From NCBI GenBank assembly GCA_905234195.1, contig CAJOFR010000007.1, forward strand, positions 1 to 47,153: a stretch of 47,153 bases of DNA, in the 5' to 3' direction. Source of the stretch: an uncultured Selenomonadaceae bacterium. Its GTDB lineage: Bacteria > Bacillota > Negativicutes > Selenomonadales > Selenomonadaceae. Of this stretch, positions 1 through 47,153 are shown piece after piece. The first letter of the stretch is position 1; each line of letters opens with the position of its first letter. The position numbers and the translations under genes are program-made. The notes under the pieces are model-generated. The model was not told the origin of the DNA. It worked only from the letters and a program-made list of their open reading frames with translations, and ran no database searches.

Positions 1-78
1 GCATTTGGTCGCGTGATGCGACCTCTGCGGGCAGTTTTCTTTTGCTTCTTTTCTTTTGCGCCAAAAGAAAAGAAGATG
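1..78 (-). repeat. Three-hairpin 3'-UTR element, copy 1 (cut by window edge)
   Basis: Partial copy of the element also found at 15011, 16507, 23338 and 35558. Read on the minus strand, hairpin A has a 13-bp stem (75-63 with 57-45) of pyrimidine-rich then purine-rich DNA. Hairpin B follows, with inner stem GGTCGC/GCGACC (23-18 with 12-7) around a 5-nt loop. One arm of the outer stem, GCCCGCA, is at 32-26; its partner and hairpin C lie at or beyond the window edge. The element starts about 44 nt after the wecB stop and has the same orientation as wecB. Confidence 0.85.
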
Positions 79-118
79 CTAGATTTAAAGAGAGAAAAAA
101 TTTTTAAAAAGAAAATCT

Positions 119-1279
119 CTAATCCCTAAAAGAAACTGGAGGGTCTTCGGAAAGTTTGTAATGCCAAAGCAACGCCTGCACAATCCTTTTCGCCGCCAGC
201 CCGTCACCGTATGGATTGCACGCCGTCGACATCTTTTCATAAGCCTTCGCGTTCGTGAGGAGGAGTTTCGCCGCCGCGTAGATGCTTTCCATGTTCGTGC
301 CGACAAGTTTAACAGTTCCCGCCGTCAAAGCTTCGGGGCGTTCGGTAGTGTCACGCAAAACCAGGACAGGTTTGCCGAGCGCGGGAGCCTCCTCTTGCAC
401 GCCGCCGGAGTCCGTCAAAATCAGCGTCGCGCGATTCATCAAATTTGCGAAAGGTTCGTAGTCAAGCGGATCAATCAAATTAACCTGCGACAGCCCGCCC
501 AGTTCCTCGTTGACAATTTCACGGACGCGCGGATTTTTATGGACGGGAAAAACTATTTCGACGTCGGAAAATCTTTCAATCAATTTTTTCAGAGCCTTGT
601 AGACGTGGCGCATAGGTTCGCCGAGATTTTCGCGCCGGTGAGTCGTCACCAAAACCACGCGCTTGTTTTCGTAGTCGATGCTGTTCAAAAGTTCGTCGTC
701 GAATTTAAATTTGTCGTTGACTGTTGCAAAAAGCGCGTCGATAACGGTATTGCCGGTGACAAAAATTTTTTCGGGGTCGACGCCTTCGCGCAGGAGATTG
801 TCCCTTGAAGTTGTGGTGGGCGCGAAATTTAAATCCGCCAAAGAGCCCGTCAAGCGGCGATTCATTTCTTCGGGGTAAGGCGAATATTTGTTGTTCGTGC
901 GCAGTCCCGCCTCGACGTGTCCAACTTCGATTTGGTGATAGTACGCCGCCAAAGCTCCCGCGAAAGTTGTCGTTGTGTCGCCGTGCACCAAAACAATATC
1001 GGGCTTAGCTTTCGTCAAGACCTCGTCCAAACCGGATAGCGCGCGGTTTGTTATATCGAAAAGCGTTTGTCCCTCCGACATGATGTTTAAATCGTAGTCC
1101 GGCGTTATTTTGAACAGCCGCAAAACTTGATCCAACATTTCGCGGTGTTGCGCCGTGACTGCGACGACGGTTTTTATTTTGTCGGAATGTTTTAAGAGCT
1201 CCTGCACGACGGGAGCCATTTTTATCGCTTCGGGGCGCGTGCCGAAAACCGCCATTACTTTTAATTTTTCTTTCGCCAT
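119..1279 (-). CDS. wecB: UDP-N-acetylglucosamine 2-epimerase (non-hydrolysing)
   Basis: Interconverts UDP-GlcNAc and UDP-ManNAc in the cytoplasm, supplying ManNAc for surface polysaccharides. The 386-residue length is typical of the WecB/MnaA family. Visible motifs are GTRPEA (13-18), HGDTTTT (99-105), HVEAGLR (121-127), PEEMNRR (136-142), and towards the C-terminus TDSGGVQEEA and the RDTTERPEA loop that binds substrate. The start is supported by an AAGGGAG ribosome site ending 8 nt before the ATG. It lies downstream of and codirectional with the tagO-like gene, so the two probably form one glycan-precursor unit. A three-hairpin element follows the stop. Confidence 0.96.
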   Translation of the reverse strand: MAKEKLKVMAVFGTRPEAIKMAPVVQELLKHSDKIKTVVAVTAQHREMLDQVLRLFKITPDYDLNIMSEGQTLFDITNRALSGLDEVLTKAKPDIVLVHGDTTTTFAGALAAYYHQIEVGHVEAGLRTNNKYSPYPEEMNRRLTGSLADLNFAPTTTSRDNLLREGVDPEKIFVTGNTVIDALFATVNDKFKFDDELLNSIDYENKRVVLVTTHRRENLGEPMRHVYKALKKLIERFSDVEIVFPVHKNPRVREIVNEELGGLSQVNLIDPLDYEPFANLMNRATLILTDSGGVQEEAPALGKPVLVLRDTTERPEALTAGTVKLVGTNMESIYAAAKLLLTNAKAYEKMSTACNPYGDGLAAKRIVQALLWHYKLSEDPPVSFRD

Positions 1280-1300
1280 GAAGTCACTCCCTTTTTTAGT

Positions 1301-1361
1301 GGCTAGAGATTAGGGAAAATTTTTCTAATCCTAAAAACTAATCTCTAATCCCTAAAAACTA
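1301..1361 (-). repeat. Telomere-like heptad inverted flanks without hairpin core
   Basis: Directly after the tagO stop the minus strand reads TTTTTAGGGATTAGAGATTA, a short spacer, then CCCTAATCTCTAG. These resemble the inverted heptad sequences that bracket the three-hairpin elements elsewhere (for example 16486-16505 and 16629-16644), but no hairpin core lies between them. It may be an empty site or a solo flank left by loss of the core. Confidence 0.6.
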
Positions 1362-2396
1362 GTTAGTAAGGCGCAGAATGCCTAATTTTTTTGCGCCGTA
1401 GAAAATTGCGATAACAATTATCAGCAAAATCAAAAATGCAATTTGGCTGTTGACTTCAGTCATTGCCACCGCGCTCAAGCCGAGCATCGCGCTGATAACG
1501 TACATCAAGAAAACTGCCTGCCGCTGTGTAAATCCTAAACCCAAAAGCCTGTGGTGCAAATGTCCTTTGTCCGGTTTGAAAATTGGTTGCCCGCCGCGCC
1601 AACGTCTGACTATCGCGAAGGTCGTGTCTAAAATCGGGAGACCTAAAGCCAAAATCGGGACGATTAAAGTTACAGTGGCAGTGCTTTTCGCCGCGCCTAT
1701 GACTGAAATTCCCGCGAGCATGAATCCCAAAAACAGACTGCCCGAATCGCCCATAAATATCCGCGCGGGATTGGAGTTGTAGAATAAAAATCCGCACGCC
1801 GCCCCCGCCAAAGCCGCCGTCAATACCGCGACGAGGAAGAAATTTTGTTTCAAGGCGACGAGCATTATTGTTATCGCCGCGATAGCCGAGACACCCGCCG
1901 CCAGCCCGTCAAGCCCGTCAATTAAATTTATTGTGTTCGTCAAGCCGACGAGCCAAAACATTGTTGCGGGCACGGCGAACCACTCAAGGTAAATGTAATC
2001 GCCGAAAGGATCTGTCACGAAATCTATTCGCACGTCGAAAACTAAAACTAAGACTGCCGCCGCGATAATTTGCCCGAGCAGTTTGACTTTCGCCGGCAGA
2101 TTTTTGTAGTCGTCAATCAAGCCGACAAGAAACATTAAACTGCCGGAAACTATCAGCCCGTTTATTTCAAAGATCATTTCGCCTTCAAAACCGGATACAG
2201 TTGCCGTGATAATAACCGCCGCGATAAACGCGAAATAAATTCCGACGCCGCCTATTCGCGGGATTGGTTTGTTGTGAATTTTTCGCGCGTTCGGTTTATC
2301 TGTCGCGCCGGTTGCCTTTGCCAACAAAATTACGGCGGGAGTCACCACCAACGAAATCCCTATTGCTATGATAAATGCCAAAACATAACCCGGCAT
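1359..2396 (-). CDS. tagO: Undecaprenyl-phosphate GlcNAc-1-phosphate transferase, TagO/WecA family
   Basis: Integral membrane enzyme that moves sugar-1-phosphate from UDP-GlcNAc to undecaprenyl phosphate, the first step of O-antigen or wall-glycan synthesis. The 345-residue product is strongly hydrophobic with about ten membrane segments. It carries the family motifs LIDDYKN (catalytic aspartates), NTINLIDGLDGLAAG, MGDSGSLFLGF and the cytoplasmic HHRLLGLGF loop. The frame is open further upstream. I chose the ATG at 2396 because an AAGGGG site precedes it, although the spacing is long (12 nt); an ATG at 2417 would add seven residues. It is followed by wecB, fitting a UDP-GlcNAc/ManNAc glycan pathway. 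Gene symbol could equally be wecA. Confidence 0.92.
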   Translation of the reverse strand: MPGYVLAFIIAIGISLVVTPAVILLAKATGATDKPNARKIHNKPIPRIGGVGIYFAFIAAVIITATVSGFEGEMIFEINGLIVSGSLMFLVGLIDDYKNLPAKVKLLGQIIAAAVLVLVFDVRIDFVTDPFGDYIYLEWFAVPATMFWLVGLTNTINLIDGLDGLAAGVSAIAAITIMLVALKQNFFLVAVLTAALAGAACGFLFYNSNPARIFMGDSGSLFLGFMLAGISVIGAAKSTATVTLIVPILALGLPILDTTFAIVRRWRGGQPIFKPDKGHLHHRLLGLGFTQRQAVFLMYVISAMLGLSAVAMTEVNSQIAFLILLIIVIAIFYGAKKLGILRLTN

Positions 2397-2502
2397 ATTT
2401 TTCGAGAACCCCTTCATAAAAATTTTTTGATAGCCAATTTTACAACAGCCCTCGACACTCGTCAAGAAATTGTAGAACAAATTTATTTCGGCGCGGGAAG
2501 GA

Positions 2503-2530
2503 TTTAACATACCTTTGCAAGAATTATACC
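2503..2530 (+). promoter_or_regulatory. Candidate promoter for trxB operon
   Basis: TTTAAC (2503-2508), 16-nt spacer, then TATACC (2525-2530), about 25 nt before the trxB start. It is a weak match to the housekeeping consensus and is judged by position only. Confidence 0.35.
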
Positions 2531-2555
2531 AAAAATTTTCGGAGGAGGGTTGCTT

Positions 2556-3494
2556 GTGGCAAAAGCGCACGTCCACAAAGATGTTATAGTTATCGGCGCG
2601 GGAATGGCGGGCTTGACGGCGGCAATGTACGTCGGGCGGATGAATCTTGACGTTTTGGTTTTGGAGTCGGGGATTATCGGCGGGCAGATCGCGAACGCCG
2701 TCAGTATCGAAAATTATCCGGGCTTTGTCAGCGTTTCGGGCGCAGATTTAATTTCGACGTTGCAGAAACAGGCGGAAAATTTTGGCGCGGTCGTCGACGA
2801 ATTTGATTCGATAGTTAAAGTCACGCTGAAAAATAATCCCAAAATTGTCGAGACCGAAGAAAAAATTTACGAAGCCGACGTCGTGATAATCGCTTCGGGG
2901 ATGAATCGCCGAAAACTTCCTTTGCCGGAAGAGAGAAAATTTTCAGGCAGGGGCGTTCATTATTGCGAGCTCTGCGACGGGCACATGTACCAAAATAAAA
3001 TTATCGCGGTCATGGGCGGAGGAAATGCGGCCGTCGACGCGGCGAACTTTTTGACGAAATACGCGGACAAGCTCTATCTGATTCACCGTTCGGAGTTCCG
3101 CGCGGATGAAGTTTCTCAAAAACGCCTGCGCCAAAATCCAAAAGTCGAAGTCATGTTGCAGACGGAGATTAAGGCTCTGCACGGAGCGGGGCGTCTCGAA
3201 AATATCGACGTGCTTGATAAAAATTCCGGCACGACGAAAAATCTTGCGGTCGACGGGATTTTTGTAAACATTGGCGTCGTTCCCAACACGGAGCTTTTCA
3301 AAGACGAGTTGCAACTTTCAAAAAGCGGCAGGATTATCGCCGGCGAAGATTGTCGCACGGAAATTAAAGGAGTTTTCGCGGCGGGTGACGTTCGCGAAAA
3401 AGAAATTCGTCAGCTCACGACGGCGGCGGCGGACGGAACAACGGCGGCACTTCTCGCCGAAAAATATTTATCGCGATTGAAGGAGTCTGTTTAA
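2556..3494 (+). CDS. trxB: Thioredoxin reductase (NAD(P)H-dependent flavoprotein)
   Basis: Low-molecular-weight thioredoxin reductase, 312 residues. An N-terminal FAD-binding GAGMAG (14-19) and a second dinucleotide-binding GGGNAAVDAA flank the redox pair C137-E-L-C140; the C-terminal FAD motif is FAAGDVR. The usual pair is CATC/CAVC, so CELC is a mild variant, still CxxC at the E. coli position. The start is GTG at 2556, 6 nt after GGAGGAGGG; a TTG at 2550 would touch the ribosome site. It leads a four-gene run with two glutaredoxin-like proteins and a peroxidase, and so probably supplies their electrons. Confidence 0.93.
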   Translation: MAKAHVHKDVIVIGAGMAGLTAAMYVGRMNLDVLVLESGIIGGQIANAVSIENYPGFVSVSGADLISTLQKQAENFGAVVDEFDSIVKVTLKNNPKIVETEEKIYEADVVIIASGMNRRKLPLPEERKFSGRGVHYCELCDGHMYQNKIIAVMGGGNAAVDAANFLTKYADKLYLIHRSEFRADEVSQKRLRQNPKVEVMLQTEIKALHGAGRLENIDVLDKNSGTTKNLAVDGIFVNIGVVPNTELFKDELQLSKSGRIIAGEDCRTEIKGVFAAGDVREKEIRQLTTAAADGTTAALLAEKYLSRLKESV

Positions 3495-3496
3495 AA

Positions 3497-3730
3497 ATGG
3501 TTAAGGTTTACACCGTTGCAGGTTGTCCTTGGTGCGAAAAAGTTAAAAAGTATCTTGCGTCGAAGGACGTCGAGTTTGAGGAGCACGACATTGAGCGCAG
3601 CAAGGAGGACGCGGAGGCTTGCCGAAAACTCACGGGAATTGAAGGCGCGGTTCCCGTCACGACCATTGACAACGAAAATTACGTTTTGGATTTTGATAAA
3701 GAACAGCTTGACAAATTGCTTTGTCTGTAA
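3497..3730 (+). CDS. Glutaredoxin-like protein, first of tandem pair
   Basis: Small thioredoxin-fold oxidoreductase of 77 residues with the active pair C10-P-W-C13 and a VPVTT cis-proline segment. The fold and size match NrdH/glutaredoxin-like proteins of anaerobic Firmicutes. It begins 2 nt after the trxB stop, with AAGGAG inside the trxB 3' end serving as ribosome site, so translation is probably coupled. It is paralogous to the next gene: both share the AGCPWCEK-like active site and the KKYLASKxVEFE segment. The likely role is passing electrons from TrxB to the downstream peroxidase or other disulfides; this is inferred from context. Confidence 0.9.
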   Translation: MVKVYTVAGCPWCEKVKKYLASKDVEFEEHDIERSKEDAEACRKLTGIEGAVPVTTIDNENYVLDFDKEQLDKLLCL

Positions 3731-3742
3731 GGAGGATTTTTT

Positions 3743-3973
3743 ATGGTGACTGTTTATTCTATCACGACTTGTCCTTGGTGCGAAAAGACTAAAAAATATC
3801 TTGCGTCGAAGGGCGTCGAATTTGAAGTTCGCAATATCGAAGAGAACGAGGACTACGCGAAAGAGTGCTACAAACTTAGCGGCGATACTATGGTTCCCGT
3901 GACGACTGCTGACGGAAAAAATTTTGTGCTCGGTTTCGACAAGGCGAAACTCGACGAATTGATCAGTGCTTAA
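3743..3973 (+). CDS. Glutaredoxin-like protein, second of tandem pair
   Basis: 76-residue paralogue of the preceding gene, with C10-P-W-C13, KKYLASKGVEFE and MVPVTT. AAGGAGG lies 7 nt before the ATG. The tandem arrangement and shared residues point to local duplication. Divergence is concentrated after residue 30, so the two may have different partners. It is followed 24 nt later by the glutathione-peroxidase-like gene. Confidence 0.9.
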   Translation: MVTVYSITTCPWCEKTKKYLASKGVEFEVRNIEENEDYAKECYKLSGDTMVPVTTADGKNFVLGFDKAKLDELISA

Positions 3974-3997
3974 AATTTTTTTTGGAGGAAAATTTTC

Positions 3998-4543
3998 ATG
4001 AACATCTACGACTTCACGGTAAAGACCAATCGCGGCGTTGAAAAAAATCTCGGCGACTACAAGGGAAAAGTTTTGCTTATCGTCAACACCGCCTCGAAGT
4101 GCGGCTTTACTCCCCAATTTAAAGAACTTCAGGATTTGTACATGACGTACAACGACAAGGGCTTGGAGATTCTCGGCTTTCCCTGCAATCAGTTCGCGGG
4201 GCAGGAACCCGGCACGAACGAGGAAGTTCAAAATTTCTGCCGCTTGAATTACGGAGTGACGTTCCAGATTTTTGAAAAGGGCGACGTTCGCGGAGAAACT
4301 GCCCAGCCGCTTTTCAAGTACTTGACTGCGCAGAAAAAGTTTGAGGGTTTCGACGAAAACCACCCAATCGCAAAGCCGCTTATGGAGGCACTGCAAAAAA
4401 ATTTCCCCGAATACCTCGAAGGCGACGGGATTAAATGGAACTTCACGAAATTTTTGATTGACCGCGAAGGGAATGTGGTTGCACGTTTCGAGCCCACGAC
4501 GAATCCTTCTGACATTGCGAAAGATATTGAAGCACTGCTCTAA
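3998..4543 (+). CDS. Glutathione peroxidase family thiol peroxidase
   Basis: Reduces hydrogen or organic peroxides. The 181-residue protein has the family's NTASKCG motif with peroxidatic C35 (cysteine, not selenocysteine), [12 protein letters not shown] with the catalytic-tetrad Gln69, and WNFTKFLID giving the tetrad Trp-Asn. Bacterial Cys-type members usually use thioredoxin rather than glutathione. The trxB and two glutaredoxin-like genes immediately upstream support that here. GGAGG precedes the ATG. A hairpin terminator follows the stop. Confidence 0.93.
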
Positions 4544-4566
4544 AATTCTAAAACCGAAAATAAAAA

Positions 4567-4603
4567 AGCCGGCAGCGATTGAAAAAATCCTGTCGGCTGT
4601 TTC
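4567..4603. terminator. Bidirectional hairpin terminator between gpx and small secreted protein
   Basis: AGCCGGCAG...CTGTCGGCT stem (one mismatch) extended by GATT/AATC. An A-run precedes it (T-run on the minus strand) and a T-rich stretch follows. It sits between convergent genes and can end both. Confidence 0.75.
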
Positions 4604-4607
4604 TTAC

Positions 4608-4892
4608 TCACCAGCGGTGATGGCGCGGCGGGGGCACATGTCTGCGGGGCGGCTCTGAATATCTGTGGCGGCGGTCTTCGTTATATCTGCGGTGGTTATC
4701 GTAATGGCGGTCGTGGTGTCTGCGTCCGAGCAAGCCGTCGCGAATTTGTGGCCAGTGGCTCAAGTCTTGAGTGTCTACAGAATTTTCAATGTCGCTGACT
4801 GTCGAAAGGGTTGCGGCGTGGGTCGTGCTCCCGAATCCGAAAAACGACGCTCCCAAAATCACTGCGACTATCGCCAAGATTTTCATCTTCAT
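4608..4892 (-). CDS. Small secreted histidine/arginine-rich protein
   Basis: 94 residues. A clear signal peptide (MKMK, then a hydrophobic core ending THAA around residue 27) is followed by a short acidic/polar stretch. The C-terminal half is dominated by His, Arg, Tyr and Pro (clusters such as RRHHDRHYDNHRR and PPPRHHRW). GGAG lies 9 nt before the ATG. I do not recognise a named family; such tails can bind metal ions or anionic surfaces, but that is inference. It is convergent with the peroxidase operon and shares its terminator. Confidence 0.75.
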   Translation of the reverse strand: MKMKILAIVAVILGASFFGFGSTTHAATLSTVSDIENSVDTQDLSHWPQIRDGLLGRRHHDRHYDNHRRYNEDRRHRYSEPPRRHVPPPRHHRW

Positions 4893-5007
4893 TTTTTCCA
4901 GCTCCTTTTTTAATTTTCATCTTACACGTATAATACGAGAAAAAAGTTTGAAAATCTTTAAGGAATTGTTAAAATAGCATTAAAAATTTTTTCGCGGAGG
5001 TGCAAGC

Positions 5008-6258
5008 TTGAATAGAAGATTCTTTCTAAAAATTTTGTTGGGCTTGGGTCTCGGCGCGTACTTCCCGAAAATTGCCGACGCCGCGCAGGCTGAAGAACTT
5101 CACGAGCCGCAAGAAAACTACAAGCCGTTGACTTTGGTAAAATTTTTGCGTCAGATTGTGACGGCTGATTCTCGGACGTCAAGAATTTTTATGTGGAACG
5201 CCGACGAAGAAATTAAAAACGCACGTCTCGAATATTTTTTGGTCGGCGAAGACGCGGCGAACTTCGGGAATGTCGTCGTCGATTATTTTGAACAGAGCGG
5301 CGAGGCGACTTTTATTTACTTCTGCGCGCTGAAAAATCTCAAGCCGGAAAGTCTTTACAAGTTCCGCGTAATTTCAGAGGACGGGGCGACGGAGTGGCAA
5401 AATTTTCGGACGGCGGGTTTCGGGAATTTTCAAATGCTCGTCTTCAGCGACTCCCAATGCGTCAACTACAATGTTTGGAAAAAAACTGCGGACACTGCCG
5501 AAAAAAATTTCCCCGACGCGGAAATTGTCACGGTGGTTGGGGATCTCGTCGACAACGGACAGGCGGCGTATCAGTGGCGGGCGTGGCACGAGTCCGCCGC
5601 GAAAGTTTTGCACGAAAGAATTTTTGCGCCGGTCATGGGAAATCACGAGTGTTACGGGCTTGATTGGCTGAACTGTTTGCCGACCGGCTACCTGCATCAT
5701 TTTCGCACGCCGACGAATGACGCGAAAAAATTTGACGGATATTTTTATTCGTTCGATTATGGCGCGGCGCATTTTTTTGTTTTGAACACGCAATTTTTGG
5801 AGCTGGACAAAATTAACGCGGGACTTCGTGACGCGCAGGAATATTGGTTTCGCCGCGACGAGGCAAATACAAATCGCCGCTGGAAAATTGTTTTGATGCA
5901 CAAGGATATTTACGACTACGCGCAGGATAAATTCAACGACATTGCGGAAATTTTTATGGGGCTGTTCGACGAACTGAATATCGATTTAGTTTTGACGGGG
6001 CACTTGCACACGTACAGAAATCGCGGGCACATTTTCGCGCGGCAAAAATCTGACAGCGGTCCTTGCTACGTTTTATGCGGGCGTTCGGGTGATCAAAAAT
6101 ATGTTGAGCCGCATTCGGATGTTGACGACGTGGCTTTTGAAAACCTGCGCGAGGAACCCGAAAGTTATATCGCGCTGGACGTGAGCGAAGAAACTTTAAC
6201 CTTGACTTGTAAGACCGTCGACGGAAAAATTTTGGACAACTTCACGCTCGAAAAATAA
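5008..6258 (+). CDS. Exported metallophosphoesterase (purple acid phosphatase-like)
   Basis: 416 residues. The N-terminus MNRRFFLKILLGLGLG resembles a twin-arginine (Tat) signal, followed by an alanine-rich cleavage region. Residues about 45-140 look like the fibronectin-type domain usual in this family. The calcineurin-like metal site follows: D148 (FSDSQ), GDLVDNG (D179), GNHE (N212-H213) and GHLH (H332, H334), so all expected metal ligands are present. The start is TTG at 5008, 7 nt after GGAGG. The substrate is unknown. The Tat-like signal would fit a metal cofactor loaded before export. Confidence 0.88.
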   Translation: MNRRFFLKILLGLGLGAYFPKIADAAQAEELHEPQENYKPLTLVKFLRQIVTADSRTSRIFMWNADEEIKNARLEYFLVGEDAANFGNVVVDYFEQSGEATFIYFCALKNLKPESLYKFRVISEDGATEWQNFRTAGFGNFQMLVFSDSQCVNYNVWKKTADTAEKNFPDAEIVTVVGDLVDNGQAAYQWRAWHESAAKVLHERIFAPVMGNHECYGLDWLNCLPTGYLHHFRTPTNDAKKFDGYFYSFDYGAAHFFVLNTQFLELDKINAGLRDAQEYWFRRDEANTNRRWKIVLMHKDIYDYAQDKFNDIAEIFMGLFDELNIDLVLTGHLHTYRNRGHIFARQKSDSGPCYVLCGRSGDQKYVEPHSDVDDVAFENLREEPESYIALDVSEETLTLTCKTVDGKILDNFTLEK

Positions 6259-6276
6259 TTCTCGAAAAAAATTGTA

Positions 6277-6306
6277 TTGCCTTTTCGTCGAAGATAAAGT
6301 TATAAT
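6277..6306 (+). promoter_or_regulatory. Candidate murE promoter
   Basis: TTGCCT (6277-6282), 18-nt spacer, then a perfect TATAAT (6301-6306), 22 nt before the murE ATG. Confidence 0.6.
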
Positions 6307-6327
6307 GCGCGGTGAGGAGTTGATAAA

Positions 6328-7818
6328 ATGAAAACGCTTAAGGAACTTGCCGCGCTGGTTGACGGTGCAAAAATTATCGGTAGCGGCGAAGTTGAGATAA
6401 CCGGAATCGAGCACGACTCGCGGAAAATCGTCGCGGGAAATTTGTTTGTCTGCTTCGAGGGCGCGCACTTCGACGGGCATAATTTTATAAATCAGGTTGC
6501 GAAACAGGGAGCCGCCGCCATTTTGACGACGCGCGAAAATATTCAGCCGCCCGCCGGAATTTCCGCGCTGGTTGTTCCGGAAATGCTCAGCTCTCTTGCG
6601 AAAATTGTCCCCTACTTCTACGATTATCCTTCGCAGAAAATGCGCGTCATAGGAATCACCGGCACGAACGGGAAGACCACAACTTCCTACATGATTCGTT
6701 CCATTCTGAAGGAGGCGGGGAAAAAAGTCGGGCTTATCGGCACGATACAAATGATTATCGGCGAAGAAACTTTCCCGATTCATAACACGACGCCCAACGT
6801 TATTGACCTGCAACATATTTTTGCGGAGATGCTTGCCAAAAATATTGACACCGTCGTCATGGAAGTTTCCAGCCATGCGCTTGCTGAAAATCGCGTCGCC
6901 GGAATTGAATTTGATACGGCGGTTTTCACGAACTTGACGCAGGATCACCTTGACTACCACAAGACAATGGAAAATTATCGCGCGACGAAGGCGAAACTTT
7001 TCGATATTGTTTCGAGCGCGGGGAAAAAATCGAACAAGACCGCCGTCATTAATATCGACGATGAATCCAGCGTCGTGATGATAGATCATGCGGCTTGCGA
7101 AAAAATTATGTACGGTATCGAAAAAAATGCTGACCTGCGCGCGGCTGAAGTCGACGTTCACGCAAACGGCATGAAGTTCAAAATTCGCGGGGCTTTCGGC
7201 GTAATGGATTTGAATTTAAAAATCACGGGCATATTCAACGTTTACAATGTGCTTGCGGCTGTCGGGGCGACGCTTGCCGAAAATGTTTTCCCCGAAACTA
7301 TCAAGGCGGCTCTCGAAAAATTTAGGAGCGTGCCCGGGCGTTTTGAAAAAATTTTCGCGGACGTTCCCTTCACCGTGATTGTGGACTACGCGCACACGCC
7401 CGACGGCGTCAAAAATGTTTTGGAGACGGCGCGGCAGATTGTCAAGAACAGAATTATAACAGTTTTTGGTTGCGGCGGCGACCGCGATAATACGAAACGC
7501 CCGATTATGGGCAGGCTTGCGGCGAAACTTTCCGATATTGTCATTGCCACTTCTGATAACCCGCGCACGGAAAATCCGAACAAGATTTTGAAAGAAATCG
7601 AGCTCGGAATCAACGAGGAAATCGGCGGAAAAATTTACGAGTGCATTGTCGACAGGCGGCAGGCGATTTTCCGCGCGATTGAAATTGCTCAAGCCGGAGA
7701 TATTATTTTGATTCTCGGCAAGGGGCACGAAAATTATCAGATACTTAAGGATAAAACGATTCACTTTGACGATCGCGAAGTTGCACAAGAGGCTATCGGG
7801 GGGCTGGCTCATGAATAA
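6328..7818 (+). CDS. murE: UDP-MurNAc-tripeptide synthetase, meso-diaminopimelate-adding
   Basis: Cytoplasmic ATP-dependent ligase adding the third residue of the peptidoglycan stem peptide. The 496-residue length is usual for the family. It carries the ATP loop GTNGKTTT (112-119), a substrate-binding HDSR segment near residue 30, and DNPR (410-413), the motif associated with meso-diaminopimelate rather than lysine. GGAG precedes the ATG by 8 nt. Its last codons overlap the murF start by 8 nt, so the two ligases are translationally coupled. Confidence 0.96.
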   Translation: MKTLKELAALVDGAKIIGSGEVEITGIEHDSRKIVAGNLFVCFEGAHFDGHNFINQVAKQGAAAILTTRENIQPPAGISALVVPEMLSSLAKIVPYFYDYPSQKMRVIGITGTNGKTTTSYMIRSILKEAGKKVGLIGTIQMIIGEETFPIHNTTPNVIDLQHIFAEMLAKNIDTVVMEVSSHALAENRVAGIEFDTAVFTNLTQDHLDYHKTMENYRATKAKLFDIVSSAGKKSNKTAVINIDDESSVVMIDHAACEKIMYGIEKNADLRAAEVDVHANGMKFKIRGAFGVMDLNLKITGIFNVYNVLAAVGATLAENVFPETIKAALEKFRSVPGRFEKIFADVPFTVIVDYAHTPDGVKNVLETARQIVKNRIITVFGCGGDRDNTKRPIMGRLAAKLSDIVIATSDNPRTENPNKILKEIELGINEEIGGKIYECIVDRRQAIFRAIEIAQAGDIILILGKGHENYQILKDKTIHFDDREVAQEAIGGLAHE

Positions 7819-9169
7819 ATTAAGTTTGTCGGAAATTGTAAAGGTCACGGGCGCGAAAGTAAACGCCGACACAGAAATTTTTTTTGAAGGAGTCACGACG
7901 GACAGCAGAGAAATTACGGAGGGCGTTCTGTTCGTCGCGCTGAAGGGCGAAAAATTCAACGGCGAAGATTTTGCCGAAGACGCGCTGAAAAAAGGGGCGT
8001 CCGCAGTTCTCGTCAGCAGGGCGGCGAAAAAAATTGTTGGCGGCGTCGTTTTGAAAGTCGACGATACTTTGACGGCTTACCAACAAATTTCTTGCAGTTG
8101 GCGCGAACGTTTTCAAATTCCCGTCGTCGCGATAACCGGTTCGACCGGCAAAACGACCACGAAGGATTTGACTGCCGCCGCTTTGAGTGCGCTCGGAAAA
8201 ATTTGCAAGACGACCGCGAACTTTAATAACGAAGTTGGTGTGCCCATGACTTTGCTGGAGCTTGACGAAAGTCACGCCGCCGCCGTCGTCGAAATTGGCA
8301 TGCGCGGGCTTGAGCAAATAAAAAATCTCGCGCAGTACGTCAAGCCCACGATTGGAATTGTCACGAACGTGAACGAAACGCATATTGAAATTCTCGGCTC
8401 GATTGAAAATATCGCGCGGGCGAAGGGCGAACTCGTTGAGGCTATCCCGAAATGCGGCACCGTGATTTTAAACGCGGACAACCCTCACACTTTGAACATG
8501 AAAAAAATTTCCGCGCCTGGTGTAAAAATTTTGACTTACGGTATTGAAAATTCTGCGGACTTGACGGCGGAAAATATTTCGGTCAAAGATTACGCGACGA
8601 ATTTTACTTTGAATTACGGCGGCGAAAAATTTGATTTTGAAATTCCGATAATCGGGCGTCATAATGTTTCAAACACGTTGGCGGCAATTGCGGCGGGGCT
8701 GACTTGCAGCTTGTCCGTCGAAGAAATTCAGCGCGGCATTGCAACTTTGGTGACGACGAAAATGCGCTTTGAAGTTATCAGCCGCGACGGGTTGACGATT
8801 ATTAACGACGCGTACAACGCAAGTCCGGCGTCAATGCGCGTTTCGATTCAGACTGTTGCCGAAATTTACGGCGGGCGGAAAATTGCAGTGCTCGGCGATA
8901 TGTTGGAGCTGGGCAAAATTTCTGAAAGGGTTCACCGCGAAATTGGCGCGGAGCTGGTGAAAAATAATTTCGATACTCTCGTTGCGATTGGTGAACTCGG
9001 AAAATTTATCGCGGCGGGCGCGGAAGAGGCAGGCTTGAAAAATATTTTCGTCGTCGATACGCACGAAGACGCCGCAAAAAAAATTCTCGCCGTTAAACGA
9101 GAAGGTGACGTCATTCTTTTCAAGGCGTCGCACGGTATGCACATGGAAAAAATTATCGAGCTGATTTAA
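7811..9169 (+). CDS. murF: UDP-MurNAc-tripeptide:D-Ala-D-Ala ligase
   Basis: Adds D-alanyl-D-alanine to the UDP-MurNAc-tripeptide, completing the cytoplasmic pentapeptide precursor. 452 residues, with GSTGKTTTKD (110-119) as ATP loop, NNEVGVP, and DAYNASPASM near residue 338. The frame is open further upstream, but the ATG at 7811 matches the family's MNKLSLSEI-like start and follows a G-rich site (six Gs at 7798-7803). The other mur/fts cluster genes are not adjacent: pfkA follows on the opposite strand. Confidence 0.95.
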   Translation: MNKLSLSEIVKVTGAKVNADTEIFFEGVTTDSREITEGVLFVALKGEKFNGEDFAEDALKKGASAVLVSRAAKKIVGGVVLKVDDTLTAYQQISCSWRERFQIPVVAITGSTGKTTTKDLTAAALSALGKICKTTANFNNEVGVPMTLLELDESHAAAVVEIGMRGLEQIKNLAQYVKPTIGIVTNVNETHIEILGSIENIARAKGELVEAIPKCGTVILNADNPHTLNMKKISAPGVKILTYGIENSADLTAENISVKDYATNFTLNYGGEKFDFEIPIIGRHNVSNTLAAIAAGLTCSLSVEEIQRGIATLVTTKMRFEVISRDGLTIINDAYNASPASMRVSIQTVAEIYGGRKIAVLGDMLELGKISERVHREIGAELVKNNFDTLVAIGELGKFIAAGAEEAGLKNIFVVDTHEDAAKKILAVKREGDVILFKASHGMHMEKIIELI

Positions 9170-9203
9170 TCTTCAAGTTTGGAAGTTCAATTACAAAACA
9201 AAA

Positions 9204-9237
9204 ATGTCGACAAAAATTTTTGCCGACACTTTTTTTA
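9204..9237. terminator. Bidirectional terminator between murF and pfkA
   Basis: Imperfect palindrome TGTCGACAAAAA / TTTTTGCCGACA (205-228), followed by a run of Ts on the plus strand and a run of As before it. It sits between convergent genes. Confidence 0.75.
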
Positions 9238-9253
9238 AGAGTCAAAAATATTT

Positions 9254-10216
9254 TTACGCGAGGACTTTCGCCAGGCGCATGAACTGCGGATCCAAAGTCT
9301 TCTTGTTATTAACGGCGTCGTGCAGATTTATTGAAACGACATGCCCACGATTGAAACCGAAGACAATATCGGACAAGCCGGAAATTATTGCAAGAGCCGC
9401 GTGTTCGCCGAGCTGACTTGCCTTGACGCGGTCAATGACCGAAGGAGAACCGCCGCGCTGAATGTGTCCGAGTTTCGATACACGAGTATCGCGCCCGGTT
9501 TTTTCAGCGACAATGGGACCGATTTCGCTTGCCTTGCCCGCGCCTTCAGCGACAACCATCAAAATGTAACGCTTGCCCTTTTCGTATTCCGCTTTCATGC
9601 TTTCGCAAATTTCGTCGAGGTCGAAAGGTTCTTCGGGCACGAGAATATATTCCGCGCCGCCGGAAATTCCCGCGACCATTGCGAGCCAGCCGCTGTTGCG
9701 CCCCATGACTTCGAGGACGATAATTCTGCGGTGAGCCGAAGCGGTATCGCGCAATTTATTCATCGCGTCAAGAATCGTGTTGGCGGCGGTGTCGCAACCG
9801 ATTGTATATTCGGAGCCCCAAACGTCGTTGTCAATCGTCCCGGGAAGTCCGACAATCGGCAAGCCGGTTTCTTGACTTAAAGTGGATGCGCCGCGCAAAC
9901 TGCCGTCGCCGCCCACGACAACCAAACCTTGAATGCCGCGATCGACGAGATTTTTATAGCCGAGCATGCGGCCTTCCGGTGTCTGAAAACGTTTGCAGCG
10001 GGCTGTACCAAGAAAAGTTCCGCCGCGCTGGATAATATCGCCGACGTCTTTTGATTCCATCTCGAAAATATCTTCGTCGAGCATACCGTGATAGCCGCCG
10101 CGAATTCCCCAAACCTTAACTCCTTGATGGAGCGCAGTTCTCGTTACGGCACGAACTGCCGCGTTCATTCCAGGGCTGTCGCCGCCGGATGTCATTACTG
10201 CAATACTTTTGAGCAT
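9254..10216 (-). CDS. pfkA: ATP-dependent 6-phosphofructokinase
   Basis: Phosphorylates fructose-6-phosphate in glycolysis. The 320-residue length matches bacterial PfkA. Motifs: SGGDSPGMNAA (10-20) for ATP, GGDGS (102-106), PGTIDND (125-131) with catalytic Asp129, and MGRNSGWLA. The start is ATG at 10216 with GGGGAGGA upstream; the open frame before it (10217-10273) lacks a ribosome site and is untranslated leader. It is monocistronic, between a shared terminator and a divergent efflux operon. Confidence 0.95.
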   Translation of the reverse strand: MLKSIAVMTSGGDSPGMNAAVRAVTRTALHQGVKVWGIRGGYHGMLDEDIFEMESKDVGDIIQRGGTFLGTARCKRFQTPEGRMLGYKNLVDRGIQGLVVVGGDGSLRGASTLSQETGLPIVGLPGTIDNDVWGSEYTIGCDTAANTILDAMNKLRDTASAHRRIIVLEVMGRNSGWLAMVAGISGGAEYILVPEEPFDLDEICESMKAEYEKGKRYILMVVAEGAGKASEIGPIVAEKTGRDTRVSKLGHIQRGGSPSVIDRVKASQLGEHAALAIISGLSDIVFGFNRGHVVSINLHDAVNNKKTLDPQFMRLAKVLA

Positions 10217-10261
10217 AAACAATCCTCCCCTGCCGAGACAAAAAATCAAATCTTTTTTAGT

Positions 10262-10289
10262 ATGATAACACAAAATTTCCGAATTGCAA
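10262..10289 (-). promoter_or_regulatory. Candidate pfkA promoter
   Basis: Minus strand TTGCAA (10289-10284), 16-nt spacer, TATCAT (10267-10262), about 45 nt upstream of the pfkA start. Confidence 0.5.
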
Positions 10290-10313
10290 ACAAATTATTT
10301 GCCGCAAAAGTGT

Positions 10314-10338
10314 CTGCTGAAAAAAATTTTTTCGGCAG
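10314..10338. other. Inverted repeat in pfkA-acrA divergent region
   Basis: CTGCTGAAAAAA / TTTTTTCGGCAG forms a near-perfect palindrome midway between the two divergent candidate promoters. It could be an operator for an efflux regulator or a transcript hairpin; nothing else in the sequence decides between these. Confidence 0.35.
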
Positions 10339-10378
10339 TAAAAATTTTTCCTCCACAAAAAATTTTGATAACTTTCTA

Positions 10379-10407
10379 TTCCGTAATTTCCCTAAAACTG
10401 ATATAAT
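10379..10407 (+). promoter_or_regulatory. Candidate acrAB promoter
   Basis: Weak TTCCGT (10379-10384), 17-nt spacer, TATAAT (10402-10407). This would give a leader of about 95 nt before acrA. Confidence 0.4.
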
Positions 10408-10508
10408 TCCCTTCGACGATTAAAAGCAACGCAGGAATAGCAACAGATTTTGAAGAATAATTTAATTCGGTTGTGAGTTGCAAATTTTTAGAGGGTGGGG
10501 ATTTTTAG

Positions 10509-11744
10509 ATGAAATTTTTCTTCAAGCGAAAAATCGTAGCGGCGGCAATGGTAGCGGCAATTTCTTCGACTTTTTTCGCCGGCTGCGGATCAAATCAGCA
10601 AAAACAAATGGAGGCTCCAAAACAACCGGTAAAAGTCATGAAAGTCGTGCAGAGAGATACGCCGCTTATCAGTGAATACGCCGGTCAACTTGTCGGCACG
10701 GACGAAGTACAAGTTCAGTCGAAAGTCAGCGGCAGTGTCGTGGAAAAATATTTTCGTGGCGGGGAATTTGTAGAGGCGGGGAAGTTGCTCTATAAGATTG
10801 ATTCCCGCCAATACGAGTCGCAAGTTTTGGCGGCGCAGGCAAATTTGGCGGCGTCCGAAGTGAATTTGAGGAACGCGGAGATGGATTTACAGCGGGATCA
10901 ATTTTTGTTGGCGAACAACGCGATTGCCGAACAGACCGTGACGACGCAAGAGGCACTTGTCAGGGCGCGCGAGGCAGAGGCGGCGGCTCTTCAGGCAAGC
11001 GTGAAATTGGCTATGGAAAATTTGGCGGACACAGAAATTTATGCACCAATGTCCGGACAAGTCGGCGTTGACGATGTTGCGGTCGGTGCGTTCGTCACGG
11101 CGGGAGCAACTACTCTCGTCACAATCGGTTCGATTGATCCGATTTTCGCACAGTTCACAATCAGCGAGAATGAGTATCTAAAATTCATGACGATACAAGC
11201 GAATCAGGCGACGCATGACCCAATCGAAGTGACTATCACTCTTTCGGACGGCAGGGAGTATCCATACACCGGTCGAGTCGTGGAAACTGACCGCGAGCTT
11301 GCGAATAACACCGGCTCTTTGATTATGAAGGCAATTTTCCCGAATCCCAGCGGTATGCTCATGCCCGGAATGTTCGCGCGCGTCAAACTCAGCGGCGAAA
11401 CAATTCCGCGCGCAATTTTGGTTCCGCAGCGTGCAGTGCAACAGCTTTTGGGCAAATCTTTCGTAATGGTTGCCGGCGCGGATAACAAGTCCGTAGCGAA
11501 AACCGTCGAGCTTGGTCCGCAGGTGGGCAGCTATTATGTTGTGACTAAGGGGCTTAACGCGCAGGATAATGTTATCGTCGAAGGCTTGACGAATCTGCGC
11601 GAAGGTGTAGACCTTGCCGTCACGAATGTCACCGCCGGCGAAATGGGTTTCACTCTTGCTGAAGTCACCACACCTTACAGCACGGACACAGTTACAGGCG
11701 CGACGAGTGGCAATCCCAATGCGCCCGGTAATTTGAACAGGTAA
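10509..11744 (+). CDS. acrA: RND efflux periplasmic adaptor lipoprotein
   Basis: Membrane-fusion subunit linking the inner-membrane RND pump to an outer-membrane channel. 411 residues. A signal with lipobox FAGC places the lipidated cysteine at C26. Typical AcrA/MexA regions follow: a lipoyl half-motif (VQSKVSGSVVEKYFRGGEF-like), a coiled-coil hairpin rich in Ala/Glu (about 110-165), a second lipoyl half (IYAPMSGQVG) and beta-barrel. GGGTGGGGA precedes the ATG. acrB begins 12 nt after the stop. Its presence is evidence for an outer membrane. No TolC-like gene is in the window. Confidence 0.94.
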   Translation: MKFFFKRKIVAAAMVAAISSTFFAGCGSNQQKQMEAPKQPVKVMKVVQRDTPLISEYAGQLVGTDEVQVQSKVSGSVVEKYFRGGEFVEAGKLLYKIDSRQYESQVLAAQANLAASEVNLRNAEMDLQRDQFLLANNAIAEQTVTTQEALVRAREAEAAALQASVKLAMENLADTEIYAPMSGQVGVDDVAVGAFVTAGATTLVTIGSIDPIFAQFTISENEYLKFMTIQANQATHDPIEVTITLSDGREYPYTGRVVETDRELANNTGSLIMKAIFPNPSGMLMPGMFARVKLSGETIPRAILVPQRAVQQLLGKSFVMVAGADNKSVAKTVELGPQVGSYYVVTKGLNAQDNVIVEGLTNLREGVDLAVTNVTAGEMGFTLAEVTTPYSTDTVTGATSGNPNAPGNLNR

Positions 11745-11756
11745 GGAGGCGGCGAC

Positions 11757-14700
11757 GTGGCAAAATTTTTTATTCACAGACCAATTTTCGCGATAGTCGT
11801 TTCTTTGCTGATTGTGCTCGTCGGGATTTTGGCGGGGGTTCAGTTGCCAATCGCGCAGTACCCGCAAATTTCTCCTCCGACAATTTCCGTCAGCACGACA
11901 TACACCGGCGCGAATGCTGAAGTTGTTGACGAGACTATAGCGCAGGTTATCGAACAGCAAGTCAACGGCACGCAGGGCATGGACTACATGAACTCCAACT
12001 CTGACGACACCGGACGCTACAGTTTGTCGGTTGTCTTTGAAGTCGGCACTGACAGCGATATGGACTCCGTCAAAGTGCAAAATAATGTCGCCGTTGCAAA
12101 TTCCAGCTTGCCCAGCGCAGTGCAGGCCGTCGGCGTCACCACTCGTAAATCTTCCAGCCAAATGGCGTTGATGTTGGCGATGTATTCGCCGGACGGCAGA
12201 TATGACCGCGCGTTCATGAAAAATTACGCCGATATCTACTTGATGGACGAAGTCAAGCGCGTTAATGGCGTCGGCGATATTCAAATTTTCGGCGCGGATT
12301 ATTCCATGCGTATTTGGTTGAATCCGGATAAGCTTGCCGAACTCGGTTTGACTGTCGGGGCTGTCGTCAGCGCGATTAACGAACAGAATCAGCAGGCGGC
12401 GGCAGGTACAATCGGTGCGATGCCTGTAAATCAGGGACAAGAAAAACAGTACACCGGCAAAGTGCAAGGGCGTCTTACCACGATTGACGAATTTAGCAAC
12501 ATAATCGTAAAGAGCGACGGCAAGGGCGGCTTTGTCAGGATAAAGGACATTGCACGAATTGAAACCGGTCAAAAAGCTTACAATATCGCCAGTAAGTTTA
12601 ACGGGCAATCGGCTGTCGGCTTCGGTATCTTGTTGACGAGTGACGCGAACGCCATGGCGACAATTGCCGAAGTTAAACGCATTATCGAAGACAGCAAAGC
12701 AAATTTGCCGCCGGGTCTGAAAGTCGATCAGATTTTCGACAGCACGGACTATATCCGCGAATCAATCGAGGAGGTTGCTCACACTTTCGTTGAGGCGTTG
12801 GTTCTCGTCGTCGTCGTTATTTTTGTTTTCCTGCAGAGTTGGCGCGCGACGTTAATCCCGCTGTTGGCAGTTCCCGTCTCGTTAATCGGAACATTCGCCT
12901 CGTTTATCTTGCTGGACTTTTCGATTAACACGCTGACACTTTTCGCAATGGTCTTGGCAATAGGTTTGGTCGTCGACGACGCGATAGTTGTTATCGAAAA
13001 CGTCGAACACCACATGGAGAGCGGCTTGACGCCCGTCGACGCAACCGAACGCGCAATGGACGAAGTGCAAGGTCCTGTTGTCGCGATAGCCTTCGTACTT
13101 GCGGCGGTCTTCGTACCCGTTGCATTTTTGGGCGGCATGACCGGCGTTTTGTACAAGCAATTCGCGTTGACGATAGCAATTTCTATGGGCTTATCGGCAT
13201 TTATCGCGCTGACTTTGACGCCGGCACTCTGCGCCATGATTCTCAAGCCGAAAGATCCCGACGCGAAAAAAAGCGGTGTCCTTAATAAATTTTTCGGCGC
13301 GTTTAACAGGTGGTTCGAGCGCACAAAAAACAGATACGTCAAAATTGTTGCGGCGTTCATCTCAAAATCTGCGCTGGCTATCGTTTGTTTGGCGGTAATC
13401 GGAATTTTGACGGGAATGGTTTATTCCAAATTGCCTTCTACCTTCGTGCCGGAAGAGGATCAAGGTTACTTCATGACGGCGGTTAATTTGCCCGAAGGTA
13501 CTTCAATGAATCACACGCAAGAGACGATTGACAGATTGAGCGCGGCAGTCATGAAGGAAATGCCCGGACTTCAATCTTGCATGTCGGCGACGGGCTTTGA
13601 TATTCTTTCCGGCGGCTCCAAACCCAGCGCGGGAATTGTCGTTTGCAGTTTGCAGTCGTGGGGGCAGCGCGGCGACGACGCGTCTATTAACGCCTGTATC
13701 GGCAAGATGTTCCAGCTCGGTGCAATGTACGCGCCGGAAGCTCAAGTTATCGCGTTCAATACTCCGGCTCTTCCCGGTCTCGGCAATGTCGGCGGCTGGT
13801 CAATGCAACTTCAAGATATGGCAGGTCACACGAACGAGGAACTCAACGAAATTACAAATCGTATCGTAGCGAAAGCGAATCAGCGTCCCGAACTTCAGGG
13901 CGTGCGTACGACTTTTAACATTGCCTCGCCTACGGTAGAATACGAAGTCAACCGCGAAAAAGTTAAACTGCTCGGCGTGGAAATGGGCGATGTTTTTTCG
14001 GCGTTGCAGGTTAATTTCGGCGGCATGCAAGTCAACGACTTCAACCAATTCGGCAGAACTTACAAGGTTATGTTGCAATCTGATACCCTGTACCGTTCGG
14101 CGGCCGACGCGGCGAAATTTATTTTCGTCAAGGGTTCCGACGGGCAGAATGTTCCTCTCGACACTTTGATTATACCAAAACTTAGCACGGGTCCCACGCA
14201 AATTTCTCGCTTTAATATTTCTCGCGCGGTACAGATTCAGGGCAACGCGGGGCAGGGCTACAGCTCCGGACAGGCAATGGATGCGATTGAGGAAGTTGTT
14301 CGCGAAGAGGCGGGCGCCGGATTTAATATCGAGTGGTCTGGGCAGTCCCGCGAAGAAAAGAAAGCGTCCAGTTCAACGAGTCAAGTTTTGGCATTGGCTT
14401 TGGTGTTCGTCTTCTTGATGCTCGCCGCGTTGTACGAAAGTTGGAGTGTACCGTTTGCAGTTTTGTTGACGGTGCCGACGGGAATTTTCGGCGCGGTCGT
14501 CTCGGAATACGGGCTCGCGATACTCTACGCGATGTTTGGCGTACAAAAAGCCGGCTTGCAGGACAGCGTCTACATGCAAATCGGAATAATCACGATAATT
14601 GGATTGGCGGCGAAGAATGCAATACTTATCGTCGAGTTCGCAAAAGTCCGCGTCGATAGAGGCATGCGCCCCGTTAAAGCGGCGATTGAGGCGGCGGGTT

Positions 14701-14948
14701 TGCGCTTGCGTCCGATTTTGATGACGTCGCTCGCGTTTATAATCGGTTGCTTGCCGCTGGCGATGGCTGTCGGTGCGGGCTCGGCTGCGCGTAACGGAAT
14801 GGGCGTCGCGGTTGTCGGCGGCATGTTGTTCGCCACGAGCTTGGGAATATTTTTAATTCCGGTCTTCTTCGTTATTGTTGAGTACTTCGCGGAAAAATTC
14901 GGCTTCATGAAACAGGAGCGTCAAAAATCTTCTATCGACTACATGTGA
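11757..14948 (+). CDS. acrB: RND multidrug efflux transporter, HAE1 family
   Basis: Proton-driven inner-membrane pump. The 1063-residue length is standard for AcrB/MexB. It starts FFIHRPIFAIVV (first membrane helix) and carries GLVVDDAIVVIENVE with the proton-relay pair D407-D408 at the same numbering as E. coli AcrB, and AAKNAILIVEFA with the partner lysine. Two large periplasmic loops lie between TM1-TM2 and TM7-TM8, as expected. GTG start, 8 nt after AAGGAGG. It forms an operon with acrA. A three-hairpin element begins about 60 nt after the stop. Confidence 0.96.
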   Translation: MAKFFIHRPIFAIVVSLLIVLVGILAGVQLPIAQYPQISPPTISVSTTYTGANAEVVDETIAQVIEQQVNGTQGMDYMNSNSDDTGRYSLSVVFEVGTDSDMDSVKVQNNVAVANSSLPSAVQAVGVTTRKSSSQMALMLAMYSPDGRYDRAFMKNYADIYLMDEVKRVNGVGDIQIFGADYSMRIWLNPDKLAELGLTVGAVVSAINEQNQQAAAGTIGAMPVNQGQEKQYTGKVQGRLTTIDEFSNIIVKSDGKGGFVRIKDIARIETGQKAYNIASKFNGQSAVGFGILLTSDANAMATIAEVKRIIEDSKANLPPGLKVDQIFDSTDYIRESIEEVAHTFVEALVLVVVVIFVFLQSWRATLIPLLAVPVSLIGTFASFILLDFSINTLTLFAMVLAIGLVVDDAIVVIENVEHHMESGLTPVDATERAMDEVQGPVVAIAFVLAAVFVPVAFLGGMTGVLYKQFALTIAISMGLSAFIALTLTPALCAMILKPKDPDAKKSGVLNKFFGAFNRWFERTKNRYVKIVAAFISKSALAIVCLAVIGILTGMVYSKLPSTFVPEEDQGYFMTAVNLPEGTSMNHTQETIDRLSAAVMKEMPGLQSCMSATGFDILSGGSKPSAGIVVCSLQSWGQRGDDASINACIGKMFQLGAMYAPEAQVIAFNTPALPGLGNVGGWSMQLQDMAGHTNEELNEITNRIVAKANQRPELQGVRTTFNIASPTVEYEVNREKVKLLGVEMGDVFSALQVNFGGMQVNDFNQFGRTYKVMLQSDTLYRSAADAAKFIFVKGSDGQNVPLDTLIIPKLSTGPTQISRFNISRAVQIQGNAGQGYSSGQAMDAIEEVVREEAGAGFNIEWSGQSREEKKASSSTSQVLALALVFVFLMLAALYESWSVPFAVLLTVPTGIFGAVVSEYGLAILYAMFGVQKAGLQDSVYMQIGIITIIGLAAKNAILIVEFAKVRVDRGMRPVKAAIEAAGLRLRPILMTSLAFIIGCLPLAMAVGAGSAARNGMGVAVVGGMLFATSLGIFLIPVFFVIVEYFAEKFGFMKQERQKSSIDYM

Positions 14949-15010
14949 TTTTAGGGAATAGGGATAAGATTTTTTTCCCTTAAAACTTTCCACTTTCCCC
15001 TTGATAAGGG

Positions 15011-15114
15011 CATCTTCTTTTCTTTTGGTGCAAAAGAAAAGAAGCAAAAGAAAACTGCCCGCAGAGGTCGCATCACGCGACCAAATGCGGGCGAGCCGTC
15101 ATCCATGACGGCTC
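15011..15114 (+). repeat. Three-hairpin 3'-UTR element, copy 2
   Basis: Hairpin A: 13-bp stem 15014-15026 with 15032-15044, all pyrimidine on one arm and all purine on the other. Hairpin B: outer stem GCCCGCA/TGCGGGC (15057-15063 with 15086-15092), inner stem GGTCGC/GCGACC (15066-15071 with 15077-15082), loop ATCAC. Hairpin C: GAGCCGTCA/TGACGGCTC (15093-15101 with 15106-15114), loop TCCA. It is downstream of and codirectional with acrB. Inverted heptads flank it (14951-14968 and 15135-15161). Confidence 0.92.
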
Positions 15115-15134
15115 CCAACCCTCAAAAAACTTTC

Positions 15135-15161
15135 CCCTTATCCCTTATCCCTTATCCCTTA
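15135..15161 (+). repeat. Tandem CCCTTAT heptads (about 4 units)
   Basis: CCCTTAT repeated at 15135, 15142 and 15149, with a fourth unit missing its last base at 15156. The inverse pattern (TTAGGGAATAGGGATAAG) is at 14951-14968, so the two bracket element copy 2 like terminal inverted repeats. It lies just upstream of the pyrF ribosome site. Confidence 0.85.
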
Positions 15162-15177
15162 GTAAAGAGGTGTGTTT

Positions 15178-15894
15178 ATGGCTGATGAAAGATTAATCGT
15201 CGCGCTGGATTTCCACAGGTTCGACGACGTGAAAAATCTCGTCAACGAACTTGGTGACAGCGTGAAATTTTACAAGGTAGGCATGGAACTTTTTTACAGC
15301 GTCGGCGCGCAGGTCGTCGAGTGGCTGAAATCTCAAGACAAAAAAATTTTTCTGGACTTGAAATTGCACGACATCCCCAACACCGTCGCCGGCGGACTTT
15401 GTTCGCTGATGAATCTCGGCGCGGATATTTTGAACGTGCACGCGGCGGGCGGCTTTACCATGATGAAAATTGCCGCCGATAAACTCCGCGAAGAATCCGC
15501 GCGCCAAAATATTCCCTGCCCGAAAATTATTGCGATAACCGTTTTGACGAGCATTAATCAGACGGATTGGAACGGCATGGGCTACGATTTAATAAAAATT
15601 TCAGATCAAGTCGTCCGCTTTGCAAAATTGGCGAACTCTGCCGGACTGGACGGGGTTGTTGCCTCGCCGCAGGAGGCTAAACTTATTCGCGAAAGTTGCG
15701 GCGAAAAATTTTTAATCGTCACGCCGGGCATTCGTCCCGCCGGCAGTGATATTAACGACCAAAGCAGAATCTCGACGCCCTCCGCCGCAATTAAAAACGG
15801 CGCAAATTATTTGGTTGTCGGCAGACCGATTCGCGCGGCTGAAAATCCGAAACTCGCCGCGCAAAAAATTCTTGAGGAAATTCACGAGGTGTGA
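15178..15894 (+). CDS. pyrF: Orotidine-5'-phosphate decarboxylase
   Basis: Last step of UMP synthesis. 238 residues, short-type bacterial PyrF. The catalytic array is D60-L-K62-L-H-D65 inside FLDLKLHDIPNTV, and the phosphate-binding end is VVGRPI. The ATG at 15178 has GAGGTG 5 nt upstream; a GTG at 15172 would overlap that site. pyrE begins 3 nt after the stop. No convincing promoter is visible in the leader, which is filled by the hairpin element and CCCTTAT heptads. Confidence 0.96.
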   Translation: MADERLIVALDFHRFDDVKNLVNELGDSVKFYKVGMELFYSVGAQVVEWLKSQDKKIFLDLKLHDIPNTVAGGLCSLMNLGADILNVHAAGGFTMMKIAADKLREESARQNIPCPKIIAITVLTSINQTDWNGMGYDLIKISDQVVRFAKLANSAGLDGVVASPQEAKLIRESCGEKFLIVTPGIRPAGSDINDQSRISTPSAAIKNGANYLVVGRPIRAAENPKLAAQKILEEIHEV

Positions 15895-15897
15895 TTT

Positions 15898-16476
15898 ATG
15901 ACTGAAAAAGAAGTTTACGATTTACTCTGCGAAACAAACGCGATTATGACCGGTCATTTTAAATTGACGTCGGGGTTGCACAGCCCGCACTACGTCGAAA
16001 AATTTAACGTCCTCCAGCACCCGAAGTACACCGAAAAACTTTGTCAGGCTATGGCGGAAAATTTTAAAGACGCAAAAATTGAAACGGTTGTCGGTCCCGT
16101 GACGGGCGGAATTATTTTGGCTCACGAGACCGGAAAAGCTTTGGGCGCGCGTGCAATTTTTACGGAGCGCGTTGACGGCAAGATGACTTTTCGGCGCGGG
16201 TTCACTCTGCACGAAGGCGAAAGGGTTTTGATTGTGGAAGACATTGTCACGACGGGCGGATCCATTCGCGAAGTTATTGACGTGGTTAAAAATTTTGGTG
16301 GCGTGCCCGTCGCGGTGAGCATGCTTGTCGATCGTTCCGGCGGCAAGGTCAATTTTGGTGACGTGCCGAGTTACGCGCTGTTGCACATGAATGTTGAGAC
16401 TTACGAGCCGGAAAATTGTCCGCTCTGCGCGAAAAATATTCCTTTGACAAAACGCGGTTCCACCGGCAAAATTTAA
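15898..16476 (+). CDS. pyrE: Orotate phosphoribosyltransferase
   Basis: Joins orotate and PRPP to give OMP. 192 residues, with the PRPP-binding signature VLIVEDIVTTGGS (E114-D115 acidic pair) and the N-terminal TSGLHSPHYVEK loop. GAGGTG inside the pyrF 3' end serves as ribosome site, so the two are coupled. The C-terminus holds a CPLCAKN segment, a possible thiol pair outside the core fold. Element copy 3 starts about 30 nt downstream and separates it from carB. Confidence 0.96.
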   Translation: MTEKEVYDLLCETNAIMTGHFKLTSGLHSPHYVEKFNVLQHPKYTEKLCQAMAENFKDAKIETVVGPVTGGIILAHETGKALGARAIFTERVDGKMTFRRGFTLHEGERVLIVEDIVTTGGSIREVIDVVKNFGGVPVAVSMLVDRSGGKVNFGDVPSYALLHMNVETYEPENCPLCAKNIPLTKRGSTGKI

Positions 16477-16506
16477 GTGGCAAGTTTTTAGGGATTAGGG
16501 ATTTGA

Positions 16507-16614
16507 CATCTTCTTTTCTTTTGGTGCAAAAGAAAAGAAGCAAAAGAAAACTGCCCGCAGAGGTCGCATCACGCGACCAAATGCGTGGGAGCCGTCATCC
16601 ATGACGGCTCCCAC
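16507..16614 (+). repeat. Three-hairpin 3'-UTR element, copy 3
   Basis: Hairpin A identical to copy 2 (16510-16522 with 16528-16540). Hairpin B has the same inner stem and GCCCGCA arm (16553-16559), but its 3' outer arm is altered to TGCGTGGG. Hairpin C is correspondingly longer: GTGGGAGCCGTCAT/ATGACGGCTCCCAC (16585-16598 with 16601-16614), a 14-bp stem. Heptads TTAGGGATTAGGGAT (upstream) and CCCTTATCCCTAAA (16630-16643) bracket it. It follows pyrE in the same orientation. Confidence 0.92.
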
Positions 16615-16666
16615 CTTCAAAAAACTTTCCCCTTATCCCTAAATACAGGTATACAAAAACAAAAGC

Positions 16667-16695
16667 TTGAATATAACCATAAGAAATAGTAAAAT
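16667..16695 (+). promoter_or_regulatory. carB-pyrK-pyrD promoter
   Basis: TTGAAT (16667-16672), exactly 17 nt, TAAAAT (16690-16695), about 50 nt before the carB start. This suggests that carB-pyrK-pyrD can be transcribed independently of pyrF-pyrE. Confidence 0.65.
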
Positions 16696-16747
16696 AAAAA
16701 ACTGGTAACTGAAAAAATTTTTGACGAAGTCGAAGGGAGAGTTTATC

Positions 16748-19700
16748 TTGCCAAAGAAAAAAAATCTCAACAAAGTAATGGTTATCGGTTCGGGTCCGAT
16801 TATTATCGGGCAGGCGGCAGAATTCGATTACGCGGGCTCGCAAGCTTGCCGTGCTTTGAAGGAGGAAGGCTTGGAAGTCGTTTTGGTCAACTCTAATCCC
16901 GCAACGATTATGACTGACGTAAATATCGCCGACAGGGTTTACATTGAGCCGCTGACGGTAGATTTTTTGACGGCGATAATTCGCAAGGAGCGTCCCGACG
17001 GATTACTAGCGACACTCGGCGGACAAGCGGGCTTGAATTTGGCGGTTAAACTTTCTGAAAGCGGCGTCCTCGATGAATTTAACGTCGAACTGCTCGGCAC
17101 GCCACTCGACGCCATAAAAAAAGCCGAAGACCGCGAACTTTTCAAGGAGACCATGCAAGCTATCGGTGAGCCTATTCCCGAATCGACCATTGTCGAAGAT
17201 GTTCACGGCGCAGTGGAATTTGCTAATCAAATCGGTTATCCGCTGATTGTTCGTCCGGCGTACACTTTGGGCGGCACGGGCGGCGGCATTGCCGAAAATG
17301 AAGAAGAGCTTATCGAAATTGTTATTCGCGGCTTGAAATATTCCATGATTGGTCAAGTTTTGATTGAACGCAGCGTTGCCGGCTGGAAAGAGATTGAGTT
17401 TGAAGTCATGCGCGACGGAAAAGATAATTGCATTGCCGTTTGCGATATGGAAAATGTCGACGCGGTGGGCGTGCACACGGGCGATTCAATCGTCGTGGCT
17501 CCCTGCCAAACTCTGTCCAAATCCGATTATCAGCTTTTGAAGGACGCGAGCATAAAAATGATTCGCGCGCTGGGGATTGAGGGCGGTTGCAACGTTCAGT
17601 TCGCGCTGGATACCGACAGCCAAAATTATTACGTCATCGAAGTTAATCCGCGCGTTAGCAGAAGTTCCGCGCTTGCGTCGAAGGCGACGGGCTATCCCAT
17701 TGCGCGAATCACTTCAAAAATTGCGATCGGTTTTACTCTTGACGAACTTGCGCGTTCGGTTTTCGAGCCGGCTGTTAAATACACCGTCGTGAAATTCCCG
17801 CGCTGGCCTTTCGATAAATTTGTTTACGCGGATAAAACTATCGGCACGCAAATGAAGGCGACCGGCGAAGTTATGAGTATCGATTTGAATTTTGAAGGCG
17901 CGCTGTTGAAAGCCGTCCGCAGTCTGGAAATTGGCGTTAATCGTCTGCATTTTGACAAGCTGGACGATTGGGACGACGAGAAGGTTTTGCGTCGCCTCAA
18001 GGTTATCAACGACGAGAGACTTTTTGTTATCGCGGAGGCACTGCGCAGGAATATTGCCACCGTCGACGAAATTTATAACATTACAAAAATTAATTCGTGG
18101 TTCGTCCAAAAAATTAAAAACATTACGGATTTTGAAAACCGTTTGAAAAATGAGCCGCTCACCGTCGAACTTTTGCGCGGCGCGAAAAAAATTGGGCTTG
18201 CCGATAAATCTATTGCCGAGCTTACCGGAAAAAATGTCAACGACATTCGCAAGATGCGTATCGAAAATAAAATCCTGCCGTCGTACAAAATGGTTGACAC
18301 CTGCGCGGCGGAGTTCGAGGCGTTCACGCCGTATTACTATTCTACTTTTTGCGAAGAGAATGACGAAGTCGAAGTTTCCAACAACAGAAAAATTATTGTG
18401 CTCGGTTCCGGACCGATTCGTATCGGGCAGGGCGTCGAGTTCGATTATTGTTCGGTGCATTCCGTTTGGGCACTGCGCGAAATGGGTATCGAGGCGATTA
18501 TTATTAACAACAACCCCGAAACTGTTTCGACGGACTTCGATATTTCCGACAAACTTTATTTCGAGCCGCTGACTCCCGAAGATGTTTTGAACATTATCGA
18601 CAAGGAAAAGCCGGAAGGTGTTATCGTGCAGTTCGGCGGGCAGACCGCGATAAATCTTGCGGGAAGTTTGGCGGCGGCGGGAGTAAAAATTTTCGGCACG
18701 TCCGTCGACGACATTGACCGCGCAGAAGACCGCGAACGTTTTGACGAAGTACTTTCCGAAATAAATATTCCTCGTCCACGCGGAATCAGCGCGACCAACC
18801 TCGAAGACGCAATCACCGGCGCGGCTGAAATCGGCTATCCCGTTATGGTTCGTCCGAGTTATGTTTTGGGCGGGCGCGCAATGGAAATTGTCTACAACGA
18901 GGAAGAACTTCGCGACTACATGAGCCGCGCGGTCAAGGTCACGCCGGATCACCCCGTCCTTGTCGACAGGTACATGCAGGGCACCGAAGTTGAAGTCGAT
19001 GCAATTTCTGACGGCGTCAACGTCGTGATACCTGGAATAATGGAGCACGTCGAGCGCGCGGGAGTTCACAGCGGCGACAGCATTGCGGTTTATCCGCCGA
19101 AAACTTTGGCGTCGAAAACTATTTACACGATAACCGACTACACGAAAAAACTTGCGACGGCTCTGCACGTCAAGGGGCTTTTAAATATTCAGTACGTCGT
19201 CGTTGACGGCGTGGTTTATGTTATCGAAGTTAATCCGCGTTCAAGCCGCACCGTTCCATTTTTGAGCAAGGTCACGAACATAAAAATGGTGAACATTGCC
19301 ACGCGGGTTGCACTCGGCGCGACACTCAAAGGGCTTGGTTTTTATTCGGGGATTGTTGAGCCGAAACCTTATGTTGCCGTGAAAGCTCCGGTGTTTTCTT
19401 TTGCGAAGATGCAGGACGTTGATATTTCTCTCGGTCCCGAAATGAAATCGACGGGCGAAGTTATGGGGATTGATTATCACTACGCGCGCGCACTGTACAA
19501 GGCGATTGTCGGCGCGGGCATGAATATCCCGAAGAACGGTTGCATTTTGTTTACCGTCGCTGACAAGGACAAGGACGAAATGAAACAGCTTGCGAAGGCT
19601 TTTGCGGATTTGGATTTTAAAATCGCGGCGACTGAAGGCACGGCTAAGGCTCTGCAGTCTGTCGGGATTGAGGCGGAACTCGTCGGCAAAGTTCATCAGC

Positions 19701-19954
19701 GCAGTGTCGATATTATCGAGCGTATCAAGGGCGGAAAAATTCACATGGTCGTTAATACGCAGGCACCGGGCAAACATATTATGCGTGACGGCTTTAAAAT
19801 TCGCCGCGCCACCGTCGAACACGGCATCCCCTGCCTGACGAGTTTGGATACTGCTTGGGAAGTTTTGCGCATGCTGACTTTTATGCGCGACCGTCGTTTG
19901 GTTTATTCGCTTGCCATTCAAGATTATGTCGGTGGCGGAGATGAGTTGGCTTGA
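16748..19954 (+). CDS. carB: Carbamoyl-phosphate synthase large subunit
   Basis: Makes carbamoyl phosphate for pyrimidines and arginine using ammonia from the small subunit CarA. 1068 residues with the internally duplicated ATP-grasp halves: [20 protein letters not shown] near the start and [20 protein letters not shown] near residue 555, each followed by ATP-grasp signatures ([22 protein letters not shown]). The C-terminal MGS-like regulatory domain includes EGTAKAL. The start is TTG at 16748, 7 nt after AAGGGAGAG. carA is not adjacent and not in this window, which is unusual. pyrK follows. Confidence 0.96.
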
Positions 19955-20038
19955 GTGACGCAGAAAATTAGAGGCGCGGCGTTGATTTTTATAAATTTAA
20001 GCGCGTGAATCCTCGTCGCAAGAAAGTTGCAGGTTGAA

Positions 20039-20785
20039 ATGCAAAAAATTTTTGATACGGAAATAATGTCGAATTTTGAAGTGGCGGAGAAAATTTTTCG
20101 GCTGGAAGTTTATTCGCCGGAACTCGCCGCCATTTCAAGGGCAGGGCAGTTCGTTCAAGTAAAAGTTGCTGACGAATTTACTTTGCGCCGCCCGCTGGGT
20201 ATCGCCTCCACAAAAAACGATACGATTAAAATTTTTTATCGCGTTGTCGGAAAAGGCACGCAAGCTTTGTCGAAAAAAAATTTCGGCGAACTTTTAAATA
20301 TTCTCGGACCAATCGGCAACGGCTTTAATACGGACGTCGGCGGAAAAATTTTGCTGGTCGGCGGCGGCATGGGGCTGGCTCCCCTGCTCTGCGCGGCGGA
20401 AAAATTTAATTCCGTCGATGTTCTTATCGGCGGCAAGACTGCGGACGAAGTTTCTTTTTGGTGTGACGAATTTGCCGAAGACGTCGACGAAATTTTTATC
20501 ACGACTGACGACGGGAGTCTCGGCGAAAAAGGTTTCGTGACGAATTTTTTGCCGGAAGTTTTGCTCGTCGAAAATTATTCCGCGATTTTTACTTGCGGCC
20601 CCGAAATTATGATGCGCGGCGTTGCGTTGGAGGCTCGTGCGCATAATTTGCCCTGCTTTGTTTCTTTTGAAAAGCGCATGGCTTGCGGGCTGGGCGCGTG
20701 TTTGAGTTGCTCCATTGATACGACGCGGGGGCGCAAAAAAGTTTGCAAGGACGGTCCCGTTTTCGACGCGCTTGACGTCTTTTGA
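20039..20785 (+). CDS. pyrK: Dihydroorotate dehydrogenase B, electron-transfer subunit
   Basis: FAD and [2Fe-2S] subunit passing electrons from PyrD to NAD+. 248 residues: ferredoxin-reductase-like FAD domain (RRPLGIAS near residue 58), NAD-binding LVGGGMGLAPLL, and cluster ligands C216, C221, C224 and C236 near the C-terminus. The start is uncertain: I take the ATG at 20039, which aligns with family N-termini and has a weak AGGTT site. A TTG at 20027 would add four residues. Followed by its partner pyrD, with a 6-nt gap before the earliest possible pyrD start. Confidence 0.93.
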   Translation: MQKIFDTEIMSNFEVAEKIFRLEVYSPELAAISRAGQFVQVKVADEFTLRRPLGIASTKNDTIKIFYRVVGKGTQALSKKNFGELLNILGPIGNGFNTDVGGKILLVGGGMGLAPLLCAAEKFNSVDVLIGGKTADEVSFWCDEFAEDVDEIFITTDDGSLGEKGFVTNFLPEVLLVENYSAIFTCGPEIMMRGVALEARAHNLPCFVSFEKRMACGLGACLSCSIDTTRGRKKVCKDGPVFDALDVF

Positions 20786-20803
20786 AAAGGGTTGAGAATT
20801 TTT

Positions 20804-21709
20804 ATGAGTGAGCTTTTGAAAACTGAAATTTGCGGAATAAAAATGAATACGCCCGTTCTTGCGGCGTCGGGGACTTTTGGTTTTGGTGAGGAGTTTGAAA
20901 ATTTTATCGACCTCCAAAAACTCGGCGGCGTTATGGTCAAATGTATCACGCTCAAGCCGCGCGCGGGGAATGTCGGCGTGAGAATCACGGAGACGCCCGG
21001 CGGGATGTTGAATTGCATTGGTTTGGAAAATCCCGGCGTCGAAAAATTTTTGGCGGAGATTTTGCCGCGAATAAAAAACAAAATGAATGTCATAGTGAAT
21101 ATTTCCGGCAGCAGCGTCGAAGATTACGGCGAGCTTGCGAAAATTTTGGACGTCGACGGAGTGGCTGCGATTGAGCTGAATATTTCTTGCCCGAATGTTA
21201 AAGACGGCGGGATTATTTTTGGCACGGATCCGAAGGCGGCGGCGGCTGTCACTGCGGCGGCAAAAAAAATGACAGGCAAGCCGGTTATCGTCAAGCTTAG
21301 CCCGAACGTCACGGACGTCACGGAAATTGCGCGGGCTGTGGAGGCGGCGGGCGCGGATATTATTTCGCTGATTAATACGCTGATGGGCATGGAAATTAAT
21401 ATCAACACGTGGCAACCGACGCTGGGAAATATTACGGGCGGGCTTTCGGGCGGCGCGATTAAGCCTGTTGCTCTGCGAATGGTTTGGCAAGTCGCGCAGG
21501 CTGTCGGAGTTCCGATAATCGGAATGGGCGGCATTCGTTCCGCGTCTGACGCTGTGGAATTTTTATTAGCGGGTGCGTCGGCGGTTGCGATTGGCACGGC
21601 GAATTTTTCAGATCCGACGGTAACGGAAAAAATTGCGGACGGGCTGGAAAATTATTTGCAAGGTCGCGGGCTGGAAAATGTCAACGAAATTATCGGCAAA
21701 GTAAAATAA
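20804..21709 (+). CDS. pyrD: Dihydroorotate dehydrogenase B, catalytic subunit
   Basis: FMN enzyme oxidising dihydroorotate to orotate. 301 residues, class 1B by its pairing with PyrK. Visible motifs are [25 protein letters not shown] (C129), the KLSPNVTD lysine, and phosphate-binding [14 protein letters not shown] and [15 protein letters not shown] at 20804 with AAAGGG upstream at long spacing (about 12 nt); a TTG at 20792 would abut that site. It ends the carB-pyrK-pyrD unit. No clear terminator is seen before the convergent toxin remnant. Confidence 0.95.
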
Positions 21710-21712
21710 ATT

Positions 21713-21930
21713 TTAGTTGACGAGATTTTTCAGACTGCGATAAAAATTTTCGTGGACGCCGAGCATTATTAATTTCATTGCAATTTCGTCGAAGGTGTAC
21801 GCTAAAAGGTATTGCTGATTGGAAATTCGGATTGTTAATCACCTTTTCAATTTCTTCGTTGACAATCGCGCGCTGGTTTGAATGTAACCTTTTATAGGAT
21901 ACTGAATTCCAAAGTTTGAAAGACTTCCAT
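21713..21930 (-). pseudogene. Decayed RelE/ParE-family toxin gene
   Basis: Downstream of the antitoxin gene, three pieces of one toxin lie in three different frames on the minus strand. An ATG at 21930 encodes MEVFQTLEFS. The next frame then gives YKRLHSNQRAIVNEEIEK and NNPN. A third frame (21817-21713) gives a 34-residue end with LLAYTFDEIAMKLIMLG and HENFYRSLKN before a stop. The order and content match full RelE/ParE-type toxins of about 90-100 residues, with roughly 20 middle residues missing. So there are at least two frame changes, probably with an internal deletion, and no functional toxin is expected. Confidence 0.75.
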
Positions 21931-21933
21931 AAT

Positions 21934-22146
21934 TTAATCCTCGAATTTAAAAGGTGTCGTCGGTTGGTCTTTCGCGATTAAAACTTTTGCAATAAAGTCA
22001 ACGGGTAAATCGGGATTAGCGAGGGCGTTTCTTCCGACCTTAGCCCAAAAGTTTATCTGTCCGTCAGTCGAAAGAGAGTTTGCTTTTCCTTCAACGGTCG
22101 CCGCTCTGAAAAGATCTTCGTCAATTTGCACGCTAAAATTTTCCAC
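21934..22146 (-). CDS. ParD-like type II antitoxin
   Basis: 70 residues from a GTG at 22146, preceded by AAAGGGGGA at good spacing; the longer frame to 22185 has no ribosome site. The sequence [12 protein letters not shown], then [19 protein letters not shown], matches the ParD-like antitoxin family (ribbon-helix-helix type). Such antitoxins normally repress their own promoter. The toxin gene 3 nt downstream is broken, so this antitoxin appears to be an orphan, perhaps kept as a regulator or as protection against related toxins. It is divergent from recA. Confidence 0.8.
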
Positions 22147-22175
22147 GAGAGTTTCCCCCTTTTGCGATTTTAACG

Positions 22176-22203
22176 AGTATAACATTTTGGTTAGCTTTTA
22201 CAA
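22176..22203 (-). promoter_or_regulatory. Candidate antitoxin promoter overlapping recA promoter
   Basis: Minus strand TTGTAA (22203-22198), 16-nt spacer, TATACT (22181-22176). Its spacer contains the plus-strand candidate recA -35 box. Confidence 0.5.
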
Positions 22204-22219
22204 ATGAACATTTTATAAC
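22191..22219 (+). promoter_or_regulatory. Candidate recA promoter
   Basis: TTAGCT (22191-22196), 17-nt spacer, TATAAC (22214-22219), 16 nt before the recA ATG with AGGAGG between. A GAACATTT half-site lies in the spacer, but there is no full LexA palindrome. Confidence 0.5.
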
Positions 22220-22235
22220 TAAACAGGAGGTTAGT

Positions 22236-23288
22236 ATGGATAAAAAAGAAGCACTTGCGGCGGCGATGAAACAAATCGAAAAAGAGTTCGGCAAAGGTTC
22301 GATAATGCGCATGGGCGAAATTGGCAACCTTGATGTAAAATCTGTGTCGACGGGAATTTTGCCGCTCGATGTTGCGCTGGGGATAGGCGGGCTTCCGCGC
22401 GGCAGGGTCGTTGAGATTTACGGGCCCGAATCCAGCGGCAAGACGACGGTCACCTTGCACATGATAGCCGAGATGCAACGGCAGGGAGGGACGGCGGCTT
22501 TTATCGACGCTGAACACGCGCTGGATCCTGTCTACGCGAAAAATTTGGGCGTGGATCTCGACGAACTTTTAGTCGCGCAACCCGACACCGGCGAACAAGG
22601 TCTGGAAATTGCTGACTCGTTGATTAGCAGCGGAGCTGTTGATATGGTCGTCATTGATTCTGTCGCCGCGCTTGTGCCGAAGTCCGAGATTGAAGGCGAT
22701 ATGGGTGATTCCCACGTCGGTCTTCACGCGCGAATGATGAGCCAGGCGATGAGAAAACTTGCCGGCGTTATCAGCAAGACGGATACCATTGCAGTTTTTA
22801 TAAATCAGATTCGCGAAAAGGTCGGCATTATGTTCGGCAATCCGGAGACAACAACCGGCGGGCGCGCGCTGAAATTTTATTCGACTGTTCGTTTGGAAGT
22901 CCGCAAGGGTGAGGCGATTAAACAGGGCACGGAAGTTGTCGGCAACCGCACGAAAGTTAAGGTCGCGAAAAATAAAGTTGCGCCGCCCTTCAAGACGGCG
23001 GAGTTTGATTTAATGTACGGCAAGGGGTATTCGCGTTCGGGCAGCGTGCTGGATATGGGGGTAATGTTTGATTTTATCAGCAAGTCCGGCGCGTATTTTT
23101 CCTACAAGGGCGAAAGGCTCGGTCAGGGGCGCGAAAATGCCAAAAAATTTCTGCGCGAACATCCGGAAATAGAAGCGGAAATAGAGCAGATGATTTTGGC
23201 GTCCGTCAGAAAAAATGGCGCGCCTCACGAACAGCCGCTCGAAGTCGAAACGGATTCGCAGGTTGTTGAAGAAACCTTCGTGGAATAA
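22236..23288 (+). CDS. recA: Recombinase RecA
   Basis: ATP-dependent strand-exchange protein for recombinational repair and SOS co-protease. 350 residues. Walker A GPESSGKT (63-70), the DAEHALDP segment, Walker B-like [11 protein letters not shown], and a DNA-binding loop region ending [16 protein letters not shown] lies 6 nt before the ATG. The C-terminal tail is acidic ([13 protein letters not shown]) as usual. Upstream is the divergent antitoxin; downstream is hairpin element copy 4 and then parA. Confidence 0.97.
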
Positions 23289-23337
23289 TTTTTTCTGTTG
23301 AAGGTTACTTACTTTCTTTTTTCCTTCGTTAAGGAAC

Positions 23338-23440
23338 ATTTACTTTTCTTTTTTAGAAAAAGAAAAGTAACAAAAGAAAAATCGCCCGCTGAGATTGCAT
23401 CACGCAATCAACGCGGGCAGGGCCGTCATCCTTGACGGCC
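23338..23440 (+). repeat. Three-hairpin 3'-UTR element, copy 4
   Basis: Same architecture with changed stems. Hairpin A: TTACTTTTCTTTTT/AAAAAGAAAAGTAA (23340-23353 with 23357-23370). Hairpin B: outer GCCCGC/GCGGGC (23384-23389 with 23413-23418), inner GATTGC/GCAATC (23393-23398 with 23404-23409), loop ATCAC conserved. Hairpin C: GGCCGTCA/TGACGGCC (23421-23428 with 23433-23440). A CCCTAATCTCT heptad follows. It is downstream of recA and codirectional. Confidence 0.9.
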
Positions 23441-23461
23441 TTTTCAATTTTCCCTAATCTC

Positions 23462-23636
23462 TAAAAATCGTCACACACCTTGTGCGGCGTCTTTTATTTT
23501 GGCGGAAAAATTTTTTCACGGAAAAAAAGTTGTGACGATACAGCGCAATTTAATGCAGGATAGTAAAAATTTGCGGCGAAATAGAAAAAAAATTTGTTTC
23601 TCGAAAAATTCCGGTTAGAAAGAAGGTTTGTCAAGC
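23462..23636 (+). other. recA-parA intergenic remainder
   Basis: The recA-parA gap is 348 nt. After element copy 4 and its heptad it is AT-rich, with no ORF, no clear promoter match and no convincing terminator. A parA promoter is expected here but I cannot place it. Confidence 0.4.
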
Positions 23637-24398
23637 GTGGCTAAAGTTATAGCAATAGCTAATCAAAAAGGCGGCGTCGGGAAAACTACGACGTCTTTAA
23701 ATTTAAGTGCATCTCTCGCAAGTTTCGACAAGCGCGTTCTGCTCGTGGATTGTGATCCGCAGGGCAATGCAACGAGCGGGCTTGGCATAAACAAATCGAC
23801 TGTTGGCAGGAGCGTTTACGACGTGATAATAAATAATTTTGAGATACGCGCGACGTTGCAAATGACTTCGTACGGCATCACGCTCCTCCCCGCAAATATT
23901 AATCTTGCCGGCGCGGAAGTCGAAATGGTGAACATAATCGCCCGCGAAGGAAGATTGCGCAACGCCCTTGATAAAATTCGTGACGAGTACGATTATATTT
24001 TAATCGATTGCCCGCCGTCGCTCGGTCTTCTCACCGTGAACGCGCTGACCGCTTCGGACGCCGTCATTATTCCGATTCAGTGCGAATTTTACGCGCTGGA
24101 AGGTGTCACTCAACTTTTGAACACGATAGAAATTGTCAAGAGCAACTTGAATCCTCTGCTTGCGATTGAAGGCGTCGTCATGACAATGTTTGATACGCGG
24201 ACGAAACTCAGCCAACAAGTCGTCAAGGAAGTGCGAAAAAGTTTCGGCTATCTCGTCTACGAAACGATGATTCCCCGCAGTGTTCGGCTGTCGGAGGCTC
24301 CCAGCTACGGCAAACCCATTCTCGCTTATGACAGGTCTTCGCGCAGTGCAAAAGTTTATCTGAATTTGGCTAAGGAGGTCGTTGAACGTGGCCAGTAA
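23637..24398 (+). CDS. parA: Chromosome-partitioning ATPase ParA/Soj
   Basis: Deviant Walker-A ATPase that moves or regulates ParB-parS complexes. 253 residues: NQKGGVGKTTT with signature K11 and K16, the VDCDPQGNAT Walker A' motif, and IDCPPSLG as Walker B. The start is GTG at 23637, 10 nt after AGAAGG; a TTG at 23628 sits too close to that site. parB overlaps its end by 11 nt. Soj/ParA-ParB pairs normally lie near the replication origin, but none of the other usual neighbours (gidA/mnmG, rsmG, dnaA) is in the window. Confidence 0.95.
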   Translation: MAKVIAIANQKGGVGKTTTSLNLSASLASFDKRVLLVDCDPQGNATSGLGINKSTVGRSVYDVIINNFEIRATLQMTSYGITLLPANINLAGAEVEMVNIIAREGRLRNALDKIRDEYDYILIDCPPSLGLLTVNALTASDAVIIPIQCEFYALEGVTQLLNTIEIVKSNLNPLLAIEGVVMTMFDTRTKLSQQVVKEVRKSFGYLVYETMIPRSVRLSEAPSYGKPILAYDRSSRSAKVYLNLAKEVVERGQ

Positions 24399-25446
24399 AC
24401 GCGGGGGATTAGGGCGCGGGCTAGGCGCACTTTTGGGGAAACAGGCGGCAGATTTTGCTCAAGCTCAAAATAAAGAGGCAGTCCAGGAAATTTCTATCGA
24501 CAACGTTCAACCGAATCGTTATCAGCCGCGCAGAACTTTTGACCCCGAAGCGATGAACGATCTTGCCGACTCGATAAAAATCTACGGAGTCTTGCAGCCG
24601 ATTATCGTCAGGAAACTTGAGGGCGAGGCTTACGAACTTATCGCCGGCGAAAGAAGACTCAACGCCTCAAAAGTGGTCGGGCTCGAAAAAATTCCCGCGA
24701 TTGTTCGCGAATACACGGACGCGCAGATGAGCGAAATTTCTATAATCGAAAATGTTCAGCGGCAAGATTTGAGCGTCGTCGAAGAGGCGCAGGCTTACGA
24801 GAGATTGATTAAGGAGTTTGGTTACACGCAGGAGACTTTGGCGGCGAAAATCGGGCGCAGTCGTTCACACATAACGAACTTGTTGAGATTGTTGAGGCTT
24901 ACGCCGAAAGTGCGCGATTGGCTCGCGGAAGGAAAACTTTCTATGGGGCAAGCCCGCCCGCTTTTGGCGATAGAAAACGAAGACCTGCAGATAAACGCCG
25001 CCGAAATGATTATGGCGGAAGATTTATCGGTGAGGAAGGTTGAGGCGTTCGTCAAGGAGTTGCGAAATTCGGGGCTTATTGCCGAAAAAAAATCCGCCAC
25101 AGAGGAAGAACCGCCGCCTTTCCAAGATTTGTTGCCGGAAATTAAAATCGAACAGCCGCCGAAAATTTCCGCGCAGGCAAAATTTTTTCTTGACGCTGAA
25201 AAAAAATTGTCGGAGCTTATCGGCGCGCAGGTTAAGATTGTCAGCGACGAGACGGGGAATAAAATTCAGATACCCTTCGACGACGAGAATGAGCTTTCAA
25301 AAATTATCGGCAAGCTCGAAAAAATGAATGCACCGCCGCCGCCCGCACCGCCGCCCGTGCCCGTTCGTGAAAAGAAAAAACTCACGACCAAAGAGGAAAA
25401 ACTTTCAGCACTCAGGAAATTTTCAACAAGCGGCGTCGTTATGTAA
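24388..25446 (+). CDS. parB: Chromosome-partitioning protein ParB/Spo0J
   Basis: CTP-dependent DNA clamp that loads at parS sites. 352 residues: an N-terminal GLGRGLGALL segment (ParA-interacting), the QPRRTF and GERRLNA (87-93) boxes of the ParB/Srx CTPase fold, ENVQRQDLS, a helix-turn-helix near IGRSRSHITNLLRLLRL, and a C-terminal dimer domain. A low-complexity proline run (APPPPAPPPVPV) precedes the C-terminus. GTG start at 24388 with AAGGAGGTC 7 nt upstream, inside parA. No parS palindrome was found nearby. Confidence 0.95.
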   Translation: MASKRGGLGRGLGALLGKQAADFAQAQNKEAVQEISIDNVQPNRYQPRRTFDPEAMNDLADSIKIYGVLQPIIVRKLEGEAYELIAGERRLNASKVVGLEKIPAIVREYTDAQMSEISIIENVQRQDLSVVEEAQAYERLIKEFGYTQETLAAKIGRSRSHITNLLRLLRLTPKVRDWLAEGKLSMGQARPLLAIENEDLQINAAEMIMAEDLSVRKVEAFVKELRNSGLIAEKKSATEEEPPPFQDLLPEIKIEQPPKISAQAKFFLDAEKKLSELIGAQVKIVSDETGNKIQIPFDDENELSKIIGKLEKMNAPPPPAPPPVPVREKKKLTTKEEKLSALRKFSTSGVVM

Positions 25447-25484
25447 GACGCGCTGATTTCGTTTGTAATTGGAGGAATTTTTTA

Positions 25485-26009
25485 ATGGCTCAACTTAACG
25501 CCACAATCGCAGATAATTTAATTTATGTCATGCTCGCTTTAGGGTGTATCGTTGTGATTTTGCTGGGGCTTGTGATAAATCTAAAAATGAACTTGTCGGA
25601 TATGCAACGGCGGTATAAAAAAATGATGGTTGGCGTGGAAGGAGCAGACCTTGAGAAAATGGTTATGGAGCACGTCGAAAAAATCGGCGAGGCAAAAAAA
25701 GAGCAGAAGAGAATCCGCGAAGACGTCGACAAGTTCAAAAATTTAATCGGAAAAGCTATCACGCGCATTGCCATTGTCCGCTACAATGCTTTTCGCGACG
25801 ACAGCTCCGAATTAAGTTATTGCATTGCCCTGCTTGACGAAGACAATACCGGTGTTATAATCTCTACCGTCAACGGGCGTGAAATAACGCGCAGTTATGC
25901 TAAGGCGATTGTGCACGGGGCTTGTCAAAATTATAAACTCACGAAGGAAGAGGAACAGGCTCTGCGCGAAGCGGCTGCCGGTGTCAGCGAATCGACCGTT
26001 GATGATTAA
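25485..26009 (+). CDS. DUF4446 membrane-anchored protein
   Basis: 174 residues. One N-terminal membrane helix (about 13-33), a charged coiled-coil-like stretch (about 38-85), then a small C-terminal domain with AIVRYNAFRDDSSELSYCIAL, diagnostic of DUF4446. This family commonly follows parB in Firmicutes; its function is unknown. GGAGG precedes the ATG by 8 nt. It lies between parB and the M23 peptidase on the same strand with short gaps, suggesting one operon linking chromosome partition and envelope work. Confidence 0.88.
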   Translation: MAQLNATIADNLIYVMLALGCIVVILLGLVINLKMNLSDMQRRYKKMMVGVEGADLEKMVMEHVEKIGEAKKEQKRIREDVDKFKNLIGKAITRIAIVRYNAFRDDSSELSYCIALLDEDNTGVIISTVNGREITRSYAKAIVHGACQNYKLTKEEEQALREAAAGVSESTVDD

Positions 26010-26038
26010 TTTAGATTCTCGAACAGGGGGACAAAAAA

Positions 26039-27121
26039 TTGGAAGACGAAAAAAATTATATTATCAGCGTGAAAGGCGGCGGCAAAAATCGCGAAATCCG
26101 GATGTCGTCCGCTCTATTCCGGTTCGGATTGTTTTCACTATTTGTCGGCTTTGTGATTTTTATTGTCGCGTGCAGTTATTCCGTTTACAGCGCGCTGAAC
26201 TATCAGAAAAACGCGGAGGCTATCGCCGAAATGCAAGAGGCCACCGCAATGCAACAGGAACAGATTTTGGCTATCGCGAAGAAGGCAAGCGAATTGAGTG
26301 ACACGCTCCAAAATCTTGCGCGGATTGAAGAGGAATTGCGTTTGCAGGCGGGGCTCAAGCCGCCTAAACCGGACGTCGAAGAGATCCCCGAAAATCCCGA
26401 CGCCGAAGAAAATAATTCCACTCCCGCCGAAAATAAACCTGCCACCGAAAATAAACCGACTCCCGCTGAAAATAAACCTGCCACCACTCCCGAAGGCAAA
26501 CCCAACGGGCAGGGCGGTCCTTTTGAAACTCTGAACACCGAAAACGTTGCCGAAGCTTTGGCGATGATTGAAGAGCGCGTGATTATTCGTCAAGAGAGCA
26601 TCGAAGATTTTGCTAACGAGTTGAAAATTCAGCACGCGCAACTTGCGATTAATTCCGACACTAAGAAAAATAATCCGCAGTCAAAAATTCAGATTAACGA
26701 TATCGATTTAACCGACATCGCGAAAAATATTCCTTCAAACGATCCGAACACGCCTTCTATTTGGCCGACGGTAGGGACTGTTTCTTCGCCGTATGGTCTT
26801 CGCTGGGAAGGAAAGGAATTTCATTCGGGGATAGATATCGCCAACGAAATGGGCACAGATATTGTAGCGACGGCTGACGGTGTCGTGGAGTACGCGGGCT
26901 GGAATGACGGCGGCTATGGCAACATGGTCGATATAAATCACGGCAACGGTTTGATGACACGCTACGGGCACGCCTCGCAGGTTCTTGTTGCCGAAGGGCA
27001 GGAAGTCAAGCGCGGGCAGGTCATTGCGAAAATGGGCAGCACAGGCAATTCGACGGGTCCGCACGTCCATTACGAAGTTCATGTAGACGGGCAGCGCGTC
27101 AATCCTGTCAGTTATCTTTAA
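26039..27121 (+). CDS. Membrane-anchored M23 peptidoglycan peptidase
   Basis: 360 residues. Short cytoplasmic N-terminus, one membrane helix (about 27-50), a coiled coil (about 58-105), then a low-complexity linker of repeated AENKPAT/TENKPTP-type units. The C-terminal LytM/M23 zinc domain has H262-x3-D266 and H342-V-H344, so the metal site is complete and the enzyme is probably active. TTG start, 7 nt after CAGGGGGA. The architecture resembles elongation or division-associated endopeptidases. It follows DUF4446 by 29 nt. Confidence 0.92.
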   Translation: MEDEKNYIISVKGGGKNREIRMSSALFRFGLFSLFVGFVIFIVACSYSVYSALNYQKNAEAIAEMQEATAMQQEQILAIAKKASELSDTLQNLARIEEELRLQAGLKPPKPDVEEIPENPDAEENNSTPAENKPATENKPTPAENKPATTPEGKPNGQGGPFETLNTENVAEALAMIEERVIIRQESIEDFANELKIQHAQLAINSDTKKNNPQSKIQINDIDLTDIAKNIPSNDPNTPSIWPTVGTVSSPYGLRWEGKEFHSGIDIANEMGTDIVATADGVVEYAGWNDGGYGNMVDINHGNGLMTRYGHASQVLVAEGQEVKRGQVIAKMGSTGNSTGPHVHYEVHVDGQRVNPVSYL

Positions 27122-27133
27122 GGAGGGTTTGGC

Positions 27134-28285
27134 TTGAAAAAATTTTTGGAACTTATTCAGCGCATGCACAGGGAACGTTATTCCGTCGTAATTAACAGAC
27201 TCGTGGCAGAAAAAATCCCCGTTGCTTTCCTTTCCGTAGCACCTCTTGAAAATGCTGTCGACACTGTCAAAGATCTGCGCGCGCAGGGTTTGAATATCAC
27301 GACACTTGTTACAATCTCTACCCCCCCCCTTTCGGGGTTGGAGCTTGATTTCGAGGTGATAACGCTGGATAAATTTTTGCGACTGCAACCGCGCCCCGAA
27401 TATGTTTTCGCGCCGGAAAATACTGCGTCCAGAGTGGCTGTTAAATATATTCCCGATTGCAAAGTCATCAACTTGAGCATAAGTTTAAATTATACAAACA
27501 TAGTTCACGATTATTTCATGTCAAATGTGGTGGAGTTCCAAAAATTTTACGAATCACTTGTAGACGAAGAGTCACGCAAAACTTTTTACGGGTACTGGTT
27601 ATTCAGAGTTACTGCTTTGTTTAGGGAATTGTTTTTCGCAAGCACTTCACATTATTTAGCCGGGGGTTTTGTTCCAAAAGAAGGCGATGTCTTCATTGAT
27701 TGCGGGACTTGTGACGGGGGCACGGCGTCGAAATTTGCCGATATTGGTTGCAAAGTTTACGGCTTTGAAATGGACAAACAAAATTTTGAAATAGCAAAAG
27801 AGGTTGCGGAGAAAAAAGGATTTGTCGTCGAAAATTTCGGGCTCGGCTCCTACAAGCACGAAATGAAATACACTCACGACGAAGGGAATATCGGCGGCAG
27901 TAGGTTTGATTCGGGCGGCAAAGAAGTCGCGCAGATCATCACCCTTGATTCTTACGTTGGCGAAAATAAAATTCCCCACGTCGATTTTATCAAGCTGGAC
28001 GTCGAAGGCGCGGAGCTGGGTATTTTAAAGGGAGCGACGACGACGATTTTGAGATTCAAACCGGTTCTTGCTATCAGTGTCTACCACAAGCTTGACGATT
28101 TTTTGGTACTCATGAACTTTGTAAAATCTGTTCGTCCGGATTATGAATTTGCCCTTCGTCATTATGGCGAAAGACGCGAAGACGTTCCATTCTTGTTTAA
28201 GAATAATGAGGAGGAAAATTTCGCTGCTTTGGGATTGGAGCCGGAAGTCAGATCTTCCGTAGAATGCGTTTTGTTTGCTCGTTAA
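27134..28285 (+). CDS. FkbM family methyltransferase, paralogue 1 (C-tract in frame)
   Basis: 383 residues. The first ~150 residues form an extension I do not recognise, containing a Pro-rich spot where nine Cs (27321-27329) encode T63-P-P-L. The C-terminal part is an FkbM (Methyltransf_21) SAM-dependent domain: motif I VFIDCGTCDGG around D189, a YGFEMD motif, and FIKLDVEGAE (K287-D289). FkbM enzymes often O-methylate surface sugars or lipids; the substrate here is unknown. TTG start with AAGGAGGG upstream. It is paralogous to the next gene, whose start is exactly 1171 nt further on. Confidence 0.88.
   Translation: MKKFLELIQRMHRERYSVVINRLVAEKIPVAFLSVAPLENAVDTVKDLRAQGLNITTLVTISTPPLSGLELDFEVITLDKFLRLQPRPEYVFAPENTASRVAVKYIPDCKVINLSISLNYTNIVHDYFMSNVVEFQKFYESLVDEESRKTFYGYWLFRVTALFRELFFASTSHYLAGGFVPKEGDVFIDCGTCDGGTASKFADIGCKVYGFEMDKQNFEIAKEVAEKKGFVVENFGLGSYKHEMKYTHDEGNIGGSRFDSGGKEVAQIITLDSYVGENKIPHVDFIKLDVEGAELGILKGATTTILRFKPVLAISVYHKLDDFLVLMNFVKSVRPDYEFALRHYGERREDVPFLFKNNEEENFAALGLEPEVRSSVECVLFAR
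27321..27329 (+). repeat. Homopolymeric C9 tract in FkbM paralogue 1
   Basis: Nine consecutive Cs at codons 63-65, about 187 nt into the coding region. Nine Cs keep the full reading frame open. Confidence 0.95.
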
Positions 28286-28304
28286 ATTTTAAGGAGGGGT
28301 TATC

Positions 28305-29451
28305 TTGAAAAAATTTGTGGAACTTATTCAGCGCATACACAAGGAGCGTTATTCCGTCGTCCTGAATAAAATCGTGGCGGAAAAAATCCCTGTCGCTTTC
28401 CTTTCTGTCGCGTCTCTTGAAAACGCTATCGACATTGCCAAAAATCTGCGCGCGCAGGGTTTGAATATCACGACGCTTGTTACAATCTCTACCCCCCCTT
28501 TCGGGTTTGGAGCTTGATTTCGACGTGATAACGCTGGATAAATTTTCGCAACTACACCCGCGCCCCGAATATGTTTTTACGATCGGACATTTGGAGGCAA
28601 GAATCGCGTTGAAGTATTTTCCAAATTGCAAAGTAATTTTTGAGGGGATAAATAACACAGATTATATTTACGACGTGTTTATGAATCATTTGTCGGAGCT
28701 CCAAAAATTTTACGAATCGCTGATTGACGAGGAGTCAAAGAAAACTTTTTGCGGATACTGGCTCGGCAATGTCTCCAATCAGTTTGGCGAAATTGTTCAC
28801 GCGAAAGGTGCCCACTATTTCACGGAAGGTTTTCTCCCTGCGCGCGGGGCTGTGGTAATTGACGGAGGTGTTTGCGACGGCGGAACGGCCGCGAAATTTA
28901 CGGAGTTCGGCTACAAAGTTTATGGCTTCGAGATGGACAGAGAAAATTTTCAGATGGCTAAGAAGGTCGCTAAGGAAAAAAATTTTGTCCTGGAGAATTT
29001 CGGGCTCGGCTCGTACAAACACGAAATGAAATACACGCACGCGCCCGGCGGTAACGTCGGAGGGAGCAAACTTGATAACGAAGGTTCAGAGACTGCAAAA
29101 ATTACGACGATTGATGATTACGTCCGCAAAAATAAAATTCCCCGCGTCGATTTTATCAAGCTGGACGTCGAAGGCGCGGAGCTGGATGTTTTGAGGGGTG
29201 CCGTCACGACAATAGTAATGCATAAACCGATACTCGCTATCAGTGCTTATCATAAGTGGGACGATTTTTGGACGCTCATGGATTTTATAAAATCTATCCG
29301 TTCGGATTACGAATTTGCTCTAAGGCAATACACTTCTACCCGCGAAGACGAGGGTACGCTTTTTTCGGACGATACAGAGGATATTTTATACTCGTTGGGT
29401 CTGGAGGTAGTTTTGAAAGGTTACAACGAATGCGTTTTGCTCGCGCGATAG
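28305..29451 (+). pseudogene. FkbM family methyltransferase, paralogue 2 (frameshifted at C7 tract)
   Basis: Same TTG start, strong AAGGAGGGG site and N-terminus as paralogue 1. At the equivalent position (28492-28498) there are only seven Cs, so the frame runs into a TGA at 28515-28517 after 70 residues. The remaining frame to 29451 is fully open and encodes an intact-looking FkbM domain (VVIDGGVCDGG, YGFEMD, FIKLDVEGAE). The piece downstream has no ribosome site of its own. A change to C9 or C6 would restore about 381 residues. I list it as a pseudogene for this sequence state, but it may be a phase-variable gene in the OFF state or a homopolymer sequencing error. Confidence 0.85.
28492..28498 (+). 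repeat. Homopolymeric C7 tract causing frameshift in FkbM paralogue 2
   Basis: Collinear with the C9 tract of paralogue 1 (offset exactly 1171 nt from both the start codon and the tract start, with no other indel between). It has two Cs fewer, which shifts the frame. Confidence 0.95.
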
Positions 29452-29475
29452 AAAATTTTTAAAGGATGTGTTTTA

Positions 29476-30258
29476 TTGGATAAACGAATTTTATTTATAA
29501 GTCAAGGCAGTTCCTTTATGGGCAACTCCATACAGAAAAAACTTGAGAGTTTCGGTTTTGACATTACCCATATTGAGCCGATTGACGAGGAGTTGATTGA
29601 AGGCAAGAACGCGGCGGATGTTTTTGTGTTTTGTCTTGGGAAATTTATCGACGACACTCCGAAATTTCTCTTCCGCCTCGAAGATATTTGCCTAAAGGAA
29701 AGAAAAGCACTGGTACTTTTGGGTAGCGGCAGCGAAATGGATTTCGTGAAGGAAAAAATTCCTTCGGTACCGATAGACGGGAGATTTCAACGCCCAATCG
29801 ATTTCAAAAGACTCACCGACAAAATAAACAGTCTGCTCGGCAACGTCGAGGAAGTCGAAGAAAAAATCATGCCGAAGGTTGTCGCAAGACCGAAAAGTAT
29901 TTTGCTCGTCGACGACGACCCGACTTTCCTAAAAATGATGAAGGCATGGCTTAGCGACCATTACCGCGTTACGATTGTGACGAGCGGCACGCAAGCCCTG
30001 CTGTACCTTGCCGGCAACAAGCCCGATTTGATTTTGTTGGATTATGAAATGCCGGTGACGAGTGGTCCGCAGGTTTTGGAGATGATTCGCAGTGAAAAAA
30101 ATTTCGCCTCAATCCCCGTGATGTTTTTGACGGGGAAGGACGACCGCGAAAGTGTTTTGAAAGTTCTTTCGCTGAAACCGGCGGGCTACCTGCTGAAGTC
30201 ACTCAAGCGCGACCAAATTTTATCTTCGGTCAATGAATTTTTCGCTGACAAGGAGTAA
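29476..30258 (+). CDS. Double-receiver response regulator without output domain
   Basis: 260 residues. The C-terminal ~120 residues are a canonical receiver: LLVDDDP acidic pocket, phospho-acceptor D189 in LLDYEMP, FLTGK threonine-lysine region. The N-terminal ~115 residues look like a second, degenerate receiver: the position of the acidic pair reads ISQGSS and that of the phospho-site VFCLGK, so it should not be phosphorylated. There is no DNA-binding or enzymatic output. TTG start with AAAGGATG upstream. It sits between FkbM genes and a Ppx/GppA phosphatase; no cognate kinase is adjacent. Confidence 0.82.
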   Translation: MDKRILFISQGSSFMGNSIQKKLESFGFDITHIEPIDEELIEGKNAADVFVFCLGKFIDDTPKFLFRLEDICLKERKALVLLGSGSEMDFVKEKIPSVPIDGRFQRPIDFKRLTDKINSLLGNVEEVEEKIMPKVVARPKSILLVDDDPTFLKMMKAWLSDHYRVTIVTSGTQALLYLAGNKPDLILLDYEMPVTSGPQVLEMIRSEKNFASIPVMFLTGKDDRESVLKVLSLKPAGYLLKSLKRDQILSSVNEFFADKE

Positions 30259-30297
30259 AGGCTAAGGGGAAAAATTTTTTTAAAAGGCGGTGACGAA

Positions 30298-31218
30298 ATG
30301 CTTTACGCGATGATTGATGTCGGCTCGAATACTATTCGGATGGCGATTTACAAAATTGAAGGCGACCGCGTTGAAATGCTCATGAAAAGAAAACACGCTG
30401 TCGGGCTTGCGTCCTACGTTCGGGATAGTTTTATGCAACGGCAGGGCATCGATAAGGTTGTTGAAATTATTTCGGAGTATCGAAATTTTTTGGAGGAGCT
30501 GGGAATAGATCGCGTGACGGCTTTCACCACCGCCGCACTTCGTAACGCGGTGAATGGTGGCGACGCCGTCAAGGAAATTTCTCACCGGTCCGGAATAAAT
30601 ATCTCGATGATGAGCGGCGACGACGAAGCGACTTTCGATTTTATCGGCGCGACGCATAATCTGGTTGACGACAAAGGGCTTTTGATTGACATTGGCGGCG
30701 GCAGCACGGAGATTGTTTATTTTGCCGACCGCGAAATAAAAGTCAAAGTCAGCTTGCCGATTGGTTCGTTGAGTTTTCACACGCGATACACCGGCTTTCA
30801 CGTTTTGCCGAACGCGACCGAGTGCGAAGAGATGTACGCCGAAGCCGAAGCGACAATCAGCGCGGTGCAGGAGTTCCGTGACGTTTCCCACGCGCAAATT
30901 TGCGGGATAGGCGGGACTTTCAAAGGCGCGATGGCTCTTTACAACGCAATGTACGGAATGCCGCGCAGGAATATGTTAATGGAAGTCAGCCGCCTGCGCG
31001 AAATTTTGAGACGTTTTCTGCGCGATAATGAATTGATTGTGCCCGAAAAAGTTTTGCTTATGCGGACTGTGCCCGAACGCATGCATACTTTCATGCCGGG
31101 TCTTGTTATCGCGGACGTGCTTGCTAAACGTTTTGACAGCGACCACATAATTTACAGCGATTCGGGCGTCCGCGAAGGTTATATCTACTCGAAAATTTTA
31201 AACGACGAAGATTTTTAA
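30298..31218 (+). CDS. Ppx/GppA family phosphatase
   Basis: 306 residues of the exopolyphosphatase/pppGpp phosphatase fold (actin-like ATPase superfamily): phosphate-1 loop MIDVGSNTIRMAIY at 5-18, AAALRNA-like segment, second phosphate loop LLIDIGGGSTEIVY, and GIGGTFKGA. It lacks the extra C-terminal HD-like domain of long Ppx proteins, so it is a short GppA/Ppx2-type. The substrate, polyphosphate or (p)ppGpp, cannot be decided from sequence. AAAGGCGGTGA precedes the ATG. FkbM paralogue 3 follows 13 nt later. Confidence 0.9.
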   Translation: MLYAMIDVGSNTIRMAIYKIEGDRVEMLMKRKHAVGLASYVRDSFMQRQGIDKVVEIISEYRNFLEELGIDRVTAFTTAALRNAVNGGDAVKEISHRSGINISMMSGDDEATFDFIGATHNLVDDKGLLIDIGGGSTEIVYFADREIKVKVSLPIGSLSFHTRYTGFHVLPNATECEEMYAEAEATISAVQEFRDVSHAQICGIGGTFKGAMALYNAMYGMPRRNMLMEVSRLREILRRFLRDNELIVPEKVLLMRTVPERMHTFMPGLVIADVLAKRFDSDHIIYSDSGVREGYIYSKILNDEDF

Positions 31219-31231
31219 GGAGGAATTAATT

Positions 31232-32377
31232 TTGAGCGTGGAGTTTTTAAAAATGGTCTCCGAATTATACAGTCAACGCTACTTAGTCAAATTACAATCG
31301 CTCATAGCAAATAAAATTCCTTGCGGATTTTTTTGCGGGTTTGCTTTTCTTGAAAATGTTCCGGCGTTGGCTAAACAATTAAAGGATATGGGGATTAATC
31401 TCACGTGCATTTGTGTAATGGACGAGACTAGAAAAATCGAAGGAGGTTTGGACATCCCGATTATCACGCTTGAAGAATTTTCCAATTTAGAGCCTAAACC
31501 CGCACAAATGTTTCACTTCGACGGAGTGATAACACCGGCTTTCAGAAATTATTTTTTACGTTACGGAACGAATACTTGGATTTTGTCGAACGCAAACGCA
31601 ATGGAAATGTTATACGGTTTTTACATTCAGCACTTGTCGGATCTATATACGGTTCACGAAATGTTTTCCGACGAAGAATCCAAAAAAGTTTTCAGAGCGT
31701 CCATAAAAGGCAAGCTGACGTATCGCATCGAAGATTTTCGGTACGCGCCGGAGCCGCAATATTTTTTGGAAGGATTCTTTCCGACTGGAGGCGATATTGC
31801 GATTGACGGCGGGGCTTACGACGGAGGAACGGCGCGGGATTTTGCCATGCAGGGCGCGGAAGTTTATTCCTTTGAAATGGACGAAAAAAATTATCGAAAT
31901 TGCCTTGCGCGGGCGAAAAAATATAAGTTCACCGTCGAAAATATGGGCTTAAGCAATCAGGAAAATGAAGATTTTTATATTCAGGGCAACACCGGTAGCC
32001 GCAAAGGCGGCAACTCCGGATTAATCGCGAAATTTATCGACTTGGACACTTATGTTATACGAAAAGATCTTCCGCGCGTCGACTATATAAAGCTGGACAT
32101 TGAGGGCGCGGAACTTGATATGCTGCACGGCGCGGCGAAAACTATTGCGCGCTGGAAACCGAAAATGGCTGTGTCCGCTTACCACAAGCCCGAAGATTTA
32201 TTTACGCTGGCGACTTATATTAAATCTGTTCGTCCGGATTATGAGTTTAAATTCAGGCATTACAGGATAGATTTTACCGACTACGAATTAAACGACGCAC
32301 AAAGAGATATTTTTAGAAAATTTGGTTTGAGTTTCTTTGTACCCAGTGGCTGTGAAATGGTTCTTTATTGCCGATAA
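31232..32377 (+). CDS. FkbM family methyltransferase, paralogue 3
   Basis: 381 residues with the same layout as the two paralogues at 27134 and 28305: an unrecognised N-terminal half and a C-terminal FkbM domain (IAIDGGAYDGGTA motif I, YSFEMD, YIKLDIEGAE). It has diverged clearly and lacks any C tract; the corresponding N-terminal region reads CICVMDETRKIEGG. TTG start, 8 nt after AAGGAGG. Like the others it ends with a conserved YHKxED/DF...SVRPDYEF segment and a short Cys-containing tail (CEMVLYCR). It is probably cotranscribed with ppx. Confidence 0.87.
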   Translation: MSVEFLKMVSELYSQRYLVKLQSLIANKIPCGFFCGFAFLENVPALAKQLKDMGINLTCICVMDETRKIEGGLDIPIITLEEFSNLEPKPAQMFHFDGVITPAFRNYFLRYGTNTWILSNANAMEMLYGFYIQHLSDLYTVHEMFSDEESKKVFRASIKGKLTYRIEDFRYAPEPQYFLEGFFPTGGDIAIDGGAYDGGTARDFAMQGAEVYSFEMDEKNYRNCLARAKKYKFTVENMGLSNQENEDFYIQGNTGSRKGGNSGLIAKFIDLDTYVIRKDLPRVDYIKLDIEGAELDMLHGAAKTIARWKPKMAVSAYHKPEDLFTLATYIKSVRPDYEFKFRHYRIDFTDYELNDAQRDIFRKFGLSFFVPSGCEMVLYCR

Positions 32378-32399
32378 TTTTAAGGAGGGTGAAATTTTT

Positions 32400-33146
32400 A
32401 TGTCGACACCGCACAATTCTGCTGAAGTCGGAGAAATTGCCGAGCGCGTCTTGTTGCCGGGGGATCCCCGCCGCGCGAAAACCATTGCCGAAAATTTTTT
32501 GAACGACGTCAAACAATACAACTCAATAAGAAATATGTTTGGCTTCACCGGAAAATATCAAGGCGTCCCTATTTCGATTCAAGCGACGGGAATTGGGATA
32601 CCTTCCTTTTCGGTTTACGTGCACGAGCTGATTCACGTCTACGGCGCGAAAAAATTGATCCGTATCGGGACTTGCGGAGGCATGCACGAAAAATTAAACC
32701 TGCGCGACGTCGTCATAGCTCAAGGGTCGTCGACGGACTCTGCTATTATTCATCAGACTTTCGGCGGCGCGATAAATTTTTCTCTCGTTGCTGACTTCGA
32801 CTTACTTCAAAAAGCCGTCGTCTGCGCGAAAAATCTAAATATCCCCGTCAAGGTCGGCAATATTTTTTGCACGGACACTTATTACAACGACTACAGCAGC
32901 CCGAATGGAACTTTCACTTCAGGCGGCTTGACGCTCGATGAAAAAATGATGCGTCACGGAATTTTAGCCGTCGAAATGGAATCGGCCGCGCTCTATCTTC
33001 TTGCCGCCGCCGCGCAGATTCAAGCCCTTGCGATTTTCACGGTGAGCAACCACATTTTCAGGAAGGAGGAGGCTCCCCCCGAAGACCGCGAAAAAAATTT
33101 CAACGACATGATTAAAATTGCGCTCGATACGGTGATTCAAGAATGA
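32400..33146 (+). CDS. deoD: Purine nucleoside phosphorylase, DeoD type
   Basis: Phosphorolysis of purine nucleosides for salvage. 248 residues, hexameric-type family. GDPRRAK phosphate loop near residue 21, GTGIGIPS-like ATGIGIPS, RIGTCGGMHE, VVIAQGSSTDS and the EMESAALY nucleoside-binding helix. ATG at 32400 with AAGGAGGG 8 nt upstream; the longer open frame has no site. ybaK overlaps its stop (ATGA), so they are coupled. Confidence 0.95.
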   Translation: MSTPHNSAEVGEIAERVLLPGDPRRAKTIAENFLNDVKQYNSIRNMFGFTGKYQGVPISIQATGIGIPSFSVYVHELIHVYGAKKLIRIGTCGGMHEKLNLRDVVIAQGSSTDSAIIHQTFGGAINFSLVADFDLLQKAVVCAKNLNIPVKVGNIFCTDTYYNDYSSPNGTFTSGGLTLDEKMMRHGILAVEMESAALYLLAAAAQIQALAIFTVSNHIFRKEEAPPEDREKNFNDMIKIALDTVIQE

Positions 33147-33625
33147 AGAAAATAAAAAAGACGAACGCCGCAAGAATTTTGGACAATCTCGGCGTAAATT
33201 ACGAAATAAAAACTTACGAAGTAGACGAGTCGGATTTATCGGCGACACACGTTGCGGAGACGGCTGGGCTTGACATTGAGACGGTTTTCAAGACGATTGT
33301 TGCGCGCGGCGACAAAACCGGCGTGATTATGGCGGTGATTGGCGGCGGCGAGGAAGTGGACTTCAAGTCTCTGGCGAAGGCGAGCGGAAATAAATCCGTC
33401 GACCATGTTGCGCTGAAGGAACTGTTGCCTTTGACCGGATATGTTCGCGGCGGTTGCTCTCCTCTTGGCGCGAAAAAAAATTACCCCGTTTATCTCGACA
33501 GCCGCGCCTTGAATCAGGAAAAAATTTCTGTCAGCGCGGGGCAACGCGGCATGCAACTGATTCTTTCGCCACAGGATTTAATCAGGGCGGCAAATGCTAC
33601 CGTCGCCGAAATTATTAAAACGTAG
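33143..33625 (+). CDS. ybaK: Cys-tRNA(Pro)/Cys-tRNA(Cys) deacylase, YbaK type
   Basis: Trans-editing enzyme that clears misacylated Cys-tRNA(Pro). 160 residues, with the YbaK/EbsC family features: VFKTIVARGD with the conserved lysine, AVIGGGEEVDFK, and the GYVRGGCSPLGAKK loop. It overlaps deoD by 4 nt. The family assignment is firm; the exact tRNA specificity is by homology only. Confidence 0.92.
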   Translation: MKKIKKTNAARILDNLGVNYEIKTYEVDESDLSATHVAETAGLDIETVFKTIVARGDKTGVIMAVIGGGEEVDFKSLAKASGNKSVDHVALKELLPLTGYVRGGCSPLGAKKNYPVYLDSRALNQEKISVSAGQRGMQLILSPQDLIRAANATVAEIIKT

Positions 33626-33652
33626 ACGAATTTTAACAGGGAGGTGTTTTTT

Positions 33653-34315
33653 TTGAATGGAATGATCAAAACTGACAACGCGAAAGTTCGCCCGAATTTT
33701 TATCCCGAAATTTTTATCGAACGCCGCGAAAATAATTGGGCTGAAGAAATTTTCCGGCGGGACGAAAAAAATAATCGCCACGACGTGCCGGAGAATGTCA
33801 GCAAACTTTTTAAGGCGGCGCAAGAAAGCGGGTATTCGCCCATAAGTTTGGAGCTCTTCCAAAAGGACGACGACACCGACGCCGCCGGAAATACTCACGG
33901 AATTGTTTTGAATCCGGGCGCGTCGACGCACAAAGCTATAGGTCGAAAATCTTCGCCCGCCGAGTGCGAGACCTGCGCGAACAGAAAATATCAAGACGGC
34001 TCCGACGAAAACGACGTATCCTTCAAAACTCCTTCGCATATCCCGCAGAGTATCGCCGCCACTGTCGTTTTGGGTCACGAGCATGAACACGTTGCCAACG
34101 CCTACGAAAAGGAGCGCAACGGCGAGGCGAAAGTTCAAAGCGTTTCCGTTCGCCTCCACAACGATATTTGTCCGGAATGCGGCAGGGTTTACGTGGCGGG
34201 CGGCGTCACTCACACGCACATGAAATATTCCAATGACGATAATCCCTACGAGAAGGAACAGAAAAATAATGACAAAAACGAAGTTCGCGGCGCGGTCGTC
34301 GACGTCGATTCTTAA
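33653..34315 (+). CDS. SprA-like putative zinc metalloprotease
   Basis: 220 residues from a TTG at 33653, after GGGAGGTG. Three conserved-looking blocks: ECETCANRKYQDGS followed by VSFKTP; the zincin-like HEHEH (an HExxH match) in VVLGHEHEHVANA; and CPECGRVYVAGG. This combination recalls the SprA-related / CJM1_0395 family of putative metalloproteases. The termini are polar and low in complexity. No signal peptide is seen. The partly self-pairing cysteines could bind a structural metal. Function unknown; the family call is from memory of the motif set. Confidence 0.65.
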   Translation: MNGMIKTDNAKVRPNFYPEIFIERRENNWAEEIFRRDEKNNRHDVPENVSKLFKAAQESGYSPISLELFQKDDDTDAAGNTHGIVLNPGASTHKAIGRKSSPAECETCANRKYQDGSDENDVSFKTPSHIPQSIAATVVLGHEHEHVANAYEKERNGEAKVQSVSVRLHNDICPECGRVYVAGGVTHTHMKYSNDDNPYEKEQKNNDKNEVRGAVVDVDS

Positions 34316-34321
34316 AACAAA

Positions 34322-34354
34322 AAGGGGAAGGCAACTGACTGCCTTCCCTAATTT
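34322..34354. terminator. Bidirectional terminator between SprA-like gene and mtlD
   Basis: Perfect 9-bp stem GGGAAGGCA/TGCCTTCCC (34325-34333 with 34340-34348), with A-rich sequence before and T-rich sequence after. It sits between convergent genes. Confidence 0.8.
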
Positions 34355-34375
34355 GTTTGTGAGAGGTATAGAATT

Positions 34376-35509
34376 TTAGAGGTTTGCTTTAATCATTTGG
34401 AAAAGTTTTGCGTCGGAACTCAAGCCGGTGTAAAAATTAATCGCGGCGTCAATTCCCTTTTCCTTTATGTAATTTTGAATCTCGACGGCTTCCGCGTCTT
34501 CGGTGAAATCAAATTTAAATGCGGCGGCAATAACTTTAGCAAGGGCTTCAGGATTCAAGCCGCGTTCGATAAGCTGACTTGCCGGTGAAACCAAACGATC
34601 TTTCGGCGAAAGTTTACGCTTGGGTCCGCGAGCAACGCGCGTGACTTCGTCCGACAAATACGGATTCGCAAAACGATTTTCCGCAGTCTGCACGTAGCGG
34701 CGGTGCACTGCCGGAGAAAATTTATATTTATCAATCAACAGCGCGGAAGTTTCCGCCCAGACGTCGCGCGCCGCCTGCACAATCTCTTCATCTTTCATTG
34801 CGGCGGAAATATCTTTAATGCCGCGCTGATAAGCAAGATAGGCGATTGAGGCGTGACCGGTGTTGACTGTGAAAAGTTTGCGCTCAATATAAGCGTTAAG
34901 ATTGTCGACGAGCGTCATACCTTTTATCTCCGGAATTTCACCGACGACGCCGTTTGAATCGACGTCCCATTCTGCGAACTCCTCGACTTTGACCAAAAGT
35001 TTCTCGTCGTTTTTCTGCGCGGGAACAATTCTGTCGACGGCGGCATCCGGAAAACCGATAAGCTTTTCTATTTCGGGCTTGACGTCGTCCGCAAGATTTT
35101 CGTAGACAAAATTTTTCAGCACAGTCGAGCCGCCGACCATGTTTTCGCAAGCGATAATATTGAGCGGCGTTTTGTTTGTCGCCACACGTTTAGTTAAACC
35201 CTTCGCGATATTCGGCGCAATGAACTTCAAAATATTGGGACCAATCGCGGTGGTGATAATATCGGCGTCAACAATCGCATCGAGGAGCGCGTCAAGATTT
35301 TCGTTGCTGTTAATTGCGCTGACATTTTCGACGAGGATTTTATTTTCTTTGCCGAAAATCTGAACGTTGTATTTGCCGAGCGCGTTAATGTCCTCCACGA
35401 GCGGCGCGGCGACGTCGACAAAATTCACGTGATAGCCCGCCTTGCTCAAAAGCAGCCCGATAAAACCGCGCCCGATATTCCCCGCGCCGAAGTGCACAGC
35501 CTTTTTCAT
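34376..35509 (-). CDS. mtlD: Mannitol-1-phosphate 5-dehydrogenase
   Basis: NAD-dependent oxidation of mannitol-1-phosphate to fructose-6-phosphate. 377 residues, standard for the family. N-terminal nucleotide fold AVHFGAGNIGRGFIG (4-18), ACENMVGGS, and the long-chain dehydrogenase signature NTGHASIAYLAYQRG with the catalytic lysine region RKLFTVNTGHA. GAGAGGGATTG precedes the ATG. It lies downstream of mtlA in the same orientation, separated by hairpin element copy 5. Confidence 0.95.
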   Translation of the reverse strand: MKKAVHFGAGNIGRGFIGLLLSKAGYHVNFVDVAAPLVEDINALGKYNVQIFGKENKILVENVSAINSNENLDALLDAIVDADIITTAIGPNILKFIAPNIAKGLTKRVATNKTPLNIIACENMVGGSTVLKNFVYENLADDVKPEIEKLIGFPDAAVDRIVPAQKNDEKLLVKVEEFAEWDVDSNGVVGEIPEIKGMTLVDNLNAYIERKLFTVNTGHASIAYLAYQRGIKDISAAMKDEEIVQAARDVWAETSALLIDKYKFSPAVHRRYVQTAENRFANPYLSDEVTRVARGPKRKLSPKDRLVSPASQLIERGLNPEALAKVIAAAFKFDFTEDAEAVEIQNYIKEKGIDAAINFYTGLSSDAKLFQMIKANL

Positions 35510-35557
35510 AACAATCCCTCTCCTTTACCAAACAGTTTTAATTTCCCAAAATCGGGA

Positions 35558-35655
35558 GGCCGTCAAGGACGACGGCCCTGCCCGCGCTATGAGCGTGACG
35601 CGAATACAGCGGGCGATTTTTCTTTGCTACTTTCTTTTTCTAAAAAAGAAAGTAG
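35558..35655 (-). repeat. Three-hairpin 3'-UTR element, copy 5
   Basis: Minus orientation. Hairpin A: CTACTTTCTTTTT/AAAAAGAAAGTAG (arms 35655-35643 and 35639-35627). Hairpin B: outer GCCCGC/GCGGGC (35614-35609 with 35585-35580), inner stem shortened to GCG/CGC (35601-35599 with 35595-35593) around TCA. Hairpin C: GGCCGTC/GACGGCC (35577-35571 with 35564-35558). It starts 24 nt after the mtlA stop and precedes mtlD. The flanking heptads are weak here. Confidence 0.88.
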
Positions 35656-35678
35656 TTAAAAACTTTAAAGATAAAATT

Positions 35679-37562
35679 TTATCCCTTAGTGAACATGTCA
35701 AACAAAACTTGCGGATCCTTCGTCGTGTAAGCCTTCTCCAAATCTTCGTCGGAATAATCAATCGTAATCGTTGCGAGGTTTTGAATTATGACGAGGTGAT
35801 CATCGCCCTTGCCGGCGATACCGACAATCAAGTGCGCGACATTGCCGTCCGCGAACTCTACGCCCTTCGGGTACTGCATGACAACGATACCGGTTTTCTT
35901 GACGTGTTCTTTGACAGCGTTTTCGCCGTGAGGAATCGCGATACCCTTGCCAATGTACGTAGAAATATCGCGTTCACGTGCAAGCATGCCCTCGATATAC
36001 GGCTTGTCGACGTAGCCGCTCTTGTAAAGGAGTTCGCCCGCCGCCTGGATAGCCTCTTCCTTCGTGACGCTTGCAAGACCGACCTTGACATTTTCTTTCA
36101 GCAGGACGCCTTCTTTAAGAGTGGACGCCGCGCCGGAATTGTCTTCGCCGGAACTTTCCACAGCCTGGACGCCGCCGCCTTGAAGTCTTTCGCTGATTAT
36201 ATCGTAAACGTTGTTCTGCGTGAAGTCCTTAACGAAAATATGTTCTGCCTGCGGAGAATCGTCAATCGCGCGCTGTGCAAGTTTTTCGTGCGAAACAACA
36301 ATCTGCGCGTCCTTCGGAATATTGCCAATCGCAAAATTTTTAACGGTTATGTTGGTGAATCCGTCTTTGTGCAATTTTTTGCGGAGAGCCGCCGCGCCGA
36401 GTGCCGAACTGCCCATGCCCGCGTCGCAAGCGTAAGCGATAAACTTAATGTCTTTTCCGGCAACTTGTTTTTCGGTGGACATACCTTTAGACGCCGCTTT
36501 CATTGCCTTCATGTTTGCTTGAGCCTTTTCGAGACTGTCTTCAGACTCTGCATCGGCTTTTGCCGTCGCCTTGATAAACACGGAGGACACCGCGAAACTT
36601 ACCGCCGTAGCCACGACAACCGCCGCAATGTTCGCGAAATAGGAATCCGGAGCAGTCATCGCCATAATCGCGATAAACGAGCCAGGAGCCGCCGGCGCAA
36701 CCAATCCGCCGCCAAACATCGACAAAGTGAACACGCCGCTAATACCGCCCGCCATGACCGCGAGAATCAGTGTGGGTTTCATCAAAACGTAGGGGAAATA
36801 AATTTCATGGATACCGCCGAAGAAATGAATTATCAGCGCGCCTGGAGCTGAAGCCTTCGCGTTGCCGACGCCAAACAATGTGTACGCGAGCAAAACGCCC
36901 GTGCCGGGTCCGGGATTTGATTCGATAAGGAAGAACATGGATTTGCCGACTTCCTGAACTTGTTGCATGCCCAGCGGAGTGAAGACGCCGTGATTAATTG
37001 CGTTGTTGAGGAACAAAATTTTCGCCGGCTCGACGACAATCGACACCAGCGGCAAAAGTCCCGCGCTGACAATCGCGCCGACCGCCGCGCTCAAAATTCC
37101 CGTCAAGCTTGCAACCAAAGGACCAACGAAACTGTACGCTAAGCAAGCCAACAAGCCGCCGAGAATGCCCGCCGAAAAATTGTTCACGAGCATTTCAAAG
37201 CCGCCGGGTATCGAATCCTGCACCGCCTCGTCAAATTTTTTAATCGCGATGCCGCCAATCGGCCCCATAATCATCGCGCCCATAAACATTGGAATATCCG
37301 TGCCGACGATAATTCCCGCCGTCGCAATTCCGCCGACGACGCCGCCGCGATGCCCGTAAACAACTTCGCCGCCCGTGAAGCCGATTAAAACAGGCAACAG
37401 CCATTTCGACATGGGACCGACCATTTCCGCCAAACTTTCGTTCGGGATCCAGCCCGCCGGAATGAACAGCGCGGTAATAAATCCCCACGCAATGAACGCG
37501 CCGATATTCGGCATGACCATCGCGCTGAGGAACCGCCCAAATTTTTGCATTGCCTCCTGCAT
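35679..37562 (-). CDS. mtlA: PTS mannitol transporter subunit EIICBA
   Basis: Phosphotransferase permease that imports and phosphorylates mannitol. 627 residues with fused domains in order: membrane EIIC (about 1-340, with GGIHEIYFPYVLMKP), EIIB with phospho-cysteine C379 in ACDAGMGSSA, and EIIA with phospho-histidine H545 in GIAIPHGE. The start is ATG at 37562, 9 nt after GGGAGG; a TTG at 37571 abuts the site. A good promoter lies upstream. No MtlR-like regulator is in the window. Confidence 0.95.
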   Translation of the reverse strand: MQEAMQKFGRFLSAMVMPNIGAFIAWGFITALFIPAGWIPNESLAEMVGPMSKWLLPVLIGFTGGEVVYGHRGGVVGGIATAGIIVGTDIPMFMGAMIMGPIGGIAIKKFDEAVQDSIPGGFEMLVNNFSAGILGGLLACLAYSFVGPLVASLTGILSAAVGAIVSAGLLPLVSIVVEPAKILFLNNAINHGVFTPLGMQQVQEVGKSMFFLIESNPGPGTGVLLAYTLFGVGNAKASAPGALIIHFFGGIHEIYFPYVLMKPTLILAVMAGGISGVFTLSMFGGGLVAPAAPGSFIAIMAMTAPDSYFANIAAVVVATAVSFAVSSVFIKATAKADAESEDSLEKAQANMKAMKAASKGMSTEKQVAGKDIKFIAYACDAGMGSSALGAAALRKKLHKDGFTNITVKNFAIGNIPKDAQIVVSHEKLAQRAIDDSPQAEHIFVKDFTQNNVYDIISERLQGGGVQAVESSGEDNSGAASTLKEGVLLKENVKVGLASVTKEEAIQAAGELLYKSGYVDKPYIEGMLARERDISTYIGKGIAIPHGENAVKEHVKKTGIVVMQYPKGVEFADGNVAHLIVGIAGKGDDHLVIIQNLATITIDYSDEDLEKAYTTKDPQVLFDMFTKG

Positions 37563-37611
37563 AATTCTCAACCTCCCAAAAATTTTTCTTAATGAGTTCT
37601 AACTTGCCGCC

Positions 37612-37640
37612 ATTTTAACCAAGTATCGCCGCAGTTGCAA
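37612..37640 (-). promoter_or_regulatory. mtlA promoter
   Basis: Minus strand TTGCAA (37640-37635), exactly 17 nt, TAAAAT (37617-37612), about 50 nt upstream of the mtlA start. Confidence 0.65.
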
Positions 37641-37735
37641 GCGAAAGACATTGAACGGCGTCTTTGAAACTGCGGACAAAATTTCAGAGTCAAGTGCCGC
37701 TTGAGTGCGCCGGCAAAAATTTTTCAAAAGCGGCT

Positions 37736-37763
37736 TTGCTTTTCCAACGGCTGATTGTATAAT
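37736..37763 (+). promoter_or_regulatory. Candidate promoter of permease-kinase gene
   Basis: TTGCTT (37736-37741), 16-nt spacer, perfect TATAAT (37758-37763), 32 nt before the GTG start. Confidence 0.55.
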
Positions 37764-37794
37764 TAGCACAAGAATATTAAGGAGAATTTTTGAT

Positions 37795-40716
37795 GTGGAA
37801 AAAATTTTGAACGATACGGAAAATCAAAACTCCGGTCTGCAAAAATATTTGACTCCGCTGAATGTTTGGGCGGTGTCTTTTGGCTGTTGCGTTGGCTGGG
37901 GCGCGTTCGTCATGCCCGCGACAACTTTTTTGCCTTTTGCCGGACCCGTTGGATCTGTCATTGCAATGCTGCTCGGCGGCGCGGTGATGATTATTATCGC
38001 CGCCAACTACCACTTCCTAATCAACAAATTTCCGGACTCCGGCGGCGTTTTTACCTACACGAAAAAAATTTTGGGCTACGACCACGCGCTTTTGTGTGCT
38101 TGGGCTCTTTGGCTGACGTATATTTCCATTCTTTGGGCGAACGCTACTGCTTTCGTTCTGGTTGGCAGAAATTTAATCGGCGACATTTTTCAATTCGGTT
38201 TTCATTACGTTTTGTTCGGCTACGATATTTATTTCGGCGAAGTCATTTTGACTTTGTTCGTGCTGTTTTTCTTCGGGCTGATGGATATTCACAAGAAAAT
38301 TTTTGCGGCGCGGCTGAATACTTTTTTCGCGATAACTTTTCTCGTGCTGGGAATAATTTTTTTGTGCGTAGGCTTGAGTGTTAGCGGCGACTTCAAAAAT
38401 TTTTCGCCCGCCTTTTCCGCTTCATACTCCGCCGAGCTGGGAATTTTCAGCATTATCGCGCTGGCTCCCTGGGCTTTTTGCGGCTTTGAAGTCGTTTCGC
38501 ATTTAACGGAAGAATTTAATTTTTCACCGAAGAAATCTTTTTCGCTTATGGCTTTTGGAATTATCGCCGCCACAATTTTTTATATCGCGCTGACAATTTT
38601 GGCGACGTGCAAAATTCCCGAACAGTTTTCAAATTGGGTGGAGTACACAAATAATTTGGGAGAGTTAAGCGGCTTGGCATCTGTGCCGACTTTCCACGCG
38701 GTCTATCAGATTTTCGGCGACAACGGAATTATTTTAATGGGCGTCACTTTAATTTCGGCTATCTCGACGAGTTTGCTGGGGCTGTACCTGGCGGCAAGCA
38801 GACTGATTTACGCGACGGCGGCGGATAGAGTTATCCCGCAGTGGCTGGCAAAATTGAACGGGCAGCGCGTGCCGGGCAACGCAATTATTTTTATGCTGTT
38901 AATTTCAATCACGGTTCCTTTCGTCGGCAGACAAATGATAGGTTGGGTTGTGGACGCGACGACTGTCGGCGCAACGATTGTTTACGGCTACGTTTCGGCT
39001 TGCGCTTATCTGACGGCGCGCGCGGAAAATAATCTCAAGTTCAAAATCACGGGGGTTATCGGCGTAATTTTTTCGGTTATCTTCGTGACGTTCCTGCTCT
39101 TCCCGAATTTTTGGTCGTCCAACGTTTTGGCGACGGAGTCATATTTTATTTTAGTGGCGTGGAGCGTCTGCGGCTTTATCCTCTTCCAAAAAGTTTTCAA
39201 GCGCGACAAAGAACAACGTTTCGGAAAATCGACAATAGTTTGGATTGTCATGCTGTTTTTTATTTTTTTTGGTTCGCTCATGTGGATAAGACACACGACC
39301 GACGAAAATTTTGAGATGGTCGTAGATAAAATGGGCACGTTTTACGAAAGTGAGTTGGAGAACTACGGAATTAAGTACCACAAACTGAAACAACTCAAGG
39401 AAGAATATTACCTCAAGAATCAAATTAAAACCGTCCGCGACGAACTTTTCAAGGACAGCATGATTCAAATGGGCTTGATTCTTTTGAGTTTGTTTATCAT
39501 GTTCAATATTTATTCGACGGTTTTGCGGCGCAGCAAGGAGGCGGAGCGCGCGAAAATCCAGGCGGAGGAGAGTAGCCGCGCGAAGACAAATTTTTTGTCG
39601 AACATGAGCCACGATATCCGCACGCCGATGAATGCGATTATCGGCTACACAAATCTTGCACAGCGGGAAGGCGTCACTCACGAGGAAGTTAAAGATTTTC
39701 TCGTCAAGATTGAAAATTCCAGTCAGCATCTTCTTGCACTGATTAATGACGTTTTGGAGATGAGCCGGATTGAGAGCGGCAAAATGGAACTCGACGAACA
39801 GCCCGCGAATATTGTTAAGGTTATCGACGAGTTGCACGACATGTTCGCGACGCAAATGCAGACGAAGAAAATTAATTTTGTCGTGGATACTTCCGACGTG
39901 AGGCACAAGCAAGTTTTGTGTGACAAGCACAGATTAAATCGCGTGCTGTTGAATTTGACGAGCAACGCTTACAAATTTACGCCGGAGGGCGGAAAAATTT
40001 CAATCACCCTTTCGCAAAAAGAGGACGTCGCGGAAAATATCGGCACTTACGAACTGCGCGTCAAAGATAGCGGGATTGGGATGAGCGAAGATTTTGCGAA
40101 GACTGTTTTTGAGCCGTTCACGAGGGAGCGCACGTCGACTGTCAGCGGGATTCAAGGCACGGGGCTGGGCATGGCGATTACAAAGAGCATCGTCGATTTA
40201 ATGAACGGCGACATAAAAGTTATCACCGCGCCGGGCGAAGGCACCGAATTTGTTTTGCACGTGCATTTGAATTTGCTGGAGGAGGTCGAGGAAGTCGAAG
40301 AGCCCGCCGCTGAAGAAAATCACGACGTAGACTTCAGCAAGAAAAAACTTTTGCTGGTCGAGGACATTGACGTTAATCGCGAAATTGCGCTGATGGTTTT
40401 GTCGGAAGTCGGCTTTCAAGTTGATTGCGCGGTGAACGGAGAAGAGGCGGTCGAAAAAATTGCGGCGTCGAGTCCCGGCGATTATGATGCGATTTTAATG
40501 GACATTCAGATGCCCGTTATGGACGGCTACGAGGCGACGAAAAATATTCGCGCGCTGGAAAATAAAAAGCTCGCCGAAATTCCGATAATCGCAATGACGG
40601 CGAATGCTTTTAGCGAAGACGTGGAGAAGGCGAAGTCTGTCGGCATGAACGACCACATTTCAAAGCCGCTTGACGTCCCAAAAATGATGGAGACTTTGCA
40701 AAAAATTTTGAGCTAG
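37795..40716 (+). CDS. Amino-acid-permease/hybrid histidine kinase fusion with receiver
   Basis: 973 residues. The first ~480 residues are an APC-superfamily amino acid permease (about 12 membrane helices, starting near WAVSFGCCVGWGAFVMP). Two further helices enclose a short outside loop (about 505-580). The cytoplasmic part is a kinase: H-box SHDIRTPMNA with His606, N-box NRVLLNLTSNAYKF, G-boxes DSGIGM and GTGLGMA, then a receiver with LLLVEDID, phospho-site D903 in LMDIQMP, and SKP lysine. GTG start with AAGGAG 10 nt upstream. It is probably a transporter-like nutrient sensor; whether it also transports is unknown. No separate output regulator is adjacent. Confidence 0.9.
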   Translation: MEKILNDTENQNSGLQKYLTPLNVWAVSFGCCVGWGAFVMPATTFLPFAGPVGSVIAMLLGGAVMIIIAANYHFLINKFPDSGGVFTYTKKILGYDHALLCAWALWLTYISILWANATAFVLVGRNLIGDIFQFGFHYVLFGYDIYFGEVILTLFVLFFFGLMDIHKKIFAARLNTFFAITFLVLGIIFLCVGLSVSGDFKNFSPAFSASYSAELGIFSIIALAPWAFCGFEVVSHLTEEFNFSPKKSFSLMAFGIIAATIFYIALTILATCKIPEQFSNWVEYTNNLGELSGLASVPTFHAVYQIFGDNGIILMGVTLISAISTSLLGLYLAASRLIYATAADRVIPQWLAKLNGQRVPGNAIIFMLLISITVPFVGRQMIGWVVDATTVGATIVYGYVSACAYLTARAENNLKFKITGVIGVIFSVIFVTFLLFPNFWSSNVLATESYFILVAWSVCGFILFQKVFKRDKEQRFGKSTIVWIVMLFFIFFGSLMWIRHTTDENFEMVVDKMGTFYESELENYGIKYHKLKQLKEEYYLKNQIKTVRDELFKDSMIQMGLILLSLFIMFNIYSTVLRRSKEAERAKIQAEESSRAKTNFLSNMSHDIRTPMNAIIGYTNLAQREGVTHEEVKDFLVKIENSSQHLLALINDVLEMSRIESGKMELDEQPANIVKVIDELHDMFATQMQTKKINFVVDTSDVRHKQVLCDKHRLNRVLLNLTSNAYKFTPEGGKISITLSQKEDVAENIGTYELRVKDSGIGMSEDFAKTVFEPFTRERTSTVSGIQGTGLGMAITKSIVDLMNGDIKVITAPGEGTEFVLHVHLNLLEEVEEVEEPAAEENHDVDFSKKKLLLVEDIDVNREIALMVLSEVGFQVDCAVNGEEAVEKIAASSPGDYDAILMDIQMPVMDGYEATKNIRALENKKLAEIPIIAMTANAFSEDVEKAKSVGMNDHISKPLDVPKMMETLQKILS

Positions 40717-40728
40717 GAGGAAATTATC

Positions 40729-41364
40729 ATGAGGAAAATTTTTTGGGTGGTGTTGTTCATTTTGGCAAGCATGAATTTTGCGGAGGCCGCGCCGCAAATT
40801 ATTGACAAGCCGGTTATTTGGACGGAGACCCGCGAAAAACTTACGCGCGAATACGCTGAACTTCATTACGGGCTTTCGCAGACGACGATTGAGCCGCAAG
40901 CTGTGGTTGTTCACTGGACGGCGGGCAGTACTTTTATTTCGGCGTACAACACTTTTTATTACGAGAATCGCGGCGACGGCACTGTTAATGTTTGTTCGCA
41001 TTTCATTGTTGACCGCGACGGCACGATTTACCGCGTGGCTCCCGAAACTTCTATGGCGCGGCACGCTATCGGCTACAACTGGTGCGCGATTGGAATTGAA
41101 AACGTTGGCGGCGTCGGCGGCGCGGAAGATTTGACCGGCGCGCAACTTCAGGCTAACGTCGAACTGATTCGCTACCTTCACGAAAAATATCCGCAAATTC
41201 AATACGTCTTCGGGCATTATCAGCAGGATGCCGCGCGGGCGAGCGGACTTTACATCGAAAAAGTTGCGGGGTATCATTCGTGGAAGGTTGACCCGGGGAA
41301 AATTTTCATGAAAGGTCTGCGCGATAATTTGGAAGGCGACGGATTGATTTTCTTCCCGATTTAA
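40729..41364 (+). CDS. Secreted N-acetylmuramoyl-L-alanine amidase (Amidase_2)
   Basis: Cleaves the bond between MurNAc and the stem peptide. 211 residues: signal peptide (about 1-20, ending AEAA) and a single Amidase_2/PGRP-like zinc domain with VVHWTAG (zinc His), SHFIVDRDGTIYRVAP, HAIGYNWCAIGIENVG, and the C-terminal KVDPGKIF. The usual third zinc-ligand region reads FGHYQQ. AGGAGG precedes the ATG, and the gene begins 12 nt after the sensor-kinase stop, so the two are likely cotranscribed. Confidence 0.9.
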   Translation: MRKIFWVVLFILASMNFAEAAPQIIDKPVIWTETREKLTREYAELHYGLSQTTIEPQAVVVHWTAGSTFISAYNTFYYENRGDGTVNVCSHFIVDRDGTIYRVAPETSMARHAIGYNWCAIGIENVGGVGGAEDLTGAQLQANVELIRYLHEKYPQIQYVFGHYQQDAARASGLYIEKVAGYHSWKVDPGKIFMKGLRDNLEGDGLIFFPI

Positions 41365-41406
41365 ATTCGCTGCAAGGTTGTAAAAATTTCTCAAGGGGGT
41401 TTTAAT

Positions 41407-41616
41407 ATGTCCAACGAAGAAAAAATTATTTCCATGCTGGCGGATATTCAAAAAGATATTTCGTTAATGAAAGTCGGTATCGAAAATTTGCAAGGCTCGG
41501 ATTGCGCGGAAAGCAAAGAGGATTATATTGCGCGGCAACTGACGGCGTTGGAGGGCATGCGCAGTGTGTTGACCAGAGATGAAGCTGAAAAACTTGCCGA
41601 GATTGTGGGGATTTAA
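41407..41616 (+). CDS. Probable antitoxin paired with PIN toxin
   Basis: 69 residues, no recognised family. The N-terminal half is heptad-like (EEKIISMLADIQKDISLMKVGIEN, coiled coil) and the C-terminal half is helical and acidic. It has an AAGGGGG site and ends 2 nt before the VapC-type gene, the classic antitoxin position. It does not resemble the usual AbrB-like or ribbon-helix-helix VapB. Called from context. Confidence 0.65.
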   Translation: MSNEEKIISMLADIQKDISLMKVGIENLQGSDCAESKEDYIARQLTALEGMRSVLTRDEAEKLAEIVGI

Positions 41617-41618
41617 AA

Positions 41619-42017
41619 ATGACTAATTATCTTTTGGACAGCAACGTTGTGATTGACCTTCTGCGCGGCAATGAAAATGTTTTGGCGCATTATCGTAGCG
41701 AATTGAATTGCGGCAACAAAATTTTTATCTGCCCAATTGTTTATTACGAAATTGTTCGCGGTTTTAAAATTTTGGACGGCGCGAAGAAACTCAAAACTTT
41801 TCTTGAGTTTTACAAAAGGTGGGACAATATTCCGCTTAGCGATGACGCGATGGAAAAAGCCGCCGAAATTTACGTAAATTTGCGCAGGGGTTTTCAGATT
41901 GAGGACAACGATATTTTTATTGCGGCAGTCGCGATTGTCAACGGCTGCACACTCATTACGGCGAATGATAAATATTTTTCTCGCGTAGAAGGTTTGAAAT
42001 TTGATAACTGGCGATAA
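41619..42017 (+). CDS. vapC: VapC-type PIN-domain RNase toxin
   Basis: 132 residues with a complete PIN acidic set: D7 in LLDSNV, E44 in YYEIVRG, D96/D98 in IEDNDIFIAA and D117 in TANDKYF. Such proteins are Mg-dependent RNases, often cutting tRNA or rRNA. GTGGGGA precedes the ATG. With the small upstream ORF it forms a type II toxin-antitoxin pair inserted between the amidase and ubiD. Confidence 0.88.
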   Translation: MTNYLLDSNVVIDLLRGNENVLAHYRSELNCGNKIFICPIVYYEIVRGFKILDGAKKLKTFLEFYKRWDNIPLSDDAMEKAAEIYVNLRRGFQIEDNDIFIAAVAIVNGCTLITANDKYFSRVEGLKFDNWR

Positions 42018-42035
42018 TTTTTGGAGGTGGCGATT

Positions 42036-43493
42036 TTGGCTTACAAAGACTTACGAGAATTTATCGACGAGCTCGAAAAAAGAAATTTGCTCAAGAGAAT
42101 AAAAGTTCCCGTTGACGCCGAACTTGAAATTACCGAAATTACAGACCGCGTTTCAAAATTCAACGACGCCCGCAATGTTGCCTTGCTGTTTGAAAATGTT
42201 CGCGGCTACGATATTCCCGTCGCGATAAATCTTTTCGGCAGTTACGAGCGCATGGCTTTGGCTCTCGGCGTGGAAAATCTCGACGACGCGGCAAATGATA
42301 TTCGTGAGCTTTTGAAGTTGCCTTACATTTCGCTGAAAAACCGCATGAATATCGTGTCGATTATTTCTACGGCAAGCAGGGCGATTAATTTTCCTAAGTA
42401 CGTCAAAAATGCACCTTGTCAAGAAATTATCGAAGAGACTCCCAATCTCGACAAGATCCCCATTTTAAAATGTTGGCCTCAAGACGGCGGAAATTTTATC
42501 ACGTTGCCGCTTGTCTTCACGAAAAATCCGAAGACCGGCAAAAGAAACGTCGGCATGTACCGCCTGCAAAAATATAATTCGACGACGACAGGCATGCATT
42601 GGCATATTCACAAGAACGGCGCGGATAATTTTCGTGACGTGCAGGACAGCGGAGAAAATAAAATCGAAGTTGCCGTAGCCATAGGCACCGAGCCCGTCAC
42701 CACCTACGCCGCGACCGCGCCCCTTCCGCGCGACGTCGACGAGATGGTTTTTGCGGGCTTTCTTCGCCATAAATCCGTTGAGCTTGTCAAATGCAAGACT
42801 GTTGATTTGGAAGTACCCGCCCACGCCGAATTTATTTTGGAAGGTTACGTTTATGCGGACGAACTTCGACGCGAAGGACCTTTCGGAGATCACACCGGCT
42901 ATTATTCGCTGGCGGACGACTATCCCGTTTTTCACGTGACCTGCATTACGCGCAAAAAGGATCCCATTTACCTGGCGACGGTTGTCGGCAAGCCGCCTAT
43001 GGAAGATTGTTACATGGCGAAGGCGACCGAAAGAATTTTTCTGCCTCTCCTCCAACAAATTATCCCGGAAATTATTGATATTAACATGCCGTTTGAAGGC
43101 GTCTTCCACAACTGCGTTATCGTGTCGATTAAAAAAACTTTTCCCATGCAGGCGCGCAAGGTCATGCACGCGCTTTGGGGCTTGGGGCAAATGATGAACG
43201 TCAAAACAATTATCGTGGTTGATTCCCATGTTGACGTTCAGAATATCCGCGAAGTTGCCTGGCGGGCTTTTAACAACGTCGACGCGGAAAGAGATTTGGA
43301 AATTGTGCACGGTCCTCTTGACGTTTTGGATCACTCTTCGCCCTTTGCAAAATTCGGCGCGAAACTCGGAATAGACGCGACCAAAACTTGGAAAGAGGAA
43401 GGACATTTGCGCGATTGGCCGGACGAAATTTCTATGACGCCCGAAGTCAAGGCGCGTATAGATTATTTGTGGCGTTCGCTGAATTTGGATTGA
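42036..43493 (+). CDS. ubiD: UbiD family prenyl-FMN-dependent decarboxylase
   Basis: Reversible decarboxylation of aromatic or unsaturated acids using prenylated FMN. 485 residues. It begins MAYKDLREFIDELEKR as in the family, has the NSTTTGMHWHIHKNG metal/prFMN region and EGPFGDHTGYYS with conserved glutamate. The start is TTG at 42036, 6 nt after GGAGGTGG; the frame is open to 42021. The prFMN-making partner UbiX is not in the window. An anaerobe could use it in menaquinone synthesis or aromatic acid metabolism; not decided here. Confidence 0.92.
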   Translation: MAYKDLREFIDELEKRNLLKRIKVPVDAELEITEITDRVSKFNDARNVALLFENVRGYDIPVAINLFGSYERMALALGVENLDDAANDIRELLKLPYISLKNRMNIVSIISTASRAINFPKYVKNAPCQEIIEETPNLDKIPILKCWPQDGGNFITLPLVFTKNPKTGKRNVGMYRLQKYNSTTTGMHWHIHKNGADNFRDVQDSGENKIEVAVAIGTEPVTTYAATAPLPRDVDEMVFAGFLRHKSVELVKCKTVDLEVPAHAEFILEGYVYADELRREGPFGDHTGYYSLADDYPVFHVTCITRKKDPIYLATVVGKPPMEDCYMAKATERIFLPLLQQIIPEIIDINMPFEGVFHNCVIVSIKKTFPMQARKVMHALWGLGQMMNVKTIIVVDSHVDVQNIREVAWRAFNNVDAERDLEIVHGPLDVLDHSSPFAKFGAKLGIDATKTWKEEGHLRDWPDEISMTPEVKARIDYLWRSLNLD

Positions 43494-43511
43494 CGACAGG
43501 AGGAAAAAATT

Positions 43512-43730
43512 ATGAAGATTATCGGAATGGAACCCGACCAGCAAAGTATCAGCTTTTCCCGCAACGAGTGGAAACATTTTCTCGACGAAGTGGAGATGCG
43601 CGGCGGCAAGGAAATTGAAAAATGCATCAACAACGCCCGCTATCTTGCATTGCTGGATCTTTCTTATGACCAAGTTAAAGTCGGCAAAGTTGTCGTAAAA
43701 ACTTTGGAAGAACTGGAGGCGATGGCGTAA
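43512..43730 (+). CDS. Probable antitoxin paired with YoeB-like toxin
   Basis: 72 residues, overlapping the YoeB-like gene by one base (TAATG). It does not look like YefM: there is no YxExR N-terminal motif. Instead MKIIGMEPDQQSISFSRNEWKHFLDEV suggests a different fold with a polar N-terminus and VKTLEELEAM at the C-terminus. AGGAGG lies 9 nt upstream of the ATG. It is called an antitoxin purely from position and size. Confidence 0.65.
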   Translation: MKIIGMEPDQQSISFSRNEWKHFLDEVEMRGGKEIEKCINNARYLALLDLSYDQVKVGKVVVKTLEELEAMA

Positions 43731-43987
43731 TGCTTTCTTTTTCGGACAAAGGTTGGGAACATTATTTGGGTTGGCAGGAGGAAGACAAAAAGACGCTCAA
43801 AAAAATTAACAAGCTCATGCGAAGTATAGACAGGGACGGTGCCGCGAAAGGCGAAGGGCAACCCGAAAAATTAAAAAATCTTCCGGATACTTATTCGCGC
43901 CGCATTGACGACAAAAACCGCCTGGTTTATATTGCCAATTCCGGAAATTATGCCGTTACATCTTGCAGGGGGCATTACGACGACTAA
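43730..43987 (+). CDS. yoeB: YoeB/Txe family mRNA endoribonuclease toxin
   Basis: 85 residues, family length. Residues matching the E. coli YoeB active site are present: E46 in GQPEKL, the SRRIDDKNRLVY segment with R64, and H82 in CRGHYDD. It is therefore probably an active ribosome-dependent mRNase. The upstream antitoxin candidate is non-canonical. The gene ends 28 nt before xth. Confidence 0.9.
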   Translation: MLSFSDKGWEHYLGWQEEDKKTLKKINKLMRSIDRDGAAKGEGQPEKLKNLPDTYSRRIDDKNRLVYIANSGNYAVTSCRGHYDD

Positions 43988-44015
43988 AAAATTTTTTGCA
44001 AGGAGGATTGACGAA

Positions 44016-44771
44016 ATGAAATTTGTATCTTGGAATGTCAACGGACTGCGCGCTTGCCTGAAAAAAAATTTCATGAAGAGTTTCCAAAAACTGGACGCGG
44101 ATATTTTTGCCGTACAAGAAACCCGCATGCTTGAAGGGCAAGTGATTCTTGAGCTTGACGGCTACTCGCAATTTTGGAACAGCGCGGAGAAAAAAGGCTA
44201 TTCGGGCACGGCGATTTTTGCGCGTATCCAGCCGCGTTCGGTCACCTATGGAATCGGCGTCGAAGAGCACGACAAGCAGGGGCGCGTTATTACGCTCGGA
44301 TTCAGCGATTTTTATTTCGTCACCGTCTACACGCCCAATTCTCACAATCTCGAATGGATTGATTATCGTTTGAAGTGGGAGGATGCTTTTCGCGAATACG
44401 TGCAAAAACTCAACGCCGTCAAGCCCGTGATTATTTGCGGCGATTTGAATGTTGCTCACAACGAAATAGATTTAAAAAACCCCGCGCAAAATCATAACGT
44501 CGCGGGATTTTCAGACGCGGAGCGCGAAAAATTTAACGTCCTTCTGAATATTGGGTTCGTCGATACTTTTCGCTACCTGTTCCCCGAAAAAACGGAGGCT
44601 TACACGTGGTGGGACTACCGCAACAGAGCGCGCGAAAGAAATTCCGGCTGGCGTATCGATTATTTTCTCGTGTCGAACAGGCTTGCCGAAAAAATTTCCG
44701 ACGCCACGATTGAAGCTGAAATTTTCGGCAGTGACCATTGTCCCGTTACCTTGACGCTTAATGATGAATAA
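44016..44771 (+). CDS. xth: Exodeoxyribonuclease III (AP endonuclease)
   Basis: Cuts DNA at abasic sites in base-excision repair. 251 residues: KFVSWNVNGLRA (metal-binding N), FAVQETRM, VTVYTPNS, ICGDLNVAHNEIDL, WWDYR, WRIDYFLVS, and the terminal GSDHCPV with catalytic histidine. ATG at 44016 with AAGGAGG 9 nt upstream; the longer open frame overlaps yoeB in another frame and is not used. A bidirectional terminator follows. Confidence 0.95.
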   Translation: MKFVSWNVNGLRACLKKNFMKSFQKLDADIFAVQETRMLEGQVILELDGYSQFWNSAEKKGYSGTAIFARIQPRSVTYGIGVEEHDKQGRVITLGFSDFYFVTVYTPNSHNLEWIDYRLKWEDAFREYVQKLNAVKPVIICGDLNVAHNEIDLKNPAQNHNVAGFSDAEREKFNVLLNIGFVDTFRYLFPEKTEAYTWWDYRNRARERNSGWRIDYFLVSNRLAEKISDATIEAEIFGSDHCPVTLTLNDE

Positions 44772-44781
44772 TCTGCGCGAC

Positions 44782-44824
44782 AAAAAAAGCGGCTACTCTT
44801 ATTTTTGAGTAACCGTTTTTTTTT
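44782..44824. terminator. Bidirectional terminator between xth and TAXI-type gene
   Basis: CGGCTACTC/GAGTAACCG stem (44790-44798 with 44807-44815, one mismatch), A-run before and a nine-base T-run after. It sits between convergent genes. Confidence 0.85.
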
Positions 44825-44842
44825 AAGCTCGTGGTGGATTTA

Positions 44843-45829
44843 TTATTTTTCCTTAAAGAATTTATCCGCGCCCTTGTTCAAATCAATCGTCATGCCTTCA
44901 GTAGCTTTAGACTTTTCAAGTTGGGAAATCGCGGGGTGTGAAGTCTTCAAGGTGTCGAGATTTTCAAAAATGGTCTTCGTAATCTGATAACCCAAATCGT
45001 CGCTTACATTTTCGTTGCAGACGAGGAGAGCCATAACGGAAACGGTTTTCACATCTTCGTCAAAGTCGGTGTAAGTGTTCTTCGGGATAATCGTTTCGGT
45101 GTAGAAAGGATATTTTTCCGTAAGGGCTTTTATGTGCTCGTCGTCCAAAGGCAGGATACGAATTTTCTTTTGGGCGGCTACAGCTTGAACGGCGATAGTG
45201 GGGCAGCCCGCAGTAAGGAACGCCGCGTCGATTGTGCCCGCTTCGATAGCTTTGGAGGCGGCAGAGAAGGAAAGATACTGCGCGTCTATGTCGTCGTAGC
45301 TAAGCCCGTAAATTTCAAGAATCTGGCGGGCGTTCGCCTCCGCGCCGCTACCTTTCGCGCCTACCGCAACTTTTTTCCCCTTGAGTTCGCTGACGGATTT
45401 TATTCCCGATGAATCCAGCGTCATAATCTGACAAATTTCAGGATAGAGGGCGGAAAGGGCGCGCAGATTTTCAAACTGATATTTATTTTGGTCTTTGAAC
45501 ATTTCTTCGCCCTTCACGGCGTAATAAGCTATATCGTTTTGAATGATAGCAAGTTCAACCGTGCCATCTTTGAGCAACTGGATATTCGAGACAGAGCCGC
45601 TGGTTGCTTGAACGCCGGCGTGCATTTTTTCGATTTTCTGATTTAAAATTTCGCTAAGACCGCCGCCAATGGGGTAATAAGTTCCCGCCACGTTGCCCGT
45701 AGCTATGTGTATAAATTTTTCGCTGGTGGTAGCATTATTACTATCGCCCCCGCCGCAACCCGCAAAAAGAATTGCGGTACACATGACAGCCAAAGCGGTG
45801 AACAAAAATTTTTTAAAACGCTTAAACAT
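44843..45829 (-). CDS. TAXI family TRAP transporter solute-binding lipoprotein
   Basis: Captures a solute outside the inner membrane for a tripartite ATP-independent transporter. 328 residues, signal with lipobox FAGC (C25). The TAXI family signature is clear: HIATGNVAGTYYPIGGGLSEILN near residue 41, then SVSNIQLLKDG and AVGAKGSGAEANARQIL. The fused TRAP permease usually found beside it is absent here. The ATG has no ribosome site close by: GGAGG lies 43 nt upstream across a small hairpin, so initiation may be controlled. Confidence 0.9.
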   Translation of the reverse strand: MFKRFKKFLFTALAVMCTAILFAGCGGGDSNNATTSEKFIHIATGNVAGTYYPIGGGLSEILNQKIEKMHAGVQATSGSVSNIQLLKDGTVELAIIQNDIAYYAVKGEEMFKDQNKYQFENLRALSALYPEICQIMTLDSSGIKSVSELKGKKVAVGAKGSGAEANARQILEIYGLSYDDIDAQYLSFSAASKAIEAGTIDAAFLTAGCPTIAVQAVAAQKKIRILPLDDEHIKALTEKYPFYTETIIPKNTYTDFDEDVKTVSVMALLVCNENVSDDLGYQITKTIFENLDTLKTSHPAISQLEKSKATEGMTIDLNKGADKFFKEK

Positions 45830-45890
45830 AGTAGTCAGCCGAATTTGATTCGGAACAAACTCAGCCTTTCGCCTCCTTCAACCGAATTGA
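45830..45890 (-). promoter_or_regulatory. Leader with mutually exclusive pairings before TAXI-type gene
   Basis: In transcript order: ATTCGG (45887-45882), GGAGG (45876-45872), CCGAAT (45853-45848), ATTCGG (45844-45839), then the ATG at 45829. The central CCGAAT can pair with either ATTCGG, giving two alternative hairpins, one of which holds GGAGG in its loop. This could be a translational switch; no known riboswitch class was recognised. Confidence 0.35.
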
Positions 45891-45904
45891 GTAGTTACAG
45901 AAAA

Positions 45905-45937
45905 CTCCCGACCTTGATCGGTACAAAATCGGGAGTC
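45905..45937 (-). terminator. Terminator after beta-propeller-like gene
   Basis: Perfect 8-bp stem ACTCCCGA/TCGGGAGT (arms 45905-45912 and 45930-45937). On the minus strand it is followed by TTTTCT, about 34 nt after the stop of the upstream gene. Confidence 0.7.
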
Positions 45938-45970
45938 ACAAATTTTCCGGCAAGCTGTTCAAAAATTATC

Positions 45971-47017
45971 CTATTCAGTCAATTCATACATGGCAATTTC
46001 GTCAACTTCGCGGTTGGTGGCAACGATATAATCCTTGCCGTCGCGGACGAAGTGCATGACATTTGCCGCGCCGCAACCTTTGTCGAGAACCTGCGCCGTA
46101 TATTTTTCTCCGTCGTGCGTGAAAGCAAGCAAGTAGCGTTCGCCTTTGCGGTGACCGAGAATCCAGGTGGGCTTGCCGCAAATCTCGCCGCCGAATATCG
46201 CGTGCATAAACTCCAACTTTTCGGGATGAGTGTACGCCAATTCAAACTTGCCATTCTTTTTCTCGTAGATGTTAATCGTGTCGCCGTGAAATGGTGCGAT
46301 TGTGCAGAGTTCCTCGACGCCGTCATTATTCAAATCCAAAAGCAAACCGTCGCTCGCCGCGTCAGTGATAAGCTGTTCGATTTTCCATTCGCCGTCCGGA
46401 GTTTGTGGCGGGAAGAAATGAAAAACGCCGTTGTCGCAAGAAACAATACTGCTCGTCGAGCCGTCCTTCTCCACGTGGCGATAATAGCCGTGATTTTTCA
46501 ACATGCCGTCCTTTATGCATTTAAGTTCAAGCTGGTGTTGATAAGTGTAGGTAGAAAGATCGTCGGGCAGTTCGGCGACGCAGACCTTGCCCGGAAATCT
46601 CCAATCGTCTTTGTATTCGTGGTCAGTCTTCAAGCAACAGACAATCAAATAATTTTTTCCGCCCGCCTGCAAAATATCGAAGCGGTGCACGAAAGGAATT
46701 TTGACGAGCACGCGAACTTCCCAATCGTCTTTGCCCATAGGTGTCACGACGACGATAGAGGCATTCTTGCTGTCGTTCGGCGAATAAAATTTTCTCGTCG
46801 AAAGGAACTGCCCGTTACTGCCGGGAACCTGTTGCATTGTCATAATCCCGCCGGGCTCACTCCAAAGGACTTCCTCCTGGTTGCCTTCGAGGTCGTACAG
46901 GCGGCACTGATTAACTTTTTCTGCGGCAACAAGAAAATGCTCCTTGCCGTTGTATTTTAGCATCGTCATGGCGTAACATTTTTCGAGCTGCCCGATAACT
47001 TTTTTGTTGACTTTCAT
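45971..47017 (-). CDS. Beta-propeller-like (FG-GAP/VCBS type) cytoplasmic protein
   Basis: 348 residues, no signal peptide. About six or seven blade-like repeats alternate short beta strands with Gly/Asp turns; one contains DLNNDGVEEL, a calcium-binding FG-GAP/VCBS-style loop. Several blades hold paired strands such as KNYLIVCCL, PTWILGHRKGERYLLAF and KDYIVATNREVDEIAMY. AAGGTGA precedes the ATG. I do not recognise a specific function. It is codirectional with the TAXI-type gene but separated from it by a terminator. Confidence 0.7.
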   Translation of the reverse strand: MKVNKKVIGQLEKCYAMTMLKYNGKEHFLVAAEKVNQCRLYDLEGNQEEVLWSEPGGIMTMQQVPGSNGQFLSTRKFYSPNDSKNASIVVVTPMGKDDWEVRVLVKIPFVHRFDILQAGGKNYLIVCCLKTDHEYKDDWRFPGKVCVAELPDDLSTYTYQHQLELKCIKDGMLKNHGYYRHVEKDGSTSSIVSCDNGVFHFFPPQTPDGEWKIEQLITDAASDGLLLDLNNDGVEELCTIAPFHGDTINIYEKKNGKFELAYTHPEKLEFMHAIFGGEICGKPTWILGHRKGERYLLAFTHDGEKYTAQVLDKGCGAANVMHFVRDGKDYIVATNREVDEIAMYELTE

Positions 47018-47059
47018 TTTATCACCTTAACCAATAACTTTTTCAAAATAACCGCGACT

Positions 47060-47153
47060 GAGCCTCCCCATGACTAAAGTCAGGGGGTTCTAGGAAACTT
47101 ACGTCCCCATTTAAGAAGTTTGATAGTCAAGCTACCCTTATTCTTACCGGCGT
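47060..47153 (-). mobile_element. Probable end of IS200/IS605-type (TnpB) element
   Basis: An imperfect hairpin with one bulged base, CCCC-A-TGACT / AGTCA-GGGG (47066-47086), is followed by TTCTAGG. This resembles the subterminal hairpins of IS200/IS605 family ends. On the minus strand a short open frame enters from the window edge (ending TPVRIRVA, stop 47129-47127) and could be the C-terminus of a TnpB-like protein, but too little is visible to say. If so, the stretch from stop to hairpin would be the right end that encodes the guide RNA. Confidence 0.5.

Follow-up and report, generated by a model that had tools for sequence, protein, structure and literature searches.

A dispersed, three-hairpin repeat of about 110 bp from a Selenomonadaceae bacterium, with a mirror-coded head that may fold as an intrastrand triplex closed by a pseudoknot

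The BOX repeats of pneumococcus and the ERIC repeats are modular, structured, intergenic and present in high copy number, as is the element described here; to our knowledge neither has a mirror code or an ANGGAX hairpin, and they are set apart from it by description, not by sequence. Telomerase-RNA and SAM-II type pseudoknots place a U-rich loop in the major groove, the position taken by the first loop in the H-type topology. REP/BIME sequences with TnpAREP, as presented in the available text of PMC8266576, are likewise short palindromic extragenic repeats in high copy. The closest described system is the intrastrand triplex motif, for which four classes are in use (ITxF / PIT; Holder et al. 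2015, PMC4666352). Motifs of this kind have been described in bacteria since at least 2000 with function unassigned, as cited in that paper, whose accessible sections report the GC-rich motif TMECO/BoxC in 262 proteobacterial genomes, with no known function and with genome instability around it; they also state that purine-motif triplexes cannot form in RNA, and their main text does not use the word pseudoknot. As far as we have seen, this is the only paper describing the triplex class among the open-licence literature found, most of which was judged from its listing. A search of such papers with eight motif stretches returned none on this element by title and start of abstract.

The window analysed here is a stretch of 47,153 nucleotides, contig CAJOFR010000007.1 of assembly GCA_905234195.1 from an uncultured Selenomonadaceae bacterium. 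A first-pass annotation had described in it five copies of an ordered three-hairpin element, and a covariance model built from 24 copies recovered all five in place as its five strong matches; the remaining 8 of the 13 model rows at E <= 10 are weak and all fall on the same copies. We call top strand the one on which hairpins A, B and C follow one another, and head the unit formed by hairpin A and its linker.

15011..15114, plus strand: complete copy (model match 15010-15123, 133.6 bits), flanked by an RND permease gene and pyrF
15014..15044, plus strand: hairpin A, with pyrimidine arm, loop and purine arm (from sequence and fold)
15046..15054, plus strand: linker AAAAGAAAA, putative third strand, mirror-symmetric in this variant and read as a mirror from the asymmetric variants of other copies and species
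15057..15092, plus strand: hairpin B, with outer stem GCCCGC/GCGGGC and inner stem-loop GGTCGC-ATCAC-GCGACC (from sequence and fold)
15093..15114, plus strand: hairpin C (from the fold), with octamer CATCCATG at 15100-15107
15100..15107, minus strand: bottom strand of the octamer, CATGGATG, an ANGGAX hexaloop
16507..16614, plus strand: second copy (match 16506-16619, 123.7 bits), between pyrE and carB
23338..23440, plus strand: third copy, variant 2, with arm AAAAAGAAAAG and mirror linker AAAAGAAAAA (match 23336-23450, 109.8 bits), flanked by recA and a ParA-like gene
35558..35655, minus strand: fourth copy, variant 3, with arm AAAAAGAAAG and mirror linker AAAGAAAAA (match 35548-35659, 86.1 bits), flanked by mannitol-1-phosphate dehydrogenase and mannitol PTS genes
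1..78, minus strand: fifth copy, with hairpin A and most of B but no C (match 1-79, 93.7 bits), its 3' part cut by the contig end

The ordered architecture is borne out by folding and by covariation. For each sequence folded, the energy lay 3.5-8.9 standard deviations under those of dinucleotide shuffles, with none of 200 shuffles as good; the complete copy at 15011..15114 reaches -57.8 kcal/mol (z -8.4). In the alignment of 24 copies, 96.9% of pair cells do pair, against 89.4% after shuffling and 44-54% when the partner strand was slid, and 14 of 35 pairs, including pairs of the inner stem of hairpin B, have changed on both sides. All five covariation measures exceeded all 500 shuffles and every slid register, figures that are not probabilities because the copies are related. 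The outer stem of hairpin B is present as first described, although partly broken in the 16507..16614 copy.

Across 83 copies of this genome, sequence sharing is strong beginning roughly 16-22 nt ahead of the purine arm, a stretch that corresponds to the pyrimidine arm (about 60 nt ahead in a minority), and is lost by degrees some 75-80 nt past the first base of the purine arm, just beyond hairpin C. Within these limits the copies are modules in differing combinations: arms A4GA4, A5GA4 and A6GA3 each come with the matching linker, hairpin B has two main forms, hairpin C has several stems, and internal deletions take out whole hairpins cleanly (L265/L266, L027, L029). Some copies carry an extra small hairpin on their 5' side, seen by eye, such as CCAAAGAGTTTGG or CCCCTTGATAAGGGG. 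The element is a real, widespread and structured dispersed repeat unit of about 110 bp.

Five copies proved far too low a count, and the absence of further copies, which the first-pass annotation would have taken as a refutation, does not apply. The model gave 146 matches at E <= 0.01 in the 2.09-Mb genome (88% complete), of which 21 under 57 bits, mostly overlapping stronger opposite-strand matches, were set aside; the resulting number of at least 125 copies is a lower bound, 150 of 1781 candidates having been scored. Contigs of the assembly begin or end inside copies (window 1-78; G000:C15:1-88; G000:C4:132279-132380, G000 being the genome of the window), so the repeat probably breaks the assembly and its copy number is underestimated. 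Beyond this genome, a search under stricter filters gave matches in 19 of 24 congeners and in 0 of 16 genomes belonging to different families within the class; when more of the genus was sampled, 52 of its 60 genomes, our own included, had matches. Copy number ranges from 0 to more than 100 within the one genus, and two congeners whose RecA is 83% identical to that of the host have no copy (G009) and one copy (G008). A search of the recA and pyrE neighbourhoods, with 29 congener loci each, found no clean empty insertion site; only four of these loci contained a match (L189, L197, L212 and L230, that of L197 at E 0.001), and gene order often differs. The ParA-like gene that follows recA in the window (23288-24398) is absent from all 29 congener recA stretches searched, which indicates that gene order has changed at the 23338..23440 copy.

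Copies lie between genes, often less than 60 nt from stop codons. Gene context was assigned with a home-made gene caller for 84 of the at least 125 copies, in loci chosen because they hold copies: 31 of the 78 that could be classified are in convergent gaps, 24 are tandem and co-oriented with both neighbours (top strand), 13 are tandem antisense and 10 are divergent, while three more overlap called genes and three lie at edges. The excess of convergent over divergent positions, the proximity of stop codons and the T run that follows hairpin C in some copies would suit a structural module of 3' ends that needs no specific partner, be it a two-way terminator or an mRNA stabiliser. We nonetheless consider this unlikely: many copies have no T run, the 13 tandem antisense copies do not fit, a plain terminator needs neither the mirror code nor the constant octamer described below, and a related GC-rich motif of E. 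coli had no terminator activity according to earlier work cited in the available part of PMC4666352. Among loci of other phyla found by sequence pattern, tandem positions were co-oriented and antisense in equal number (19 each), 11 positions were convergent and 9 divergent, and the rest lay inside genes (3) or at edges (18). In one congener, a copy (L046:1501-1624) lies directly downstream of a tRNA gene (1372-1445) on the same strand.

The head carries a code of its own. The stem of hairpin A is as first annotated, but the linker, which had been called A-rich, is with few exceptions the mirror image of the purine arm: A3GA5 goes with A5GA3, and A4GA3 with A3GA4. Pairs from other species, AAAGAAAAAG/CAAAAAGAAA, AAAAGAAAG/CAAAGAAAAG and AAAAGAAAGAAA/AAAGAAAGAAAA, are mirror rather than direct, as is that of a Ruminococcus albus plasmid (arm GAAGAAAGAAAAGAAC, linker AAAAGAAAGAAG). 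Over all groups we counted 55 hairpins with a mirror linker, 9 with a direct one, 53 ties and 129 rows without a linker, this last number including opposite-strand readings of the same hairpins; about 4 of the 55 (L243, L268, the second L307 and the first L284) and 4 of the 9 (L003, L004, L302 and L320) are chance flank matches, and 5 of the 9 direct rows have the A4GA4 core, which is its own mirror. Loci L055-L174 were omitted from this count, since the pattern used to fetch them fixed arm and linker, and were kept for the loop and octamer analyses. The cleanest test comes from viral contigs found through the hairpin alone with the linker left free (17 stretches, four scans), which gave 13 mirror, 0 direct and 5 tied rows besides 22 without linker, opposite-strand readings again among them. 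Rows from one genome are not independent. The mirror rule is broken by two linkers, that of L305 and that of the second L285 copy. A direct-repeat or strand-switch reading of the linker was ruled out by the asymmetric arms.

In mirror order the linker is able to run beside the purine arm as a third strand, A facing A-T and G facing G-C, and its covariation with the arm across lineages suggests that selection keeps such a strand. The possibility of a triplex had been raised from the purine/pyrimidine split alone; it is the agreement between arm and linker that supports it. In addition, the loop of hairpin A is complementary in many species to the bases just after the linker (TCGCC/GGCGA, GCGTC/GACGC, AAGCCC/GGGCTT). 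Among 131 distinct elements of other genomes with loops of at least 5 nt (49 of 180 had shorter loops and were left out), 87 can form at least 4 bp, against a mean of 25.7 and a maximum of 42 in 1000 shuffles, and 54 at least 5 bp, against 6.8 and 17. Such pairing between the loop and the sequence flanking the third strand, seen in those 87 elements, is the arrangement of a triple-helix H-type pseudoknot, and it is the loop pairing that says which fold would form. The head would then be an intrastrand triplex closed by a pseudoknot, although the main variant of our own genome has a loop too short for a clear one.

By its order of blocks the head belongs to published class II, the triplex as such being predicted here: pyrimidine, purine and mirror purine follow on one strand, the stem measures 6-15 nt with at most one mismatch, and the class loop size of 1-6 nt fits the listed copies of the host, loops elsewhere reaching 14 nt. 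This place of the head in a published class was missing from the first-pass annotation. As in the class II motifs of PMC4666352, judging by the text available, a 5' pyrimidine block is followed by a purine block and its mirror, loops are short, positions are intergenic and copy number is very uneven among close relatives; unlike those motifs, the present one is A-rich, belongs to a larger unit that also has hairpins B and C, often shows loop-linker pairing in other species and occurs outside Proteobacteria as well. TMECO/BoxC itself (CCCTCNCCC N3-6 GGGNGAGGG N3 GGGNGAGGG) was considered and dismissed, the copies being A-rich and the pattern matching once in all loci. Relative to this literature, what appears to be new is that linker and arm covary as mirror images, that the loop pairs beside the linker, that the octamer is constant and CsrA-like on its bottom strand, and that the hosts are so diverse.

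The head recurs in at least six phyla (genome scan, at least 120 stretches). The scan pattern was modelled on a proteobacterial sequence, and the scan bore it out. Host groups, named from record titles with some classes assigned from general knowledge, are for head plus linker the Gammaproteobacteria, Betaproteobacteria, Desulfobacterota, Lentisphaerae, Clostridia, Nitrospirae, Selenomonadales and, within Bacteroidota, Saprospiraceae, Chitinophagales and Mucilaginibacter; the head also occurs in a Spirochaetia MAG. Two exact length variants of hairpin A were present in 2 and 3 of 398 genomes of the phylum, the host included, and are thus rare there. A query from Aggregatibacter matched 22 plasmid records, mostly Burkholderiaceae, and had no match in E. 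coli genomes or in phages; a query from the window gave only short matches, to 4 plasmid and 10 phage records. In Paraburkholderia, the head begins a unit of about 320 bp, found as an inverted pair at one site in four strains; in P. phymatum the intergenic stretch at this site is empty and measures only about 120 bp, whereas that of P. caribensis holds the two inverted copies and measures about 957 bp. The inverted pair on the P. caribensis chromid (L309:9360-10060) ends in a conserved GCCCAGGTGGCAAACTGTGTGT block. In a Clostridia MAG (L085:371-418), the head sits inside a longer palindrome whose extra 5' pyrimidine block might pair with the linker; this may be an ancestral form or an alternative one.

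Comparison with families of mobile repeats and RNAs agrees with the earlier distinction from REP and with its finding of no recognisable RNA family. The tetranucleotide GTAG was found within 10 nt 5' of hairpin A, the hairpin to which this test was applied, in only 2 of 83 copies, and no Y1 transposase tracks the element, which sets aside a REP/RAYT origin; compared with REP/BIME as described in the accessible text of PMC8266576, the element is longer, three-part and endowed with a triplex code, and it is without GTAG in 81 of 83 copies. Nor does it have the terminal inverted repeats of a MITE: in 83 copies, comparison of the 5' end with the complemented 3' end gave a shared stretch of at most 6 nt. 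Rfam searches of the window and of 15 related loci gave no match at gathering score over the element, the four matches in these loci all lying elsewhere. A permissive search of 7 loci gave sub-threshold overlaps only (for instance Phe_leader at 30.6 bits with 55 needed, and human miRNA models) besides RF02421, a predicted Burkholderia sRNA (Bp1_684) at L310:2405-2516 on a B. cepacia plasmid, on the opposite strand and overlapping the head (2510-2547) by a few bases.

These data allow a reading in which the structure serves mobility and copying only. The element would be a mobile DNA repeat whose top strand, single-stranded at replication, folds into a purine-motif triplex hairpin followed by hairpins B and C, and is recognised by a putative single-strand DNA enzyme, as REPs are by TnpAREP. 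We take this as a serious possibility, short of probable but close behind the RNA reading given below. The head fits the published class II order Y-R-R' (PMC4666352, text available); the modular mosaics with clean hairpin deletions, the range of copy number within one genus and the two states of the Paraburkholderia site are what such a repeat would leave; the R-T pair that closes the loop of hairpin C can form on the top strand, as A-T or G-T; and one partial Y1 transposase match exceeds the cut-off in the host genome (G000:C37:7094-7276, 59.4 bits, an open frame of 80 aa). However, no enzyme tracks the element: Y1 matches were found in 4 of 25 genus genomes, that of the host among them, all partial, and in 0 of 6 genomes at least 90% complete, among them the copy-rich G004, G006, G015 and G023. 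Neither a target site duplication nor exact ends can be defined, the ends not being sharp and one two-copy insertion (Paraburkholderia) having been compared; the nearly invariant T of the octamer and its ANGGAX match would be left without explanation; and no replication-strand bias was seen, element strand being independent of GC skew (28 versus 22, from the 50 of 84 copies that were usable).

That the element is a selfish or neutral repeat kept by gene conversion, its palindromes arising from replication slippage and its structure unselected, is already disfavoured and strikes us as very unlikely. The core is indeed very uniform within one genome, and the element is absent or nearly so in some near relatives, but in several phyla the mirror covariation, the pairing of the loop and the octamer all come back, at levels well beyond those of shuffled or background controls.

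The octamer is the constant part of hairpin C. The CCGTCA/TGACGG stem given in the first-pass annotation is not general, for the stem varies between copies around a nearly constant CRTCCNTG; for this octamer, as for the pseudoknot, no description was found in open-licence papers, most of them judged from the listing alone. The octamer hairpin (C[AG]TCCNTG on at least 5 bp) is present in 65 of 83 copies of the genome and, within the window, is confined to the four copies that include hairpin C. In searches that demanded TCC, with 13 own and 126 other copies lacking such a hairpin, the outer C-G was present in all 70 own hairpins and in 71 of the 76 others, and the second and seventh bases were A.T or G.T in 67 of 70 and 71 of 76. 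Of 105 non-selenomonad heads, 19 are followed by an octamer hairpin at no more than 200 nt and none is preceded by one, for a background of 0.005 per 200 nt (35 such hairpins in 1.42 million strand-bases of non-selenomonad loci); all 19 belong to Gammaproteobacteria or an unassigned proteobacterial MAG. Wobble pairs were tried as a guide to the acting strand and abandoned: an excess of GT over AC in hairpin C (21 and 2) was due nearly entirely to the R-T pair at the base of the TCC loop, and a recount without that pair is balanced (9 and 10 in own copies, 4 and 4 in others), so that no strand polarity is claimed.

Read on the bottom strand, the octamer becomes CANGGAYG, an ANGGAX hexaloop closed by C-G, and the 65 octamer hairpins thus have the sequence form of a CsrA/RsmE site. 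According to the available text of PMC4005645, a C-G-closed ANGGAX hexaloop directly on a stem contributes to high-affinity RsmE binding, and PMC7652899, in the part available, gives RUACARGGAUGU as the CsrA SELEX consensus; the stem CCGCACATCCCTGTGCGG, present in three own copies, yields ACAGGGAUGU, which equals the SELEX core ACARGGAUGU exactly. The likeness is to the CsrA/RsmE hairpins of CsrB and RsmZ as described in these two sources, from which the element differs in having more than 100 dispersed loci, one such site per copy and a long GC-rich stem, and in being known from sequence alone. The host has csrA (G000:C10:5079-5237), as do 53 of 60 genomes of the genus, and among 49 genomes reached through loci the gene occurs in 12 of 14 with the octamer versus 13 of 35 without it (Fisher p 0.004; 10 of 12 versus 13 of 35, p 0.008, when the two selenomonads are removed), an association confounded by phylogeny. 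It was not found in two octamer-bearing MAGs (the genomes of L168 and of L064/L154). Against a link with CsrA, genus members without the element still have csrA (G003, G007 and G009); 86 of the 105 non-selenomonad heads, those of csrA-bearing Stenotrophomonas and Pasteurellaceae among them, lack an octamer hairpin at up to 200 nt; and the window stems measure 7-12 bp, whereas most SELEX hairpins have four or fewer contiguous pairs (PMC7652899, available part).

The strand opposite to the one first described may be the informative one. On the top strand the third strand is purine (A.A-T, G.G-C), the type that PMC4666352 excludes from RNA; on the bottom strand it is pyrimidine, parallel to the purine strand, and can form in RNA. 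Head and hairpin C, two independent modules, can thus both be made sense of as RNA of the bottom strand, and the explanation we lean towards, tentatively and at less than an even chance, is a non-autonomous dispersed repeat that acts, if at all, through such an RNA. The repeat would settle between genes, seldom between divergent ones, and its RNA would present 5' to 3' hairpin C, with its C-G-closed ANGGAX hexaloop as a putative CsrA/RsmE-type site, then hairpin B, then the head. There, the bases before the pyrimidine linker would pair with the loop of hairpin A into an H-type pseudoknot, the linker running parallel and in register along the purine strand to form U.A-U and C+.G-C triples. In its most likely use, a neighbouring transcript running into a copy would gain a CsrA-type docking hairpin and a knotted, exonuclease-resistant 3' part. 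What the data show directly is that the element is repeated, that its copy number turns over, that it has the mirror code and the constant octamer, that loop and linker flank pair in other species, and that copies sit between genes; the triplex, the strand that acts, its transcription, binding by CsrA and any effect are inferences. Like telomerase-RNA and SAM-II type pseudoknots, the bottom strand would combine a first stem with a pyrimidine loop 1 that keeps register with the second stem's purine strand; unlike them it belongs to a repeat element, without known ligand or enzyme, and its triplex is a prediction.

This RNA reading is held only tentatively next to the single-stranded DNA one because there is no shared promoter, gene orientation is not biased in its favour and wobble pairs have no polarity. 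No conserved promoter was found past hairpin C, where sharing between own copies ends at once, and tandem pairs place the bottom strand antisense more often than sense in the host (24 versus 13) and equally across phyla (19 versus 19). A stronger version, in which a telomerase-like pyrimidine-motif triple-helix pseudoknot and the CsrA-type hairpin of selenomonads and some Gammaproteobacteria together turn the repeat into a mobile decoy or tagging system for CsrA, spread over the genome and knotted in its 3' part, seems to us rather unlikely. If it were true, amplification of the repeat would scatter more than 100 docking sites of a global regulator between genes. More generally, should the bottom strand act as RNA, bacteria would hold a family of triple-helix pseudoknot RNAs spread as repeats; should the top strand act as DNA, the head would be a natural purine-motif triplex under selection; and a tie through the ANGGAX hairpin would connect the spread of a repeat with global post-transcriptional control.

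Two minor observations concern the window and its genome. Positions 27117-32262 of the window hold adjoining, partly duplicated genes (repeat families D1 and D3-D5, 60-88% identical), which look like a gene family in tandem. In intergenic stretches of the host genome, many copies have TCCCTAA/TCCCTTA-like heptamers in short runs beside them.
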